Source of the DNA: Verrucomicrobiota bacterium
Lineage (GTDB): Bacteria; Verrucomicrobiota; Verrucomicrobiia; Opitutales; Opitutaceae
Assembly (NCBI GenBank): GCA_016222805.1
Contig: JACRQG010000005.1
Coordinates: 31,967-95,966 of the forward strand
Direction: 5' to 3'
Length of the DNA: 64,000 bases
Shown: piece by piece, positions 1 to 64,000 of the stretch
Numbering within the stretch: the stretch's first letter is position 1
Layout: each line of letters starts with the position of its first letter
The notes under the pieces: generated by a model
The model's database searches: none
Told to the model about the DNA's origin: nothing
What the model saw: only the letters and a program-made list of their open reading frames with translations
Program-made: the position numbers and the translations under genes

Positions 1-853
1 CGCGCGGGTAGCGGAAGAGCTGGCCCGCGAGTTGCGAACCCAGGTTGGCGTTCTCGGACGCGCGGGTGACCAGGAGGCCGGCGCCGACCGACAGCACGAG
101 GGCGGGAATCTGCGAGACCAGGCCGTCACCGATCGACAGCAGCGTGAACTTCTGGAGCGATTCCCCGAGCGACAGGCCGATCTGCAGCACGCCGATGGCG
201 AAGCCGCCGATGACATTGATCAGGGTGATGATGATGCCGGCGACCGCGTCACCGCGCACGAACTTCGAGGCGCCGTCCATCGCACCGTAGAAGTCGGCTT
301 CCTTCTGCACCTTCACGCGGCGCTCGGTCGCGGTGGTCTCGTCGATGATGCCGGCGTTGAGCTCGGCATCGATGGCCATCAGCTTGCCCGGCAGCGCATC
401 GAGGGTAAACCGCGCACTCACTTCCGCGATGCGGCCGGCACCCTTGGTGATGACGACGAAGTTGATGATGACCAGAATGAGGAACACCACCGCGCCGACG
501 ATGTAGTTGCCCTGAATCACGAAGTGCCCGAAGGCATCGATCACGTGCCCCGCGTAGCCGTTCACCAGAATCTGGCGCGTCGAGCTGATGTTGAGCGCGA
601 GACGGAACAGCGTCAGGGCGAGGAGCAGCGTGGGAAAGCCGGAGAGTTCGGGCGGGTCCTTGACGTAGATCGTCGCGAGCAGGACGAGCAGCGAGAGCCC
701 GATGTTCAGCGCCAGGAAAGTGTCCAGCAGGATCGTCGGCAGCGGCAGGATCAGCAGCAGGACGGTAAGGAACAGGCCGCCCGTGAAGAGCAGATCCGCG
801 CGCTTGATCAGCAACTGGACCGGACTGGAGGAGCTGGCGGCGGGAGCGGTCAT
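1..853 (-). CDS. flhA: Flagellar export gate protein FlhA, N-terminal part (gene runs off the window)
   Basis: FlhA is the large inner-membrane subunit of the flagellar type III export gate; its C-terminal cytoplasmic domain forms the ring that docks export substrates. About the first 284 residues are visible, starting from the ATG whose complement is at 851-853, 3 bp after the flhB stop. The translation opens with a short Ala/Ser-rich tail, then dense hydrophobic segments, and contains the family hallmark around [20 protein letters not shown] and the stretch [18 protein letters not shown]. The cytoplasmic domain lies outside the window. It is the last visible gene of the flagellar operon and is probably translationally coupled to flhB. 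Identity is firm; completeness cannot be judged. Confidence 0.96.
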
Positions 854-856
854 GGC

Positions 857-1963
857 TCAGGCGCTGGCCTCCATCCGGCGGGCCTTCAGGCGGTGGAAAT
901 AGTAACGGTGCGTGCGGTAAACGACGGCCAGGATCTCCGCGACCGCCTGGTAAAGCTCGGCCGGGATCGCCTCGCCCACCTTGCCCATGGCGAAGAGCAG
1001 GCGCGCGACTGGCTTGTTTTCGACCGTCGGCACGCCGTGCTCGGCCGCCAGCGCCTTGATGCGCTGCGCGAAACGATTCTCCCCCTTGGCCAGGACGATC
1101 GGAGCCTTGTCCTGTCCGCGCTCGTACTTCAGGGCGACGGCGAAGTGCGTGGGGTTGGTCACGACGACGTCCGCCGTCGGCACGGCGGAGAGCATCTGCT
1201 TCTGGAGGAGCCGGCGGGCCATCCGGCGCATCGCCGCCTTGGAGTGCATGTCGCCTTCCGCCTGCCGCCGCTCATCCTTCACTTCCTCCCGCGTCATCAT
1301 CAGGTCGCGCGAGGTCTTGAACTTTTCCCAGCCGTAGCTGATGGCCACGACGATCCCGAGGGCGAAGATGAGCCGGCCCAGGAAAACCAGCGTGGCGTTG
1401 CTCAGGAACTGGCCCAGGTAGGCCGCCTCCACCGGCGTGGTGAACAGCGGATCGGAAAGGAGTCCGCGCGCCCCCAGCCAAAGCGCGGCGCCAATCGCGG
1501 CGATCTTCAGCAGATCGATCCCGGTCTTGATGAAGATGGTCTTGTTGAAGAGCCGGCCGAAACCCGCGACGATGTCGAGGCTCTCGGGACGGAAGGCCAG
1601 CGCCTTCGGCGACAACCGGAATCCACTCTGCACGCCGCTCGCCAGCAGCACCGCCCCCAGCAGGGCCACCAGCATCGGGACAAAGGCGCCGATCACCACC
1701 ACGACCGCCTCGCTCAGCCGCATCGTGATTGTATCGAGGTGCACCGGCGTGCTGCTGAGGTGCGAAAAGACCCCCACCGAGTACTCGGCAATGCTCTGGC
1801 TGGCCGTGCGCGTCGTGAAACCCAGGACCCCAAGCACCGCCGCAAGCATGAACACGAGCGTCAGCTCCGGCGACTTGGCAAATTCCCCGCGGTCCTGCGC
1901 TTCCGAGAGCCGTTTTTCGGTCGGTTGCTCGGTTTTTTGGTCTTGGTCGTGCGCGTCGGCCAT
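857..1963 (-). CDS. flhB: Flagellar export switch protein FlhB
   Basis: FlhB is the membrane protein of the flagellar export apparatus that changes substrate specificity from rod/hook to filament after autocleavage. The 368-residue product starts at MADAHDQDQKTEQPTEKR, which carries the usual FlhB N-terminal signature (KTEQPTEKRL..A...G), so I reject the 25-residue in-frame extension upstream. Four hydrophobic segments lie in the first ~210 residues, followed by the cytoplasmic part with the autocleavage motif NPTH (in VVVTNPTHFAVAL). Length is close to the family norm. A 319-bp gap separates it from fliR, the longest gap in the operon, so flhB-flhA may have its own promoter. Confidence 0.96.
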   Translation of the reverse strand: MADAHDQDQKTEQPTEKRLSEAQDRGEFAKSPELTLVFMLAAVLGVLGFTTRTASQSIAEYSVGVFSHLSSTPVHLDTITMRLSEAVVVVIGAFVPMLVALLGAVLLASGVQSGFRLSPKALAFRPESLDIVAGFGRLFNKTIFIKTGIDLLKIAAIGAALWLGARGLLSDPLFTTPVEAAYLGQFLSNATLVFLGRLIFALGIVVAISYGWEKFKTSRDLMMTREEVKDERRQAEGDMHSKAAMRRMARRLLQKQMLSAVPTADVVVTNPTHFAVALKYERGQDKAPIVLAKGENRFAQRIKALAAEHGVPTVENKPVARLLFAMGKVGEAIPAELYQAVAEILAVVYRTHRYYFHRLKARRMEASA

Positions 1964-2282
1964 CGGGAAAACACCCCCTGTTCGCAACGCGGATGCCAAC
2001 GCGCGTCCGCCTTTTCTTACCGGCCTCCCGCCAAGCAATTAAACTTCTAAAGTCCGCCTCGTTCCGGCCGCCGCTCCCGGAGCCGTTTCGAGTGTCAAAA
2101 GAACGGCAAAAATTGCCGAGAGGCAGTTACCCGGTGGCCGGGTCGAAGTGAGGCTCCGACCTGCCCTGCGCACCACGCCCCCGCAACGGCAGTTTCGCTT
2201 CGCCGGCCGCGCTCCGTCCTGCAGGTCCGGAACCATCGGAGCCCGCGAAACCGGCGGAGGACGCCCGGCGCGCGGTTTCCGC
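1964..2282. other. Long intergenic gap between fliR and flhB
   Basis: This is the only stretch above 100 bp inside the flagellar operon without a gene. No convincing coding sequence is seen on either strand; the open frames here are overlaps or composition shadows. It holds a hairpin with a T-rich tail on the minus strand (2097-2118, listed separately). On the minus strand a TTGACA lies just downstream of that hairpin but lacks a recognisable -10 element at normal spacing. The gap may mark a transcription boundary between fliR and flhB-flhA. Confidence 0.5.
2097..2118 (-). terminator. Possible intrinsic terminator after fliR
   Basis: Read on the minus strand there is a perfect 6-bp inverted repeat CGGCAA/TTGCCG around a TTT loop (2104-2118), followed immediately by TTCTTTT. 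It lies about 165 bp past the fliR stop, in the transcription direction of the operon. The stem is short and the tail is interrupted by a C, so at best it is a weak terminator or a partial attenuator of read-through into flhB-flhA. Confidence 0.35.
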
Positions 2283-3035
2283 TCAGCGCCCCGGCAAAAG
2301 GTGCAGCATGCGGAGCGGCAGATCGCCAAACTCCACGTAAAGATAGCGGGCCACCAGCGAACCCGCAGTGCCCAGGAGACCCAGGCCGAGCAGCGAACGT
2401 GCGGGCAGACTCACGATGAAGACGTTGGTCCGCGGCACCGCCCGCGCGAGGACGGCAAAGGCGAGCGTGACGAGGAAGTTCATCGCGATGAACGGCGCGG
2501 CGATCCGGAATCCGAGTTCGATCATCGCCGCCGTCCCGGCGACGAGCGAGGAATCCGCTCCCGCCGCCAGCAGCGGGCGCCCCGCCGCCACATGGTGAAA
2601 ACTGCGGACGAACGCCGTCAGCACGCCGTGGTGACCCCCGAACAGGAAGAACAGGACCACCGCCAACGCCCCCAACAGGGCGGCCAGCGGCTCCGAGGAA
2701 GGCTCCGGCACGCCCATGCCCGGGGTCGCGTTGAACCCCACTTCCGAAGAAATCACCCGCCCCGCCATCTCCACCGCGCCGAAGGTAAGTCGCACGACAA
2801 ATCCCATCGCCAGGCCCACGAGTACTTCCCGCGCCGCGGCCGCCAACAGGGGCCAGAGCGAGAAGTCCACCGACGAGGGCGGGATGAGCCCCACGACCAG
2901 GTTGGCGAGACACACCGCGATGCCCACCCGCACCGGAATCGGAATCGGGTGACCGGCCAGCACCGGAAGCTGCAGGATGATCCCCAGTGCCCGCAGGAGC
3001 ACCATCACCCAGGTGACGAGAAAGTCGACCGACAT
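2283..3035 (-). CDS. fliR: Flagellar export gate protein FliR
   Basis: FliR is a polytopic subunit of the FliPQR export gate. The 250-residue product begins MSVDFLVTWVMVLLRALG and is almost wholly hydrophobic, with about six membrane segments and polar loops such as PPSSVDFSLWP; length matches the family (~250-260). The short motif RVGIAVCLA near residue 35 and the GAVEMAGRVISSEVGF stretch near residue 95 are typical of FliR. It starts 84 bp after fliQ ends and is followed by the long gap before flhB. Confidence 0.95.
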   Translation of the reverse strand: MSVDFLVTWVMVLLRALGIILQLPVLAGHPIPIPVRVGIAVCLANLVVGLIPPSSVDFSLWPLLAAAAREVLVGLAMGFVVRLTFGAVEMAGRVISSEVGFNATPGMGVPEPSSEPLAALLGALAVVLFFLFGGHHGVLTAFVRSFHHVAAGRPLLAAGADSSLVAGTAAMIELGFRIAAPFIAMNFLVTLAFAVLARAVPRTNVFIVSLPARSLLGLGLLGTAGSLVARYLYVEFGDLPLRMLHLLPGR

Positions 3036-3119
3036 GGCGCAGCGGATCCCAGGCCTACCGAGGCAGCGGGGGGAAAGGCGGCCGGCTCACCACGGGCTTC
3101 GCGTTTCAGAGCTTGCAGC

Positions 3120-3389
3120 CTAGTGACCGAGCGTCCCCATGCGGGTGAGGACGGCGATCGCAAACTCCGAGAGCGAGCGCAGGAGCCAGGGGGTGAGCAC
3201 CATCGCCAGCCCCGCGAGCGCGACGAGCTTGGGCACAAACGTCAGCGTCTGCTCGTTCATCGAAGTCACCGACTGGAAGATACTGGAGAGCAAACCGATG
3301 ACGAGGGTCACTCCCAGGAACGGCGCCACCACGTAGAGGGCGAAGACGACGGTGGACTTGAACAGATCGATCGCGAGGTCGGGATTCAT
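3120..3389 (-). CDS. fliQ: Flagellar export gate protein FliQ
   Basis: FliQ is a small two-helix inner-membrane subunit of the export gate. The 89-residue product has two hydrophobic hairpin helices (about residues 15-40 and 52-72), the normal FliQ length and layout. The start MNPDLAIDLFKSTV is chosen because its ATG overlaps the fliP stop as ATGA, the junction used throughout this operon; a longer in-frame start 14 codons upstream would run further into fliP. Confidence 0.95.
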   Translation of the reverse strand: MNPDLAIDLFKSTVVFALYVVAPFLGVTLVIGLLSSIFQSVTSMNEQTLTFVPKLVALAGLAMVLTPWLLRSLSEFAIAVLTRMGTLGH

Positions 3390-4270
3390 GCGGCGAAGCT
3401 CTGGACGAGGGACCGCACCACGAGGTGCCATCCGTCGACCAGCACGAAGAGGAGGAGCTTGAGCGGGAGCGCCACCGTGATGGGCGGCATCATCATCATG
3501 CCCATCGCCATCAGGACGGTGGACACGAGGAAATCGATGACGAGGAACGGCAGGAAAAGCAGGAAGCCCATCTGGAAGGCCGTCTGCAGTTCACTGATCA
3601 CAAAGGCCGGGATCACCACCCGCATCGGCAGATCCCGGACCGCGGTGGGGCCAAAGCCGCCGAGTTCGAGGAAGTACTCGAGGTCGCGGGTCCGCGTCTG
3701 TTTCAGCATGAACTGCTTCAGCGGCACCGCGGCGCGATCCAGCGCCTCGATCGACGTGATCCTGCCATCAAGATAGGGTCGGATGGCCTCGTCGTTGACG
3801 CGATCGACGACGGGTCCCATGAGAAAAAACGTCAGGAAAAGGGAGAGGCCGATGACAATCTGGTTCGAAGGGGCGCTGGGTGTGCCGAGCGCCGTGCGCA
3901 CGAAACCGAGGACGATCACGATGCGCGTGAAGCTGGTCATCAGCAGCACGATCGACGGCGCCACGGACAGCAGCGTCATCACGACCACGATCTGCAGCGC
4001 CACGCTGACCTCGCCAGCCTGGCCGGCGCCCTCGAGGCCGATATTGAGGCGGAACGGGCCGGAAGACGCGGGGCGGGACGCCGTTGGGCTGGTGGCGGTG
4101 GTCGTCGAGGTGGTGGTCGTAACCTCTCCGGCAGGTCGGCTCAGGACGCTCGGCGGCACCGAAATCACCGGCGGGGCGCTCGGAGCCGGAGAAGGGGTCT
4201 GCGCCCCGCCCAGGGTGGCGGCCAGAACGAGACCCAGCGCCACACCCAGCCATCGGCCCCGGAAGTTCAT
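3386..4270 (-). CDS. fliP: Flagellar export gate protein FliP with an extended N-terminus
   Basis: FliP forms the core of the export gate in the inner membrane. The 294-residue product has a cleavable-looking signal sequence (WLGVALGLVLAATLGGAQ), then a Pro/Ser/Thr-rich stretch of roughly 55 residues with a threonine run near position 60, and then the conserved FliP body (VMTLLSVAPSIVLLMTSFTR; RTALGTPSAPSNQIVIGLSL; GMMMMPPITVALPLKLLLFV). Typical FliP is ~245-255 residues, so the extra length is the low-complexity linker. The start overlaps the fliO stop by 4 bp and the stop overlaps the fliQ start. Confidence 0.95.
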   Translation of the reverse strand: MNFRGRWLGVALGLVLAATLGGAQTPSPAPSAPPVISVPPSVLSRPAGEVTTTTSTTTATSPTASRPASSGPFRLNIGLEGAGQAGEVSVALQIVVVMTLLSVAPSIVLLMTSFTRIVIVLGFVRTALGTPSAPSNQIVIGLSLFLTFFLMGPVVDRVNDEAIRPYLDGRITSIEALDRAAVPLKQFMLKQTRTRDLEYFLELGGFGPTAVRDLPMRVVIPAFVISELQTAFQMGFLLFLPFLVIDFLVSTVLMAMGMMMMPPITVALPLKLLLFVLVDGWHLVVRSLVQSFAA

Positions 4271-4650
4271 GGGCCGCGTTTCTCCTCGTGCAGCGGCGCC
4301 AGCATCTCGATGCGGTCGGGGCAGACTCCCAGGAGAAACTTCTTGTCCTCGTAGGTCGCCACCACGAGGTACTGCCGGTTGCCCAGCGAACGCGTCTCGG
4401 CGATGGCCAGCGCGCGCCCCACCGCCACTCCGGGAGCCTGTCGGCGTCCCCGCCACAACAGCCATCCGCCGGCGGCCGCGAGCGCCGCCCCGACCACCAG
4501 GGTAAACGTTCCCACTCCGCCCGTCGCCGGCGCAGTCGTGGGTGTGGCCTTTCCGGGATAGAGGATGCGGTCATCCTCCGCCGCCCATGCGGCCGAGGCC
4601 AGCGCCACTGCGCCAGCCAGCGCCAGCCTCCGGGCAGCCGTCCGCTTCAT
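4267..4650 (-). CDS. fliO: Flagellar biosynthetic protein FliO
   Basis: FliO is a small bitopic membrane protein that helps FliP assemble into the export gate. The 127-residue product has an N-terminal signal-like segment (residues 5-23), a second hydrophobic span (about 48-66, FTLVVGAALAAAGGWLLW) and a basic cytoplasmic tail containing the FliO-like core RSLGNRQYLVVATYEDKKFLLGV. Divergent as is normal for FliO; placement between fliN and fliP and the 4-bp overlaps with both neighbours support the call. Confidence 0.88.
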   Translation of the reverse strand: MKRTAARRLALAGAVALASAAWAAEDDRILYPGKATPTTAPATGGVGTFTLVVGAALAAAGGWLLWRGRRQAPGVAVGRALAIAETRSLGNRQYLVVATYEDKKFLLGVCPDRIEMLAPLHEEKRGP

Positions 4651-4898
4651 GGGGTCGCACTGCCCACCAACTCCGTCACCTTGATGCCGAAGTTATCCTC
4701 GACCACCACGACCTCGCCGTAGGCGACCAACTTGTCGTTGACGAACAACCCGACCGGGTCGCTGGCATGCTGCGTCAGCTGCACGATGGAGCCCGGCGCC
4801 AGTTCCAGCACCTCGCGCATCGGCAGCTGCACGGAACCGAGCTGCACGGTGACCCGCAGCTTCACGTCCATCACGATATCAAGGGCTTTTTCTTCCAT
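4647..4898 (-). CDS. fliN: Flagellar motor switch protein FliN (short form)
   Basis: FliN is a C-ring switch component made of a SpoA (surface presentation of antigens) domain. The 83-residue product starts at MEEKALDIVMDVKLRVTV and is essentially the SpoA domain alone: LGSVQLPMREVLELAPGSIV and PVGLFVNDKLVAYGEVVVVE. Many FliN proteins carry an additional N-terminal region of 30-60 residues, absent here. An ATG seven codons upstream is also possible. The start overlaps the end of fliM by 20 bp, and the stop overlaps the fliO start. Confidence 0.93.
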   Translation of the reverse strand: MEEKALDIVMDVKLRVTVQLGSVQLPMREVLELAPGSIVQLTQHASDPVGLFVNDKLVAYGEVVVVEDNFGIKVTELVGSATP

Positions 4899-5928
4899 CG
4901 GGTTTAACCTGGTTTGCATCCTCCGCGGGGAGTTTGCGGGTGATTTGGATGGCCACGCGGTCCGTATCGAGGCCGACGGTGCCGATGAACTTCGCCGTCC
5001 CGCTGAGCAGGACCCTGGTTTCCTGGCAGATCGAGGCCGGCAACTCGATGACGTCGCCGACCCGAAGACTCGCGATTTCCCGCACCGGGAGCTCGACCGC
5101 CTGCCACTCTGCCCGGACGGGAAGGGTGATGCGGTCGTAGGCGGCGTGCCATTCCGACCGGCGGACACTGGGCGCGACGGCGGAGTCCTTCTGCCGCTTC
5201 GCCTGCATCTTCTTCACCATCGGCTCGATGGTGTAGTAGGGCACACCGATCTGAATCTGCTCGGAACAATCGCCGAAACTCGCCTCCAGCGTGAGGGCGA
5301 GGACGATCGCGTCCTTCGGAGAGGTCTGTAGAAAGCGCCCGTTGTTCTCGTGGCCGATGACCGACGGGTGCATTTCCTGGTCGGACTTCCACTGCGCACA
5401 CCACTCTTCCAGGAAGGCGAGGATCACATCCTCAATCAGCGCGATTTCAATCTCCGTGAGATAACGCTCCGCCTTGACCGAGTGCCCGCGCCCGCCGAGC
5501 AGGCGGTCGGCCACCGTCAGGGCCAGCCGGGGGTTGATGTCGAGGATTCCCACCCCCACGAGCGGCTCCACCTTGAAGAGCGACAGGTGCGTGGGGCTCG
5601 GGAGCGACTCGCAGAACTTCGAATACGTGACCGTGGTGAGCCCGGACATCTTCAGCCCAAACTCCATGCGCAGGAAGAGCGACAGGCGCGCGCTCAGGTA
5701 GCGAATGAAGTCCTCGTGCAACAGCCGGAGCCGGCGGAGTTCGCCCTCGGAGAGGAAGACGGGGTTCCGGAAGTCATACTGCTCGACCTTGGGCGGGGTG
5801 GCGTGCTTCGACCCGCCCCCGAGGACGGTCTTCTTCGCCTCCTGCGGTTCGAGCGACTGCGCGATCAGCCGATCGATCTCGGACTGATCCAGCGTGTCGA
5901 CCTGCGGCTTTTGGGGGTCCTCGGCCAT
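4879..5928 (-). CDS. fliM: Flagellar motor switch protein FliM
   Basis: FliM joins FliG and FliN in the cytoplasmic C-ring and receives phosphorylated CheY. The 349-residue product carries the N-terminal CheY-binding peptide (LDQSEIDRLIAQ, about residues 12-23), the central CheC-like domain with the LLGGRG turn near residue 153, and a C-terminal SpoA domain (LPVREIASLRVGDVIELPAS). The presence of the CheY-binding peptide indicates a chemotaxis-responsive motor. The fliL stop and fliM start overlap as TAATG. Confidence 0.96.
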   Translation of the reverse strand: MAEDPQKPQVDTLDQSEIDRLIAQSLEPQEAKKTVLGGGSKHATPPKVEQYDFRNPVFLSEGELRRLRLLHEDFIRYLSARLSLFLRMEFGLKMSGLTTVTYSKFCESLPSPTHLSLFKVEPLVGVGILDINPRLALTVADRLLGGRGHSVKAERYLTEIEIALIEDVILAFLEEWCAQWKSDQEMHPSVIGHENNGRFLQTSPKDAIVLALTLEASFGDCSEQIQIGVPYYTIEPMVKKMQAKRQKDSAVAPSVRRSEWHAAYDRITLPVRAEWQAVELPVREIASLRVGDVIELPASICQETRVLLSGTAKFIGTVGLDTDRVAIQITRKLPAEDANQVKPDGRKSP

Positions 5929-6521
5929 TATTGGATGACGAAGTCCGAGAAATAGACCTGATCCGCCACCTTCTTGCCGAGCGCCTGGTTGTAGGCGCCC
6001 ACGAGTTTTTCCCGGATGATGTTCTTCGAGCCCGGTTCCTCGAGGTCGGCGAGTGACAGCGACGACAGCACGTTGAGCGTGATGTCGGTCATGCGGGGCT
6101 TCGCCGCGTCGAACGCCGCCTTGATGTCGGCACCGGCCGCCCCGGTCACCATGAAGCTGGTCTTCAGGTAGCGGGTACCCATGGTCCCGGCGAGGTTGAC
6201 GACAATGTTCTGAAACTCGTAGGTGCCGGCGGCGCCGTTGCCCCCTTTCGCTCCCCCTTTGCCGCCACCAGCGCCGTGGGCGGCACCGGCCGCGGGCTCC
6301 GTCACCGTGACCTGGACCGGAGGTGCGCTGGTGATCTTCTTCTGGAGCCGGGGCAGAAGGACGAATTCCACGGTCGCCCACGTGGCCGCTGGCGCGACCA
6401 GCACGGCCACGATGACCGGAAGCCAGGCTTTGGCCCCTCCCCCACCCGCCGGAGCGGCGGGAGCGGGGGCGGCGGGAGATTCCTTCGCCGGAGCGGCGGG
6501 AGTGTCGGCTTTGGCTGCCAT
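5928..6521 (-). CDS. fliL: Flagellar basal body-associated protein FliL
   Basis: FliL is a single-span membrane protein that encircles the stator and supports torque. The 197-residue product has an Ala/Pro-rich cytoplasmic N-terminus, one membrane helix (about residues 33-52), a Gly/Ala-rich linker (about 76-98) and a periplasmic domain with the FliL-like pattern YEFQNIVVNLAGTMGTRYLK and a C-terminal VYFSDFVIQ. The Gly-rich linker is longer than usual. It starts 97 bp after flgE; no promoter was recognised there. Confidence 0.93.
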   Translation of the reverse strand: MAAKADTPAAPAKESPAAPAPAAPAGGGGAKAWLPVIVAVLVAPAATWATVEFVLLPRLQKKITSAPPVQVTVTEPAAGAAHGAGGGKGGAKGGNGAAGTYEFQNIVVNLAGTMGTRYLKTSFMVTGAAGADIKAAFDAAKPRMTDITLNVLSSLSLADLEEPGSKNIIREKLVGAYNQALGKKVADQVYFSDFVIQ

Positions 6522-6618
6522 GAGGGGAAGGGTGTCGAACGCGAGACCAGGCGGGGAGAGCGGCGCGAAGGCGTGTCCGGCGCAACCGGGCGCGACTCCG
6601 CGTTTTCAGGAGGGAAGC

Positions 6619-7491
6619 TCAGTTGCGCTTCAGGTTGACGATGTCCTCGAGGACCGTGTCGGAGACGGTTACCAGTCGTGAGCCGGCCTGAAACGAGCGC
6701 TGCGTGGTGATCAAGTTGGCAAACTGATCGGTGAGGTCGACGTTGGAGAGTTCCAGCGTGCCCGACTGCACATAACCGAGACCATTGGTGCCGGGACCGT
6801 TGGTGGTGGCGTCCAGCGCGAATGAACCGCTGGCGGCTCCGACCGGACCGGCCGCGAGGAGGCCCGTGTAGAGGTTGTTGCCCTCGCGAACGAGCGCCGC
6901 CGGGTCGTTGTAATCCTGCAGGAGCACGCGGTTGGTCGTCGCCGAGGTGCCGTCCGAGTAGAACTCGACGATGTTGCCGAGCTTGTCGATTGAGACGGAC
7001 TGCCGCTGCGCACCGGTCGGGGGCGTGCCGAGCTGGATGTCGCCGACGGTGACCAGGCCGGTGCCGGTGCCACCCTGCACGCGGTAACCCTGGGCCGTGA
7101 CCAGGTAGCCCTGATCATCCCAGCGGAAGTCGCCGGCGCGCGTGGCGTAGACCGTGCCGTCGATCGAGTTCTTCACATGGAAGAACCCGTTGCCGGACAC
7201 GCCGAGGTCGGTGACCTTGCCCGTGCTCGCGAGGGAACCCTGGTTGAAGTTGGTGTTCACGCCGGCGAGCGTCACGCCGGTGCCGACGCCCAGCACGGCG
7301 GAGTTGGTGCCGCCCGGGCTCGACGGCGCGGAGCGCTGCAGGATGTTGCTGAAACTGTCGGCGTACTTCGCCTCCGACGCCTTGTAGGCGGTCGTATTCA
7401 CGTTGGCGATATTGTTGCCGATGACTTCGAGGCCCTTCATGAACGTCCGCAAAGCGCTGACGCCGCTGCCCATTGTGCCGATGAGTGACAT
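6619..7491 (-). CDS. flgE: Flagellar hook protein FlgE (short, rod/hook family)
   Basis: A rod/hook family protein of 290 residues. The N-terminus (MSLIGTMGSGVSALRTFMKG, then IGNNIANVNTTAYK) and C-terminus (LSNVDLTDQFANLITTQRSF) are the paired coiled-coil regions (Flg_bb_rod and Flg_bbr_C) used to stack axial subunits; the middle holds the FlaE-like part with VSGNGFFHVK. Position directly after flgD favours hook protein FlgE, although the length is nearer to rod protein FlgG or FlgF than to enterobacterial FlgE (~400). If it is the hook, it is a minimal one lacking the large outer domain. Confidence 0.86.
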   Translation of the reverse strand: MSLIGTMGSGVSALRTFMKGLEVIGNNIANVNTTAYKASEAKYADSFSNILQRSAPSSPGGTNSAVLGVGTGVTLAGVNTNFNQGSLASTGKVTDLGVSGNGFFHVKNSIDGTVYATRAGDFRWDDQGYLVTAQGYRVQGGTGTGLVTVGDIQLGTPPTGAQRQSVSIDKLGNIVEFYSDGTSATTNRVLLQDYNDPAALVREGNNLYTGLLAAGPVGAASGSFALDATTNGPGTNGLGYVQSGTLELSNVDLTDQFANLITTQRSFQAGSRLVTVSDTVLEDIVNLKRN

Positions 7492-7513
7492 GGTGGTGGT
7501 ATGGAGTTGAGGT

Positions 7514-7984
7514 TTAGGCGCCGCCGGACGGTGCCGACTGCGGAACGCTGATTACGCCTGGCTCCACCCGGAGCACGGCGGAAAGGGGATAGGTCTCGCC
7601 GGCAATCACGAGCTTGGGCTCGCTGCCGCTCGCATCGACGGCGGTGACGTCCGCGGTGACCGGCTTGCCATCGGCGTTGTTCACGGTCACCCGGTGACCG
7701 AGGTACGAATTGGCGGTCACGCGCAACTGATCGGCCCGCAGGGCGGCCATTTCCTTGCTCGTGGCGCTGGCCTGCTCGAGGGCGGAGAACTGCGCCATCT
7801 GGGCGATGAACGCCGTGTCTTCCACGGGCTTCATCGGATCCTGCATCTGGAACTGGGTGGCGAGGAGCTTGAGAAAATCGCTCTGACCGAGGTTCTTCTG
7901 CGGGATGCGTGACAGGGTGCTTTCCGAATCAGTCGTGGCAGCGAGGGTGCTGCGAACAGCGGAGGTGGCGGCGACGGAAGACAT
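7514..7984 (-). CDS. flgD: Hook-capping scaffold protein FlgD
   Basis: FlgD caps the growing hook and is discarded on completion. The 156-residue product has the conserved N-terminal FlgD signature [20 protein letters not shown] (residues ~32-51) followed by [13 protein letters not shown], then a short beta-rich C-terminus with a Ser/Ala/Gly-rich end. It lacks most of the C-terminal Ig/tudor-like domain of the ~230-residue enterobacterial form, which is common outside the gammaproteobacteria. It begins 6 bp after fliK ends. Confidence 0.93.
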
Positions 7985-7990
7985 GGGGGT

Positions 7991-10054
7991 TCAGGCGACG
8001 GTGGAGAGGTGGCGTGAGGTGGCGGAGGGAACGGCGCGAATCGTCGCCTCGCCCAGCGCGGCAGACGCGCTCGCCGCGACGCCGCGACGCCGCAGGCCGG
8101 GAAGCCCGGGCAAACCCGGGGAGGCTTCGGCGTCCTGCAGGCCCTGTCGGCCCCGATTCGCATCACTGAAACTCTCGCTCGAGGCGCCCGATCCGGCCGG
8201 CAGCGTGCTGGTCACGTGCGTCGCCACCCGGAAGGAGCGATCGGTGCCCTCGGGAATCGCCCGGCATTCCTGCACCAGCGCCGCCCGCAATTCCGCGGAA
8301 TCCGTGCGGAACGTGGCGCGCAGTTCGTCCTCGCGCCGCTCGACATGCACGGCCAGTTCCGTGTCTCCGACGGTGAACTTGAGGCTCACCGTGCGGTGCT
8401 CCCCGCGGGCCAGTTGATCCGCGGCGTTCAAGGCCGCCTCCACCGCACGGCGCGCACCGGTGGCCGCCCACTCGAAAGACTCCCCGTCCCTGCCCGTTCC
8501 CGTGTCGGCGGCCCCGACCTCCGCCAACCCTCCCGCAGCCGGGGCGATGTCGGTCTCGGGCGCGAGACGGGACGAATGGACGAGGGCAGGCATGTGTCCC
8601 TGTTCGTTAGCAACCGTGGTGCCAAGCACAGGATACTCCCCCGCAAAGCCCTTCGCAGCAGCCGTTTCCCGTTCTTTCATCGCGGCTCCAACAGAGAATT
8701 CCCCCTGCTCGCGCATCGCCCCGTGGTGAGCGGCAATTTTTTCCGCCACACTCACCCGCGGATAGGCGCGCCCCACTGGCACGCCGCGGACGCGGCCGTT
8801 TTGGTCGATACCAATCGCCGCGACGGCACCCGTTTCGTGAGCCTGAAGTTCCGGCCGCATCGATTCAGCGGTGCTGCCCGTCGCTGCCTCCGTCTCGATC
8901 GCGGAGACCTCGGCTCGAATCGGAACTCCCTTCGGCAGCGGAGCTCCTGCCCGCAACACCGGCTCCTCAGCCGCCGCCGCGCGATCCGCCGTGACCGGGG
9001 AGGGACGCGTTGGCCAGGCTTCGCCCTTTGGCGCCGCCCCTGCCGGGCCGGCGAGGCGAAGGACGTCGTCTGCCGTCTCCACCGGAGCGGTGGCAACCAC
9101 CCCGAGTTGCGCGCCGACTTCGCTCGACGCGTGCTCTTCGGCCGCCGGGAGCCCTGCGGGGGCCAACGGCGCCGAGACCCGATCGTCGCGGCTGGGCGTA
9201 GTGCGCTGGCTGTTCAGCGACGGAGCCTGGCGTGCTCCAACCGGATTGGATCCCTGCCGCAAAAGACCCTGGGCTGCTGCCACAGGCACTTCTGGCACTC
9301 CCCCCGTTGGCCCGGTGGCGGCCGGCACGTCGGTTTCTTCCGGCTGGGAACAGTTCGTCCCCCGGGCGATCGGCTCTTCCACAACGGAAGGAACAAGCAG
9401 GAGCGGTGAGGAATCCGTCAGGTCATGGACTGCCAACGAGAGCGGCGTGGAAAGTGTCGAAGTCTCGACTGCAGCGACCGACACGGTCTCGTCGTCCGGC
9501 AACTCCGTTACCGGGGCCGCTGTTCCTCCGCCATCCGGTTGCAACCCTGCCGCCTTGCCTTCAGCCTCCGGACTCACGGTTTCGGCCGCATGCGTCGCCG
9601 ACGGGCGCAAGGTGCGGGAGGCGAGCGCAGACGCCGCCATCAGCCGGCCGCCTCCACTCGAAAGTGCGGCCACAGCGGTGGCAGGCTGGCCTGAGGTTAA
9701 GACCCCTCCAGTTCCCGCCGGCACCGGCTCGCCCTCACGCGGCCCGAGGGCGACAGTCACGCAGTCTGACTCGGTCCCGAGTTCCGCAACCGAATCGTGG
9801 GCCGCAACGGCGAACTCCCCCATCGCAAGGGGAGTGCCGGCCATCAGGCTGACGAAGCCAGCGAGACCAGGGCTCGACGGAGACGACGGAACCGTCCCTG
9901 GCATCGGGCTCGCGCTTTCCGGACTCGCCGGAGCAAGCAACTGCGCAAACTCGGGCGTCGCGACCGCGTCGGTCGGCGCCGCGGAGACGGGAGCAGCGGC
10001 GCCGAGCGTCGCGAGCAGGGGATCGGTGGGAAGCGTGGATGCGGAGAGTTTCAT
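7991..10054 (-). CDS. fliK: Flagellar hook-length control protein FliK
   Basis: FliK is the secreted molecular ruler that sets hook length and triggers the FlhB switch. The 687-residue product is mostly low-complexity, rich in Ala, Pro, Thr, Ser and Glu, as expected for the ruler part. Near the C-terminus (about residues 550-625) is a compact domain like Flg_hook: VSLKFTVGDTELAVHVERRE followed by LRATFRTDSAELRAALVQE. Longer than typical FliK (~400). The call rests on this domain and on the position before flgD-flgE. Confidence 0.87.
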   Translation of the reverse strand: MKLSASTLPTDPLLATLGAAAPVSAAPTDAVATPEFAQLLAPASPESASPMPGTVPSSPSSPGLAGFVSLMAGTPLAMGEFAVAAHDSVAELGTESDCVTVALGPREGEPVPAGTGGVLTSGQPATAVAALSSGGGRLMAASALASRTLRPSATHAAETVSPEAEGKAAGLQPDGGGTAAPVTELPDDETVSVAAVETSTLSTPLSLAVHDLTDSSPLLLVPSVVEEPIARGTNCSQPEETDVPAATGPTGGVPEVPVAAAQGLLRQGSNPVGARQAPSLNSQRTTPSRDDRVSAPLAPAGLPAAEEHASSEVGAQLGVVATAPVETADDVLRLAGPAGAAPKGEAWPTRPSPVTADRAAAAEEPVLRAGAPLPKGVPIRAEVSAIETEAATGSTAESMRPELQAHETGAVAAIGIDQNGRVRGVPVGRAYPRVSVAEKIAAHHGAMREQGEFSVGAAMKERETAAAKGFAGEYPVLGTTVANEQGHMPALVHSSRLAPETDIAPAAGGLAEVGAADTGTGRDGESFEWAATGARRAVEAALNAADQLARGEHRTVSLKFTVGDTELAVHVERREDELRATFRTDSAELRAALVQECRAIPEGTDRSFRVATHVTSTLPAGSGASSESFSDANRGRQGLQDAEASPGLPGLPGLRRRGVAASASAALGEATIRAVPSATSRHLSTVA

Positions 10055-10116
10055 GCGGGAAAGCCCTCCGTGGCCTCCGAAAGAGCCGGCGCCGATCCGT
10101 GGCGCGGGAAAGGGTC

Positions 10117-10734
10117 TCAGGTCGAACTGGCGGTCTTGGCCGCCTTCACATGACGAAGTTTTTCGGACAGGGTGGCGGCGCGCTTGGCCAGGGAACCGTC
10201 CGAGGCGGCGGTTTTCGCCATTTCCTCGAAAATCGCGCCGACGACCTCGGCCTTCATCAGGGCGAGGATCTTCACGGCGGTGGCGTCATCGATCTCCTTG
10301 AGGATCGCGACCGCGGCTTTGGGAGTGAGGCTGGTGTAGGTCTGCGAGAGCGCTCGCAGGTTCTTGGATTCGTCACTGGTGATCTCGACGACCTTGTCGC
10401 CGATCTCCTTGCGCAGCCGCTCGATCTCGGCCCGCATCTTCGCCAGCTCCTTTTCCTCGGCCGCAATGCGGCCGGCCCGCAGATCCAGCAGTTCCGCCTG
10501 CTTGCGCACGCGGGCCCGTTCCTCCTTCAGCTCGTTCGAGAGGTTGTCGATTTCGATTGTCCAGAAGTCCCAGCCGCGCTCGACGAGTTCCTCCGGCGCC
10601 TTGTTCACCACCACCACCATCGATTTCTCGATCAGGGGAACGAGGGCGCGGGCGCTGAAATACACGCCGACGCCGACGCTCAGGAAGATGCCGGCGGTGG
10701 CGGCGACGATCGGGTTCTGCAGTTTTGCATTCAT
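10117..10734 (-). CDS. motE: MotE-like protein (MgtE_N-type domain) of the flagellar operon
   Basis: A 205-residue product with one N-terminal membrane segment (about residues 9-33), a long charged coiled coil (about 60-118, rich in Glu, Arg, Lys) and a C-terminal helical domain containing LSQTYTSLTPKAAVAILKEI and AVKILALMKAEVVGAIFEEM, which is the MgtE-N/FliG-like motif. This layout matches MotE (YlxF) proteins, placed between fliJ and fliK in many flagellar operons and reported to stabilise the stator protein MotC or to aid export. Its stop/start overlap with fliJ (ATGA) supports co-translation. Exact function in this organism is inferred. Confidence 0.82.
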   Translation of the reverse strand: MNAKLQNPIVAATAGIFLSVGVGVYFSARALVPLIEKSMVVVVNKAPEELVERGWDFWTIEIDNLSNELKEERARVRKQAELLDLRAGRIAAEEKELAKMRAEIERLRKEIGDKVVEITSDESKNLRALSQTYTSLTPKAAVAILKEIDDATAVKILALMKAEVVGAIFEEMAKTAASDGSLAKRAATLSEKLRHVKAAKTASST

Positions 10735-11189
10735 ATCGCCACGAGTTCGGCGCGCCGCGCCGCCTGGCGCGTCGAGAATTCATCGTACTCCGCCTGCTCC
10801 TCGCGGTTGGTGGCGGCGCGGTGCAGCCCCCGGGCCTTCTGTTCCAGCCGCTTGACCACCTCGAGCTGGCGGTGCGCCTCGAGGTATTCATTGCGCCGCC
10901 GGTGCATCAGGTCGCGGGCCGTGATCATCGCGCGCTCCGCGTCGGCCTCGGCGGCCACCTCGCGCCGGTAGCCATTGAGCGTGTGCGCCTCCTCGGCGGC
11001 ATTGAAGCAGCCCTGGCGGCCGGCGAAGAGGCTGACTTCGAATTCCGCCACCCGGCGGCGGGTCGATTGCAGGAACTCCTCCGACTCTACGTAGGCATGC
11101 ACCGCGGCCGCGAAGGCTTCGCGGGCGCGGGACTCCCGGTGGGCCCGCAGGACGACCACCGGCTGCAGCGGGAAGCGAAAACGTTTCAT
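10731..11189 (-). CDS. fliJ: Flagellar export chaperone FliJ
   Basis: FliJ is the central stalk-like coiled coil of the export ATPase complex. The 152-residue product starts MKRFRFPLQPVVVLRAHRES, matching the usual FliJ beginning, and is otherwise one long charged helix with no hydrophobic span. Length is typical (~147). Overlaps with fliI upstream and motE downstream are both ATGA. Confidence 0.9.
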   Translation of the reverse strand: MKRFRFPLQPVVVLRAHRESRAREAFAAAVHAYVESEEFLQSTRRRVAEFEVSLFAGRQGCFNAAEEAHTLNGYRREVAAEADAERAMITARDLMHRRRNEYLEAHRQLEVVKRLEQKARGLHRAATNREEQAEYDEFSTRQAARRAELVAI

Positions 11190-12505
11190 GTGAGGATTTT
11201 CTTGAGTTGTCCGAAGGACTGGAGACGCGGGGTGTGCTCGTGGACTCCCTGCCGGAGGAAAGTCCGCAGCGGTTCGTGCAGGGCGATGGCCTGGTCGAGC
11301 GCGGCGTTCACGCCTTTCTGGTGGGCGCCAATCAGGATCAGGTCTTCGTTCTTGCGGTAGAGGGCCAGGTGCTCGCGGGCCTTCCCCGCCAGGGCGACCT
11401 CCTCCGGGGTGCAGACGTCGCGGGTCAGGCGCGACACGCTCTCCAGGACGTCGATGGCCGGGTAGTGATTGAAGTGCGCCAGCGTGCGCGAAAGCACAAT
11501 GTGGCCGTCGAGGATGCCGCGCACCGCGTCCGCCACCGGTTCGTTCATGTCGTCACCTTCGACGAGCACCGTGTACAACGCGGTAATCGCTCCGGTTTCC
11601 CCCGCCCCGGCGCGTTCCAGCAATCGCGGCAGCAGGGCGAAGACCGACGGGGTGTAGCCGCGCGTCGCCGGTGGTTCCCCGACCGCGAGACCGATTTCCC
11701 GCTGGGCCATCGCAAAGCGCGTCACCGAATCCATCATCAGGAGGACATTCTTGCCGGTATCCCGCCAGGCCTCGGCAATCGCGGTCGCCGTGAAGGCCGC
11801 CCGCAGGCGCAGCGGCGCCGGAGTGTCGGAGGTCGCGACCACCACGACCGCCCGCTTCATGCCCTCGGGTCCAAGGTCCTTCTCGATGAACTCCCGCACC
11901 TCGCGGCCGCGCTCGCCCACGAGGGCGATCACCACAACATCGGCCTCGGACGCGCGGGCAATCATGCCCATCAGCGTCGACTTGCCGACGCCGGAACCGG
12001 CGAACAACCCCAGCCGCTGCCCGCGGCCGAACGGTACGAAGGTGTCGATCGCCCGCACTCCCGTGGTAAAGGCGTGCTTGATTCGCTGCCGGCGCAACGG
12101 GTGGGGCGGGGCCGAACTGCCGCGCACAACCCGCTCGAGCGGCAACAATCCCAGGCCGTCATAGGGGCGCCCCAGGGCATCGAGCACCCGGCCGAGCATC
12201 TCCGGCGAAGTGCGGGGCAGCGGCGGGCGATCCGAGGCGGCGACCTCGCAGCCAACGTGCAGCCCTGTCGTGTCCCCGAGCGGCATGAGGAGCACGCGGT
12301 GTTCGCGAAAACCCACCACTTCGGCGCGCACGCTGAACTCGTCGCGCAACGAGCGCACGAGACAGAGCTCGCCCAGGCCGACATTCGGGCCGTCGGACTC
12401 GATCACGAGCCCCGCCACGCCCGTCACCGTGCCCACGCGCTGGACCGGCGGAAGGTGCCGGACCTGCGTGCGCAGCGTTTCGACGAGGGGAGCGACGAGG
12501 GACAT
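11186..12505 (-). CDS. fliI: Flagellum-specific export ATPase FliI
   Basis: FliI is the F1-beta-like ATPase that powers or primes export through the flagellar type III gate. The 439-residue product has the Walker A motif GLFAGSGVGKSTLM, the family segment VIALVGERGREVREFIEKDL, the Walker B region NVLLMMDSVTRFAMAQREIG and the TALYTVLVEGDDMNEPVAD segment. I start at MSLVAPLVETLRTQV (12505), which gives normal length and leaves a 10-bp spacer after the small upstream gene; an in-frame ATG 20 codons earlier would overlap that gene. Confidence 0.96.
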   Translation of the reverse strand: MSLVAPLVETLRTQVRHLPPVQRVGTVTGVAGLVIESDGPNVGLGELCLVRSLRDEFSVRAEVVGFREHRVLLMPLGDTTGLHVGCEVAASDRPPLPRTSPEMLGRVLDALGRPYDGLGLLPLERVVRGSSAPPHPLRRQRIKHAFTTGVRAIDTFVPFGRGQRLGLFAGSGVGKSTLMGMIARASEADVVVIALVGERGREVREFIEKDLGPEGMKRAVVVVATSDTPAPLRLRAAFTATAIAEAWRDTGKNVLLMMDSVTRFAMAQREIGLAVGEPPATRGYTPSVFALLPRLLERAGAGETGAITALYTVLVEGDDMNEPVADAVRGILDGHIVLSRTLAHFNHYPAIDVLESVSRLTRDVCTPEEVALAGKAREHLALYRKNEDLILIGAHQKGVNAALDQAIALHEPLRTFLRQGVHEHTPRLQSFGQLKKILT

Positions 12506-12515
12506 CGGAGCGAAC

Positions 12516-12707
12516 TCAGGCCTTGCCCCGCGTCGTCCGGCGCCGGCCGAACCGACCGACGACAATCGCGGGGAACATCGGGATGACCGGGGCGAGCGTC
12601 ACCACCGCTGCCAGCGACCCTTCCAGATGGAGGGGGCTGCTGGCTGGCTTGCGACCGGTGAAGTCGGCGGTGGCGACCGCTGGACGGGAGAAGGTGCTCC
12701 AGTTCAT
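12516..12707 (-). CDS. Small hypothetical membrane protein between fliH and fliI
   Basis: A 63-residue ORF beginning MNWSTFSRPAVATADFTGRK and containing one hydrophobic stretch (about residues 32-51, AAVVTLAPVIPMFPAIVVGR) followed by a strongly basic end. I do not recognise a family. It fills the otherwise unexplained 198-bp gap between fliH and fliI: its ATG overlaps the fliH stop as ATGA, exactly the coupling used by its neighbours, and its stop lies 10 bp before the fliI start. No Shine-Dalgarno is visible, so it would depend on re-initiation. Could be a chance ORF in GC-rich DNA. Confidence 0.45.
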   Translation of the reverse strand: MNWSTFSRPAVATADFTGRKPASSPLHLEGSLAAVVTLAPVIPMFPAIVVGRFGRRRTTRGKA

Positions 12708-13285
12708 GAGGGAAGGAGGTTGTGCTCGAGCGCCGCGAGCTTGGTCTGCAGCCGGGCATCCGTGAGGCCGAAGCGGCTGCGCACCTGGCAGTCGCCCGGC
12801 GTAAAGGTCGGTTCGGTGCGGATTCGCAGGCCCGGATAACGAGAGATCCAGGCCGGATTCAGCTTTTCCAGGAGCGCGGCATCATGGGCGGAGACGACAA
12901 GCTCGAGGTTTTCCCGCTCAGGGAACAACTCGCCGAGCGCTTCCTCGCAGATCCGCGACACCACCTCGGGAGACGGTTCGTAGCCGGCCAGCAGCCGCCG
13001 TGCGATCTCGAGCGCCAGCGCGGGCAGCGCCTCGCGGAGCTGGTTGGCCAGCGTCGCCTCGAGCGTCGAGAGTTTGCGAAAGACCCCGTCGCCGAGGTTC
13101 TGCATGTCCGACCGCAGCTCGACGATCTGCTGGTCCACCTTGGCGCGGGCGGCGTCGACCCCGCGGTGAAACGCCTCCTGCTCCAGGGCCGCGAGCTCGG
13201 ACTCGTTGACAAACCGCCCCTTCTGCCCGGGCAGGGTGGCGCCGGAGAGCGGGCGGTCGAAGGGAATCAGCTTGGCGTAGCTCAT
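12704..13285 (-). CDS. fliH: Flagellar export ATPase regulator FliH
   Basis: FliH dimerises on FliI and links it to the C-ring. The 193-residue product has a flexible N-terminus, a central charged helix (about residues 28-75), and a C-terminal domain (about 80-190) with ALALEIARRLLAGYEPSPEV and PTFTPGDCQVRSRFGLTDAR, similar to the V-type ATPase E-subunit-like fold of FliH. Divergent as is usual; position between fliG and fliI fixes the call. It starts 28 bp after fliG. Confidence 0.88.
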   Translation of the reverse strand: MSYAKLIPFDRPLSGATLPGQKGRFVNESELAALEQEAFHRGVDAARAKVDQQIVELRSDMQNLGDGVFRKLSTLEATLANQLREALPALALEIARRLLAGYEPSPEVVSRICEEALGELFPERENLELVVSAHDAALLEKLNPAWISRYPGLRIRTEPTFTPGDCQVRSRFGLTDARLQTKLAALEHNLLPS

Positions 13286-13313
13286 CGGGGAGGTTGCGTC
13301 GTTCGATCACGCC

Positions 13314-14333
13314 TCATGCGACGACGCTGTCCGCTCCGTCGGACTCGAGACTGATTTGCCCCTCCTCCTCGAGGCGACGCACCACCTGGATGATGGCATC
13401 CTGCGCGGCCTCGACGTCCTTGAGGCGCACGGGGCCGAGCATCTCGATCTCCTCCTTGAGGCTTTCGGCCGCCCGCTTGGAAATCGAGGCGTAGAACTTG
13501 GTCCGCAAGCCCTCGCTGGCCGATTTCATCGACACCGCCAGATTGGCCGAATCGACCTCGCGCAGCACCCGCTGGAGGTCGGCCGGCTGCAGCCGGTTGA
13601 GATCCTCGAAGCTGAAGAGCTTCTTGCGAATCGCGGCGGAGAGCGTCGCATTCCGCTCCTCCAACCGGGCCAGGAGGTTCTTCGAGGTCTCCTTGTCGAG
13701 TTCGTTGAGCAGGTCGGCGACCGCCCGGACCCCGCCGGAGTGGTGGAAGGACGGGCGAGCCTTGGTATCGTAGTGTTTCCCGAGGGACCGCGCGATCTTG
13801 CCCACCAGTTCCAGGGAGGTGCTCTCGATCGTGCCGAGGCGCTCGATGACCTCCTCGCGCAGATCGGGGCTCAACAGCCCGAACACCTCCGCGGCCTTCA
13901 CGCTGTCCAGGTACGACAGCAGGAAGGAAATCGTCTGGGGCTGCTCGTGCTTGACGAGGTTGAAGATCTGCCGCCCCTCCATTTCGGAGATGTCCCGGAT
14001 CACGTCCACCGAGGTTCCGACCGGACCCACGCGCCCGATGATGGACTGCGCCTTGTAGTCCCCTTTTGCGATTCCGAGGGTCTTTTGTGCATACCCGAGG
14101 CCGCCGAGCGCGGAGCCCGCTCCGTTGGCGACGAGGGTGGAAAACTCCTCCACCGCCTGCTTCTGGGCCGCGGTCGGGATGATGGAGAAGGTCGACATCT
14201 CCCGACACAGCACCTCGATCTCCGGATCGTCGAACTGGCGGAGCACCTCCGCGGCGGCTTCCGGCCCGATGACGATCAGGAAGACCGCGAGCTTCTGCAT
14301 GCGGTTGAGCTTCGAGTAATCAAAATCGACCAT
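13314..14333 (-). CDS. fliG: Flagellar motor switch protein FliG
   Basis: FliG is the C-ring protein that contacts the stator and transmits torque. The 339-residue product has the N-terminal FliF-binding domain (LNRMQKLAVFLIVIGPEAAA), the middle domain with an EHPQ-like motif that here reads EQPQ (HEQPQTISFLLSYL), and the charged C-terminal torque helix (residues ~280-300, KFYASISKRAAESLKEEIEM) carrying alternating Lys/Arg and Glu. Length is normal (~335). Confidence 0.96.
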   Translation of the reverse strand: MVDFDYSKLNRMQKLAVFLIVIGPEAAAEVLRQFDDPEIEVLCREMSTFSIIPTAAQKQAVEEFSTLVANGAGSALGGLGYAQKTLGIAKGDYKAQSIIGRVGPVGTSVDVIRDISEMEGRQIFNLVKHEQPQTISFLLSYLDSVKAAEVFGLLSPDLREEVIERLGTIESTSLELVGKIARSLGKHYDTKARPSFHHSGGVRAVADLLNELDKETSKNLLARLEERNATLSAAIRKKLFSFEDLNRLQPADLQRVLREVDSANLAVSMKSASEGLRTKFYASISKRAAESLKEEIEMLGPVRLKDVEAAQDAIIQVVRRLEEEGQISLESDGADSVVA

Positions 14334-14369
14334 GGCGAGGACTCGGGAAGGGGCGCGCGCGGGGGGACG

Positions 14370-15986
14370 TCAGTTCTTGTTCGCGGCGTTCGGAGAACCC
14401 GCGGCCACCCAGTCGCGCAGGGCGACGCCGACATTGGCCGGCTTCTGGCGGATCAACTCGTTGAGCAGTTCCGGGGTGACGGAGTTCGGGGAGTTGAGGG
14501 CCCGCGCCTGCGCATCGGGAGGCAGGGACAACACCTCGACCGGAACCGCCTCCGGCTTCTCCCGGGCCAGCATCCGCAGGAAGAGCAGCAACACCACCAC
14601 GGCGCCGCCGATGGCGACCCAGCGGCGCGCGACTTCGATCCAGCCCTGCAGCCGGGCCTCGCCGGTGGCCGCCACCAAGGCGTCCGGGAGGCGTTCGGCG
14701 GCCTGGAACGGCAACTCCTGCAAAGAGACGAGCCCCTCAAGCGACTGGCCGGAGGCCGGTTTCAGCCCCAGGGCATTGACCACGATCTGCCGGAGCGCAT
14801 CCAGTTCCTGCGGGGTGCGCTTCTGGACCTGGGCCTCGCCGACCTTGCCGTCGGGGCCCGGTGCCGGCACGACCACTCGCGGCGCGATGAAGACCGCGGC
14901 CGTGAGGTTGCGCACGGTCCCGGGGTTACGCGTCGTGTTGGTCACGATCTTGCTGATCTCAAAGGTGATGGTCTTGTTCTTGCGGTTCTGTTCGGAGACA
15001 TTCACCGGCCGGGCCTCGGCAGCGACACCCTGCGCCTTTTCGGGCACGTTGGCGCTGACCCCCGTCGCACCGCCCGACGTGCGCGCCTCGGTGGAGTTGG
15101 TGATGTCGTCGGTCTGCGTCTGCGATCGAATCACCTGGCTCTCGGGATCGTACTTCTCGGAGACCATCGTCGTCGCTTCGGTCTCAATCTCGGCGGAGAC
15201 GCGCACGACCGCGTTGCCGTGGCCAATGACGGTGGCGAGCATCGATTCCACCTTGCGGGCAAAATAGTCCTCGACCTGCTGGCGGTAGCGCATCTGCGAG
15301 GAGGCGTTGGAGAGCTGCGGATCCTGTTTCAGCTCCTCGGACAGCGTCCGGCCCCGGTTGTCGATCACCGCCACCTGGTCGGGGGAAAGCCCCTGGACGG
15401 CATTGGCCACCAGGTGCCGGATGGCATTGACCTGATCGGTCTCCAGGCGTCCCCCGCCCACGTCGACGAAGACCGAGGCCGTGGACTTCACACCCTGGTC
15501 GGTGAGCAACAAGCGGCTTTCCGGTTGCACAATCATCACCCGGGCCCCGCGCACGCCCTGGAGCTGCATGATGGTGCGCGCCAGTTCACCCTGGACCGCA
15601 CGGGTGTGGTTCGTGCGCTGCATGAAGTCCGAGAGGCCGAACTGGCTCTTGTCGAAAATCTCGTAGCCGACGCCGTCGCCGCTGGGCACGCCCTTGCCGG
15701 CCAGGTCCATCCGCAGCTTGTACACGGAATTGGAGGGAACCATCACCGCCGTGCCGCCGGCGGTCACCTGGTGCGGGATGTTGAGCGTCTGCAGGTGGCT
15801 GACCACCGCAGCCATGTCCTTCTCCCCGAGCCGCGCATAAAGCAGCTGCATGTCGGGCCGCTGCGACCACAACACGACGCCCACCAGGCCGCCGGCGACC
15901 GCGAGCGCCGCGACGACGAGCGACACCCGCTGGTTGAGTCCGAGCTGTTTCCACAACTCGAGGAGGGAGGAGGCGAAGTTCTTCAC
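14370..15986 (-). CDS. fliF: Flagellar MS-ring protein FliF
   Basis: FliF builds the MS ring in the inner membrane, the platform for rod and C-ring. The 538-residue product has an N-terminal membrane helix (about residues 20-40), the two YscJ/FliF ring-building motifs (ARLGEKDMAAVVSHLQTLNI; YEIFDKSQFGLSDFMQRTNH), a long periplasmic part, a second membrane helix (about 446-462) and a cytoplasmic C-terminus that should bind FliG. It starts with GTG; no strong ribosome-binding site is visible. Confidence 0.96.
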   Translation of the reverse strand: MKNFASSLLELWKQLGLNQRVSLVVAALAVAGGLVGVVLWSQRPDMQLLYARLGEKDMAAVVSHLQTLNIPHQVTAGGTAVMVPSNSVYKLRMDLAGKGVPSGDGVGYEIFDKSQFGLSDFMQRTNHTRAVQGELARTIMQLQGVRGARVMIVQPESRLLLTDQGVKSTASVFVDVGGGRLETDQVNAIRHLVANAVQGLSPDQVAVIDNRGRTLSEELKQDPQLSNASSQMRYRQQVEDYFARKVESMLATVIGHGNAVVRVSAEIETEATTMVSEKYDPESQVIRSQTQTDDITNSTEARTSGGATGVSANVPEKAQGVAAEARPVNVSEQNRKNKTITFEISKIVTNTTRNPGTVRNLTAAVFIAPRVVVPAPGPDGKVGEAQVQKRTPQELDALRQIVVNALGLKPASGQSLEGLVSLQELPFQAAERLPDALVAATGEARLQGWIEVARRWVAIGGAVVVLLLFLRMLAREKPEAVPVEVLSLPPDAQARALNSPNSVTPELLNELIRQKPANVGVALRDWVAAGSPNAANKN

Positions 15987-16030
15987 GGAGAGGTTGGGCG
16001 TGGATCAGGGCGGTGGAGGTGGCGCGGGAC

Positions 16031-16360
16031 TCAGACCTGCATGCGCATGAGTTCCTGGTAGGACTCGACGAGCTTGTTGCGCACCTCGACCATCATGGAG
16101 AAGGCGACCCCGGCTTCCTGCATCGCGATCATGCTCTGGTGAACCTGGCCGGTGTCACCGAGCAGCACCTCACGGGTGAGCGCGGCGGCCGTCTGCTGTT
16201 TGGTGTCCACCGCGGCCACCAAGCCATCGAGCATCTGGCCGAAACCGGTCGAAGGGGTGGCCGTCGGCGTTGCGACCGGCAGGGAGATCTTCGGGAGCGG
16301 CGCGTCGACGCGTTGGAGTGCGCCCGCCGCAATGGGATTGATGGAACCGAGGGGAGACAT
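16031..16360 (-). CDS. fliE: Flagellar hook-basal body protein FliE
   Basis: FliE is the adaptor between the MS ring and the rod. The 109-residue product has a variable N-terminus and the conserved C-terminal half with GDTGQVHQSMIAMQEAGVAF and EVRNKLVESYQELMRMQV, which is the FliE signature. Length is typical. Located between flgC and fliF as in many flagellar operons. Confidence 0.95.
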   Translation of the reverse strand: MSPLGSINPIAAGALQRVDAPLPKISLPVATPTATPSTGFGQMLDGLVAAVDTKQQTAAALTREVLLGDTGQVHQSMIAMQEAGVAFSMMVEVRNKLVESYQELMRMQV

Positions 16361-16388
16361 GGGGCGGGCAGGTGGCCGGGGAAGAAGG

Positions 16389-16805
16389 TTACTTGCCGAT
16401 TTCGATGGCCTTCATCGCCATCTGGCGCGCGTTCTTCACGACCGAGAGATTCGCCTCGTACGTGCGGGACGCGGTAATGAGGTCGACCATCTCGTAGGAG
16501 AGGTTGACGTTGGGCATGGTCACCAGCCCGTCGGCCGTGGCGTCGGGGTGCTGCGGGTTGAACACCTGCTGGCCGGGTGAACGGTCGTTGGAGATCGCGC
16601 CAATCTTCACGGACTGCAACGCGGGCCCACCGCTGACCCGCCGGATCAACTCGGTCTCGAAGGAGACGATTTGCCGCTGGTAGGGCCCGCCGTTGGGCGT
16701 GCGCGTGGTCTGGGCGTTGGCGATGTTCTGGGCGACGATGTCGAGACGGGTCTTGGAGGCGCTGAGCGCGCCCGAGGTGATGTCGATGCCGGCAATGAGG
16801 TTCAT
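16389..16805 (-). CDS. flgC: Flagellar basal-body rod protein FlgC
   Basis: Proximal rod protein of 138 residues. It has the rod-family N-terminus (ITSGALSASKTRLDIVAQNI, then ANAQTTRTPNGGPYQRQ) and C-terminus (VNLSYEMVDLITASRTYEAN), the two halves that form the axial coiled coil. The length and the YEMVDLITASRTYEAN end are characteristic of FlgC rather than FlgB or FlgG. Starts 16 bp after flgB. Confidence 0.95.
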   Translation of the reverse strand: MNLIAGIDITSGALSASKTRLDIVAQNIANAQTTRTPNGGPYQRQIVSFETELIRRVSGGPALQSVKIGAISNDRSPGQQVFNPQHPDATADGLVTMPNVNLSYEMVDLITASRTYEANLSVVKNARQMAMKAIEIGK

Positions 16806-16821
16806 GGGGCGGAGGCGGCGT

Positions 16822-17208
16822 TCAGACGACGCGGCCGGAGATGGCCATCTTCAGTTGCTTGAGATTCGAGGAGACCACTTCGGTGAGGTAGTGGTACTCG
16901 ACGGAGTTGCGGTTCATCGCGAGGAGCTCGCGCTCAATCTCCACCGTATTGCCGTCGGGTCGCACGGTGCGGGCCGCCGGATCCTCCACCAGGTGCGGGC
17001 TGACCGAGCTGACGCCCTTGGCCAGGTTCCCGGCCGACACCTGGGCGCGCAGGTGCTGGGCAAAATCGGTGCCGACCTCCAGCCGCCGAAAACCCGGGGT
17101 TTCCGCGTTGGCGACGTTCGTCGCGATCGCCTCGTGGCGGAGCGCAGTCGCATCCAGCAGCTTCCGCGCGAGAAGGTAGTTGGTGGACTGGAACACGGGA
17201 TCGATCAC
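16822..17208 (-). CDS. flgB: Flagellar basal-body rod protein FlgB
   Basis: Proximal rod protein, first gene of the operon. The 128-residue product contains the FlgB signature LLDATALRHEAIATNVANAE with TPGFRR directly after it. I choose the GTG at 17206-17208 (then IDPVFQSTNYLLARKLL) because it gives the normal FlgB N-terminus; a TTG 28 codons upstream would lie across the sigma-54 promoter. With that promoter, the transcript would begin only a few bases before the GTG, so translation may be leaderless or start at the next in-frame GTG four codons on. Confidence 0.92.
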   Translation of the reverse strand: MIDPVFQSTNYLLARKLLDATALRHEAIATNVANAETPGFRRLEVGTDFAQHLRAQVSAGNLAKGVSSVSPHLVEDPAARTVRPDGNTVEIERELLAMNRNSVEYHYLTEVVSSNLKQLKMAISGRVV

Positions 17209-17219
17209 ACCCGCGTTTA

Positions 17220-17236
17220 AGCAAAGGCGGTGCCAC
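17220..17236 (-). promoter_or_regulatory. Sigma-54 (RpoN) promoter for the flagellar operon
   Basis: On the minus strand the sequence reads GTGGCAC, five bases, TTGCT, so the -24 GG and -12 GC doublets are 10 bp apart, as RpoN promoters require, and both flanks match the consensus TGGCAC-N5-TTGC. It sits 11 bp upstream of the flgB GTG. Flagellar middle genes are RpoN-dependent in many bacteria. An enhancer-binding activator would be needed; none is encoded in the window. Confidence 0.75.
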
Positions 17237-17529
17237 GAATACCCGGGGTCCCGTAAGCCACTTCCAAGCAGTCGAATAGAAACCGTGGACAATCGAACTC
17301 CTCCGGTTGGTTTCGCGCCGAAATCCCGCGGCGGAAATTTTTGCCGGTGCGCCGCCGAGCCTCCGCCAGGCCGTCCGCCGCTTCGTGGATCAGCGGCCCG
17401 CGCGGGCCAGCCGCAGCCAAGCTGGCGCCCGTCCCCGCTCCGCGCCTGTCACGAGGGGAAAGCCCCCTCCCGCCGGCCGTGCTCACGCCCGCAACTGCCG
17501 GGTTCGCAGGCAAATTGGCGAGCCCGCGC

Positions 17530-17556
17530 TACATTTTCCCGACCCTGTGCCGATGA
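17530..17556 (+). promoter_or_regulatory. Sigma-28 (FliA)-like promoter upstream of cheR
   Basis: TACATTTT at 17530-17537, an 11-bp spacer, then GCCGATGA at 17549-17556. Against the FliA consensus TAAAGTTT-N11-GCCGATAA this matches the -10 at seven of eight positions and the -35 at TA-A-TTT. The cheR start is 18 bp further, so transcription would start just ahead of the gene. Chemotaxis genes are classic FliA targets. It lies in the 366-bp divergent region (17209-17574) shared with the flgB promoter; I see no gene in between. Confidence 0.5.
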
Positions 17557-17574
17557 GCGTGGATTGAAACACTC

Positions 17575-18396
17575 ATGAGGGACAGCGAGTTCGATTTCAT
17601 CCGAGAACTGGTCTACGAACACAGTCGCATCAGCCTGGGCCGCGACAAGCGAGAGCTCGTCTCGGCGCGGCTGGGCAAGCGCCTGCGCGCCACCAACGCC
17701 CCCGATGTCGCCTCCTACTGCCGGCTGCTGCAATCCCCCAACGCCGGGGACGAACTCGGCCACCTCATCGACGCGATCTCGACCAACCATACCTTCTTCT
17801 TCCGCGAGAACGCCCACTTTGACTTCCTGCGCGCCACGATTGTCCCGGAAATGACCGCGCGGGCCCGTTCCGAGCGCTGGACCCGCTTCAACGTCTGGAG
17901 CGCCGCCTGCTCCTCCGGCGAGGAGCCCTATTCGATCGCGATGACACTCGCGGCCGCCCTTCCCTCGTCGCCCTGGCATATCGCGGCCACGGACATTTCC
18001 CGGCGGATCCTCGCCCGCGCCACCGCCGCCATTTACCCGGCGGATTCCGTCGAGCGCCTCGCTCCCGAGGTCATCCGGACCTACTTCCAGCGCGGCTTCG
18101 GACCGCAGGAGGGGCTCTATCGCATCAAGCAGGAGCTCCGGCAAAACGTCTCCTTCCAGCACCTGAACCTGCTCGAGGGCGAACCGCCGTTCCGCGAACC
18201 CTTCCAGGTGATTTTCTGCCGCAACGTGATGATCTACTTCGATCGCGCCACGCAGGAGGAGCTCATCTCGCGGCTCTCCCGGCATCTTGTGCCGGGCGGA
18301 TACCTGCTCGTCGGCCACTCCGAAAGCCTGTCGCACATCCGTCACGCACTCCGGATGCTGCGGCCCGCCACCTACCAGAAACCGTTCGCCTCCTGA
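17575..18396 (+). CDS. cheR: Chemotaxis protein methyltransferase CheR
   Basis: CheR methylates glutamate residues of chemoreceptors using S-adenosylmethionine, opposing CheB. The 273-residue product has the N-terminal helical domain (FDFIRELVYEHSRISLGRDK, with the NHTFFFRE motif at residues 71-78) and the SAM-binding catalytic domain beginning with WSAACSSGEEPYS (residues 108-120), AATDIS and FCRNVMIYFD. No C-terminal receptor-binding extension. It is followed by cheB 7 bp later, forming an adaptation operon. Confidence 0.95.
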   Translation: MRDSEFDFIRELVYEHSRISLGRDKRELVSARLGKRLRATNAPDVASYCRLLQSPNAGDELGHLIDAISTNHTFFFRENAHFDFLRATIVPEMTARARSERWTRFNVWSAACSSGEEPYSIAMTLAAALPSSPWHIAATDISRRILARATAAIYPADSVERLAPEVIRTYFQRGFGPQEGLYRIKQELRQNVSFQHLNLLEGEPPFREPFQVIFCRNVMIYFDRATQEELISRLSRHLVPGGYLLVGHSESLSHIRHALRMLRPATYQKPFAS

Positions 18397-18403
18397 CCCC
18401 GCC

Positions 18404-19588
18404 ATGCTTCCGGCCCCCCGCCGCATCCGCGTTCTGGTCGTCGACGACTCCGCTGTCGTCCGCAAGCTCGTCACCGACGCCCTGCGCCACGACCCCGAGA
18501 TCGAAGTCGTCGGCACGGCCATCGATCCGTACGTCGCGCGCGACAAGATCCAGCAACTGAATCCCGACGTGATCACGCTGGACCTGGAGATGCCGCGCAT
18601 GGATGGGCTGACCTTCCTTCGCATCCTGATGGAGCAGCGGCCGCTGCCGGTGATCATCATGAGTTCCCTCACGCAACGCGGCTCCGACTATGCGCTCGAA
18701 GCCCTGCGGCTGGGGGCCATGGATGTGCTCGCAAAACCGGGCGGCGCGTACTCCTTCGGCGATCTCGGCCCCCAGCTGATCGCGCGCATCAAGGCCATCG
18801 CCGGCGCCAAGGTCCGCAACCGGCCGCCTCCCCCACCGGCGCCCGTCCCAGCCACGGCCCCGGCACCCGCCGCCGCATCCCCGGCGGCGCCCACACCCGT
18901 GACTCGGGCCCATCCCGCCATCGCCCCCGCCGCGGCAAGGCCACGCCCGGTCACCGCCTTCCGCCCCCGGTACCCGCTGTCCCGGAATGTCATTCTCCTC
19001 GGCGCCTCCACCGGCGGCACCGAGGCGCTGCGCGATGTCCTCACCCGACTGCCCGACGGTCTGCCCGGGATTGCCATCGTGCAGCACATTCCCCCGGTCT
19101 TCTCGCTCAATTTCGCCAACCGCCTCAACCAGCTCTGCGCCTTCGAGGTCCGGGAGGCCGTCGATGGTGACCGGCTGACCCCGGGCCTCGCCCTCGTCGC
19201 CCCTGGTAACTTTCACCTCCTGCTCGTGCGGCATCCGGATCACTATTCCGTCCGCGTGGTCAGTGGTCCCCCCGTCTGGCACCAGCGTCCCGCCGTCGAT
19301 CTTCTGTTCAAGTCGGCCGCGGACTGCGGCGCCGCCCCGCACGCCCTCGCCGGCGTGCTGACCGGCATGGGCCGCGACGGCGCGGAGGGCTTGCTCCGCC
19401 TGCGCCAGCAGGGAGCCACGACCTTTGCCCAGGATGAGGCTTCCAGCGTGGTCTACGGCATGCCCCGGGCCGCGTGGGAAAACGGCGGCGCCCAGCATCA
19501 GGTTCCCCTGGAACGCATGGCCGACCACATCCTCCGGCACTTCGAAAACCACGCCCCGGCCGCGCCCGTCGCCGCCTCCACCGCATGA
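18404..19588 (+). CDS. cheB: Chemotaxis response regulator methylesterase CheB
   Basis: CheB demethylates and deamidates chemoreceptors; phosphorylation of its receiver domain activates it. The 394-residue product has a receiver domain (residues ~8-125, acidic DD at 14-15, phospho-acceptor D60, K108), an Ala/Pro-rich linker (~136-185), and the CheB methylesterase domain with catalytic Ser199 (LLGASTGG), His225 (VQHIPP) and the C-terminal Asp in TGMGRDGAEG. Start ATG is chosen 7 bp after cheR; the stop overlaps the next start as ATGA. Confidence 0.95.
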   Translation: MLPAPRRIRVLVVDDSAVVRKLVTDALRHDPEIEVVGTAIDPYVARDKIQQLNPDVITLDLEMPRMDGLTFLRILMEQRPLPVIIMSSLTQRGSDYALEALRLGAMDVLAKPGGAYSFGDLGPQLIARIKAIAGAKVRNRPPPPPAPVPATAPAPAAASPAAPTPVTRAHPAIAPAAARPRPVTAFRPRYPLSRNVILLGASTGGTEALRDVLTRLPDGLPGIAIVQHIPPVFSLNFANRLNQLCAFEVREAVDGDRLTPGLALVAPGNFHLLLVRHPDHYSVRVVSGPPVWHQRPAVDLLFKSAADCGAAPHALAGVLTGMGRDGAEGLLRLRQQGATTFAQDEASSVVYGMPRAAWENGGAQHQVPLERMADHILRHFENHAPAAPVAASTA

Positions 19589-20880
19589 GTGTCTCCGACA
19601 TTTCCCCGCCACCCACGGGGTCCACCTCCCCCACCCTGCTGATCGTCGACGATGAGCCAGTGGTCCTGACCGCCCTCAAGTTCACGCTCGAGCGCGAGGG
19701 ATTCCACGTGGTCGCCTGCTCCAGTCCGCTCAAGGCCCTCGCCCTGCTCGAGGAGCGGGACTTCTCCGTCATCATCTCCGACCAGCGGATGCCCGAGATG
19801 CTCGGGCTCGACTTCCTGATCGAGAGCCGTCGCATCCGCCCCCAGTCATCCCGCATCCTGATCACCGCGGTCCTCGCGCTGCCGACCATTGTCGATGCGA
19901 TCAACAAGGGAGAGATCTTCCGGTTCGTCGCCAAGCCCTGGCTCCGCGAGGAGCTCGTCGCCACCGTGCGCAACGCGGTGCAGCGCCACGATCTCGTGAC
20001 GCGAAACGACGCCCTCCAGAAGGAAACGCTCGAGCTCAACGCCCGGCTGCGCGAGGCCAATGCCGCGCTCGAAGCCAAAGTCCACGACCTCGAGCAGCAG
20101 CGCCAGCGCCTCGACGCCGCCAACCGCGAACTCGCCGCCAACCACGAGAACTCGATCGAGCTCTGCCGCCGCATCCTGACCGCGTACGACCCCATTCTCG
20201 GCGGCCAGACCAAGACCCTGGTCGAGTTCACGGCGCAGATGGCGGCCACCGATCACTTCACCGACGACGAACGCCACGCGCTGCGCTCCGCCGCCTGGCT
20301 CTGCGATCTCGGCTTGATTGGCGTCCCGCGCGAGATGCTCCGGGCCTTCCGGGGCAAGCCCGACCACCTCACCGAGCGCGAGCGGACGATGCTCCACAAT
20401 CATCCGATCTACAGCCAGACCCTCGCGGCCCTGGTGGACAACCGGACCGACGTCGGCGAGGTCATCCGCGCCCACCACGAGCGCTACGATGGCCATGGCT
20501 ACCCGGACGGAATCTCCGGCCTGGCCATTCCGTGGCCTGCGCGCTGCCTGGCCGTCGCGGTGGATTTCGTCGAGTCCGGCCTCTCGAAGGGGGCCGCGAT
20601 CGACGCGCTGCTGGCCAAGTCCGGGACCGCCTTCGACCCGGAGGCCGTGCGCCTCTTCCTGAAAATCAGCAACCTGGTGCAACTCCCACGCCAGGTTCGG
20701 GAGATCATGATCCACGAACTGGAGCCCGGCATGGTGCTGGCCAACGGCATCTACAGCCCTCACGGCTTGCTCCTGATCGGGGAGGGCCAGGCCCTCAGCC
20801 CCGGCATCATCTCCAAGATCCGCAGCCACAACCAGGTCACCCCGATCAACCAGCGGCTGCTGGTCTACGCCAAGGGATAA
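19585..20880 (+). CDS. Response regulator with a degenerate HD-GYP output domain
   Basis: A 431-residue protein: receiver domain (about 16-130; DD at 22-23, phospho-acceptor D66, T94, K117), a coiled coil (~135-190), then an HD-GYP-related domain (~195-360). HD-GYP enzymes hydrolyse cyclic di-GMP. Here HHERYDG at 297-303 and GYP at 305-307 are kept, as is a His near 271-273 and an Asp in VAVDFVE, but the HD dyad reads Cys240-Asp241, the following Lys is Leu, and the first metal-ligand His appears to be Gln208. It may bind without cleaving c-di-GMP, or use another substrate. Translationally coupled to cheB, so probably part of motility control. Confidence 0.85.
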   Translation: MSVSDISPPPTGSTSPTLLIVDDEPVVLTALKFTLEREGFHVVACSSPLKALALLEERDFSVIISDQRMPEMLGLDFLIESRRIRPQSSRILITAVLALPTIVDAINKGEIFRFVAKPWLREELVATVRNAVQRHDLVTRNDALQKETLELNARLREANAALEAKVHDLEQQRQRLDAANRELAANHENSIELCRRILTAYDPILGGQTKTLVEFTAQMAATDHFTDDERHALRSAAWLCDLGLIGVPREMLRAFRGKPDHLTERERTMLHNHPIYSQTLAALVDNRTDVGEVIRAHHERYDGHGYPDGISGLAIPWPARCLAVAVDFVESGLSKGAAIDALLAKSGTAFDPEAVRLFLKISNLVQLPRQVREIMIHELEPGMVLANGIYSPHGLLLIGEGQALSPGIISKIRSHNQVTPINQRLLVYAKG

Positions 20881-20899
20881 GTACTTCCTCTTGCGTCGC

Positions 20900-20926
20900 T
20901 CAAGTTTGCCGCCCGCCGGCCGTTTT
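20900..20926 (+). promoter_or_regulatory. Weak sigma-28-like element upstream of cheD
   Basis: TCAAGTTT, 11 bp, GCCGTTTT. The -35 half matches TAAAGTTT at seven of eight positions; only GCCG of the -10 half matches. It lies about 95 bp before the cheD start in the 142-bp gap after the response regulator gene. A second promoter for cheD is possible but the -10 is poor. Confidence 0.25.
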
Positions 20927-21022
20927 CCTCCTCTGGCCCGTTTTCGCCTCGGACTCCCGACCATGACCTTTCCTTCCTCCGCCTCCCTCGGCCTGCCTTC
21001 CCCCAGGAGTGCATCCTGAGCC

Positions 21023-21550
21023 ATGGCCGGCGCCCCCACCATCGCCTCAGTCTTCGCGCAACGGCTCGTGGTCGGAGTCGGCGACATGACCGTCTCGAAC
21101 AACGTGTCGATCACGATCAGCACGTACGCCCTCGGCTCCTGCATCGGCGTGGTCGCCTACGATCCCGCGGTCAAGGTCGGCGGGCTCCTGCACCTCATGC
21201 TCCCGGAGTCCAAGCTGTCGCCGGAAAAGGCCGCCAACCAACCGGCCATGTTCGCCGACACCGGCCTCCCCTTGTTTTTCCGCGCCCTCGCGGGCCTGCG
21301 CGCCGAGCGCACGCGCCTCCGCCTGTTCGTCGCCGGCGGCGCCAACGTCCTGGGCACCGGCACCGACAACTTCCGCATCGGCGAGCGCAACATCAAGGCG
21401 ACGGCGGATTTTCTCAATCGCAACGGCTTTCGCGTCACGCGCAGCGACGTCGGTGGCACCGTGAATCGGACGCTGCACCTCGAGGTGGGCACCGGTTCGA
21501 TGAAGCTCAAGACCCCGGCGGTCAACGAAGCCTACTCGCTCGCGGCCTGA
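21023..21550 (+). CDS. cheD: Chemoreceptor glutamine deamidase CheD
   Basis: CheD deamidates specific glutamines of chemoreceptors and in some bacteria interacts with CheC. The 175-residue product has the catalytic cysteine in ALGSCIGVVAYD (about residue 38) and histidine in GGLLHLMLPES (about residue 55), with the later conserved stretches FVAGGANVLG and NIKATADFLNRNGF. An AGGAG ribosome-binding site lies upstream of the ATG at a long spacing. Neither CheA, CheW nor CheY is encoded in the window. Confidence 0.93.
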   Translation: MAGAPTIASVFAQRLVVGVGDMTVSNNVSITISTYALGSCIGVVAYDPAVKVGGLLHLMLPESKLSPEKAANQPAMFADTGLPLFFRALAGLRAERTRLRLFVAGGANVLGTGTDNFRIGERNIKATADFLNRNGFRVTRSDVGGTVNRTLHLEVGTGSMKLKTPAVNEAYSLAA

Positions 21551-21575
21551 TCCTGACCGCCGCCTCTTTCCCCCG

Positions 21576-23366
21576 TCAGTGCAGCACCGGCGCCCGCGGC
21601 GCCGCCACGACCCGGGCATAGAGCGCCTCGTACGCCGGCACGATCGCCCCGGCCGAAAAACACTCCTCGGCGCGGCGGCGCGCCGCCGCGCCCATGCGCG
21701 CGCGTCGCGCCGGGTCTCCAAGCAGCGTCTCCACGGCCCGGGCCAGCGCGCCCGGATCGGCGCCCGAAACCAGCCAGCCGGATTCGCCGCTGGTGACCAC
21801 CTCCGGAATCCCCCCCACCGCGGTCGACACACTCGGACAGCCAAACCACATCGCCTCCAGCAGGCTCAGGCAGAAGCTCTCCGACTCAGAGGTGAACAAC
21901 CCGAGGTCCGCGGCCTGCAGGTAGTCCTCGATCTCGAAGACGCTTGGCCGGACCACGACCCGATCCTCGAGCCCCAGCCGGCGCACCAGGCCGGCAAACG
22001 GCGCGAAGTCCCCGCCAGCGCAGATGACGAGCTTGAATGACTCCCGCGGCCGGATGCGCGCCGCGGTCTCCAGCAGCAGGTCGATCCGTTTCACGGGCCG
22101 GAGATTCGAGAGGTGCACGATCATCGCCTCGTCGCGCAGGCCGAGTTCCCGGCGAACGTCGGCCCGCGACCGCGCCGGAGCCTTGGGCGCGAAGAAATTG
22201 TGGATCACGTCGATCGGGCAGTCGACGTCCAACAAACGCCGCGTCTCGTCGCGCAGCCAGCCCGACACGGTCGTGACGGCGTCCGATCGCATCAGGGCGT
22301 GGCGGATGGCCGGGCCGTAGCCGGGATCCCGGCCAAGCAGCGTCGTGTCGGTGCCGTGCAGCGTCGTGACCACGCGAGGTTCCCGGCCCGGCGCGGACAT
22401 CGCCCGCGCCAGGATCGCGGCGGTGGCATGGGGCACGGCATAGTGCACATGCAGGACGTGCAGCGCATGGTCCCGCGCCACTTCGGCCATCTTCACCGAA
22501 AGCGGCAGCGTGTAATCCGGGTACTTGAAGAGTTCGTAGTCATTGATCACCACCGGGTGGAAGTGCAGGCGTGGCGCGCCCACCGGGAGCCGAAACGGCC
22601 GCTCGTAGCTGATGAAGTGCAAGTCGTGGCCCCGGCGGGCCAAAAACCGCCGCGCGGCACGCTCCAGCGCCGCCAGCGAACCCACGAGCGGGGGATCCGA
22701 GGGAAACAACGGCACCGCGTGTTCGACCCCGGCCCGCAGGCCGTTCAGCCGGGCCCGGATGACCTGGAGTTCCACGTAGTTCCGGGTGCGCAACTGCGAC
22801 GCGTGCGCCTCCATGGCCCGGATCCACCGCGCGACCACGCCGGGCTCGGAGACATCAATCAGCACGCGTCCCCCGGTCACGGGCTCTGCTTCCGGCGTCA
22901 CCGCATAGAAGAACAACTGGCCAATCGCGTGCGGCGCCTGACGTCGCAGTTCCCGCACGCCACCATAGCGGGCCAGCCGACAGGCGTCCCGCACCAGGCA
23001 CCCCAGCACCGCGTGGTCGGGATGCTGGTTTTCCTCCACCGACGGCGCCAGCACGACGGAGGGGCGGACCCGCCGAAGGATCGAAGCCAGCCGGCGCGCG
23101 AACCGTGACTTCCGCTCGAACCGCGCGTCGCCACCCAACTCCGCGAACTCAATCGTCGCCCCCAGAAGCGCGGCCGCCTGCCGCGCTTCGCGGGCGCGGC
23201 CGGCCGGGGTCCCGTTCGACGCCGCCTCCCCGCGCGAACACACCACCAGGTGCACCCGCCGCCCGGCCCGCGCCGCTTGCACGAGGATCGCGCCGCAACC
23301 GAACTCGATGTCATCCGGATGGGCGCCAAACGCCAGCACCGGGGCGGCTTCAGTGGTACGCTTCAT
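21576..23366 (-). CDS. Fused BshB-type deacetylase and BshA-type glycosyltransferase (bacillithiol-like pathway)
   Basis: A 596-residue fusion. Residues ~8-235 form a LmbE/PIG-L deacetylase with the zinc motif AHPDD (15-19) and HPDH (115-118), most like BshB1, which deacetylates GlcNAc-malate. Residues ~236-590 form a GT4 glycosyltransferase very like BshA, which joins UDP-GlcNAc to malate: GHDLHFISYERPFRL, VLHVHYAVPHATAAILAR, VTTLHGTDTTLLG and the E-x7-E pair in ESESFCLSLLEAMWFG. The BshA part lacks the usual N-terminal strand and GGSGVVATELG-like loop at the junction, and no frameshift hides it. Start ATG overlaps the BshC-like gene by 17 bp; a GTG seven codons earlier is possible. Assignment to bacillithiol synthesis is inferred from families. 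Confidence 0.82.
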   Translation of the reverse strand: MKRTTEAAPVLAFGAHPDDIEFGCGAILVQAARAGRRVHLVVCSRGEAASNGTPAGRAREARQAAALLGATIEFAELGGDARFERKSRFARRLASILRRVRPSVVLAPSVEENQHPDHAVLGCLVRDACRLARYGGVRELRRQAPHAIGQLFFYAVTPEAEPVTGGRVLIDVSEPGVVARWIRAMEAHASQLRTRNYVELQVIRARLNGLRAGVEHAVPLFPSDPPLVGSLAALERAARRFLARRGHDLHFISYERPFRLPVGAPRLHFHPVVINDYELFKYPDYTLPLSVKMAEVARDHALHVLHVHYAVPHATAAILARAMSAPGREPRVVTTLHGTDTTLLGRDPGYGPAIRHALMRSDAVTTVSGWLRDETRRLLDVDCPIDVIHNFFAPKAPARSRADVRRELGLRDEAMIVHLSNLRPVKRIDLLLETAARIRPRESFKLVICAGGDFAPFAGLVRRLGLEDRVVVRPSVFEIEDYLQAADLGLFTSESESFCLSLLEAMWFGCPSVSTAVGGIPEVVTSGESGWLVSGADPGALARAVETLLGDPARRARMGAAARRRAEECFSAGAIVPAYEALYARVVAAPRAPVLH

Positions 23367-24114
23367 CGGAGCGGTCGATCGGGTCACGATTCACGAAGGT
23401 AATCTCAGGAGCGTCGCCCTTCCGCAAGTACGCTTGTTCCCCGGCGCCGGCGATGTAGTGCGTGCACCGCACTACCGACTGCATCCAGCGCAGTCGCGTG
23501 TCCCGCGTCGGCGAGATCTGGCCGGGCTGAAACTCCTGTGCCGGCAACTGCACGTAGCTCTCGCCCCCCTCGTGCAACTTCAGCCCTCCCGCGCTCCATC
23601 TCGCGCGCACGACCTCGCCCGCATGGGGCACGTCGACGAAAAAGTCCTCCACCGAGCACGCTGCGCGCCGCACCTCCGGGTCGCTGGAGCGCACGACCCG
23701 CACTCCGTCGAGCAGCCCCATGCCGCGGTACATCTCCAGGCAGAAATCGGCCACCGTCGTCGCGGTCACCCGCTTGAACAACTCGACGCGCTCCGGGGCC
23801 ACGTACGCCCCGAGTTGCCGCGCCATGCCCGCCTGCCAGGCCGCCGCGATGCGCTTCAGGTACAACGGCGACCATTTTCGCTGCACCTTGTTGTCGCAGG
23901 TGAAGTTGAGGGCGGCCACCTCCCCCGTCGTGCGGTGCCGCAGCAGGGTCTGGGTCTCGCGGGGATCGTGATCACTGTCGTGAAAGAAGAAGACGATCTC
24001 CCCGCCCTGTTCCGCCTGCAGCCGGCGGGCGGTCACCACCTTCGCATAGAGAAAGCGCCGCGGGAAGAAGCCGCAGGGCTGCTGCCCGAAACAGAAAGTC
24101 GGCCCCGCCCTCAC
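23350..24114 (-). CDS. Compact BshC-like protein (putative cysteine-adding enzyme)
   Basis: A 254-residue protein starting at GTG with a good AGGAAGG site ahead, overlapping the symporter stop by 4 bp. It resembles the core of BshC, the enzyme that adds cysteine to GlcN-malate: FGQQPCGFFPRRFLYAKVVT (residues 9-28; BshC has GQQ-x-G at this place), VFFFHDSDHD (41-50; compare GEDHD in BshC) and HYIAGAGEQAYL near the C-terminus (compare GGPGEIAY). BshC is normally about 540 residues, so this is about half size. The context, directly before the BshB-BshA fusion, strengthens the call. I consider it a divergent homologue; catalytic competence is unproven. Confidence 0.65.
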   Translation of the reverse strand: MRAGPTFCFGQQPCGFFPRRFLYAKVVTARRLQAEQGGEIVFFFHDSDHDPRETQTLLRHRTTGEVAALNFTCDNKVQRKWSPLYLKRIAAAWQAGMARQLGAYVAPERVELFKRVTATTVADFCLEMYRGMGLLDGVRVVRSSDPEVRRAACSVEDFFVDVPHAGEVVRARWSAGGLKLHEGGESYVQLPAQEFQPGQISPTRDTRLRWMQSVVRCTHYIAGAGEQAYLRKGDAPEITFVNRDPIDRSDEAYH

Positions 24115-25820
24115 GTCGCCCTTCCTTCCTGCAACCCGCTGCGGACGGCGGCGGCCGGCAGCACCCATTGCAGCAGGAGGGCCAGCACCACGCAGGCCGC
24201 ACAGCCGATGACGTTGTACCAGAGGTAGGAGATTGAGAGCACGTTGTAGAGGACGATGACCAGGGCTTGCGCCACAATCGCGGCGTAAAACACGGCCGTT
24301 CCACCCACGCGCCGGGCAAAGAAGGCCACCAGGAACAATCCCAGGACCACGCCGTAAAACAGCGACCCGAGGATGTTGATGGCTTCGATCAGATTCTCGG
24401 AAAAGCGCGCAAACAGGGCGAAGCCGATGGCAAACAGTCCCCAGAAAGCCGTGAACCACTTCGCGTTCCGGACATTGCGGGCCTCGTCGTGCGCCTTCAG
24501 CGGGCGGAACTGACGCCACAAATCGATTGTGCTCGTCGTGCCGAGGGCGTTGAGCTCGCCGGCCTTGGAACCGAGGGCGGCGGCGAACATCACCGCCACG
24601 AGCAGACCAATCACGCCATGCGGCAGCTGCGTCAGGATGAAGGTGATGAAGACATAGTCGGAATCCTTGGTCTTGGCCCGCGGATCCGCCGCCACCAGGG
24701 CGGCCTTCGCTTCCTTCCGCACGGCATCGATCTTCTCCTGCACGCCCACCAGCGCCGTCCGCGCGCTGGCGCGGACGGTTGCGTCGCCGCCTTCCTGCGC
24801 ATCCAGCCAAGCGCGCGCCGCCGTCCGGCGCTGCGCCTGCAACAGCGTGTGCTTCTCCTCGATCGCCTGGAACTTTGCCCCGTCCGCGCCCTCCGCGTGC
24901 CGCCGCCACTCCGCCTGGTTGAAGAAGACGGGCGCCGGTTCGAACTGGTAGAAGACGAAGACCAGCGCGCCCAGCAGCAGGATGAAGAACTGCATCGGGA
25001 TCTTCAGGATCGCATTGAACACGAGGCCCAGCCGGCCCTCCCGGAGGCTGGCTCCACCGAGGTACCGCTGCACCTGCGACTGATCCGTGCCGAAGTACGA
25101 CAGCGACAGGAAGAGCCCGCCCAGCAGGCCGCTCCAGAAGGTGTAGCGGCGATCCGGGCTGAGCGAGAAATCGACCGCCTCCAGTTTGCCCAGCGTTCCC
25201 GCCACCTCCAGGGCGCCGGCCGGCAGTTTCACCACCAACACGACGAACGCCGTGACCATGCCGGCGAAAATCACCGTCATCTGCCATTTCTGGGTCAGGC
25301 TCACCGCCGCACTGCCGCCCGTGACGGTGTAGACGATCACCAGCAAGCCGGTCCCGATGATGGTGAAATCGACCCGCCAGCCGAGCACGGTCGAGAGGAT
25401 GATGGCGGGGGCGTAGATCGTCACGCCGCTCGCCAGCCCCCGCTGCAGGAGGAAGAGCGTCGCACCCAGCAACCGCGTCTTCGCGTCAAAGCGGCGCCCG
25501 AGGTATTCGTACGCCGTGTACACCCCCAGCCTCCGGTAGATCGGGAGGAAGACGGCGCAGACGAGAATCAGGGCCAGCGGCAGGCCGAAGTAGTTCTGCA
25601 CGAAGCCCAGACCGCTCTCGAAGCCCTGACCGGGAATGGAGAGGAAGGTGATGGCGCTCGCCTGCGTCGCCATCACCGAGACTCCGATCGTCAGCCAGCC
25701 GGTGTCGCGGCTGCCCTTCAGGTAGGTGTCGAGATGGTCGGTGTGCCGCGTGCGCCAGGTGCCGTACGCGGCGATGCCGAGCATCGTCCCGAGGAGCACG
25801 AACCAGTCGAGCGCGTTCAT
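24111..25820 (-). CDS. Sodium:solute symporter (SSS family) with a soluble insertion
   Basis: A 569-residue SSS-family (SglT-like) membrane transporter with about 13 hydrophobic helices, opening MNALDWFVLLGTMLGIAAYG and containing the conserved region WLTIGVSVMATQASAITFLS. Substrate is unknown. Between helices, about residues 293-388, lies a hydrophilic Ala/Glu/Arg-rich segment with coiled-coil character (FQAIEEKHTLLQAQ; VGVQEKIDAVRKEAKAA), not part of the ordinary SSS core. It overlaps the small membrane-protein gene upstream and the BshC-like gene downstream, so it belongs to this operon; uptake of a precursor or a deacetylated sugar product would fit. Confidence 0.9.
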   Translation of the reverse strand: MNALDWFVLLGTMLGIAAYGTWRTRHTDHLDTYLKGSRDTGWLTIGVSVMATQASAITFLSIPGQGFESGLGFVQNYFGLPLALILVCAVFLPIYRRLGVYTAYEYLGRRFDAKTRLLGATLFLLQRGLASGVTIYAPAIILSTVLGWRVDFTIIGTGLLVIVYTVTGGSAAVSLTQKWQMTVIFAGMVTAFVVLVVKLPAGALEVAGTLGKLEAVDFSLSPDRRYTFWSGLLGGLFLSLSYFGTDQSQVQRYLGGASLREGRLGLVFNAILKIPMQFFILLLGALVFVFYQFEPAPVFFNQAEWRRHAEGADGAKFQAIEEKHTLLQAQRRTAARAWLDAQEGGDATVRASARTALVGVQEKIDAVRKEAKAALVAADPRAKTKDSDYVFITFILTQLPHGVIGLLVAVMFAAALGSKAGELNALGTTSTIDLWRQFRPLKAHDEARNVRNAKWFTAFWGLFAIGFALFARFSENLIEAINILGSLFYGVVLGLFLVAFFARRVGGTAVFYAAIVAQALVIVLYNVLSISYLWYNVIGCAACVVLALLLQWVLPAAAVRSGLQEGRAT

Positions 25821-26038
25821 GCGTACACCTGCGAGAACACCGCCAGCGCCGCCACCACCAGGACGAACAGCACGAAGACGAACAGATACACCCCCTGCCA
25901 GGTGCGAAATCCGGGCAGGCCGGGCGATTCGTCGACCCCATCCCCCTCGCGGCCCGACCCCGCTTCCGGGGCGGGAGGGCGCGCCGGGTTCGCCGCTCGC
26001 GGCTCGTTCGAGGTTTTCCTTTTCCGCCGTTCGCTCAT
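25817..26038 (-). CDS. Small single-span membrane protein upstream of the symporter
   Basis: A 73-residue product: basic N-terminus, a Pro/Ala/Gly-rich middle, and a C-terminal hydrophobic helix (about residues 49-70, GVYLFVFVLFVLVVAALAVF) preceded by RTWQ. No family recognised. It is held in the operon by ATGA overlaps with both neighbours (PIG-L stop, symporter start), strong evidence that it is a real gene. Possible roles are an accessory subunit or stabiliser of the symporter; this is inference from position only. Confidence 0.75.
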   Translation of the reverse strand: MSERRKRKTSNEPRAANPARPPAPEAGSGREGDGVDESPGLPGFRTWQGVYLFVFVLFVLVVAALAVFSQVYA

Positions 26039-28551
26039 TCCCCGAGCGAGACGAGATTGGCCAACAAACGATACGCCCCGGGGACGCCGGCCGGCAGCTG
26101 GCGGAAGAAGGCGAGACCGGTGTAGACGTAGTGGCCGCGGCCGTGCCGCGCCACCAGTACGCCGCCCCGCAAGGGCTCCTCCCCGGGATCACTCATCGCC
26201 AGCACCGCTTCGTAGCGTTCCTCGTCCCAACTGCTCGGGAAATACGCGCCGCGTTCCTGCACCCAGCCGGCGAAATCCTCGGGGCCGATCCGATTCGGCG
26301 TCGTGAGCATCGGATGCTGCGGGAGCAGGAACCGCACCGGGGCGCGTTCATCGGTGACCCGCCACTGCGGAGCTGAACCCTGGATCGAGAGCTTGTAGGG
26401 ACCGAGTTCCGTCGCCGCCAGACCGTTGGGCCGGTTGTACTGCGCGATGGCGGTGCCTCCCGCCTGCACCCAGGCGAACAACCCGGGCAGGTTGGCCGCC
26501 AGGTCGTCGCGCTCGTTGAAAGCCCGGACGCCGATGACCACGGCCTTGAGGCCGGCGAGTTTTTCGGGCTTCAAGTCGGCGCCCGCGAGCGTCCGGACCT
26601 CGTAGCCGAGTTGCTCGAGCGCCCGCACCGTGTCGTCGCCCGCGCCCGGCAGGTAACCTACCTTGGTTCCCTTCGTGGCCACGTCGAGCACCACCAGGCG
26701 GGCCCGCGCCGGAGGCTGCAGAAGGATCCGCGGAAGATGGGCATAATCGATGACCACCCGTCGGCTTGAATAGGCGCTGCCCTCCACGGTCACACCGGCG
26801 GCCATCACGGCGCGTGCGGCCTGCGGCGGCGCGGTCACCGTGAAGGCGAGGCGCAGTTTCTCCCCCGTCGGGCCGAGGCGGAACGTCTGGCTCTCCGGCG
26901 AACACCGCCAGCCGTCCGGCAAGGCCAGACGCGCCACACCGGCGACGTCCGCCCGCGCCGCGATCACCTCCACCTCCACCCGTCGCGAGGATCCTGCGGC
27001 AAAGAGCACCACCTCGGCCGGGAGATTCAAGACCACCGGCGGGACCACCTCGACGCGCTGCCGCCGTTCACCCTTTTCCCCTTTCTCCACGGCAAAGACT
27101 TCGTCCCTGGCCAAGACGCGTTGGCCTCCAATCTCGAACTCATAGGTCACTGGGAATGCCGGAGGATTCTCCGGCCGGCCAATGAGTGTCGGGTCATCCA
27201 CCCGGGCAATTCCGCTGCTTCCGTCCGCCCGCAACCAGTACGGCTGGCTTACCGGCTGGTCGCGCGGCACCTCCGACGAGTACGGGAGCACGAGTTCCTG
27301 TCCGGCGGCAATCTCCCGACCTCCCTCGACTCGCCCGCCTCCGAAGGCACGGATTCCCGCCAGGCGGACCGATCTCGGCCCCGCCACGCGCACGGCGAGG
27401 GCCGCTTCCAGCCGCTCTCCCGGGACGATTTCCCCGCGAGCCGCCGTGCTGCGCACGGAGACGCCAAGGCAGCCGAGCACGATCCGGTCGAGTTGCTCCC
27501 GCTTGTCGATCACCAGTGGATCCTCGGGAAGGCCGGCCAGCCGCTGCCGAATCTCCAGCAAGGCCGGCACGCTCGCGGCCGGATTGGTCACCTCAAACGC
27601 CGCAATCGCCGCCTCCACCTGCCGTGCCAGCTCTACGCCCGCGGCGCCATAACGGGCCCACGTCGTCTCGACCCCGTCGAAGAGATCCTTGGTCGCCGGT
27701 TCGCCGCCGAGCGGCAGAAAGGTCTGCTCATTGGGGCCGGAGCCGCCTCCCCGCGCACCGAAACTGCCGAATCCCTGGGTGATGTGCCGTCCGCGACTGC
27801 GGCCGGCGATCGCCCCGAGCCCCTCGCCCGTCACGGGATCGGTCCCGCCAATGTCCACCTTGAGTCCGGAGCCCGAGCCTCCGCCACCTCGGCCGAAGCC
27901 CCCGCTGTTGAGCACCACGCGCTTCGGCTGCCAGACCGTAAGCCCTTGCCGCAACTGCTCCGGATAGGCCTGCGGGTCTCCGGCGAGCTTGAACGCCTCC
28001 GCCCCGAGAATCCCCGAAGCCGTGTGGTGACCGTGCGTGCCGCCACCCGTCGGCGAAAACCGCGTCACCACCACATCCGGGCGAAAGGTACGGATCACCC
28101 GCACGACATCGCCCAGCACTTCCTTCCGATCCCAGAACCGCAGGGTTTCGTCCGCCGTTTTCGAATAACCAAAGTCAATCGCGCGCGTGAAAAACTGCCG
28201 CCCTCCGTCGATCCGCCGCGCCGCCAGCAGTTCCTGGGTCCGCGCCACCCCGAGCTTCTCGTCAAACTCCGGGCCGATTTCATTCTGTCCGCCATCGCCG
28301 CGCGTCAGCGAGAGGTACGCCGTCCGATAGCCCCGCGACCGGGCAAAGTACGTGATCAGCTGCGTGTTCTCGTCATCCGGATGCGCCGCGATGTGCAGGA
28401 GCGTGCCCGTCGTGGCGAAGCTGCGCAGTTCCTGCCGCCAGACCGCCCCCGGGGCGGGTGCCGGGAGATCGGCGGCAACCACCGCCTGCGCCAGACAAAA
28501 GGACGCGCCGCCCAGCAGGCAGCGCGTCCAGAGTGAACCTGGGGTGATCAC
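26035..28551 (-). CDS. Secreted PIG-L family deacetylase with C-terminal GATase/ThuA-like domain
   Basis: An 838-residue exported protein. A signal peptide (CLLGGASFCLAQAVVAADL) is followed by a PIG-L/LmbE domain (residues ~45-320) with the metal motif HIAAHPDDEN (HPDD at 57-60) and GTHGHHTASG, plus RGDGGQNEIG. A middle beta-rich part (~370-620) is followed by a region (~625-838) resembling glutamine-amidotransferase-like folds (VVIGVRAFNERDDLAANLPG; HGRGHYVYTG near the end). Likely deacetylates N-acetylated sugars outside the cytoplasm. It starts with GTG directly after the DUF2911 TAA, and its stop overlaps the small membrane gene. Confidence 0.88.
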   Translation of the reverse strand: MITPGSLWTRCLLGGASFCLAQAVVAADLPAPAPGAVWRQELRSFATTGTLLHIAAHPDDENTQLITYFARSRGYRTAYLSLTRGDGGQNEIGPEFDEKLGVARTQELLAARRIDGGRQFFTRAIDFGYSKTADETLRFWDRKEVLGDVVRVIRTFRPDVVVTRFSPTGGGTHGHHTASGILGAEAFKLAGDPQAYPEQLRQGLTVWQPKRVVLNSGGFGRGGGGSGSGLKVDIGGTDPVTGEGLGAIAGRSRGRHITQGFGSFGARGGGSGPNEQTFLPLGGEPATKDLFDGVETTWARYGAAGVELARQVEAAIAAFEVTNPAASVPALLEIRQRLAGLPEDPLVIDKREQLDRIVLGCLGVSVRSTAARGEIVPGERLEAALAVRVAGPRSVRLAGIRAFGGGRVEGGREIAAGQELVLPYSSEVPRDQPVSQPYWLRADGSSGIARVDDPTLIGRPENPPAFPVTYEFEIGGQRVLARDEVFAVEKGEKGERRQRVEVVPPVVLNLPAEVVLFAAGSSRRVEVEVIAARADVAGVARLALPDGWRCSPESQTFRLGPTGEKLRLAFTVTAPPQAARAVMAAGVTVEGSAYSSRRVVIDYAHLPRILLQPPARARLVVLDVATKGTKVGYLPGAGDDTVRALEQLGYEVRTLAGADLKPEKLAGLKAVVIGVRAFNERDDLAANLPGLFAWVQAGGTAIAQYNRPNGLAATELGPYKLSIQGSAPQWRVTDERAPVRFLLPQHPMLTTPNRIGPEDFAGWVQERGAYFPSSWDEERYEAVLAMSDPGEEPLRGGVLVARHGRGHYVYTGLAFFRQLPAGVPGAYRLLANLVSLGE

Positions 28552-29145
28552 TTACTTGTTCTTCAAGTCGATCGTGTACTGCGCGTCGTCCCACGCGAAC
28601 GTGATCCGGCCGGCGCCCGCGCCCGACTTGGCCACCGTGATCGTGAAGGGATCCACCTTGCCGGAGGTCGGGCCGCGCTTCAGGTCCAGGCGGGCGAGTT
28701 CATTCGCCTTCTCCTTGGCCTCGTCGTACGGGATGCCCCACTTCGGCCGGCCATCGTCCCGCGTCAGCGACTTGTTGATGATGAGCTTGGCGCCCGCCCC
28801 GTCGGTCGGAACCATGAAGAGCGTGTACTTGCCGGCCGCGAGCTCGTAGCCGCCAATCACGACGGGCTTGGCCACGGACAACACCGTCGCCTCGTTGGCC
28901 CCGACGCGCCACACTTTGCCGTAGGGCACCAAGGCGCCCCAGACCTTGCGGGCCTCACCTGATTTGGGATCGGCAATCTTGGGCCGGCTATAGCTGATGG
29001 TGATCTCGTTGCCATCGATGGTCGCGGCCGCGACATCGGGCAGACTGGGCCGTGCTTTCTTGGCCTTCTTTTCCTGGGCAATCGACGAGGTCGCGCCGAT
29101 GACGGCGGCAACCACGCACACGACGAACAGACGCATCAGTTTCAT
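28552..29145 (-). CDS. Exported DUF2911 protein
   Basis: A 197-residue protein with an N-terminal signal peptide (LMRLFVVCVVAAVIGATSSI). The body carries the DUF2911 pattern: ITISYSRPKIADPKSGE, WGALVPYGKVWRVGANEATV and AAGKYTLFMVPTD. Function of the family is unknown; it is common in Bacteroidota and related phyla. First gene of the thiol/deacetylase operon, 216 bp after ribF. The gap contains a small inverted repeat but no promoter I can defend. Start at MKLMRLF is chosen so that the signal peptide is at the N-terminus. Confidence 0.88.
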   Translation of the reverse strand: MKLMRLFVVCVVAAVIGATSSIAQEKKAKKARPSLPDVAAATIDGNEITISYSRPKIADPKSGEARKVWGALVPYGKVWRVGANEATVLSVAKPVVIGGYELAAGKYTLFMVPTDGAGAKLIINKSLTRDDGRPKWGIPYDEAKEKANELARLDLKRGPTSGKVDPFTITVAKSGAGAGRITFAWDDAQYTIDLKNK

Positions 29146-29361
29146 GGGATGGGCTGGCTGAGTTTGACTGGGGTGCGGGCTGAATGAACCCGGCTGCGAC
29201 CGCCGCGCCACCAGGCGCAGAGCCGCTAAGGTCCAAGAGGACGCACCCTTGCCCCGGGAGTCAAATGCGGACCGGCCCTGCCGCCGGTCGGGCAGGCAAC
29301 CGGTTTCCCTCCGGTTCTCGGGTCGCTTCGAGCGCCGGGGCCCGCACAGCCCGGCGTCGCG

Positions 29362-30303
29362 TCAGCGGCCCAGCGCCGCCGCCGCGGCCGCCCGATCCTG
29401 TGCGATTTGCTTCCGCAGGTCCTCCAGGCCGGTGAACTTCATCTCGGGCCGCAGAAAGGTCAGCCACTCGACCCGCACTCTGTCGCCTTCTCCCAACGGA
29501 CACTCCCCGAGCACGTGGACCTCCAAGCGCGGCAGATCAGCCTGCTCCACGGTCGGGCGGACCCCGTAATTGGCCACGCCGGGCCGGGCCACGCCATCGC
29601 GCGCACCGGTGACCCGCACCGCGTAGACGCCGAACCGCGGCCGCAGATCGGGCGTCCAAGGAACATTGAGGGTGGGAAAGCCCAGGGTGCGTCCCAGCCG
29701 CTTGCCCGGCGTCACGATCCCTTCCGCAAAATAATGGTACCCCAGCGCGGCATTGGCCGCCGCAATCTCGCCGGCCGACAATAGGGTCCGGATGCGCGTG
29801 CTGCTGATCGGCTCGCCGTCCAGGTTCACGCGCGGCGCGCTGAACACCCGGATCCGGCGCTCGCGACCGGCCGCCACCAGGCCGGCCACGTCGCCGCGCC
29901 GGCCCCGGCCGAAGCGGAAGTTCTCGCCCACATAAACCGCGGCCAGCCGGGGCAGCTGCTCCTGCAGCCAGGGGAGAAACCGCTCCGCTTCCAATTCGGC
30001 GAGTCGCGGCGTGAAGCGTTCCGTGATCACGGCGTCGACACCGAGATTCTGCAGCAGCCGCGCCTTGAACTCGGGGCCGAGGATGAGCCGTGTCGCGCGC
30101 TCCGGCTGGATCACGGCGCTCGGATGCGGCCAGAACGTCAGTACCGCCCCCAGCCCGTCGTCGGCGCGCGCGGACTGCACGGCCGTTTCGACGACAGCCC
30201 GATGGCCGAGGTGCACGCCGTCGAACATGCCGATGGCCAGGTGCAACGGCCGCGGCGGCAGGTCGGGTTGCGGCAGACCGTCAAGGCAGGTGGGAAGTTT
30301 CAT
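29362..30303 (-). CDS. ribF: Bifunctional riboflavin kinase / FAD synthetase RibF
   Basis: RibF phosphorylates riboflavin to FMN and adenylates FMN to FAD. The 313-residue product has the N-terminal nucleotidyltransferase (GMFDGVHLGHRAVV, about residues 25-38; VGENFRFGRGRRGD) and the C-terminal flavokinase (PGKRLGRTLGFPTLNV, VYAVRV, ANYGVRPTV). The ATG start follows directly after a GTG codon, an alternative start one codon upstream. Last gene of the nusA operon, 37 bp after truB. FAD supply would matter for HdrA and the FAD oxidoreductase in this window. Confidence 0.95.
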   Translation of the reverse strand: MKLPTCLDGLPQPDLPPRPLHLAIGMFDGVHLGHRAVVETAVQSARADDGLGAVLTFWPHPSAVIQPERATRLILGPEFKARLLQNLGVDAVITERFTPRLAELEAERFLPWLQEQLPRLAAVYVGENFRFGRGRRGDVAGLVAAGRERRIRVFSAPRVNLDGEPISSTRIRTLLSAGEIAAANAALGYHYFAEGIVTPGKRLGRTLGFPTLNVPWTPDLRPRFGVYAVRVTGARDGVARPGVANYGVRPTVEQADLPRLEVHVLGECPLGEGDRVRVEWLTFLRPEMKFTGLEDLRKQIAQDRAAAAAALGR

Positions 30304-30340
30304 CACAGTCCCGGGTCCGGCACGGGTCCCCTCTCGCTGG

Positions 30341-31066
30341 TCACCGCACGATTGGCGGCACCGCGTCGCGCGGGGCGATCAGGCGCTGCTCGATCTCCGC
30401 CAGCGACAGCGCGTTGATGGCGTCGAGCGTGAGCGCCTGCGACACATGGAAGCGGTCGGTGGCGGTCCGTCGCAGGGCCGCGAGGTGCGCCCCGCAGCCG
30501 AGGCGCTGGCCCAGGTCGTGCGCCAGGGTGCGCACGTAGGTCCCCTTGGTGCACCGCAGGCGGAAGTCGAACCGGGGCAGCGCGAAACCGGTGAGCTCCC
30601 AGCTCTGCACCCGGATGAACCGGGGCTCGCGCTCCACCTCCTCGCCCTTGCGGGCGCTCTTGTAGAGTGGCACGCCATCAATCTTCACCGCCGAGTACAT
30701 CGGCGGCGTCTGGTACTGGTCCCCGAGAAACCCGGCCAGGGCCGTCTTGATCTCCGCCTCCGTCAGGGGCGGCACCGGCCGCGTCTCCATCACCTCTCCC
30801 TCCGCGTCCTGCGTGTCGGTGACCTTGCCGAGTTCGACGGTGCCTTCGTATTCCTTGTCGAGGCTCATCAGGTATTGGGAGACCCGCGTCGCCTTGCCGA
30901 CCAGGATGATCAGCAGTCCGGTGGCCATGGGATCGAGCGTGCCGGCGTGGCCGATCCGCTTCATCTTCAGCTTTCCGCGCAGGCGGGCCACCACGTCGTG
31001 CGAAGTGTGGTCGGACGGTTTGTCGACCAGGAGGATTCCCTCCAGTTCTTTGGGTGCCAGCAGCAT
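30341..31066 (-). CDS. truB: tRNA pseudouridine-55 synthase TruB
   Basis: TruB converts U55 to pseudouridine in the T-loop of tRNAs. The 241-residue product carries the catalytic Asp45 in [13 protein letters not shown], the preceding [15 protein letters not shown] motif, and [14 protein letters not shown]. It is at the short end for TruB: it ends soon after the catalytic domain, without a full C-terminal PUA domain. Starts 3 bp after the nrnA stop. Confidence 0.95.
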
Positions 31067-31069
31067 GAT

Positions 31070-32083
31070 TCAGCGCGCGCGTTCCGCGGACACCTGGTTG
31101 AGCCGCGCTTCCAGCGCCGCCACCAGCCGCGCCGGAAACCCCTCGGTGCCGATCTTCAGGTTCAATCCCGCCGCACATGCGTGACCGCCGCCGTTGAACT
31201 GCCCGGCCACGAGGTCGAGCCGGTAGACCGGATCCTTGGCGCGGAGACTGGCCTTTACCGTGCCGTCGGAGCGCTCCTCGATCAGCGCCGCGATCTCCAC
31301 ACCGTCGATGCTGCGGGCATAGTCGACCAGGCCTTCGGTGTCCTCGTGGTTCGAGCCCGTGGCCTCGAAGATCCCGGGGGTGAGCCGCCCCAGGCAGACG
31401 CGCCCGCCGCACTCGAGACGAAGGGAGGAAAGGAAGTGCTGGAGCAGGCGCAGCTTCCCGAGCGACTCCCGCTCATAGAGTTCGAAGCCCACTTCGGCAG
31501 GCCGGGCGCCCCTCGCCACGAGTTCCCCGGCCAGGACGAAGCAGCGACGCGACGTCGAATTGAAGCGGAACTGCCCGGTGTCGGTCAGGATGCCGGCATA
31601 CAGCGCCTGGGCGCAGGCGGGGTCCACGGGGAGGTCGTTGTCAAAAAAAATCCCGGCCAGGATCTCGCAGGTGGCGGCCGAATCGCTGTCCACCAGATCG
31701 AACTGCGCAAAACCGTTGTTGGAGAGATGGTGATCAATCGCCGCGACCGGCTCGGAATAGTGGCCCTTCAGCCGCTCGCCCCCCCGCGCGTGGTCGGCGC
31801 AATCCACGAAGATTGCCGCCCGCTCCTCCGCCAGTTGGAGAACGTCGTCGGTGCGGAGAAACGCCATCCCGGCCGTGAGGAACTGCAGGCGCCGCGGCAC
31901 CGGATCCGGATTCACGCACACCACGTCGAAGCCGCGCGCCGCCAGCACGCGGGCCAGGGCCACCTGCGAACCGATGCAGTCGCCATCCGGTCGCGCGTGC
32001 CCGCAAACGGCCAGCTTGCGTCCGGCGACCGCCGCCAGCAGGCGGGCGAACTCCGCGGAGAGCCGGGGATAGAACTTCTCCAC
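31070..32083 (-). CDS. nrnA: DHH/DHHA1 phosphoesterase, NrnA-like nanoRNase / pAp phosphatase
   Basis: NrnA-type enzymes degrade short oligoribonucleotides and pAp. The 337-residue product has DHH-family motifs: GHARPDGDCIGSQ (residues 28-40), VDCADHA, AIDHHLSN (DHH), and the C-terminal DHHA1 motif GGGHACAAGL. A gene of this type between rbfA and truB is a recurrent arrangement. It starts with GTG, 6 bp after the rbfA stop, with GGAG upstream. Confidence 0.9.
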   Translation of the reverse strand: MEKFYPRLSAEFARLLAAVAGRKLAVCGHARPDGDCIGSQVALARVLAARGFDVVCVNPDPVPRRLQFLTAGMAFLRTDDVLQLAEERAAIFVDCADHARGGERLKGHYSEPVAAIDHHLSNNGFAQFDLVDSDSAATCEILAGIFFDNDLPVDPACAQALYAGILTDTGQFRFNSTSRRCFVLAGELVARGARPAEVGFELYERESLGKLRLLQHFLSSLRLECGGRVCLGRLTPGIFEATGSNHEDTEGLVDYARSIDGVEIAALIEERSDGTVKASLRAKDPVYRLDLVAGQFNGGGHACAAGLNLKIGTEGFPARLVAALEARLNQVSAERAR

Positions 32084-32089
32084 GGCGGT

Positions 32090-32458
32090 CTACTCCGGGG
32101 TTCCGGCGTCGCGCGCCGGACGCGGGTGCTCAATTTCCTCGAGCACCTGCAGGATTCGGGCTCCGCGCGCCGCCGATCGGTCGAGCACGTACTCGAACTT
32201 CGGCAGGTATTTCAGGACAATTCTGCGACCCAACTCCTCGCGGATCTGCGGCGCCTTCGATCGCAGCCAGCGCAGGCGCTCTTCCACGGCTTCCTCCGTC
32301 CCGACGATGGCCACAAACACCCTGCCGTCGCGGAGGTCCGGGGAGACCCGCACCTCCGCCACCGTGATCACCATCGACTCGGACTGGTACCGCCGGCGCA
32401 GGATGTCGCTGATCTCCCGCTGCACGAGTTCGTTGACGCGCACGGTGCGGTTGCTCAT
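32090..32458 (-). CDS. rbfA: 30S ribosome-binding factor RbfA
   Basis: RbfA helps mature the 5' end of 16S rRNA in the 30S subunit. The 122-residue product begins MSNRTVRVNELVQREISDIL and has the KH-like core (VITVAEVRVSPDLRDGRVFV; RRIVLKYLPKFEYVLDRS). Length typical. The longer open frame upstream runs through the end of infB and is not the gene start. Placed after infB as is standard. Confidence 0.94.
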   Translation of the reverse strand: MSNRTVRVNELVQREISDILRRRYQSESMVITVAEVRVSPDLRDGRVFVAIVGTEEAVEERLRWLRSKAPQIREELGRRIVLKYLPKFEYVLDRSAARGARILQVLEEIEHPRPARDAGTPE

Positions 32459-32522
32459 CGGGAGTTCGGGGATCGCGACCGGGAGAGGGAGAGACCGGGA
32501 CGCCAGCGCGGGACGGCGGAGC

Positions 32523-35156
32523 TCAGAGCGCCGCGCGGACCTTCTGGATTTCGAAGCACTCGATGATGTCGCCGGCCACGTAGCCGTTGAAGTCGTCGAG
32601 TTTGACGCCGCACTCCAGGCCGGCCCGCACCTCGTTGGCATCGTCCTTGAACCGCTTGAGCGTCGCAATTCGACCCTCGTAAACCAGTTCCCGTCCCCGG
32701 CGGAGCCGCGCGGAGGCGTTGCGGTTGATCTTGCCCTCGGTGACGAGGCAGCCCGCCACAAACCCCTTGGCCAGCGGGAAGACCTGCCGCACTTCGGCGG
32801 CGCCGGTCTTGATCTCCTTGATGTCGGGATCGAGGAGATCCGCCATCATCTCGCGGACCTTGTCGCCCAACTCGTAGATGATCTCGAAGGTCTCGACCCG
32901 CACCCCGTGGTGCTTGGCGAGGGGCGTGACGCCGTTTTCCAGCCGGGTGTTGAAGCCGATGATCACGGCGCCGGCCGCGCTGGCCATCAGCACGTCGTTC
33001 TTGGTCACCAGGCCGACCTCGATCGAGACGATCTCGAGCTGCACCTTGGTGCTCTTGATGCCCTCGAGGATGTTGCGCACCGCCTCGGAGGAACCGAACA
33101 CGTCGGTCTTGATATTGACCTTGAGGACCTTGGCCTGGGTCGCCGCGATGTTGGCGAAGAGTTGCTCGACCGAGACCTCCTTTGGCACGGAGGCGGCGGT
33201 CGCGGCGGCCTTCTTCAGCCGCAACTGCTCCTCTTCGGCGAGCTTCTCCGCCTCACGGGCGTTCTTGACCGCCTTGAAGGCCGCGCCGCTGTCGGGCGTG
33301 CCGCTCCAGCCGATGACCCGCACCGGGGTCGCCGGGGGAGCTTCCTTCAGGTTGTTGCCCTGGTCGTCGAACATCGCGCGGACCTTGGCGTAATGCGGGC
33401 CGCACACGATTGCATCCCCGACCCGCAGCGTGCCGCGCTGGACAATCACGGTTGCGAGGGGCCCCCGGCCGAAGTCGATCTCGGATTCGATGACCACGCC
33501 GCTCGCTTCGGCCTTGGGGTTGGCCTTGAGTTCCAGGACGTCCGCCTGGAGGAGAATCATGTCGAGCAGCTCCGTGATGCCCTGGTGCTTGATGGCGGAA
33601 ACGGGCACGGTGATGGTCTCCCCACCCCAGTCTTCCGGCGCGATGGCACGCTGCTGCATCTGGTTCTTCACCTGATCCAGGTTGGCGCCCTTCACGTCCA
33701 TCTTGTTGACGGCGACTACGAGCGCGAACCGGTCGGGATGGTTTTGCTTCTCCGCGAGGGCGATCTTCAGCGCCTCGTCGGTCTGGGGCATGAAGCCGTC
33801 GTCGGCAGCCACCACGAGGATCGCGATGTCGGTGACGCTGGCGCCCCGCGCGCGCATCTTGGTGAAAGCGGCGTGGCCCGGGGTGTCGAGGAAGGTGATC
33901 TTCCGGTTGTTGAACTCGATCTGGTAGGCGCCGATGTGCTGGGTGATGCCACCGGCCTCGCCGGCAGCGACGTTGGCCTTGCGGATCGCGTCGAGCAACG
34001 AGGTCTTGCCGTGATCGACGTGGCCCATGATGCACACGACCGGGGGACGGGTCACCAAGTGCTTCGACTCGTCCTCTTCCGGGCGCTTTTCCTTCTTCTC
34101 CTTCGCCGCCTGCTGCGCGGCCGCGTCACCGCGATGCTTGATTTCCAGCAGGAAGCCGTACTTCTCCGCCACCTTTTGCGCCACCGCCTCCTCGATGTTG
34201 GAGTTCATCGCGGCGAAGCCGACGAGCTGGTTGAGCTCGGCGATCAGCTTGAACGGCTTCAGTCCCAGCGCGACGGCGAAGTCGCGAACGACGATCGGGG
34301 GCTTGAGATGGAGAATCTTCACGTCGCCCTGCACCGTGACGTGGGCGGACGACACGGCGCTTGCACCGGGGATGGCCGGCGTCGCCGGCGGCGCGCCCGG
34401 CAGGGGCGGCGGCTTGGGCGCCATCACGGGCGGAGGCGCGGACACCCGCGGCGGAACCGCGGGAGGAGCCGGCGGAGCCTTGGCCACTGGCGGCGGCACG
34501 GCGACCGGAGGGGGAGCCGGCGGAGTAACCACGATTGGCGGACGCGACGCCGGTGTCGGCGGAGGCGCCACGGGCGGTGCGACCAGCGGGACCGGAACCA
34601 CGACCCGGGGCGGCGGCACCGCCATTGGCGGTGTCGACGGCGCCGGCTTGGGGGCCACCGGAGTGGTCGGGATGCGCGCCACCGGAGGCGGAGCGGAAAC
34701 AATGCGCGGGAGGGCGGGCGGAGCCGACACCGGTTTCGGCTGCGGCGGGACGACGTGGGCCGGAGCGGGCGCTGGCGCCGGCGCGGGGGCCGGGGCTGGG
34801 GCCGGAGGCGGAGTCGCCGCCGCCTTCAGCGCCGCCGCCTTCGCGGCGGCCGCGGCCTCCTTTTCCCGATCAATGTCCTGCTTCGATTTGACGAAGACGC
34901 CCGACGGAATCATCACGCGCGGCGTCGCCGACTCGGGTGCCGCGGCCGGGGCGGGCGCGGGCGCTTCCACTGGGGCCGCCTCCGGCACCTTGCGGGCGGC
35001 AAATTCCTCCCGCAGCGCCGCGGCGTTGATGTTGTCGACGGTGCTCGAGACCGATTTCACATCCGGGGCGATGATTTTGCGCTCCTTGAGGAGCGCCATC
35101 ATCTCCTTGTTGTCCAAGCCGAGTTCTTCGGCGAGTTTGTGGATGCGAATGCTCAT
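32523..35156 (-). CDS. infB: Translation initiation factor IF-2
   Basis: IF-2 brings initiator tRNA to the 30S subunit using GTP. The 877-residue product starts [20 protein letters not shown] (IF2_N domain), has a long Pro/Ala-rich linker (about residues 75-300), then the GTPase domain with [14 protein letters not shown] (about 375-388), [14 protein letters not shown] and VNKMD, followed by domains II, III and the C-terminal fMet-tRNA-binding part. Start lies 25 bp after nusA. The linker is the source of many opposite-strand shadow frames. Confidence 0.96.
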
Positions 35157-35181
35157 GCGGAGTTGTTCTGGTCGGTCGGGT

Positions 35182-36414
35182 TTACTTCGAATGCGCGGCC
35201 ACTCGCTGGATGATGTCCGCCGCCTCTTCCGGTGAGAATCCGGTTCCCTCCAGATCGCCCGCCTCCACCCCTTCAAACAATTCCAGGGAAACGAAACCGG
35301 CCTTCACAAGGCGCAGGGCCAGGTCGTCGGCCACGCCCAGGGCGGACACGAGCTTACGCTTGGCATCGCCCTCCGGATCCGCGCCGACGGCCTTGAACTC
35401 CTCGATGTCGAGGCGCCAGCCCACCAGGCGCGAGGTCAACCGGGCATTCTGGCCCTTCCGGCCGATCGCGACCGCCAGGTCGTCGGTCGCCACCCGCAGC
35501 AGAATGCGGTGCGACTTTTCATCGAGGATGATCTCGCGCGGCACGGCCGGCTTCAGGGCCTCGATGATCATCTCCCGCGGGTCGGCAAAGTACTTGATGA
35601 TGTCGATCTTCTCGCCGCCCAATTCGCGGACGATGGTCTTCACCCGGGCTCCGCGGGCTCCGACGCAGGCTCCGACCGGATCGACCTTGGGATCGGAGCT
35701 CGTGACGGCGATCTTCGTGCGATAGCCGGGCTCCCGGGCAAACGCCTCGATCTTCACGGTGCCATCCGCCACCTCGGTGACTTCGAGTTCGAACAGGCGG
35801 CGGACAAACTTGGGGCTCGCCCGGCTCAGGATGATCTCCGGCCCGCGGGGCGTGCTCTCGATTTCCATCAGCAGGCAGCGGATCCGCTCGCCCGGCTGGT
35901 ACTCCTCGCCCGGGACCTGCTCCTTGGCCGGCATCACCGCCTCGGCCTTGCCCAGGTCGACAAAGAGGTCGTTGCGCTCCCGGCGGCGCACGGTTCCGGT
36001 CACGATGTTGCCGACCTGATCCTTGAAGTCGTCGTAGATGCGGTCCTTCTCGAACTGACGCAACCGCTGCATCACCGCCTGCCGCGCCGTCTGAGCCGCG
36101 ATCCGGCCCAGCGTGGAGGGGTCGATCTCCTTCTCCAGCACCTCTCCGATCTGCGCCCCGGCCTTCAGGGCCTGGGCCTTTTCCACATGCACCTCGGTCT
36201 TCGGATTGCTGACCGAATCGACCACCTTGAGCAGGGCCCAGGCGTGCAGCTGTCCGTTCTTCGGATTGATCTCGATCTTCAACTCCTGCCCGGAGTTAAC
36301 GCCCTTCTGCGCCGCGGTTTTCAACGCGTTGGCAATCGTGGCGATCATATCCGCCCGCGGAATGCCCTTTTCCTTTTCCATGTACTCGAGGACGGAGAGG
36401 ATTTCGCTGCTCAT
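35182..36414 (-). CDS. nusA: Transcription termination/antitermination factor NusA
   Basis: NusA binds RNA polymerase and modulates pausing, termination and antitermination. The 410-residue product has the N-terminal polymerase-binding domain ([20 protein letters not shown]), an S1 domain (about 135-200), two KH domains with [20 protein letters not shown] and [16 protein letters not shown], and a short C-terminal helix-hairpin-helix region ([18 protein letters not shown]). The normal upstream partner rimP is absent: the neighbour is on the other strand. Its leader contains a promoter and a terminator-like element, suggesting feedback control by NusA itself. Confidence 0.96.
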
Positions 36415-36442
36415 AAGGGAGATTTTGACGGGAAAAGTTGGG

Positions 36443-36469
36443 AAAAAAAAAGCGGGCCGCAGGGCCCAC
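36443..36469 (-). terminator. Intrinsic terminator in the nusA leader (attenuator candidate)
   Basis: Read on the minus strand: GTGGGCC, loop CTGC, GGCCCGC, then nine T. The 7-bp stem includes one G-U type pair. It lies about 30 bp before the nusA start codon, on the nusA strand, downstream of the predicted promoter and with no gene before it on that strand, so it can only act on leader RNA of nusA. Confidence 0.75.
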
Positions 36470-36482
36470 TTTCTTGAAAGTG
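36467..36482 (-). promoter_or_regulatory. Upstream hairpin overlapping the nusA-leader terminator
   Basis: Perfect 7-bp inverted repeat CACTTTC/GAAAGTG around a two-base centre (so a 5-6 bp stem in RNA). Its last three bases (GTG on the minus strand) are also the first three of the terminator stem, so the two structures compete at their boundary. This arrangement is what an attenuator needs, though a larger antiterminator would have to be shown. Confidence 0.45.
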
Positions 36483-36500
36483 AGTGTATAAGAGCCAAGC

Positions 36501-36530
36501 AACGTATCGGGCCGCCGGAAATTTTGTCAA
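36501..36530 (-). promoter_or_regulatory. Sigma-70-type promoter for the nusA operon
   Basis: On the minus strand TTGACA (36530-36525), 18-bp spacer, TACGTT (36506-36501); with a 17-bp spacer the -10 reads ATACGT. The -35 is a perfect consensus; the -10 keeps only T-A-----T. Transcription would start near 36494 and give a leader of about 80 nt containing both hairpins. Confidence 0.55.
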
Positions 36531-36858
36531 GCCCCCCTCCCGGTGAAGATTCTGCGAGTGAAATTCCGGCCGGCCGGCGACCATTCACCCGGCTTCGCCG
36601 ACCCGATTTTTCCCGCCTCGACCGCCGCGGCTGCGCCGTTTCCGGCCGCCGGAAACCACCGTACGCCCGCCTTCGCCGGCCTGTCGACACGGGGCCTGCT
36701 CCCTGTCCCGTCGCGCCGGGTGCGGGGCCGTCCCCGCCACGCCCGGCGGGCCGACTATACACTTGTCACCCGGGGTCCTTGCCATTCCCTTGATCCGCTC
36801 CCGACTCATTCACCGATCAGTTACTTCTTCCGCCGCTCCCCTTCCCTCCTCCTCCGAC
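36531..36858. other. Divergent intergenic region between nusA and an oxidoreductase gene
   Basis: No gene, tRNA or other structured RNA recognised on either strand. GC-rich with several short inverted repeats (for instance around 36569-36576). On the plus strand a TATACA at 36756-36761 could be a -10 element for the downstream oxidoreductase gene, but no -35 is evident. The base before the oxidoreductase start is pyrimidine-rich rather than a ribosome-binding site. Confidence 0.4.
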
Positions 36859-38142
36859 ATGGCACGCACGCTCAAACTCGCCCTGGCCGGCGCCGGCATG
36901 TTCGGCGGCGACGTCCATCTCCGGGCGTATGCCGATCTGCAGCGCTTCGGCATCGCCGGACAACTGGCGCGGGTCGGACTCGATTCCTGGACCCGGGAGC
37001 TCGCGCCGGTGCAGTTTGAGCTGGTGGCTGTGGCCACGAGATCCGAAGCCTCCGCCCGCCGTTCGCAGCAGGCCTTTCGCGACTGGACCGGCCACGAACC
37101 GCGCGCCTATTGGGGGGAGACACCCTGGATCGACCTCCTCCGCGACTTTCCCGACCTCGACGTGCTGGCAGTCGCGACCCCCGACCACCTGCACACCGCG
37201 CCGATCCTCGCGGCCCTCGCGCGCGGCGTGCATGTCATCACCGAGAAGCCGATGTGCCTTACGATTGAGGAGGCCGACGCGATTCTCGACGCGGCCGTGG
37301 CCGGCAACCGCATCGTCGCCGTCGACATGCACAAGCGGTACGATCCGGATCACCTTCGCGTGCGCGACGACATCCAGCGGCGCATCGGCGAACCACTCTA
37401 CGGCACCGCCTACCTCGAGGAACCGCTCGAGGTCTCGACGAGCACCTTCAAGTGGGTCGAGTCCAGCGACCCGTTCAGCTACGTCGGTCCGCACTGGACC
37501 GACCTGATTCACAGCTACTACCGGAGCAAACCCGTGTCGCTGACGGCGGTCGGCCAGAAGAAGCGGCTCCTCCGTGACGGGATCAACGCCTACGATGCCG
37601 TCCAGGTGCGGGTCGACTACGCCAACGGGATGAGCATCAACTACCACAACAACTGGATCACCCCGCCCGAGTTCGAGGGACCGGTCAACCAGGGGCACGA
37701 AATTGTCGGCGCCGACGGCAAGGTGGAGAGCGACCAGCAAAACCGCGGGTTCCGCTGGTGGAACCGCGGCGGCGCCTCGCGCACCGCCAACAACCACTTC
37801 ACCCGCGAGGTCGCCCGGCCCGACGGCAGCCGCGCCTACGTGGGCTACGGGGTCGACAGCCTGACCGTGGGGCTCGTCGCGATCAGCCGCGTCAAGTTCC
37901 TGGGGGCCACGCGGGCCTCCCTCGCCGGCACGTATCCTGACGCCGAGGACGCCCGCATCACCGTCGCCATCGTACACGCCGCCGCCTTGGTGCGGGATCT
38001 CAATTTCCGGTACCTCCAGGAAGGCCGCGGCGCCCCGGTCACGGCCCGCTTCGGAGCGGACGGTATCACAATCATCGATCCCCACCGGGCGGCCGACGGA
38101 CCGGAACGGGTTTTTCAGCGCCTGTACACCCGGCCGATCTGA
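36859..38142 (+). CDS. Gfo/Idh/MocA-family NAD(P)-dependent oxidoreductase
   Basis: A 427-residue cytoplasmic dehydrogenase-like protein. N-terminal Rossmann fold: LALAGAGMFGGDVHLRAYAD, then VLAVATPDHLHTAPILAALA and the family EKP motif in GVHVITEKPMCLTIEEADAI. C-terminal substrate domain with DMHKRYDPDHLRVRDDIQRR and FSYVGPHWTDLIHSYY. Substrate is probably a sugar or polyol but cannot be read from sequence. Thirty-three bp ahead of a class III aminotransferase gene, so the pair may form a keto-sugar to amino-sugar or amino-acid step. The start is set at MARTLKL; the frame is open further upstream. Confidence 0.88.
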   Translation: MARTLKLALAGAGMFGGDVHLRAYADLQRFGIAGQLARVGLDSWTRELAPVQFELVAVATRSEASARRSQQAFRDWTGHEPRAYWGETPWIDLLRDFPDLDVLAVATPDHLHTAPILAALARGVHVITEKPMCLTIEEADAILDAAVAGNRIVAVDMHKRYDPDHLRVRDDIQRRIGEPLYGTAYLEEPLEVSTSTFKWVESSDPFSYVGPHWTDLIHSYYRSKPVSLTAVGQKKRLLRDGINAYDAVQVRVDYANGMSINYHNNWITPPEFEGPVNQGHEIVGADGKVESDQQNRGFRWWNRGGASRTANNHFTREVARPDGSRAYVGYGVDSLTVGLVAISRVKFLGATRASLAGTYPDAEDARITVAIVHAAALVRDLNFRYLQEGRGAPVTARFGADGITIIDPHRAADGPERVFQRLYTRPI

Positions 38143-38175
38143 ACCACTTCAGCTAACACTCAACCGAACATCACC

Positions 38176-39549
38176 ATGGGCAAGGAATTCAGCATCGTCC
38201 CGCGCGACGTCGCGCGGGTGGAGACCAAATACCGGCGTATCGCCACCCCGCTGCCGCACCCCGACTCCCTTCCAACCTTGGAGAAACTGCGGCAGTACGA
38301 GCCGATCTCGATGCGCGGTCAGCCCCCGCTGGTCTGGGAAAAGGCGGAGGACATCTTCGTCCACGACAAGTACGGCAACCGCTGGATTGACTGGTCGTCC
38401 GGCGTCCTCGTGACCAATGCCGGGCACGGCGCCCCCGAGGTGCGCCGCGCCATCATCGATCAGGTCAACAGCGGTCTCCTGCACAGCTACGTCTTCCCCA
38501 ACGAAGAGCGCGCGATGCTGGTCGAACGCCTCGCGGGAGTCGCTCCCGAGGGCCTGAAGAAGGTGTTCCTCCTCACCACCGGATCCGAAGCGACGGAGTG
38601 CGCCATCAAACTCAGCCGCGCCCACGGCCTCAAGGTGGGCGGCAAGAAGAAGATTGGCATCGTCGGCTGGGAGCGCGGCTTTCACGGACGCACGCTGGGC
38701 GCTCAGCAGGCCGGCGGGATGGCCGGCCAGAAGTCGTGGATCGTCAACGAGGACCCGGCAATCGTCACGGCCCCCTTCCCCGACGGCTACTGGCAGACCG
38801 ACACCAGCTTCGAAGCCTTCCTGGCCGCCCTCCAGGCGCGCGGCATGTCGCCGGAAAACGTCGCCGGCGTGATCATGGAAACCTACCAGGGCGTCGGCCA
38901 CGACTTCGCCCCGGTGGAGTTCGTCCGAAAGCTCGCCGCCTGGTGCCGCGAGCACCAGATCGTGCTCACGTTCGACGAGGTGCAGGCCGGGTTTGGCCGC
39001 ACCGGGAAGTTCTGGGCGTTCGAGCATTACGGCGTGACGCCCGATCTCATCTGCTGCGGCAAGGGCATCAGCAGCTCCCTGCCGCTTTCCGCCGTGATCG
39101 GCCGCGCCAGCATCATGGACCAGTTTGCCCCAGGCTCGATGACCAGCACGCACACCGGCAACCCGGTCTGCTGCGCGGCGGCCCTGGCCAGCGTCGACAA
39201 AATCATCCGCGAAAAACTCGCCGACAACGCCGCCCGCCTCGAGCCGCTGCTGCTCGGCGGCTTGAAGCGGATCCAGGCGCGCCATCCCTCCGTCATCGGG
39301 CACGTCACGGCCCGCGGCCTGGTCGGCGGCATGCAGACGGTCAAGGCGGGCCGGAAAGAGCCGGATCATGACCTCGCCCACAGCATCATCGAACGCTGCT
39401 TCCACAAGGGCCTGCTGCTCTTCGCGCCCGTCGGAGCTTGGGGACAGACGGTGAAGATCTCGCCGCCCCTCACGATTCCGGAAGAGGCCCTGCGCGAATC
39501 GATCGAGGTGCTCGCCACCGCCACCGACGAAGCCGTCGCGGCTCTGTAG
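38176..39549 (+). CDS. Class III pyridoxal-phosphate aminotransferase
   Basis: A 457-residue PLP enzyme of the ornithine/4-aminobutyrate aminotransferase class. Visible signatures: GSEATECAIKLSR (cofactor phosphate), GWERGFHGRTLGAQQAGG, FDEVQAGFGRTGKFWAFEHY and the PLP lysine in LICCGKGISSSLPLSAVIGR, then STHTGNPVCCAAALAS. The substrate is not determinable: GABA-like, ornithine or an amino sugar are possible. Likely co-transcribed with the preceding oxidoreductase. Confidence 0.9.
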   Translation: MGKEFSIVPRDVARVETKYRRIATPLPHPDSLPTLEKLRQYEPISMRGQPPLVWEKAEDIFVHDKYGNRWIDWSSGVLVTNAGHGAPEVRRAIIDQVNSGLLHSYVFPNEERAMLVERLAGVAPEGLKKVFLLTTGSEATECAIKLSRAHGLKVGGKKKIGIVGWERGFHGRTLGAQQAGGMAGQKSWIVNEDPAIVTAPFPDGYWQTDTSFEAFLAALQARGMSPENVAGVIMETYQGVGHDFAPVEFVRKLAAWCREHQIVLTFDEVQAGFGRTGKFWAFEHYGVTPDLICCGKGISSSLPLSAVIGRASIMDQFAPGSMTSTHTGNPVCCAAALASVDKIIREKLADNAARLEPLLLGGLKRIQARHPSVIGHVTARGLVGGMQTVKAGRKEPDHDLAHSIIERCFHKGLLLFAPVGAWGQTVKISPPLTIPEEALRESIEVLATATDEAVAAL

Positions 39550-39663
39550 AGCCGCTTCGGTCAAAGTGCACCCGCGTTGGCGCGCCGCCGCCACGCGGCC
39601 TTCGCGCGGCCAAGTTATCGGCGTCGGCTCCGGCGCGGCTTCCGAATGACTGATCGCGCGCAA

Positions 39664-39696
39664 GCTGCGCCTGCCCGCACCGGGCGCAGGCGCAGC
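39664..39696. terminator. Strong hairpin between convergent genes
   Basis: A perfect 10-bp inverted repeat GCTGCGCCTG/CAGGCGCAGC with further inner pairing CCCG/CGGG, lying between the end of the plus-strand aminotransferase gene and the end of the minus-strand HEAT protein gene. There is no T run on either side, so it is a symmetric stem that could help bidirectional termination or protect 3' ends, rather than a textbook intrinsic terminator. Confidence 0.45.
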
Positions 39697-39705
39697 GCGG
39701 TCGAC

Positions 39706-41718
39706 CTACTTCTTCGGGACGATCTGGATGCTCTTCGAGGCCTTGCCCGCCTTCCGGCGGACGTCGACGTCTTTGGTCGACTTGCCGATGCTCTCCAGCA
39801 GCGCCTTGGCCTCGGCGGCATGTTCCGGAGTCGCCAGTGCGGGTGCAATCTCCACCAACGCCAGCGCCGCTTCGGTCTGAACCGCGGGGTCGCCGAGGTA
39901 TTCCTTCAGCATCCGCAGCGCCTCGATGCGCTTCACGTTGCCGAGTCCGGAGACGATCATCAGCTTCTCCTCCTTGCTGCGAACCAGTTGGTTCGCCTGC
40001 GCAAACCAGGCCAGCGCGTCGAGCGGGGTGCGATCCCGACCCGCCGCGACATTGGCCGCCATGCGCACCCCGCCTCCCAGGGCCACCTCGCGCCGCGTTC
40101 CGTCCGCATCGCGTTTGGCCACCTCCAGCAACAGTGCGGCGGGTGTGGCGTCCGGCCAGTCCGCCAACGTGCGCAAGGCCGTGGCGCTGACTTGGGGATC
40201 CTTGGACTCGAAGGCGGTTTTGACGACGGCGTAGGCCTCGGGCGTCGCCCCGTTGGACTTCAGGATGGCTCCCAGCGGCCGCAGCAGGGCGCAGGTCGCC
40301 ACCGGATCCCTGGATTCGCGGAGCGCGTTCAGGACGGCCTCGGGGCGCTTCGCGGCGGGAAAAACCTTCATCGACACCGCATACACGGCGAGATCGGCCG
40401 GAACCTTCACGGCATCGTCGCGCGTCGCCAGCGAAAGTCGGATCAACTGGGGCAGGTCGGTGGCCCGAGCGACCACAGCCAGCGCGCGAAAAGCCGCCTT
40501 GGCGACATCCGGATCCCCACCGGCGGCGAGTTTGAGCAGTTCGGACCGGGCGCTGTCGGCCTTGCGGGCGGCGAGCACTCCGATGAGCTTGGCGCGCAAG
40601 CCCGGCGACGCCGTCGGGAGGGCCGCGAGGACCTTCGCATCGACTTCCGCTCCGCGGATCGCCCCGAGGCCGGACAACGCGACCTCGGCCGCGTCCCCTC
40701 CGGCAGTCACCGCCTGCAGCAGCACCGGCAGGGCCGCTTTTCCATCATCCACGCGCGGCAAGGCCTGGAGCGCCGCCACCCGCACCGCGCCTGCCCCCTT
40801 GGCCGCGAGATCCAGAACCGCCGGAAGCGCGATCGGGTCTCCCCGATCGCCGAGAACCTGCAACAGCGGCACCTGCTTTGCCGCGGGCAACTTCGGCAAC
40901 TGCTCCGCCAGCGCCCGCGTCACCGCCCCGCCGGCGAGTTCCCGCGCCGCCCGCCAACCCGCGGAAAGCAGGGCGGGATCATCCCCCTGGATCTGCTGCA
41001 CGAGGAGCGGGATTCCTCCTGCCTGCCGGGAGAGAATGGCTCCTCCCATCGCAGCGGTGCGGATGTAATCCGGAAAGGCCTTGCCGCACAGGCTGTCGTA
41101 GATGGCCGCCGCCTCGGCATGCAGCCCGGCCCGCGCGAGTCCCTCCGCGCCGGTCAGGCTGGCATCGGCGAGCGCCAGTCGCTGGGCCCCGGTGGCACGG
41201 CCCAGCGCCGCCTGGAGACGAGCCGCCGCATCTTTCGTTCCGATTCGCCCCAGCGCGGCCGCGGCCGCGCGCGCGACTTCCGCCTCGGGATGATCGATCA
41301 AGCCGCCGAGCGCCGGCACCGCCGCGACATCGCGGCGGAACCCGAGCGAATTGATAACCCCGACGAGCAGGTTCCCCTTCAGCCGCCCCATGGCCCCCCG
41401 CAACGCCGCCGCCGCCGCGGGATCCTCCATGGGCTCGAGCGCATGCCGCGCCATGTGGGCGAGTTTTTCGTCGGCGAGCAGCGTCGCCAGCGCCGGCACC
41501 GCCTCGCGCGGACCGAGCACCGCCAGCCGCTGGCAGGCCAGCACCTTCTCGTGCTGCGGCGCCGTCGCTGATTCGAGGGTGCGAATGAGTGTCTGCACTT
41601 CCTCCGTGCGCGGGGGACCGCCGGGCCGCGGTGCCCCTTGGCCGAAGGCAAGGCCCGCCGCAGCGGCCAGCAGGAGGACAGTTCGAATCGAGGAATGAGG
41701 GAGGCCGGTGAAATTCAT
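39706..41718 (-). CDS. Exported HEAT-repeat protein
   Basis: A 670-residue protein with a signal peptide (SIRTVLLLAAAAGLAFGQ) followed by helical repeats along its whole length, of the HEAT/PBS-lyase type: repeated patterns like AVPALATLLADEKLAHMARHAL, EAEVARAAAAALGRIGTKDA and LPAVLDLAAKGAGAVRVAAL (spacing ~30-40 residues). Such proteins usually serve as binding scaffolds. No catalytic motif seen. It is read 50 bp after the exported oxidoreductase gene, so a shared role in the envelope or periplasm is likely; proteins of this kind are abundant in Verrucomicrobiota and Planctomycetota. Confidence 0.85.
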   Translation of the reverse strand: MNFTGLPHSSIRTVLLLAAAAGLAFGQGAPRPGGPPRTEEVQTLIRTLESATAPQHEKVLACQRLAVLGPREAVPALATLLADEKLAHMARHALEPMEDPAAAAALRGAMGRLKGNLLVGVINSLGFRRDVAAVPALGGLIDHPEAEVARAAAAALGRIGTKDAAARLQAALGRATGAQRLALADASLTGAEGLARAGLHAEAAAIYDSLCGKAFPDYIRTAAMGGAILSRQAGGIPLLVQQIQGDDPALLSAGWRAARELAGGAVTRALAEQLPKLPAAKQVPLLQVLGDRGDPIALPAVLDLAAKGAGAVRVAALQALPRVDDGKAALPVLLQAVTAGGDAAEVALSGLGAIRGAEVDAKVLAALPTASPGLRAKLIGVLAARKADSARSELLKLAAGGDPDVAKAAFRALAVVARATDLPQLIRLSLATRDDAVKVPADLAVYAVSMKVFPAAKRPEAVLNALRESRDPVATCALLRPLGAILKSNGATPEAYAVVKTAFESKDPQVSATALRTLADWPDATPAALLLEVAKRDADGTRREVALGGGVRMAANVAAGRDRTPLDALAWFAQANQLVRSKEEKLMIVSGLGNVKRIEALRMLKEYLGDPAVQTEAALALVEIAPALATPEHAAEAKALLESIGKSTKDVDVRRKAGKASKSIQIVPKK

Positions 41719-41768
41719 GTTCGGGTTTTTCGTTGGGGAAGAAGTGGCCGAGAGGGAAGGCGCCGCCG

Positions 41769-43046
41769 TCAGACGCGCCACGGTTCGCGTTTCGCGCGGG
41801 ACCGCATGCGATTGGCGTCCTCGTCGCCGGGAAACTCGTTTTTCACCGGATCGTAGCGCAGCTTCCGGCCAAGCTGCCACGCGACGTAGGCGGCATGGCA
41901 GGCGATGTGCGACTGGCAGGCCACGTCACCGTTGGCCGCCGGCTGCGCGCGGCTCTTCACGCAATCCAGGAACTGCCGCAGGTGCGTGCCGGGGTGGGTG
42001 CCGGCCTGGGCCCGGCCCGTGCGCTCTCCGCGCAGCGACTCCGGGTAAACCTTGAACTCCCCCCTGTCCCCCGTCTCGACCCACCCCTCGTCGCCCTCGT
42101 ACCGCACGCTGCAGGTGCCGAGTCCCAGCCAGCCGGTGGTCCGCATGACGAGCTTCACGCCGTTCGCATAGGTGGCGACACAGCCGTCCTCGTTGGGTTC
42201 ATACAGGACCGGAGCGGTGTGGTCGGCCGAGGCGGCCCACTGGCAGAGGTCCACGGTGTGCGATCCCCACTCCAGGATCCCACCGCCATGGAAGTCGAAG
42301 TGCCCGCGCCAGCGACCGGCAACGTAGAGGGCGTTGTAGGGTCGCCACGGACAGGGCCCGAGCCACATATCCCAATCCACCTCGTCGCGCCCGGGCTCGG
42401 GCTCCGCCGGCAGCCATTCCAGCTTGGTCGCCGGGGCCAGGGTGTTGGCGTGCACCGTGTGCAGCCGGCCGAGTTTGCCCGAGCGGGCGAGCTCGGCGGC
42501 GAACATGAAGTTGCTCACATTCCGGCGCTGCGTGCCCGCCTGGTACACGCGGCCGTAGCGCCGCATCGTTTCGGCGAGCGCCACCGAGTCGGCGATATTC
42601 GTCGAACACGGCTTTTCGCAGTACATGTCCTTGCCCGCCTTCGCCGCCAGGATTGAGGCAAGGGAGTGCCAGCGGTCGCCGGTGGCGATCAGGAGGGCGT
42701 CGATGTCCTTTCGCGCTAGGACCTCGCGGAAGTCCCGGTACATCCGGCAGCCCGTGTCGCCGTTTTTCTGGTCGATGATCGCCTTCACCGCCTGCCGGCG
42801 TACCTCGCGCACATCGGCGATCGCCACGAACTGCACCTCCGGCTCGTGGATGAGCGAGTTGAGATCCTGGGTGCCGCGGCTGCCGATTCCAAAGCCCGCC
42901 ATCACCACGCGGTTGCTCGGGGCCACTCCCCCATCGAGCCCCAGCACCCGGCCGGGAACAACCAGGGGGGCCAACCCGGCGGCCAGCGACTGGCGGAGGA
43001 AGGAACGACGGCTGAGTCCACGTTGACGGAGGGCGCGAAGGTGCAT
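41769..43046 (-). CDS. Tat-exported Gfo/Idh/MocA-family oxidoreductase
   Basis: A 425-residue oxidoreductase with a twin-arginine signal at the N-terminus (LSRRSFLRQSLAAGLAPLVV), so it folds with its cofactor in the cytoplasm before export. The Rossmann part contains VVMAGFGIGSRGTQDLNSLI, LLIATGDRWHSLASILAAKA and the EKP motif in DMYCEKPCSTNIADSV. C-terminal domain with GRWRGHFDFHGGGILEWGSH. Exported members of this family often act on glycosides via a tightly bound NAD. Gene sits between GH106 and HEAT genes on the same strand. Confidence 0.9.
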   Translation of the reverse strand: MHLRALRQRGLSRRSFLRQSLAAGLAPLVVPGRVLGLDGGVAPSNRVVMAGFGIGSRGTQDLNSLIHEPEVQFVAIADVREVRRQAVKAIIDQKNGDTGCRMYRDFREVLARKDIDALLIATGDRWHSLASILAAKAGKDMYCEKPCSTNIADSVALAETMRRYGRVYQAGTQRRNVSNFMFAAELARSGKLGRLHTVHANTLAPATKLEWLPAEPEPGRDEVDWDMWLGPCPWRPYNALYVAGRWRGHFDFHGGGILEWGSHTVDLCQWAASADHTAPVLYEPNEDGCVATYANGVKLVMRTTGWLGLGTCSVRYEGDEGWVETGDRGEFKVYPESLRGERTGRAQAGTHPGTHLRQFLDCVKSRAQPAANGDVACQSHIACHAAYVAWQLGRKLRYDPVKNEFPGDEDANRMRSRAKREPWRV

Positions 43047-43256
43047 GGGAGGAGAGGTTTGGCCGGCGGCGCCCCCTCGGGCGCAGCCGCATGATTCACG
43101 GAGGGGAAAACAAGAGTGTCTGCTGAAACCGGACTTCGCCGGGGCGGGTCCGGACGCGTGACCTGACGCTAACAAAAGCCCCTTCCCCCTTCTGCGCGAA
43201 ACTTGGCGGATGGTGGGCGCCAATTGATGCCGCGCGTCGAACCGCGCTCCGCCCCC

Positions 43257-46200
43257 CTATGGAGCGGGGAGTTCCAGGACCGGTCGGAACTGCAGCGCGA
43301 CCGGCCCGAGCAGGCCGGCGGTCGGCAACCGGTGCTCGGGCTTGTAGTAGGTCTGGTAGGTGGTGAAGGTCCGCCGCGAGCGGGCCGCGATCTTCGCGGG
43401 ATCGTGCATCCACTCGGGGAACCGCGCGATGATGCCCCAGCTTCGCCCGGTCTTCAGCTTCTGCTGGTACTCGATATCCTGCGGCAACGCATCGTCGCCC
43501 ATCAGGCGGTTGACCCATCGGTTGCGCACCTCGACCTCAAGGGTGTTGCGGCCGGGCCGGAGCAGGTCCGTCACGTCGCCCGCAAAGGGCGACGTCCACC
43601 AGGTGCCGGCCTCGCGGCCGTTTACGGTCACGGTCGCGAGATCCTGCACGTCGCCGAGGTCGAGCCAAGCGCGGCTCCCCGGCGCCAGGTGCGGCGCCCC
43701 CAGTTCAAAGTCCAGGCGGTAGCGGGCGGCACCCGAAAAATGCCGAAGGTCGCCGCCGGCTTCGGTCCAGGGCTGCAGCCGGGCGAACTCGCGCCCGGTC
43801 GTTTCGCCCCAAGGCGCCGTGAACTCCACCTTCCAGGGTCCCGCGAGCGCCACGGTCTCAATTGCCCGCGCACGCGCGCCCAGCACCTCTTCCCGCCCGT
43901 CGCTCCAGCGGGCTTGCAACGGAGTGCCCATCGCGAGGCACGGAGCACCTCCGGCCGTGAACTTCACGACGTCCCCCAGGTACGCCGGCTGTCCCGGCCC
44001 GGTCGCCAGGGACGTGATCCAACGCGCGGGCCGCGGCTCGCGGAAGACCACGAAGATCGAGCCACCATCTCCGAGCGCCAGGTCAAGGGCGATGCGCCCG
44101 CCTTCGTCGCGAAAGGCCGGCGCCGCCACCATCGCGCCCGTCAGCGCATCCCACAGCTCCGGCTGGCGCCCACCGACGCGGAAGTCCACGCGAAACCGCA
44201 CGGGCTTCTCGCTCGTGGTGGCGAGAAAATACACGTCAGCCTCGCGGCTTCGCCGGTGGAGGAAACGCACGACCGGAGCCGCGTCGTTGGCCGCCGCCGG
44301 CGCATCCACCACGGTGACCCGGCAATCCGGATCGACGCCGCGCACCGCCAGCGCCTTGCCCACGTCGAAGTCGGTCCGCACCAGCGCCCCCTTACCATCC
44401 GGGCCCCACAACTGCCGCACGAGTTCCTGCCATTCCCGCCGGGCGTCCGCCTCGAGGCGCCCGGCCGGCGCGAGGGGCGGCGGGCCGATCAGCGACGCGC
44501 CGGCCCGCGCGAGTCGCCGCAGGGTCTGCAACAGCTCCCGATCCGCGAGCCAGTTCGTCGGCAGCACGAGGACCCGGTAGGTCGCCCCGCTGGCGAGACG
44601 CACGGCCCCTCCGGACTCCACCGTTGCGGCTCCCAGCAACGAGGGATCCGCCTCATCAAAATCGTAACCCGCGGGCACCGCCGGAAACCGGTCCGACGCA
44701 AAACCGCCGATGCCGGCGTGTTTCACGAGCAGCACATCCGCGACGAACTCTCCGTGGCGCAGCAGATGCTGGCAACGGGCGAGATAATCGATCCACGCGC
44801 CGGCGCGCGCCCACCAGGTGTTGAGCCGACCGAAGTTGGTGCCCGAGGAACCCACCGTGAACCCCGGGGCGAGCGCCGGGTACGGCTGGTGCACGTACGA
44901 ATGCAGGAAGATCTGGTTGAGCCCCTGGGTGAAGGCGAGGTCCCCGATCGGCTTGAGCAGCCGCGGATGGGCACTCCAGCCGGCGTCGGTCTGCGTCGCC
45001 GTGAACGACTCGGCCGCCAGCAATCGCCGGCCGAGGGTATGCGCCACGGAGGCGCGCGCCTTGATTCCGCCGACGTTGTAGCGGCTGCGGTCGTGGGTGA
45101 ACCAGAACTCCGCCATGTTCACGCCCGTGCGGACCGCCGCCTGGTATTCGTTGTAGGTCTTTCCGCCGTACGCCTCGCCATAGTACTTCAGCCCGTGCGC
45201 CTCCGCCAGCCGGCGCATCCCATCGAAGTAACGTTCCACGATCAGGTCGCTGCAGGTGCGCCGGAAGTCCTCCAGGAAACCCTCGGAACCCGCGAGCGAC
45301 TCCACCACCCTTCCGGTCAGCACCGGCAGGAAGGGACGCACGTCGTAGCCGCGCCGGGCGCGGAACTCCTCGGCAAAATCCGCCGTCCAGTTCTGCTGCG
45401 CCGCCTCCCAGCTGTCGGTCAGCACGCTCGTCAGCGTCGTGCCCTTGAGCGGACCGGCCTCCCGCAGCACGCGACCGAGCGCCGACTCCCAATGCCGGCC
45501 GAGGGCCGCCGCGTTCATCTTGTCGACTTCCAGGCCCGTGCCTTCGTCCTGCGCCGGATGATTGGGCAGGCCGGTTGTCGTGTAGCCAATCCGGAGCACC
45601 ACCCACCGCCCCGCCGGCGGAGTCCACGTCAGCGTGCCGTCCGGTTGCAGCTGCCCGGTGAGGTCCAGCACCTCCGCGAGCCGGATCGCTGCCGGATCGT
45701 CGAGCGGCGCGTCGCGCGGCGGCAGTACGCTTCCCAGCGGGCTGGTCAGGGTCTTGCTCTGGTGGTTCTCGATCCGATAGGCCGCGGAGAAGGCCACCTC
45801 CGCCACGTTGAGGGGATTGAGGGCGCCCTTGAACACGGCGCGGAACACCCGGGCACGGGTCGGAGCGAAAGGCACGTTCAGGACCAGGTCGCTGCCGAGG
45901 TAACCCTTGTGCGCGAAGAGGTACCCGGGAAAGCCGAAGGCGCGGAGCTTGCGGAAGGTCACGCCATCGTCCGACGCCTCGACGTCGCCCGCGAGCTTCA
46001 CGTCCGCCCCGCGCTGATACGGCGCCGTGATCACGAGCAGCCGGCGCTCCACCGCGTCGGGATGGGTCCACGTCACGACTACGTTTTCGGTGCCCCGGGC
46101 GAAGGCCACCGTGCCGGCGGCATCGACCCGGCCATCGCCCAGCTTCCCGGCGTCGATGTCAGGCACCGAGCAGGTCACCCGGGGCGCGGCTGCCTCCGGT

Positions 46201-46823
46201 GCGGGATCGGCCGGCACGGCCAGCACCGCGATGTCGCGATAGAATTCGAGATTCGCCGGCGGACGCGGCAGCGCGACGCGACGGGACTCGCCGCCCGTCA
46301 CGGCCGTCTCGCTCCAGACCACCTTCTTCATCGAGTCCTCGGGCGTGACCCACGGTCCGCCACTCTCGGACCAGCCGGCGCAGTTGTGCAGGCCGAGTTC
46401 GAGGCCGAGTTCCGCCGCGGTGCGCAATGCGTACTGCCAGTGCTCGTGCCACGCCTCGGAGCCCCAGCGCACCGGCCCGGCGGGGAACAGCGTCTCCTTG
46501 GTGAACCCCGGGGTGACATCGAGCATCTGGGCCCCGCCAAGCCCGACGCGCTTCATGTCCTCGAGTTCCGCCCGGATTCCCTCCTTGGTGATGCTGCCGT
46601 TCATCCAGTGCCACCACACGTGGGGCCGATCCGCACGGGCCGGGGAACGGAAGCCTGCGGCCAGGGCGTCGCGGGCGGGAGCCAACGGCTCAGTCGCCGC
46701 TGCGGCGACCGAGCCCAAACCGGCGCACACCAGGCTCAGAACCCGCGCTGCCCGTTCCACCCCGCACGCAGTGAACACGCGGCGGCCGCGCGGCCGAAAC
46801 CCCTGCCAGTTGTCTTGCTTCAT
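43257..46823 (-). CDS. Exported GH106 alpha-L-rhamnosidase
   Basis: A 1188-residue glycoside hydrolase. After a basic N-terminus with a hydrophobic signal region (about 26-44) comes the GH106 signature RPHVWWHWMNGSITKEGIRA followed by ELEDMKRVGLGGAQMLDV. Further family motifs: GLHNCAGWSESGGPWVTPED, TDSWEAAQQNW, YYGEAYGGKTYNEYQ, FGRLNTWWARAGAWIDYLAR. The C-terminal ~200 residues look like beta-sandwich modules ending with VEVRNRWVNRLMGDDALPQD. GH106 enzymes cleave L-rhamnose from pectic polysaccharides or rhamnosides. The frame stays open upstream into the next gene, so the start MKQDNWQGF is chosen by the signal region. Confidence 0.9.
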   Translation of the reverse strand: MKQDNWQGFRPRGRRVFTACGVERAARVLSLVCAGLGSVAAAATEPLAPARDALAAGFRSPARADRPHVWWHWMNGSITKEGIRAELEDMKRVGLGGAQMLDVTPGFTKETLFPAGPVRWGSEAWHEHWQYALRTAAELGLELGLHNCAGWSESGGPWVTPEDSMKKVVWSETAVTGGESRRVALPRPPANLEFYRDIAVLAVPADPAPEAAAPRVTCSVPDIDAGKLGDGRVDAAGTVAFARGTENVVVTWTHPDAVERRLLVITAPYQRGADVKLAGDVEASDDGVTFRKLRAFGFPGYLFAHKGYLGSDLVLNVPFAPTRARVFRAVFKGALNPLNVAEVAFSAAYRIENHQSKTLTSPLGSVLPPRDAPLDDPAAIRLAEVLDLTGQLQPDGTLTWTPPAGRWVVLRIGYTTTGLPNHPAQDEGTGLEVDKMNAAALGRHWESALGRVLREAGPLKGTTLTSVLTDSWEAAQQNWTADFAEEFRARRGYDVRPFLPVLTGRVVESLAGSEGFLEDFRRTCSDLIVERYFDGMRRLAEAHGLKYYGEAYGGKTYNEYQAAVRTGVNMAEFWFTHDRSRYNVGGIKARASVAHTLGRRLLAAESFTATQTDAGWSAHPRLLKPIGDLAFTQGLNQIFLHSYVHQPYPALAPGFTVGSSGTNFGRLNTWWARAGAWIDYLARCQHLLRHGEFVADVLLVKHAGIGGFASDRFPAVPAGYDFDEADPSLLGAATVESGGAVRLASGATYRVLVLPTNWLADRELLQTLRRLARAGASLIGPPPLAPAGRLEADARREWQELVRQLWGPDGKGALVRTDFDVGKALAVRGVDPDCRVTVVDAPAAANDAAPVVRFLHRRSREADVYFLATTSEKPVRFRVDFRVGGRQPELWDALTGAMVAAPAFRDEGGRIALDLALGDGGSIFVVFREPRPARWITSLATGPGQPAYLGDVVKFTAGGAPCLAMGTPLQARWSDGREEVLGARARAIETVALAGPWKVEFTAPWGETTGREFARLQPWTEAGGDLRHFSGAARYRLDFELGAPHLAPGSRAWLDLGDVQDLATVTVNGREAGTWWTSPFAGDVTDLLRPGRNTLEVEVRNRWVNRLMGDDALPQDIEYQQKLKTGRSWGIIARFPEWMHDPAKIAARSRRTFTTYQTYYKPEHRLPTAGLLGPVALQFRPVLELPAP

Positions 46824-46932
46824 CGTTGTCGTCGCGGGTTGATCGCCGCGCCTGCGCGAGCCGCCGCCACTACCACGAACGTGGGGAGGACGGCATCGGC
46901 GCCTGCGCGCGAGGGAAAGTGAAGGCCCTTGC

Positions 46933-48504
46933 TCATGGCAGGGAATGGCGAAAGGGCGCGGCCGGCAATCCCACCGTGTTGAACAACCCAACATCGGGCG
47001 CATTGGCCCAGGCGTAGCGCACCGCGCGCGGCACGGGCACCGCAGGTGACCGCACCAGCACCGCTGCGCCCGACACCACGGCATCGGCCTGATGAAACAC
47101 CCCGTCGCCGCCCGCCAGTTCGAACCCGGGCACCGGCACGGATCGGGCGACCAAGCCCCCGGCGGCGTGGTCAAATTCGATGCGCACGGTTTCACCCTCG
47201 CGCCGGGCAAGGCGAAAGACCGGGCCAGACCATTCGCCCCCGAGGCCATAGACCCGGGCCTTGGCGACGCGCGCCAGGCGGACGCCGACCTCTTGCTTGT
47301 TGCGCGGGTGCACGTCGCCGGGGGAGCCGAGGTCGAGTGCCACCGCCATGCCGGTGCCCGGCACGGCGAGGGCGGTTGCCTGCGCTTCGCGCAGCTCGGC
47401 GTACGCGACCCGGGAGCGATCGAGTGGCGCGGAATAGGCGGCGAGCTGGACAAAGAGGAAAGGCAGGTCCCGCCCGCCGAACTGCGCGCGCCAGTCGCTG
47501 ATCAGGGCCGGAAACAGGTCACGGTACTCCGCGGCGCGCGTCACGTTGTGCTCCCCCTGATACCAGATCACTCCGCGCAGGGCGGTGGGTGTCACCGGGG
47601 CGACCATCCCGTTGAACACACAAGCCGGCCGGTGCTGGTCGCGGATCCCCCGGGGATCGGAAGGCCGGGGGCGATCCCACTTCGTGCCGGCGGCGCGAGC
47701 GGCGGCTTGCGCGGCCACCCACTCTGCCAGCTGCTGCGGGTAGGTGGCGGCCTTGGCGTCGAGGTCGTCGCGCTCCGCCACCCAGCGGCGCTGAATCGCC
47801 GCGGCGTGCGGGCTCGCCCGGATCGCCTCCGCACTGAGAAAAACCTCGATCATCTTGCCGCCCCAGCTCGCGTTGATCAGGCCGACGGGAACGCCCAGCG
47901 CGCGATGCAGGTCACGCGCGAAGAAGTACGCGACACCCGAGAAGGCGCCCACGTGGGCCGGAAGCGCCGGCCGCCAGCCACCCCGCACGTCGCGCGCAGG
48001 TTCCTCCGCCGGGACCTTGGCGATCCGGAACTGCCTGACGAGTCCCAGGTCGGCCGCGGCGATCTCGTGCTCCGCGTTCGCCGACTGGGCGACCGTCCAT
48101 TCCATGTTGGACTGGCCCGAACACAGCCAGACCTCGCCCACGACCACATCGGCGACCGTACAAGCCTCCCCGGCGGTGCGCACGACCAGCGCCGCCGGAT
48201 CCGATGCGGCCGGCATCGGCGGCAACGAGACCTGCCAGCGGCCCTCTCCGTCCGCCGTCGCCGTGACGCGTTCGCCGCGAAACTCCACGCTCACCGCCGC
48301 ACCCGGCGCGGCCCAGCCCCAGACCGGGACCGGCCGGTCCCGCTGGAGAACGGCGCCGTCGCCGAAGAGCCCGGCAAGGCGGAGCGGCGCCGCGGCCGCG
48401 CCGACCGTCGCGGCCAGCGCCACGAGGCACGCGCTCCGAAACCAGGCGGCGGCTCGAACGAGCCGTTCTCGCCACGCTCCTGCACTCATGGTGGTCGCAC
48501 GCAT
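46933..48504 (-). CDS. Exported SASA-family carbohydrate O-acetylesterase
   Basis: A 523-residue esterase related to sialate O-acetylesterases (SASA/DUF303). Signal region around residues 22-39; a beta-rich N-terminal domain (LFGDGAVLQRDRPVPVWGWA); nucleophile Ser in VWLCSGQSNMEWTV; ASWGGKMIEVF; GVIWYQGEHNVTRAAEY; and the distal His in GSPGDVHPRNKQEVG. Probably removes acetyl groups from plant polysaccharide (for example pectin or xylan), aiding the GH106 enzyme encoded downstream. Two ATG codons (48504 and 48489) are five codons apart; either could be the start. Confidence 0.9.
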   Translation of the reverse strand: MRATTMSAGAWRERLVRAAAWFRSACLVALAATVGAAAAPLRLAGLFGDGAVLQRDRPVPVWGWAAPGAAVSVEFRGERVTATADGEGRWQVSLPPMPAASDPAALVVRTAGEACTVADVVVGEVWLCSGQSNMEWTVAQSANAEHEIAAADLGLVRQFRIAKVPAEEPARDVRGGWRPALPAHVGAFSGVAYFFARDLHRALGVPVGLINASWGGKMIEVFLSAEAIRASPHAAAIQRRWVAERDDLDAKAATYPQQLAEWVAAQAAARAAGTKWDRPRPSDPRGIRDQHRPACVFNGMVAPVTPTALRGVIWYQGEHNVTRAAEYRDLFPALISDWRAQFGGRDLPFLFVQLAAYSAPLDRSRVAYAELREAQATALAVPGTGMAVALDLGSPGDVHPRNKQEVGVRLARVAKARVYGLGGEWSGPVFRLARREGETVRIEFDHAAGGLVARSVPVPGFELAGGDGVFHQADAVVSGAAVLVRSPAVPVPRAVRYAWANAPDVGLFNTVGLPAAPFRHSLP

Positions 48505-48560
48505 CCGCTGGAGGTCGTCGGGGGGGGAGACAGTCCTTTACCCGAGGTACCAGAACCGGG

Positions 48561-50744
48561 CTAGAATCGCATCAGCACCGAGAACATGCCGCTGAACGGC
48601 TCGCTCAGCGAGGTGTAGCTCGGGTAGTAATCGCGATCGGTGACGTTCTGCAGGGCGAGGCTGAAGGAGAGATTTCGTCCGAACAGCTTCCGGGCGTAGG
48701 TCAAATTGGCGTCGACCCGGGTGTACGCCGGCGAACGGTAGGCCGGGATGTCCGCGAGGTTCGGATTGCCGCGCCGCTCGCCGACGTAGGCCACCCCGAC
48801 CCCGAGGCCGAGTCCCCGAAGCGGGCCGCCCTGGATCGCGTAGCGGTTCCAGAGGTTGCCCTGGTTGCGGGCGACGTTGGGCGGCGTCAATCCGACGTTC
48901 TGCGGGCGCGTGGGATCCTTGATCGTCTCGACGTCGACATTGGCGTAGCTGAGCACGACCTGCCACGGTGCGAGGGGACGCGCGGTGAGCGTAAACTCGA
49001 TTCCCCGCGAGCGATCGACGCCCGACGCGATATTGAAGCCCGGGTGATCGGGGTCGGGCTGGAGGATGTTGGACCGTTCGATCTCGAAGGCCACGAGCGA
49101 TCCCGAGAGCCGTCCCTCGATCAGATCAAACTTGGGACCAAAATCCCAACCCTGGCCCGTGATCGGTTCGAAGAGGCGACCGAAGAAGTCGCTCGCAGTC
49201 TGCGGCTGGAACGACTCGGCGTAGCTGACGAAGAACGTCAGTCGTGGCGCCACGCGGAAGGAGGCGCCGTAGCTGCCGACGTCGGCCGACTGCGAGGTCG
49301 CCACGGCCGTGCGGTTGAGGCGGTTTTCGTTGTTCTGGTAGAACTGCCCGTAGCGATAACCCTGCATCAGCAGCAGGCGGCTGCGGAAGAGCTGGACGAG
49401 GTTGCTCACCGTGTAGCCGCGCTGCACGGAATCGAGCATGGTGTCGCCGAAGCGCGTGGTGTAGGTGGACCAGGCGCCGAGCGCGTAGTCGGCGGGGTTG
49501 GTCGAGTCGACGTTGAGGTTGGCCGGGTTGGTGGGCCGGCGGTACTGCTGGTTGCGCTGGTCGACCACTCCGAGGTATTCGAAGCCGAGGAAGGCCTTGT
49601 GCTTGATGTCACCCCACGTGTGGTCGCCGAGCAGGCTGCCCTGGACGATGAAGTTGTCGTTGCCCGTCAGTTGGAGGGTGGGCACGCGCGCGACGGTGCG
49701 CACGCCGGTGGTGGCGTTGATCACGAGCGCCTGGGAACCGGCCATGGTGTTGCGCGCCTGCCGTTGGCTGCGGAAGTAGCCGCCGCCGCGGAACACCCAG
49801 TTGGGCGTGAGCTGCTGGCTGAGATCGAGGGCGAACTGCGTCTGGATAATCGCCGAGGAAGACTCGGGCCCGGCGCGATTGAACTCGCGGCGCACGTCGG
49901 TGGCGTAGCGGCTCTGGGCGGCGATGAAGTAGATCGGCGGCACCGCCTGCACGCCGCGCGTGGTCTGCCACTGGAAATCAAAACCGAGGCGCGTGCGCTT
50001 CGTGGGCTCATACTGAAGGTTGCCGCCGTAGACTTTCCGTTCGCGGCCGGCGAAGTCGTACTGGCTCCCGTAGTTCTCGTAGGCGGCGCCGAACAGCGCG
50101 CGCAGCTTCTTTCCCCGGTCGATCGGCGTGCTGTAAAGCAATTCGGAGCGGAAGCGATCGTAGGAACCGACGCGAAGGCGCACGTGCCCGCCGCGGTTCG
50201 GGCCGGGGCGGCGGGTGATCATGTTCATCGTGCCGCCCGGATCGATTGTCCCGGAGAAGGTCGACGAAGGTCCCTTGATGATCTCGACGCGGTCGATGAA
50301 GAGCGTGTCGGCCACGCCGAAGGAGCGATAGCCGTTGCGGTAGCTCGTGAAGGACTGGAAGCCCCGGTTGTAGAAGTTGTTTCCGGTGACGTCCTCGGGC
50401 GTGGCGGTGCCGTTGTCGGAAAGGCTGCCGCTGTACTTGAGCGCCTCGCCGATCTCCTTGGCGCCGATGTCCTCGATGAACTCGGCAGTGATGACCTCGA
50501 TCGGGCGCGGGAGGTCGAGCAGCGCGGTGTTGAAGCGCGTGCCGGAGATCGCATTGGCGGCCTTGTAGCCGTCGTCGCCGTCCGCGCTGACTTCGAACTG
50601 GGCGAGCACAATCGGTTCGTCCTGCGCGGCGGTCGTGCTGGAGGCCGCCGGACGCGACTGGGCCGACAGGGCGGCCGGAAGCAGGGCGCAGGCGAAGCCG
50701 GCCGCAGCCATGCGGGGGGCGAGGCGAAGGCAGGGAAGTTTCAT
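48561..50744 (-). CDS. TonB-dependent outer-membrane receptor
   Basis: A 727-residue outer-membrane receptor. Signal peptide to about residue 28, then a plug domain with the Opitutus-type opening FEVSADGDDGYKAANAISGT, LPRPIEVITAEFIEDIGAKE, and VEIIKGPSSTFSGTIDPGGT. The rest forms alternating beta strands of a 22-strand barrel and ends in FSGMFSVLMRF with a terminal Phe. Substrate is not identifiable: a siderophore or an oligosaccharide are both possible. Placement between the esterase and FAD oxidoreductase genes suggests carbohydrate-linked uptake. No SusD-like partner is present. Confidence 0.93.
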   Translation of the reverse strand: MKLPCLRLAPRMAAAGFACALLPAALSAQSRPAASSTTAAQDEPIVLAQFEVSADGDDGYKAANAISGTRFNTALLDLPRPIEVITAEFIEDIGAKEIGEALKYSGSLSDNGTATPEDVTGNNFYNRGFQSFTSYRNGYRSFGVADTLFIDRVEIIKGPSSTFSGTIDPGGTMNMITRRPGPNRGGHVRLRVGSYDRFRSELLYSTPIDRGKKLRALFGAAYENYGSQYDFAGRERKVYGGNLQYEPTKRTRLGFDFQWQTTRGVQAVPPIYFIAAQSRYATDVRREFNRAGPESSSAIIQTQFALDLSQQLTPNWVFRGGGYFRSQRQARNTMAGSQALVINATTGVRTVARVPTLQLTGNDNFIVQGSLLGDHTWGDIKHKAFLGFEYLGVVDQRNQQYRRPTNPANLNVDSTNPADYALGAWSTYTTRFGDTMLDSVQRGYTVSNLVQLFRSRLLLMQGYRYGQFYQNNENRLNRTAVATSQSADVGSYGASFRVAPRLTFFVSYAESFQPQTASDFFGRLFEPITGQGWDFGPKFDLIEGRLSGSLVAFEIERSNILQPDPDHPGFNIASGVDRSRGIEFTLTARPLAPWQVVLSYANVDVETIKDPTRPQNVGLTPPNVARNQGNLWNRYAIQGGPLRGLGLGVGVAYVGERRGNPNLADIPAYRSPAYTRVDANLTYARKLFGRNLSFSLALQNVTDRDYYPSYTSLSEPFSGMFSVLMRF

Positions 50745-50790
50745 GGTAGGAAATCTTGGAAGCTGGTGGCGGGGAGGTGCGGCGGGAAAC

Positions 50791-52527
50791 TCAGTGCTTG
50801 GCCGCCGGCGCCGGCGTCGTTTTCCACTCCAGAATGGCGCGGTCGGCGAGAAGGCGCGCCCGCAGGCGAGCATAGGGCAAGTCCTGCACGGTGGTGCCGG
50901 TGTCGAGCGCGAGAGCGGCCGCCGTGCCGGCGGCCTGGCCCAGCATCATGAAGACCGGCTCCATCCGTGTCGGTCCGTAGGCAGCGTGCGAAGCCGAAAG
51001 ACACATCGGGACCAGGAGGTTCGCACACTCACCGGCGCGCGGGCGAAGGGACCGGTAACTGATGCCGAAGACCCCGGTCCGCACGTAGAACCCCTTCTCG
51101 CGGCAGAGCCGCCCCTGCTCGTCGACATAGAGGCACACGCCATGCGAGTCGGAGTGATACGACGCCAGCGCCACGGGGTCCTCCGCGGCGCGGGTGTTCC
51201 GGGCGTCGTGCTCCGTGAGGACGTAGTCGCTGACCATGCGGCGCGCCTCGCGCACGTAGAGCTGGAACGGCCAGTGGCCGGTGTCGGTGAACTCGTCCCG
51301 CGCCAAGCCCCAGTTTCGCATCTCGGCGCGCACCTGGGGTGGGCAGCGTTCGTCGTGGGTGAGGAACCAGAGCAGACCCTGCACGTAGGTCTTGTGCTCC
51401 TGCCAAAGCGCTTCCCGTTGCGTATAGTCGGCCTCAGCCCAGTCGTAGCTCCGCCCGAGGTAGTCGCTGCCGAATTCGCTGCCGATGTTGGAATCGGTCT
51501 TCCGGTTGGGCATCTTGTGGAAACTGATGCCGATGTTCCGTTCCTTGCCGCCGAGGGCGGTGTCGCCGATCCGCGATGGCGCCGGCTGCACGTCCTTCAT
51601 CGTGGCGACCCAGCGGGCCAGGAGTTCGTAGTCGAGCGGGTTGTAGTTGGCCGGCTTGTCGATCGGCACACGGTTGTCCGGCGCATTGGTCAGACAGACG
51701 CGGAAATTGTACGCCTGCTGGCGGTGATCCCCGTCGCCGGGACGACCGGGCGGCCGCGGATCGACCCGGGGCAAGAGACCACTCCTCAGGTCGCCGGGCA
51801 CGACGTAGGGGCTGATCTTCCCGAACACCGCCGGCCCGCTCGGCAGGATGCCGTTGAGAGTCTCGCCGTACTTCGCGTTGCCCTCGCGGCCAGTGACGTA
51901 CGTCACGCCGGCTCGGGCCATGAGATCACCCTCATAGGTGGCGTCGATAAACATCCTCCCGACGAAGGTCCGGCCGCTCTCCATCGTCAGGGAAACGATG
52001 CGACCGCCTTCCTTCCGCACGCCACGCCGGAGGTCGAGCCGCTCTCCGTGGACGACCTGCACGCCGACCTCACGCACCATCTCGCGAAGGATTTGCTCGG
52101 CCACGTGCGGCTCGAAGACGAATTGGATCCGGCCGAAGTCCTTGTCCTTGGGTCCACCCGCCCAGTGCGTCGGCAACCAGTCCAGGTACTCCGCCCGCGT
52201 GGTCTGCCGCCAGGCCGCGGGATTCTCATAGTACCGGAAAATGCGCTCGTAGAACTCGCGCGACACGCCGCCGATCGTGCCCTTCACGCCGGTGTCGGTC
52301 ATGCTTAGACCGCCGGCGGTGAGGCCGCCCAGATGCCGGCCCGGTTCGACCACGATCACGGTCCGGCCCAGACGCGCGGCCTGCACGCCGGCGACGACCC
52401 CCGCGGCGCTGCCGCCGTAAACAATAACGTCGGCGGACACCGGGGGCGGCACCGCACCTTGGAGGTTCCAGGCGGCCGTGACGGCCAGGCAGGCCACACA
52501 GCGCCAGGGGCTTCGGGGGAGTCGCAT
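50791..52527 (-). CDS. Exported FAD-dependent oxidoreductase (FAD_oxidored family)
   Basis: A 578-residue protein with an N-terminal signal (SPWRCVACLAVTAAWNLQG) followed at once by a dinucleotide-binding fold DVIVYGGSAAGVVAGVQAAR, then VVEPGRHLGGLTAGGLSMTD and FIDATYEGDLMARAGVTYVT, the motif set of the FAD_oxidored family common in Verrucomicrobiota and Planctomycetota. The C-terminal end contains EPVFMMLGQAAGTAAALA. Substrate unknown; presumed sugar-related. It is the first gene of the minus-strand carbohydrate cluster, reading into the TonB receptor after 46 bp. Confidence 0.9.
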   Translation of the reverse strand: MRLPRSPWRCVACLAVTAAWNLQGAVPPPVSADVIVYGGSAAGVVAGVQAARLGRTVIVVEPGRHLGGLTAGGLSMTDTGVKGTIGGVSREFYERIFRYYENPAAWRQTTRAEYLDWLPTHWAGGPKDKDFGRIQFVFEPHVAEQILREMVREVGVQVVHGERLDLRRGVRKEGGRIVSLTMESGRTFVGRMFIDATYEGDLMARAGVTYVTGREGNAKYGETLNGILPSGPAVFGKISPYVVPGDLRSGLLPRVDPRPPGRPGDGDHRQQAYNFRVCLTNAPDNRVPIDKPANYNPLDYELLARWVATMKDVQPAPSRIGDTALGGKERNIGISFHKMPNRKTDSNIGSEFGSDYLGRSYDWAEADYTQREALWQEHKTYVQGLLWFLTHDERCPPQVRAEMRNWGLARDEFTDTGHWPFQLYVREARRMVSDYVLTEHDARNTRAAEDPVALASYHSDSHGVCLYVDEQGRLCREKGFYVRTGVFGISYRSLRPRAGECANLLVPMCLSASHAAYGPTRMEPVFMMLGQAAGTAAALALDTGTTVQDLPYARLRARLLADRAILEWKTTPAPAAKH

Positions 52528-52560
52528 CGGGATAAGCGTGGGTTGGACGGAAGGACGGAG

Positions 52561-52574
52561 CAAAGGGCCCTTTG
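52561..52574. repeat. 14-bp perfect palindrome in a divergent promoter region
   Basis: CAAAGGGCCCTTTG lies 34 bp before the FAD-oxidoreductase start and 185 bp before the start of the plus-strand hypothetical gene. It is a candidate operator for a dimeric regulator; no regulator gene is close by. The rest of the 231-bp divergent gap shows no clear promoter. Confidence 0.3.
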
Positions 52575-52758
52575 GTTTCTGCCCGGCTAAGGGCGCCAAC
52601 GCACGCCCGCAATTCCGCCGGGGGCCACGCCGGTAGGGTGCCCCGCCGGCCCGGGCAAGCCGCGTGATAAGACCCATAAGTCCGGCAGATTTGCGCCCCG
52701 GCCGGGGACAGCGCACTGGCCTCCGCCCCCGGCCGCCAGTACGCTGAGTTGGCGCACC

Positions 52759-53448
52759 ATGAATCGAAAACTCACGTTCACCCTCACCGAACAGGCCAAT
52801 CCGCTTCGCACGCGCTCGATCGCCGACTTGTGCGACTATCTCACTGATCGCCTGCTCGTACCCCAGTTCGCCGCCAACGGCGCGAACTGGCGGCGTGAAT
52901 ACATGAACTTTTTCACCTTCGACAACACCTGCGACCCGTTGCAGCCGACCGGCACGCTCTTCTTCCACGTTCCCCCGCTCTTCGCCGGATGCAGCGCCTC
53001 GCTCGAGGCGGCAATCCTCTCGGAACTGGGCCGACTCCAGATCAAGGCCGGGCCGATTGTCCACGAGCCGCGCGCGGCGGCCGCCGACGTCATCACGATG
53101 CGCATTCCGATCGTCGATAATCCAACCGCGCTGCTGCAGCCGCCGGAGGTGAACATGAGCCGCACCCGCGGCGCGGTCGTGCTGCGCGACCTGCTCGGCT
53201 ACCAGCCAACCAACGGCCGGTACGAGTTCACGGCCGACGATGTGCTGCAAAGACTGGCCGGGGTCACAGAGGAGCGCGTCGCCGCCTGCACGGCGAGCCC
53301 GGTGAAGGAAAAGGCCGCGGCGTCGTCCCGGGTCCAACGCGAACCGAGCCTGGTCAGCATGCGCGCGGTACGGCGCTGCCTCGACGAGGTGAGGCAGTTC
53401 GCAGAGTGGGCCCTGCGGCACAATTACCGCCGCCTGTCCGCCATCTGA
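52759..53448 (+). CDS. Conserved-looking hypothetical protein, no family recognised
   Basis: A 229-residue soluble protein with no signal peptide or membrane helix. It opens MNRKLTFTLTEQANPLRTRS, has FFTFDNTCDPLQPTGTLFFH (residues ~51-70) and a region RRCLDEVRQFAEWALRHNYR near the C-terminus. I do not recognise a domain. Its codon use is like the neighbours and third positions are strongly G/C, supporting a real gene. It converges on the hydrogenase endopeptidase gene with a 31-bp spacer. No functional link to the hydrogenase genes can be shown. Confidence 0.75.
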   Translation: MNRKLTFTLTEQANPLRTRSIADLCDYLTDRLLVPQFAANGANWRREYMNFFTFDNTCDPLQPTGTLFFHVPPLFAGCSASLEAAILSELGRLQIKAGPIVHEPRAAAADVITMRIPIVDNPTALLQPPEVNMSRTRGAVVLRDLLGYQPTNGRYEFTADDVLQRLAGVTEERVAACTASPVKEKAAASSRVQREPSLVSMRAVRRCLDEVRQFAEWALRHNYRRLSAI

Positions 53449-53479
53449 TCCGTCGCTGCGCTGAAGCGCGGGCCCGGCG

Positions 53480-53986
53480 TCAGCGCGCCCAGCCGGTCGC
53501 GATGGCGGCGACGCGTTCCGCCGCGGGTCCGAGCGCGGCCTGCACCGCCGGCGTCAGATCCGTGCCCAGGGTGTAAGGGTCCGCAACCTCCACGGCGACG
53601 ATCCCGACGCGCCGCGGCATCTCCAAACCGAGCAGTTCGCCCAGGGCGAGTGTCTCCCCCACGCCGAGGAAATGCGGTCCCGTGGCGAGCGGCCCGCCCA
53701 GGTCGGCCGCATCCAGTTCGAGGATGCTGCCGGCTGGGACCCGCCCGGTCTGCACGGCATCGACCAGGACGAGATTCTCCCGACCCGCGACCTCGTCCAA
53801 GAGCGCGAGGCCCATCTCGGTGGTCGTCCGCAATTCGATCGCGCCTTCACCGGCCAGCGTCGCATGCAGCGACTCCACCACCCGGAGGCCGACGGCGTCG
53901 TCCGTCAGGATGTCGTTGCCCAGGCCGAGGACGAGGACCGGTGCTTTCGCCCGGTCCCGCGGGACGTCGACCACCGGGGCGTTCAT
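53480..53986 (-). CDS. [NiFe]-hydrogenase maturation endopeptidase
   Basis: A 168-residue HyaD/HycI-type protease that removes the C-terminal tail of the hydrogenase large subunit after nickel insertion. Motifs: VLVLGLGNDILTDDAVGLRV (acidic metal ligand), LVLVDAVQTGRVPAGSI and the His in PHFLGVGETLALGELLG. Last gene of the hydrogenase operon; the start overlaps the preceding PEP-CTERM gene by 4 bp. Its natural substrate should be the large subunit encoded two genes upstream. Confidence 0.92.
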   Translation of the reverse strand: MNAPVVDVPRDRAKAPVLVLGLGNDILTDDAVGLRVVESLHATLAGEGAIELRTTTEMGLALLDEVAGRENLVLVDAVQTGRVPAGSILELDAADLGGPLATGPHFLGVGETLALGELLGLEMPRRVGIVAVEVADPYTLGTDLTPAVQAALGPAAERVAAIATGWAR

Positions 53987-54666
53987 GGCCGCGCCCCGGC
54001 CAGATCACGCCGGGAGCGCCGCCACCGCCATCGCCAGGCGAGCGGCACGAGGCCGGCCACGAACAACGCGAGGAGGGGCGGCTCGGGCACCGCCGTGAAC
54101 TTCAGCGCGAGGGCATCAATCGCCATCCAGTCCCCTCCCCCGGCGCTGCTGGTGTTGCGAATCGTCACGGTGATCAACCCCGGCACCGCCAGCGGGCTGC
54201 TGTCGAAATCGACCCAATTGGTGAACGGCCCGCCCCAGGGGCTGCCGTGGAGGATCCCGAGGTGGTCCGTCGGCCCGGAGAAGACCGTCACGCCGTTGAG
54301 CAGGATCTCGAGGCTGTAGATTGAAGTCGGCGCACCGTGGTCATCCAGGGTCAGGCGCGGGGACACGGTCAGGAAGCTGAAGTGCGAGGGCTCCAGCCCC
54401 AGCCCGGGCAGATCGAAGACCCAGCTTCCCGCCTGCCCGCTGTAGAGTATATCGGCCCCCAGGAAGCCGTAGCCGGAGGAGCCGGTCAGTTCCTTCCGCG
54501 CCGTCGTGACGCCGCCGGAGGTGGTGAGGGTCGGCGTCGGATTCGACAGGAATTGCCCCACCGTGGGAGTGACCAGCGCGAAGGCGACCGCGAGAAACAG
54601 CGCCCGCCGCCACCACCGGCTCGGCGCCGCCTGGCGGAGATGGGGCGAGATCACCGGGGACGGCAT
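53983..54666 (-). CDS. PEP-CTERM sorting-domain protein inside the hydrogenase operon
   Basis: A 227-residue exported protein. An N-terminal signal (WWRRALFLAVAFALVTPTV) leads to a beta-rich domain of about 150 residues (WVFDLPGLGLEPSHFSFLTV; NWVDFDSSPLAVPGLITVTI), then a PEP-CTERM signal at the C-terminus: VPEPPLLALFVAGLVPLAWR plus an Arg-rich tail. Such signals are processed by exosortase. Start options are the ATG used here or a TTG at 54711, which would overlap the large-subunit stop; the TTG version is 15 residues longer and coupled. It is odd to find an envelope protein between a cytoplasmic hydrogenase subunit and its protease. Confidence 0.82.
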   Translation of the reverse strand: MPSPVISPHLRQAAPSRWWRRALFLAVAFALVTPTVGQFLSNPTPTLTTSGGVTTARKELTGSSGYGFLGADILYSGQAGSWVFDLPGLGLEPSHFSFLTVSPRLTLDDHGAPTSIYSLEILLNGVTVFSGPTDHLGILHGSPWGGPFTNWVDFDSSPLAVPGLITVTIRNTSSAGGGDWMAIDALALKFTAVPEPPLLALFVAGLVPLAWRWRWRRSRRDLAGARP

Positions 54667-54707
54667 GGGGCGAGCCAGCGGATTCAGTTTGCGGCGAAAC
54701 GGCAGGC

Positions 54708-56237
54708 TCAACCCTGGCTCAGCTCCCGCACCAGTCGGCGCTCGCGGTCGAAGATCCGGACCTTCAGCGGCGTATGGCCCGGCAGCGCGTGAGTCGCGCA
54801 GCCCAGGCAGGGGTCGTAGGCGCGGAAGGCCATCTCGACCTTGTTGAGCAGTCCCTCGCGGACCTCCCCACCCTTGATGAGGTTCTTGGCGGCCTTTTCC
54901 ACGCTCATGGCGATCCGCGCGGCGTTGTTGCCCGTGGCGACGATCAGGTTGGCCATCCGGATCACCCCCCGCTCGTCGGTCTCGTAGTGGTGGAACAAAG
55001 TCCCGCGGGGTGCCTCGACCACCCCGATTCCCTGGGCCGGCACCGCCGTCGGAATCCGCCGCACCTCCGGATTGGTGATGTCAGGATCGTTCACCAGCTG
55101 GTCGATGCGCTCGGCGGCGTAAACCATCTCCACCACGCGCGCCCAGTGATTGGCGAGCGTGTGGTGCACCGGCCTGCCGCCGAGCACCTGGAAATATTCC
55201 TCGTAGGCCGCCTGGGCCCGCGGGGTCGCCATGCCGTCGGCCACGTTGAGCCGGGCCAGCGGCGCCACCGAGTAGATGCTGGTCTCCGGTCCCTCCACGA
55301 AGCCGTGCCAGCCGCGCTGCTTCAGGAAGGTAAACTTCATGTAGCTCCACGGCTCCACGTGCTCCGCGATGTAGTCCCGGTACTGGTGCGGCGCAAACCG
55401 ACACACCTCCCGTCCGTCGCAGTCGACCACGCGCAGCTGCCCGTCGTAGAAATTGAGCCGGTTGTCCGCATCAACCATCCCGAGGTAGCAGGTGCGATGC
55501 GTGAAGGCGTCGGACGTGATCAGCTTCACGTAGTCCGGATTGGCGAGCACCACCGAGTGGAAGATCTCGAGAGTCCAGCGGGCGAATTCGATGCCCTCCC
55601 GGGCCAGCGCCTGGAAGCGGGGCAGGTCCGCCGGCTTGAGCGACTTGCTCACCCCGCCCGGCAGGCCGAGCACGGGATGGACGACCTTGCCCCCGAAATA
55701 CGCGATCAGTTCGCGCAACTGGCGGCGCATGCCGATCACCCGCTTGCCGGCATCCAGGCCGACCTTCTGGATCACGCCGACGATGTTGCGCAGTTCCGGC
55801 GGCGCCTCCGGCCCGACGATGAAGTCCGGCCCGCCGAGCACAAAGACGTGCAGGGCGTGATCCTCGAGCATGAAGGTGTGGTAGACGAGTTCGCGGATTT
55901 TCCGGCCTGCCGGGGTCGGCTCGACCTGGTAGAGGGCGTCGAGCGTCTTGGTCGCGGCCATGTGGTGGGCGGTCGGGCAGACTCCGCAGATGCGGCTGGT
56001 GATCTGCGGCATGTCCTCCGCGGGGCGCCCGCGGCAGAACACCTCGAAGCCGCGCAGCTCGGGCACCTGCAGGTAGGCCCGTTCGACGTCCCCCTTGTCG
56101 TCGAGGTAGATGTCGATCTTGCCGTGGCCTTCGAGCCGGGTGATCGGATCGATGGTGACGTTGCGCTTGGCGGACTGGTAGGCGGCGTTGGCCCGGAGGC
56201 TGCCGGCGTTGAAGGCTTGTTGGGTGGCTTCGTCCAT
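54708..56237 (-). CDS. mvhA: [NiFe]-hydrogenase large subunit, group 3c (MvhA-like)
   Basis: The 509-residue catalytic subunit holding the Ni-Fe site. The N-terminal ligand motif is SRICGVCPTAHH (RxCGxC) and the C-terminal one is AYDPCLGCATHALPG (DPCxxC with CATH, typical of group 3 enzymes). The 26 residues after CATH should be removed by the maturation protease encoded downstream. RLEGHGKIDIYLDD and EDHALHVFVLGGPDF are further family stretches. Group 3c enzymes are cytoplasmic and feed electrons from H2 to MvhD and HdrABC. Start is 42 bp after the small-subunit gene. Confidence 0.94.
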   Translation of the reverse strand: MDEATQQAFNAGSLRANAAYQSAKRNVTIDPITRLEGHGKIDIYLDDKGDVERAYLQVPELRGFEVFCRGRPAEDMPQITSRICGVCPTAHHMAATKTLDALYQVEPTPAGRKIRELVYHTFMLEDHALHVFVLGGPDFIVGPEAPPELRNIVGVIQKVGLDAGKRVIGMRRQLRELIAYFGGKVVHPVLGLPGGVSKSLKPADLPRFQALAREGIEFARWTLEIFHSVVLANPDYVKLITSDAFTHRTCYLGMVDADNRLNFYDGQLRVVDCDGREVCRFAPHQYRDYIAEHVEPWSYMKFTFLKQRGWHGFVEGPETSIYSVAPLARLNVADGMATPRAQAAYEEYFQVLGGRPVHHTLANHWARVVEMVYAAERIDQLVNDPDITNPEVRRIPTAVPAQGIGVVEAPRGTLFHHYETDERGVIRMANLIVATGNNAARIAMSVEKAAKNLIKGGEVREGLLNKVEMAFRAYDPCLGCATHALPGHTPLKVRIFDRERRLVRELSQG

Positions 56238-56279
56238 GGCGGAGTTGCGGCGCGCAGCCGCTCCTGCAGGGGTGGGCGG

Positions 56280-57254
56280 TTAGACGTTGGTCAGGTCGGC
56301 GCGGCGCCGGAGGCGGCTCGACGCAAGCCCGTAGCGGTAGAACGTGCCGACGGGATCCGGGATGTTCTCGAGCACGCGGTTGATCTCCTTCTCCTCCCGT
56401 GCCCCAAGGTTGGCGCACAGCGAGGAGAGAATCTTCGCGCCCTGATCGCGCACCCGGGAGGTGGGTCCGAAGCAACCCGTGCAGGGCATGTTGCCGCCCG
56501 GGCACTGGGCCCCGCACCCGCTGCGGGTGGCCGGCCCCATGCAGACCACGCCCTGCGGAAGAAAGCACTTCTCTTCGTCCAGCACCTTCTGGTGCGGGCG
56601 AAAGAACTGCGTGAACGCGACGTCCGCGGGCCGGCTGGCCTTGCGGGGGCACTCGTCGCAGAGCGCGATGTCCGGCGCGAGCACCGAACCCTTCGGGGGC
56701 AGCCGGCCGGAAAGGAGCGCGTCAAAGGCGGCGCGGGTCAGATTCGGCGTCGGCGGACATCCCGGCAGGTAATAGTCGACGGCCACCACTTGATCCAGGG
56801 AACGGACGACGTGGCGCAATTCCGGCAGGTGCGGGCGACGCCCTTCCTCCTCTGTGACGGTCTGGGGACGCGTGCGGGCCTCGTTCACGACCGACGGCGC
56901 CTCCTCGTAGTTGAACCGCAGGATCGCCTCGCGCTCAAACTGGTTCGCCAGCCCGGGGATGCCGCCGAGATGGGCACAGGAGCCGTACGCGATCAGGTAC
57001 TGGCTCTTGCGCCGCAGCAGCACCGCCATCTCCTCCTGCTCGGAGGAGCGGATGGCGCCGTTGAGCAGCGTGGCGGTGATCGCCCGATCGGGCAGGGCCT
57101 CCAGGTCCCGGTACTTGAAGTCCATCGCCACCGGCCAGAGCACGATGTCCACCTTCTCCACCACTCCGAGGATGTCCTCGGCGAGGTCGACGACCGTCTC
57201 CTCGCAGCCGCCGCAGGAGGCGCACCAGTAGAACGCGACTTTGGGCTTAGACAT
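56280..57254 (-). CDS. mvhG: [NiFe]-hydrogenase small subunit (MvhG-like)
   Basis: A 324-residue iron-sulfur subunit that wires electrons away from the active site. Cysteine motifs: FYWCASCGGCEETVVDL (residues ~8-24), YGSCAHLGG, YYLPGCPPTPNL, ALCDECPRK, and a Cys-rich stretch CMGPATRSGCGAQCPGGNMP followed by CTGCFGPTS. These supply the three clusters expected for a MvhG-type protein. No Tat signal, consistent with a cytoplasmic enzyme. Its start overlaps the mvhD stop by 8 bp. Confidence 0.93.
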   Translation of the reverse strand: MSKPKVAFYWCASCGGCEETVVDLAEDILGVVEKVDIVLWPVAMDFKYRDLEALPDRAITATLLNGAIRSSEQEEMAVLLRRKSQYLIAYGSCAHLGGIPGLANQFEREAILRFNYEEAPSVVNEARTRPQTVTEEEGRRPHLPELRHVVRSLDQVVAVDYYLPGCPPTPNLTRAAFDALLSGRLPPKGSVLAPDIALCDECPRKASRPADVAFTQFFRPHQKVLDEEKCFLPQGVVCMGPATRSGCGAQCPGGNMPCTGCFGPTSRVRDQGAKILSSLCANLGAREEKEINRVLENIPDPVGTFYRYGLASSRLRRRADLTNV

Positions 57255-57807
57255 GGACTTCCTCCGGTTGGGCGGATGCCGGCGCGTCACCATCCGCGGG
57301 TGCGGCCTCGGCGGCGCGGCGCGCCAGGGCGATGATCTCCTCATCCCAGGACTCGAACTTCTCCGGCAGGCCGAGCGGCCCGAGAGCCTTGAGCTGCGCC
57401 GTCATCTCGTTGATGACGGCCTTCACGCGTTCGCCCTCCGCGGCGGAGATCCACTCGAGCCGCACACGCTCGGGGGCGATCCCGAGGTCCTGCAGGAGCC
57501 GGCGCAGGAGCTGAAAGCGCCGGAGCATCTTGTAGTTTCCCTCGACGTAGTGGCAGTCGCCCGGGTGGCAGCCGCCGATGAGCACCCCGTCGGCGCCGCG
57601 CGCGAGGGCGTCGACGATGAACTGCGGATCGACGCGGCCCGAGCACATCAGGCGGATGACGCGCACGTTGGCGGCGTACTTCAGGCGCGATACACCCGCC
57701 AGATCGGCGGCCGTGTACGTGCACCAGTTGCAGAAGAAGGCGACGATGCGCGGTGTCCAGGTGGCGGGGGGGGCAACGGGCGGAGAGGGCGAGGCGGAAG
57801 CGCTCAT
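57247..57807 (-). CDS. mvhD: MvhD-like electron-transfer subunit ([2Fe-2S])
   Basis: A 186-residue protein of the MvhD/FlpD family, which links hydrogenase MvhAG to HdrA. Conserved cysteines: FFCNWCTYTAADLAG (CxxC), RLMCSGRVDP and IGGCHPGDCHYVEGN (CxxxxC). The C-terminal part has a regular helical pattern plus an acidic end. The N-terminus SASASPSPPVAPPATW is a variable linker. Start ATG is chosen right at the edge of the inverted repeat that separates it from hdrA; the longer open frame upstream runs into that repeat. Confidence 0.93.
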   Translation of the reverse strand: MSASASPSPPVAPPATWTPRIVAFFCNWCTYTAADLAGVSRLKYAANVRVIRLMCSGRVDPQFIVDALARGADGVLIGGCHPGDCHYVEGNYKMLRRFQLLRRLLQDLGIAPERVRLEWISAAEGERVKAVINEMTAQLKALGPLGLPEKFESWDEEIIALARRAAEAAPADGDAPASAQPEEVHV

Positions 57808-57850
57808 GTGAAAAATCCGAAGTTCGAATTTCGAAATCCGAAACAAAGCC
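57808..57850. repeat. Left inverted repeat of the four-helix-bundle cassette
   Basis: Begins GTGAAAAATCCGAAG and contains spaced CGAA/CGAAA units ending in CCGAAACAAAG (57838-57848). The sequence is clearly A/T-richer than the surrounding genes. It is an imperfect inverted copy of 58332-58380. Confidence 0.6.
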
Positions 57851-57904
57851 AAGGTCTGAAGGCCCAACGAACCAAACCCGGCCAACCAGCCGACTTGCGC
57901 CGAC

Positions 57905-58276
57905 CTATTCGCTCCTCCGAACGATGGCGCCGAAGATACTGGTCAGCTCGGTGGCTTCCTGAACCAATGCGGCACGGGCGGACTCGCGTTCGTTGTCGTC
58001 GGCCAAAAAGAGCAGGCGCAGGAAGAAGCAGCTCTCCTTGGATTCCTTGCGGCAGATCTTTATCCGCATGACAAAATCCTTCCTGCTCAAGGCTTCGTTG
58101 GCTTCGATGTAGTTTGCCCCAACTGACCCGGAGGCGCGCACCAACTGCTTCGCGTCTTCGAGGTTGGCCAGCGTGCGCGGCAACTTCCGGACAAACACCC
58201 GGACCGCCATCGCAAAGCGATAGGTCCGGTCTTCGAGGTCGAAGCGGCGGGGTTTCTCGCCTGGGGAGGCATCCAC
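57905..58276 (-). CDS. Four-helix-bundle protein (S23 / rRNA-intervening-sequence family)
   Basis: A 123-residue protein with the strongly conserved family core FDLEDRTYRFAMAVRVFVRK, QLVRASGSVGANYIEANEAL and FVMRIKICRKESKESCFFLR. Proteins of this family were first found in intervening sequences of 23S rRNA genes and are related to Avd of diversity-generating retroelements; their function is unsettled. Here there is no rRNA gene and no reverse transcriptase. Starts with GTG in the selected frame. It lies inside the inverted-repeat cassette, in the same direction as the hydrogenase operon. Confidence 0.9.
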   Translation of the reverse strand: MDASPGEKPRRFDLEDRTYRFAMAVRVFVRKLPRTLANLEDAKQLVRASGSVGANYIEANEALSRKDFVMRIKICRKESKESCFFLRLLFLADDNERESARAALVQEATELTSIFGAIVRRSE

Positions 58277-58331
58277 GCTTTCCCATTGGTCGAAGTTTCG
58301 GTCGGCGCTCCACGGTGGTTTGTACCCGGAA

Positions 58332-58380
58332 TTGGGACTTGTTTCGGGTTTCGAGTTTCGGGTTTCGAGTTTTGAATCAC
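58332..58380. repeat. Right inverted repeat of the cassette, with a 14-bp tandem duplication
   Basis: Contains TTTCGGGTTTCGAG twice in direct tandem (58342-58355 and 58356-58369), preceded by TTGTTTCGG (58339-58347), the inverted copy of the CCGAAACAA in the left repeat, and ends TTTTGAATCAC, the inverted counterpart of the left GTGA end. The hdrA stop codon is contained in it. Confidence 0.65.
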
Positions 58381-60377
58381 TCCGACAGCACTCCCTCGAT
58401 TTCGCTGAACACCTCTTCGTCCTCGAAGAGGTTCTGGCCGATTGAGCCGGAGGGACAGGAGCCGACGCAGGTGCCGCAGCCCTTGCAGAGCGCCTCGTTG
58501 ATCACCGCCCGGTGCGTCGTGGCGTCGAAGGTGATCGCGGTGTACGGGCAGAGCGGGAGGCAGGACTTGCAGCCGCTGCAATCGGGCAGGATGTACGCGG
58601 TATTGGGTTCCTGCTCGACGTGCCCGCGGTCGATCAGCACGAGCGCCTCCGCGGCCGCCGCGCCGGCCTGGGCTACCGTGTCCGGAATGTCGCGCGGCCC
58701 CTGACAGCAGCCGGCGATGAAGATCCCGTCGGTGAAGGTGTTCACCGGGGCCAGCTTGGGGTGGCGCTCGAGGAAGAACCCCTCGGTGCCGCAGCTCATG
58801 TTGAACAGCCGCCGTACTTCCTGCGCGTCGGCCTGCGGCTCGAGTCCGGCGGACAGCACCACCATGTTGACCGGAATGCGCCGGACAAAGCCCGCCAGCG
58901 TATCCTCGACGCGGATGATCAGCTTGCCCTCCTCCTCGGGCGTCATCGCCCAGTCGGTGACCTCGCCGACGCGGCCCCGGATGAAGTGCACGCCCTCCTC
59001 GTTCAGCTTGTCGTAAAACTCCTCGTAGCTCTTTCCCGGGGCGCGGATGTCGATGTAGAAATTGTAGATCTCGGCGCCGGAATGCTCCTTCAGCAGGTGC
59101 GCGAGCTTCATCGAGTACATGCAGCAGACACGGGAGCACCAGCGGTTGGTCTTCTTGTCGCGGGAGCCGACGCAGTGGATGATGCCGATGGCCTTGGGCT
59201 GGGTGCCGTCGCGCAGGATCACCTCGCCGCCGGTCGGGCCGGAAGCGTTGACGAGCCGCTCCGCCTCCAGCGCGGTGTACACGTTGGGGAAGGACCCGTA
59301 GCCGTACTGGGGCGCCCGCTTCACGTCGAAGGTCTGGAAGCCCGTGGCGACGATGATGGTGCCGACCTGGAGTTCGCGGATCTCCTCCCGCTGCGTGAAG
59401 GTGATGGCCTTGCGATCGCCGCAGGCCTCGACGCACGTCTTCTTGCAGCGGTCGGTGAGGACGCCGCGCTTGAAGTTCAGGCAGACCTCCGGGTCGATGA
59501 GCACGACCTGCGGGGTCGACTGGGGGAACGGGATGTAGATCGGCTTTCGCTTGCCGAGGCCCTCGTTGAACTCGTCGACGAACTTCGGCTCCTTGTACAC
59601 GCAGTTGGAGATGCACTCCTGGCAGCCGGTGCACAGTTCCTCGTCGATGTAGCGGGGCCGGCGGCGGACGGTGACGGTGTAGTTGCCCACGTAGCCGTCC
59701 ATCTTCACGACGTCGGAACAGGTCCAGAGGGTGATGTTCTCGTGGGCGCCGACCTCGGACATCTTGGGGGTGAGGATGCACGCGGCGCAGTCCAGCGTCG
59801 GGAAGGTCTTGTCGAACTTCGCCATGTGCCCGCCGATGGTGGGTTCGCGCTCGACCAGGGTGACCTTGCGGCCCGCGTTGGCGAGGGTGAGGGCGGCATG
59901 GATGCCGGCGATGCCGCCGCCGACCACGAGCACGTCCGGGTGAATCGGCACCTGCTTGACCTCGAGCGGGCGGTGGTGGGCGACGCGCCGGATGGCGGCG
60001 CGCGCGAGGGCCTTGGCCTTGGCGGTGGCCTCGGCCCGGTCGGTGTGCACCCACGAGTCGTGCTCGCGGATGTTCACCATGTGGAAGAAGAACGGATTGA
60101 GGCCGCCCGCGGCGGTGGCCTTGCGGAACGTGTGCTCGTGCAGCAGCGGGGAGCAGGAGGCGACGACGACGCGGTTGAGCGCGAACTCCCGGATATCCTG
60201 CTGCACCAGCTCCTGGCCGGGATCGGAGCACATGTATTTGTAGTCCCGTGACAACACGACGCCGGGCAGGGTCTCGACGTAGCGAGCGACCTCCGGGCAG
60301 TCCACCATGCTGGCGATGTTGTGGCCGCAGTGGCAGACGTAGAATCCGATGCGGACTTCCTGCGAGGAGCTGACCAT
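58377..60377 (-). CDS. hdrA: Heterodisulfide reductase subunit A (HdrA-like, FAD and Fe-S)
   Basis: A 666-residue iron-sulfur flavoprotein. It starts with the HdrA N-terminal Fe-S domain (VRIGFYVCHCGHNIASMVDC), then an FAD-binding fold (VLVVGGGIAGIHAALTLANA), EREPTIGGHMAKFDKTFPTL with DCAACILTPKM, a ferredoxin-like insert ELCTGCQECISNCVYKEP, and two C-terminal [4Fe-4S] motifs: DCSGCKSCLPLCPYTA and LCKGCGTCVGSCPSG. HdrA is where flavin-based electron bifurcation takes place, sending one electron to ferredoxin and one to HdrB. Its stop falls in the cassette repeat, so the C-terminus could have been altered slightly by insertion. Confidence 0.95.
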   Translation of the reverse strand: MVSSSQEVRIGFYVCHCGHNIASMVDCPEVARYVETLPGVVLSRDYKYMCSDPGQELVQQDIREFALNRVVVASCSPLLHEHTFRKATAAGGLNPFFFHMVNIREHDSWVHTDRAEATAKAKALARAAIRRVAHHRPLEVKQVPIHPDVLVVGGGIAGIHAALTLANAGRKVTLVEREPTIGGHMAKFDKTFPTLDCAACILTPKMSEVGAHENITLWTCSDVVKMDGYVGNYTVTVRRRPRYIDEELCTGCQECISNCVYKEPKFVDEFNEGLGKRKPIYIPFPQSTPQVVLIDPEVCLNFKRGVLTDRCKKTCVEACGDRKAITFTQREEIRELQVGTIIVATGFQTFDVKRAPQYGYGSFPNVYTALEAERLVNASGPTGGEVILRDGTQPKAIGIIHCVGSRDKKTNRWCSRVCCMYSMKLAHLLKEHSGAEIYNFYIDIRAPGKSYEEFYDKLNEEGVHFIRGRVGEVTDWAMTPEEEGKLIIRVEDTLAGFVRRIPVNMVVLSAGLEPQADAQEVRRLFNMSCGTEGFFLERHPKLAPVNTFTDGIFIAGCCQGPRDIPDTVAQAGAAAAEALVLIDRGHVEQEPNTAYILPDCSGCKSCLPLCPYTAITFDATTHRAVINEALCKGCGTCVGSCPSGSIGQNLFEDEEVFSEIEGVLSE

Positions 60378-60425
60378 GGGATTGGCGGAGAACGAACGGC
60401 GGGAGAGACGGGGCGGAGCGGACGC

Positions 60426-61319
60426 TCAGGCGGGCACGGGGGAAGGAACAGGGGCGGCGGGGACCGCGGGACGCCACTGGAAGCGGATCGCCGCGCGCTG
60501 CAGGCCGAGTTCCCGCTCCGGCAGGCCGAAGGCGAGGCCCATCAGCTGGGTGAAGTACACGGTCGGCAGCGTCACGGGACCATAGGCGGCCTTCACCTGT
60601 GCGTGGTAGGCGTCGAGGTTGAACTGGCAGAGCGGACAGACGGTGGCCAGGCAGTCGGCGCCGCGTTTCCGCGCCTCGTTGAGGAGAATGTAGACCATGC
60701 GGATGCCGGCCTTGGGCACGGTGCCGGTGAGGCTGCCGCCGCAGCACTTCGTCTTGAGCGGGTAGCGCACGACGGTCGCCCCGAGGGCCTCGATCAGGCG
60801 GTCCATCGTCGTCGGGTTGTAGGGGTCGTCGAACGTCGCGTACGGCCGCACGATCTGGCACCCGTAGTAGGTCGCGACCTTGAGTCCCTTGAGCGGCCGC
60901 ACCACCCGCTGCCGGATCGCGTCGAGCCCGACGTCGTTCAGCAGCACGTCGAGCGGGTGGCGGACCGGGGTGTCGCCGCGGTAGCGCAGGCCCACCGCGC
61001 CCAGGGCGCGATCCATCGTCTGCTTCATCGACGGATAGTCGTGGAAGTAGTGCTTGGTCTTGTTCAGCACCAGGTAGCAGGCGGCGCACGGCGCCAGCAC
61101 CTGGTTGAGGCCGCTGCGCTCCACCAGCGCGAGATTGCGCGCGGCGAGGACGCAGGCCTTGGCTTCATCCACCGCCATGTAGGCGGTGGCGCCGCAGCAG
61201 TTCCAGTCGTCGAGTTCCACCAGTTCGACCCCGAGGTGCTTCATCACCGGCAGCAGCGACTCCTCGTAGGCCCGCCCCAGCCCCTTCAGGGAACAACCCG
61301 GAAAGTACGAGAATTTCAT
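60426..61319 (-). CDS. hdrB: Heterodisulfide reductase subunit B (HdrB-like, two CCG domains)
   Basis: A 297-residue protein with two complete CCG cysteine sets: C9-x31-C41C42-x35-C78-x2-C81 and C154-x37-C192C193-x34-C228-x2-C231. In methanogens these bind the two non-cubane [4Fe-4S] clusters that reduce the CoM-S-S-CoB disulfide. The physiological disulfide in this bacterium is unknown. A Pro/Ala-rich tail of about 15 residues is unusual. ATGA overlap with hdrC. Confidence 0.94.
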   Translation of the reverse strand: MKFSYFPGCSLKGLGRAYEESLLPVMKHLGVELVELDDWNCCGATAYMAVDEAKACVLAARNLALVERSGLNQVLAPCAACYLVLNKTKHYFHDYPSMKQTMDRALGAVGLRYRGDTPVRHPLDVLLNDVGLDAIRQRVVRPLKGLKVATYYGCQIVRPYATFDDPYNPTTMDRLIEALGATVVRYPLKTKCCGGSLTGTVPKAGIRMVYILLNEARKRGADCLATVCPLCQFNLDAYHAQVKAAYGPVTLPTVYFTQLMGLAFGLPERELGLQRAAIRFQWRPAVPAAPVPSPVPA

Positions 61320-62014
61320 GCGGAGCCTCCTTTCGAGCCGTCGATGGCATCGAACATCCGGGCGATGTCGCCCCGGTTCCGGATGCGCTCGGGCCGCAGC
61401 GAGAAGCGCCCGGTGCGCAGCAGGTCGATTCCCAGCCGCCAGTTGCCGAGGGCGGCGAGCCAGCTCGTCTTCAGGAACAGCCGGATCACCAGCACCATTT
61501 CCGTGATCCGGCCGTTCTGGCGGACCATTGCGTTGAACTCGTGCGCCAGGACCGGGATCGGGAACTTCCGCGGATACACGCCCTCGTGAATCGCGCGCTG
61601 CTTCAGTTCATACATGATGTCGGTGATCCTGATCTCCTGCGGACACTCGACCGTGCATGCATAGCAGGAGGCGCAGAGCCAGATCGTGTGACTGTGCAGC
61701 ACCTCCCGCTTGAAGTCGCCCCGCGTCAGCGCCATCACCTGGCGCGGCGTGTGATCCATGTAGATGCTGAGGGGACAAACCCCGGAGCAGGTGCCGCACT
61801 GGATGCACCGCTCCAATTGCTCGCAGCCCGGCACTCGCATGAGGTCGCGCCCGAAGCCGGGCGTGCGGTCGGACTCGTACTTGATGGTCCGGTGGATCCG
61901 GATCTTCGGCTCTGGCCCCGAACGCTTGGGCGCGGGGGTCTGGGCAGTTTCCTGGGGCAAACGCTCGGCAGCAGGCGGGCCCGCAGGCGGCGTCTCGGTG
62001 GAGGATGTGCTCAT
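61316..62014 (-). CDS. hdrC: Heterodisulfide reductase subunit C (HdrC-like ferredoxin subunit)
   Basis: A 232-residue protein: a Pro/Thr-rich N-terminal tail (about 40 residues), then two [4Fe-4S] motifs, CIQCGTCSGVCPLSIYMDHT and CASCYACTVECPQE, and a C-terminal helical part (TDIMYELKQRAIHEGVYPRK). HdrC carries electrons from HdrA to HdrB. First gene of the hdr-mvh part of the operon. The 221-bp gap upstream contains an A/T-rich stretch around 62100-62120 that may hold a promoter, but I cannot identify clean boxes. Confidence 0.93.
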   Translation of the reverse strand: MSTSSTETPPAGPPAAERLPQETAQTPAPKRSGPEPKIRIHRTIKYESDRTPGFGRDLMRVPGCEQLERCIQCGTCSGVCPLSIYMDHTPRQVMALTRGDFKREVLHSHTIWLCASCYACTVECPQEIRITDIMYELKQRAIHEGVYPRKFPIPVLAHEFNAMVRQNGRITEMVLVIRLFLKTSWLAALGNWRLGIDLLRTGRFSLRPERIRNRGDIARMFDAIDGSKGGSA

Positions 62015-62235
62015 GGGGTTCCTCTCTGACCGGCCCGGCCCACCGCGGAAGGACCCGTGGCAGGACCTGGCGACTTTGGCGAAGCAAGGTCAGCCCAACA
62101 TAAGTTTATCAAATAGCAAGCCGTCGGGCCTCCCGCCCACATGCACACCCTGACTATTAGCTACTGAGATGTCGATCGTGAGACCACAGCCCGCGGTCGG
62201 ACCGCCCCGCCGACCCTCCTGCCTTCCAAACGTCG

Positions 62236-64000
62236 TCAATCCGCCGCATCCACCCGGGTGATGCCCCAGCGCACCGCCAGCGCCTGCCCGGCGGCAAGGC
62301 CGCCGTCATTCGGCGGCAGTTCCCGATGGCACAGCACCGAGAAACCCGCGGCCGCGACGCCCTGCACCGCGTGCTCAAGCAACCGGGCATTCTGGAAACA
62401 CCCTCCGCTCAAAGCCACCGTCCCCCACCCCACGCGCCGAGCGACTTCACCCAGCGCCGTCGCAAGCGAGCGGTGAAACCGGGCCGCCAGCACCGCCCGG
62501 TCGGCAGAAGCCGGCGCCTCGATCACCGCCTCGACTAGCGGACGCCAATCGATTTCCCAACGTCCGTCCGCCCGCTCCACGACCGGCATCGGCCAGGGTT
62601 CCAGCGGTCCGCGCACCACCGCGGCCGCGCCTTCGAGGGCCATCGCCACCTGGCCCTCGAACGACGCACGCCCGCCCAATCCAAGCAACGCCGCCACGCC
62701 ATCAAAAAGCCGTCCGGCACTCGTGGTCACCGGCGCGTGGTGGCCCCGGTCGAGCAGTTGCAACAGGACCGATGTTTCGGCCTCGGAGAAACCAAGGGTG
62801 CGCGCCAGCGGACCGAGGCGAACGCGATCGCCCTCCCAGACGGCATGGGCCAGGGCCAGGCCGCAGCGGCGCGGTTCCCGCACGGCCGCCTCCCCTCCCG
62901 GCAGGCGGAACGGACGCAGGTGCGCCACCCGGCGCGCCACTCGCGCCCCGCGATCGATCGAGATGAACTCCCCGCCCCACACGGTGCCATCCCCGCCGTA
63001 CCCCGTGCCATCCCACGCGACCCCCAGCACGCCCGACGGGCCGCCGCCATGTTCGAGCAGGCACGAGAGAACGTGCGCCAGGTGGTGCTGCACCGGCACG
63101 GTTGGCAGGCCGAGCAGGCGGGCCTCCTGCGTCGACGCATAGTCCGGGTGCGCATCGCAGGCCACCAAGTCCAGGCGCTGCGGATACAGGTTGCGCAGCC
63201 AGGCGATGCTCGCGCGGAACGCCGCGAGCGACGCGGGATTGCCCAGATCCCCCACGTGCGGACAGAGCACGAGGCCGGCTCCCACCGTCACGGCCACGGT
63301 GTTCTTCAGGTGGCCCCCGACCGCAAGGAGCGCCGGTCCGGCCGCGGCGTCGGCCGGCAGGGGGAACGGCGCCGGCGCGTATCCCCGCGCGCGCCGCAGC
63401 AGGATCGGCCCGACCGCGCTCGGCCGCAGGACGGAGTCGTCGATGGGCCGCGCGATTCGCCGGTCATGCACCAGGAACTGATCCGCGATTCGCCCAAGCC
63501 GCTGCCGCGCGTCGCCGTCCTCGAAACACAACGGTTCCTCCGACAGGTTGCCGCTGGTCACCACCAGAGGCCTCCCCACCGCCCGCAGCAGAAGGAGATG
63601 AAGCGGCGAGTAGGGCAGGAACGCCCCGATCCAGGGATTGCCCGGGGCCACCGCCTCCGCCAGCGATCCGCCCGCCCGCCGCCGGAGCAGCACGATCGGC
63701 GCGGCGGCCGAGTGCAGCCAAGCCTCCCCATCCTCCTCCACCCACTCCCGCAGATCCCCCGCCGCGGGGAACATCACCGCGAGGGGCTTCTCCTCACGAT
63801 GCTTGCGCCGGCGCAGTTCACCCACGGCCGCGGCGCTGGTGGCGTCCACCACGAGGTGGTAGCCGCCCAGCCCCTTCACCGCCACCACCCGACCGTCGCG
63901 CAATGCCGCGGCCGCCGCCGCGATCCCGGCGTCCCGCCGGGCCACCACCCGGCCGTCGGGATCCTGCAACTCGACCTGCGGGCCGCACTCCGGGCAGGCG
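62236..64000 (-). CDS. hypF: Hydrogenase maturation carbamoyltransferase HypF (N-terminus outside window)
   Basis: HypF makes the cyanide ligands of the Ni-Fe site from carbamoyl phosphate. The visible ~588 residues are open to the edge of the window. They begin in the zinc-finger region (ACPECGPQVELQDPDG), followed by the YrdC-like domain (VVAVKGLGGYHLVVDATSAA; RRRKHREEKPLAVMF; VVTSGNLSEEPLCFED) and the Kae1-like domain (AHPDYASTQEA; VQHHLAHVLSCLLEHGG; VAWDGTGYGGDGTVWGGEF; TVALSGGCFQNARLLEH). The acylphosphatase domain and start are beyond the window. It sits directly before the hydrogenase operon on the same strand, as expected for a dedicated maturation gene. Confidence 0.95.
   Translation of the reverse strand, partial: ACPECGPQVELQDPDGRVVARRDAGIAAAAAALRDGRVVAVKGLGGYHLVVDATSAAAVGELRRRKHREEKPLAVMFPAAGDLREWVEEDGEAWLHSAAAPIVLLRRRAGGSLAEAVAPGNPWIGAFLPYSPLHLLLLRAVGRPLVVTSGNLSEEPLCFEDGDARQRLGRIADQFLVHDRRIARPIDDSVLRPSAVGPILLRRARGYAPAPFPLPADAAAGPALLAVGGHLKNTVAVTVGAGLVLCPHVGDLGNPASLAAFRASIAWLRNLYPQRLDLVACDAHPDYASTQEARLLGLPTVPVQHHLAHVLSCLLEHGGGPSGVLGVAWDGTGYGGDGTVWGGEFISIDRGARVARRVAHLRPFRLPGGEAAVREPRRCGLALAHAVWEGDRVRLGPLARTLGFSEAETSVLLQLLDRGHHAPVTTSAGRLFDGVAALLGLGGRASFEGQVAMALEGAAAVVRGPLEPWPMPVVERADGRWEIDWRPLVEAVIEAPASADRAVLAARFHRSLATALGEVARRVGWGTVALSGGCFQNARLLEHAVQGVAAAGFSVLCHRELPPNDGGLAAGQALAVRWGITRVDAAD

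Follow-up and report, generated by a model that had tools for sequence, protein, structure and literature searches.

An S23-family gene between inverted heptad arrays at an hdrA-mvhD junction, a proposed protein-operon counterpart of rRNA intervening sequences

An S23 gene between hdrA and mvhD

The window analyzed here is a stretch of 64,000 nucleotides from a genome of the Verrucomicrobiota. On its minus strand, an hdrA-like gene is followed by a repeat arm, a gene of the S23 family, a second arm and mvhD (Table 1). The arms are 35 nt long, inverted relative to one another, 77% complementary and 492 nt apart, in agreement with the preliminary description of this locus, which had reported imperfect inverted repeats flanking an S23-family gene between hdrA and mvhD. 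The perfect 14-bp tandem duplication that it placed in the right repeat is also present (58341-58354 and 58355-58368). The borders needed correction: the right arm, thought to contain the hdrA stop, ends 3 nt short of that codon (58377-58379), and the left arm, thought to touch the mvhD start, ends 4 nt from the ATG (57805-57807). The reported GTGA ends are a four-base match, the right one being part of the end of hdrA itself.

Table 1. Features of the S23 unit and its neighbors in the window.
Feature	Coordinates	Strand	Remarks
S23 / four-helix-bundle gene	57905..58276	-	123 aa from GTG; PF05635, TIGR02436 and PDB 2rld matches
Upstream arm, 5' of the S23 gene, just after the hdrA stop	58339..58373	-	tandem heptads GAAACTC/GAAACCC
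Perfect 14-bp tandem duplication	58341..58368	.	two heptads inside the upstream arm
Downstream arm	57812..57846	-	diverged inverted copy, 4 nt before the mvhD ATG
hdrA-like gene, left neighbor in the transcript	58377..60377	-	FAD and 4Fe-4S domains
mvhD / FlpD-like gene, right neighbor in the transcript	57247..57807	-	PF02662, 2.1e-55

The S23 protein was assigned by its matches to PF05635 (E 8.9e-9) and TIGR02436 (E 2.7e-15) and, by sequence, to the solved structure PDB 2rld (5.4e-10). Its start codon is uncertain, the open frame being longer than the reading from GTG. The domain search of this protein returned PF05635 only, with no nuclease domain and no Y1 tyrosine transposase. A tRNA search of the window found none, and searches with PADLOC and PHROGs gave no matches.

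Taken alone, the inverted pair is moderately unusual for the window: among equally spaced positions, its score is equaled or exceeded at 16 of 2486 when the flanks are 150 nt, and at 290 of 2474 when they are 200 nt and gaps cost less. The heptad motif TTTCGRRTTTCG, allowing at most one mismatch, occurs seven times in the window and always at the S23 unit, relative to 0.98 expected; this count was reached in 0 of 100 shuffles. It is the heptad structure, and not the inverted pair alone, that sets the unit clear of chance, and the arms are arrays of a 7-nt unit rather than conserved transposon ends.

The 7.9-Mb genome from which the window comes carries four PF05635 genes. In this genome the heptad motif is almost confined to the window site, with four of seven matches at the S23 unit, two inside genes and one in a short intergenic stretch, and a search for the arm motif found no second copy of the window arms as a unit. 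Of the four S23 genes, three reach an inverted-pair score of at least 36 in 150-nt flanks and the fourth (on C27) scores 35; against local nulls with 200-nt flanks, the three S23 genes other than that of the window are unexceptional (10/165, 11/228 and 25/228 positions as high).

Across 76 genomes, mvhD was matched in eight: the genome of the window itself, four relatives with 66-78% identity and three weak cases (35-39%). At the syntenic junction of those four relatives, a comparison that the preliminary description had proposed, hdrA abuts mvhD and the S23 gene is absent from all of them; possession of the gene at this exact site by all relatives, which would have spoken against an inserted unit, is not what these junctions present. 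The hdrA-mvhD gap holds a short heptad stretch in G041 and G029 and none in G034 and G002. No relative carrying the cassette at the window's site was found among the 76 genomes searched, and the closest relative of the window S23 protein in the genus shares 46% identity. In G041 (L015), heptad arrays also occupy two other gaps of the same hdr/mvh operon without an S23 gene, and one gap around mvhD resembles an inverted pair.

Inverted arms around S23 and GxxExxY genes

Within the genus of the window, an inverted-arm score of at least 36 in 150-nt flanks was found at 66 of 88 S23 genes, relative to 1 of 204 other ORFs of the same loci (Mann-Whitney p 3e-33 for S23 against control scores). The 88 genes derive from 129 PF05635 matches in 27 genomes, the 41 left out being mostly weaker ones; the ORF caller was a simple one, and the control ORFs include some false genes. 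Both arms were periodic, defined as at least 15 of 21 matches at a lag of 6-8, in 51/88 S23 genes versus 1/204 other ORFs. When each locus supplied its own geometry-matched null, 44 of 87 rows fell in the top 2%, a count that includes a misplaced window row. The same property extends across phyla: among the best 80 of 546 confirmed relatives in a genome_contigs scan, two of which were without enough flank, 45 of 78 S23 loci scored at least 36 versus 6 of 197 control ORFs. Clear arms were seen among these best 80 of 546 in Mesorhizobium, Clostridia, Treponema, Cloacimonadota, Patescibacteria, Planctomycetes, Acidobacteria and Bacteroidetes. No strong inverted pair lies within 150 nt of 22/88 genus S23 genes and, in the cross-phylum set (best 80 of 546), of 33/78. 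The upstream neighbor is co-oriented in 55 of the 71 S23 genes with a called neighbor and the downstream counts are 32 versus 32, rough figures given that the crude ORF caller misassigned the window's own neighbors.

Thus, the window unit is one member of a widespread class in which gene and repeats belong together. The preliminary description had proposed a search for its repeat pair around other four-helix-bundle genes; inverted arms are indeed widespread there, but their words are locus-specific, so that it is not the same pair that recurs.

The best period was 7 in 33 of 48 stricter genus arm pairs and in 31 of 33 cross-phylum pairs (from the best 80 of 546; 73 of the 80 loci, with Mesorhizobium thinned to one). 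The words themselves vary by locus (GTAGCGA, AGTTGAG, GGACTAA, GAAGACG, AGAGCCC, etc.), each S23 site having its own heptad word, usually matched between the two arms. In the genus, the upstream arm is G+A-rich on the coding strand (G 612, A 482, T 247, C 191), and at one site, represented by L131 and L134, the G/A richness is reversed. Where a site is shared between species, the match between the two arms of one locus exceeds the average between-species match of the same arm in 43 of 48 loci (p 1.7e-7); the within-locus match beats the best between-species same-arm match in only 20 of 48 (p 0.69), so that much of the arm matching could be short-term inheritance. Since the arms are locus-specific, they are not shared ends that a trans-acting transposase could recognize.

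A scan of 1331 ORFs for inverted flanks with a score of at least 38 returned 74, of which 56 are S23-like, and the others include a GxxExxY protein (PF13366/TIGR04256). In the window's family, GxxExxY loci had inverted arms in 18 of 29 cases versus 1 of 30 controls (30 best-listed loci, one without enough flank), and in other genomes from several phyla in 9 of 25 versus 0 of 30 (28 of 30 loci, three without enough flank). These arms typically consist of three copies of a CACGAAAnn-, CACAGAGnn- or GCAGATnnA-like unit. Their best period is 9-10 in 15 of 18 arms from the window's family and is less clear in the several-phyla sample (9-10 in 5/9), while the arms have a period of 6-8 in 59 of 66 S23 cases and in 1 of 18 GxxExxY cases (Fisher p 2e-11). 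Individual GxxExxY genes with inverted arms are found at L102:1455-1844 and at L371 (G000:C28:164746-165090), the latter with a period of about 9 nt, and the window's genome has four PF13366 genes.

We tentatively suggest, while holding it rather doubtful, that S23 (PF05635) and GxxExxY (PF13366) genes form one cassette class, in which the protein family would set the array period (about 7 versus 9-10 nt) and the word would be free, being re-made in both arms by a protein-directed process. What appears most interesting is that the sequence of the borders changes and yet the two remain matched, and that the period seemingly depends on the protein family. Common intergenic repeats, i.e., the heptads and the CACAGAGnn- and GCAGATnnA-type units, would in this way be tied to two small gene families.

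The YhcG nuclease, suggested by locus L224 as a further arm-bounded family, was rejected, with arms in 0 of 17 cases (18 of 20 loci, one without enough flank). Strong inverted heptad-like flanks were also observed at an acyl-CoA dehydrogenase gene (L222:4411-5571) and at a 305-aa gene of no assigned family (L244:955-1872).

Gene-less arrays, site fidelity and empty junctions

Heptad arrays also occur without the gene. A member of the same genus, G019, has 132 overlapping heptad motif matches and 13 S23 genes. In 400 kb of each genome, 106 arrays were counted in G019 and 76 in G008, relative to 4 and 17 in base-shuffled sequence, the G019 stretches having been picked to include heptad hits and the G008 sequence being one continuous stretch; 64 of the 106 and 56 of the 76 lie inside called ORFs. 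G019 yielded 15 inverted pairs, 14 without a gene and one around an S23 gene, and nine direct pairs, while the G008 stretch had no inverted and three direct pairs. Gene-less shells thus abound in G019 but do not occur in the stretch of G008, and because the inverted pairs of G019 are mostly gene-less, an array can exist without the gene. The preliminary description had regarded repeats without the gene as evidence against a mobile unit; such repeats do occur in relatives (G019 and the junctions of G041 and G029), whereas in the window's own genome the motif is almost confined to the S23 unit. The other nine genus members searched have 0 to 7 heptad motif matches, and in a single-contig genome seven matches lie on one strand within 9 kb (G030:C1:687829-696668).

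When both flanks were matched, the genus S23 genes fell into 16 groups that share a site plus 21 singletons, one of which is the window gene; the largest site group contains two neighboring S23 sites. Mapped on the S23 tree, these 16 groups require 16 changes, compared with a minimum of 15 and a shuffled mean of 49.7, and 11 of 15 listed groups form one side of a branch and four do not. This near-minimal number of changes indicates that S23 lineages keep largely to their own sites. At L141 (G000:C50:467681-469430) and its orthologous loci, a 13-member site group, S23 genes flank a kinase-like gene on one or both sides; loci of this type recur across the genus with two different S23 lineages and differing arm words.

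In Mesorhizobium, filled and empty versions of one junction could be compared. The flank of one Mesorhizobium cassette, in a gap between genes named mmgC and mmsB from context, was matched in 119 of 119 genomes, one of them weakly. Of the 70 junctions read, 45 were empty, 22 had an S23 gene, one was a remnant that has lost the upstream arm and most of the S23 gene (L341), and two were gene-less shells with inverted heptads (L291 and L351). The filled alleles comprise 21 full ORFs of 120-122 aa and one interrupted by Ns (L303), and in the nearest filled/empty pair (G076 and G179) the flanks are 97% identical. The empty gap is 20-26 nt after the stop and contains GGAG in 43 of the 43 parsed (two more were unparsed). 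Filled alleles replace this gap but retain GGAG: among the 24 filled, remnant or shell junctions whose start could be located, 23 have it at most 22 nt from that start, the single exception being a junction where the located start may be a wrong ATG. A GGAGCRCC-like sequence before the start is common to the filled alleles and missing from the empty alleles inspected. The search for target duplications proposed in the preliminary description came out negative where it could be made: comparison by eye of filled and empty Mesorhizobium junctions revealed none, the relatives at the window's own junction being too distant for this to be judged.

The occupied state is scattered over the flank tree, with 18 changes relative to 18.9 when shuffled and no clustering beyond chance on a weakly resolved tree (5 of 67 branches starred). 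The S23 protein at the mmgC-mmsB junction is under strong purifying selection (dN/dS 0.067; 135 pairs, 17 of 18 extracted sequences). At one Mesorhizobium site the word is mostly retained; L353, from one species, has an upstream arm that has changed to a different word and a downstream arm that has not. A second cassette with different heptad words occupies the nuoC-nuoD gap (names read from the flanks) in a Mesorhizobium and in Xaviernesmea (L281; L280/L271).

Origin of the matched arms and relation to known systems

We favor a reading, which we put only slightly on the doubtful side of even, in which an S23 cassette sits in an intercistronic gap with locus-specific heptad arms copied at the DNA level and with the S23 protein acting at the arms. 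We infer both this copying and this action. Slippage within an arm, together with copying from one arm to the other through template switching, gene conversion or fold-back synthesis, would make the arms and keep them alike. The S23 protein may act at the arms or at their hairpin in maintaining or spreading the cassette. Transfer between genomes probably proceeds mainly via flanking homology into empty alleles of the same junction rather than by hopping to new sites.

The arms might instead be matched because they pair in the transcript, with RNase III excising the S23 segment between cistrons and selection keeping the stem. The rRNA intervening sequence of Coxiella burnetii is a precedent for such an arrangement, being described as having an S23p ORF, tandem heptamers and a terminal stem of 28 bp and as being excised by RNase III (PMC4990558); the arms of the window unit are base-paired to one another in its predicted fold, and a cut between cistrons would presumably be tolerated. 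Selection for an mRNA stem predicts that G:U-type mismatches between arms exceed A:C-type ones. They do not: 36 G:U-type versus 57 A:C-type mismatches were counted in the genus, 27 versus 27 in the cross-phylum arms (from the best 80 of 546) and 28 versus 32 in the GxxExxY arms. In addition, the copy numbers of the two Mesorhizobium arms are not significantly correlated (rho 0.31, p 0.21, 18 loci), and the RNA fold of the whole window unit is no better than that of 20 shuffles (z -0.65). An RNA stem as the cause of the matched arms is therefore unsupported, which makes DNA-level copying between the arms the preferred explanation and leaves an mRNA intervening sequence unlikely.

We give a similarly low probability to a homing-like element, in which each S23 lineage would have one site and spread into empty alleles by homologous recombination, possibly with a nuclease in trans. 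The fidelity of S23 lineages to their sites, the patchy occurrence at one Mesorhizobium junction, the nuoC-nuoD cassette in two rhizobial genera and the GGAGCRCC-like sequence of the filled alleles, missing from the empty alleles inspected, are all consistent with it, but only PF05635, and no nuclease domain, was found in the protein, and sporadic loss would give a similar pattern. The transposase-less mobile unit of the preliminary description, a MITE-like element moved in trans, is quite improbable. Part of that proposal stands, as gene and arms form a unit in the intercistronic gap, the four relatives found to have this junction lack the gene and a Mesorhizobium S23 unit is sporadic at one junction, and the gene-less shells with inverted arms (G019; L291 and L351) and the several sites per genome would fit it as well. 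Against it, the arm words are locus-specific, S23 lineages do not hop between sites on the time scale of the genus, target duplications were not seen at the Mesorhizobium junctions, relatives carry heptads without the gene, and the window's own genome has no second copy of its arms as a unit. Finally, the repeats could be ordinary intergenic heptads, with an S23 gene between two of them by chance. Heptads are indeed common and mostly gene-less in some relatives, above all in G019, and the inverted pair of the window is by itself only moderately unusual; the excess of armed S23 genes over control ORFs in the genus and in the cross-phylum set (best 80 of 546) and the lack of arms at YhcG genes make this very improbable. 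For the window repeats, a chance origin is rejected by their heptad structure together with the family-wide test.

Several known systems resemble the cassette with its locus-specific arms. REP/BIME sequences with RAYT genes likewise have inverted repeats on both sides of a small gene, and these repeats are also found scattered without it. RAYT is a Y1 transposase with sequence-specific REPs; the S23 cassette differs from this in that its protein is a four-helix bundle, its word changes from site to site and no Y1 transposase was found in its gene. Relative to MITEs, gene-less copies are shared, whereas no target-site duplication was seen at the Mesorhizobium junctions and the terminal repeats differ from locus to locus. 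The bAvd protein of diversity-generating retroelements belongs to the same superfamily, and an S23 protein of a genus member matches NF033474 at E 4.3e-8, below the cut-off of that model (33.4 vs 80 bits); the window S23 protein has no match to NF033474 (Avd), and its adjoining genes are hdrA and mvhD. The intergenic TAACTGA heptamers of Beggiatoaceae and others (PMC4679880) are also short tandem heptamers near start codons. Unlike the S23 arms, they have one fixed word and are almost only direct repeats, and the abstract gives no link to S23 (PMC4679880). In the literature covered, with subscription journals mostly outside it, we found no account of locus-specific inverted heptad arms around S23 or GxxExxY genes.

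A close likeness is to the rRNA intervening sequence of Coxiella burnetii, located in helix 45, in which tandem GACAGAT heptamers of varying number precede the start of the ORF (PMC4990558). As far as that account describes it, it shares with the cassettes an S23-family ORF, complementary termini, tandem heptamers upstream of the ORF in variable copy number and a sporadic distribution. The window unit has both the S23/PF05635 ORF and the complementary termini; it sits between hdrA and mvhD rather than in a 23S or 16S rRNA helix, and exact matching of five universal rRNA motifs found none in the S23 loci examined. The cassettes further differ in lying between protein-coding genes, with heptad arrays on both sides and their own word at each site, and the S23 gene of Mesorhizobium is under purifying selection, whereas the Coxiella ORF is described as undergoing reductive evolution (PMC4990558). 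We regard the S23 cassette of the window, made of the same parts, as the protein-operon counterpart of the rRNA intervening sequences. More than 25 years on, what those sequences do and how they arose is still described as unclear (PMC4990558). Should the same cassette lie between ordinary genes in many bacteria, with borders that remain matched as their sequence changes, the matter could be tested in cultivable hosts, e.g., Mesorhizobium, which offers filled, empty and shell versions of one junction.
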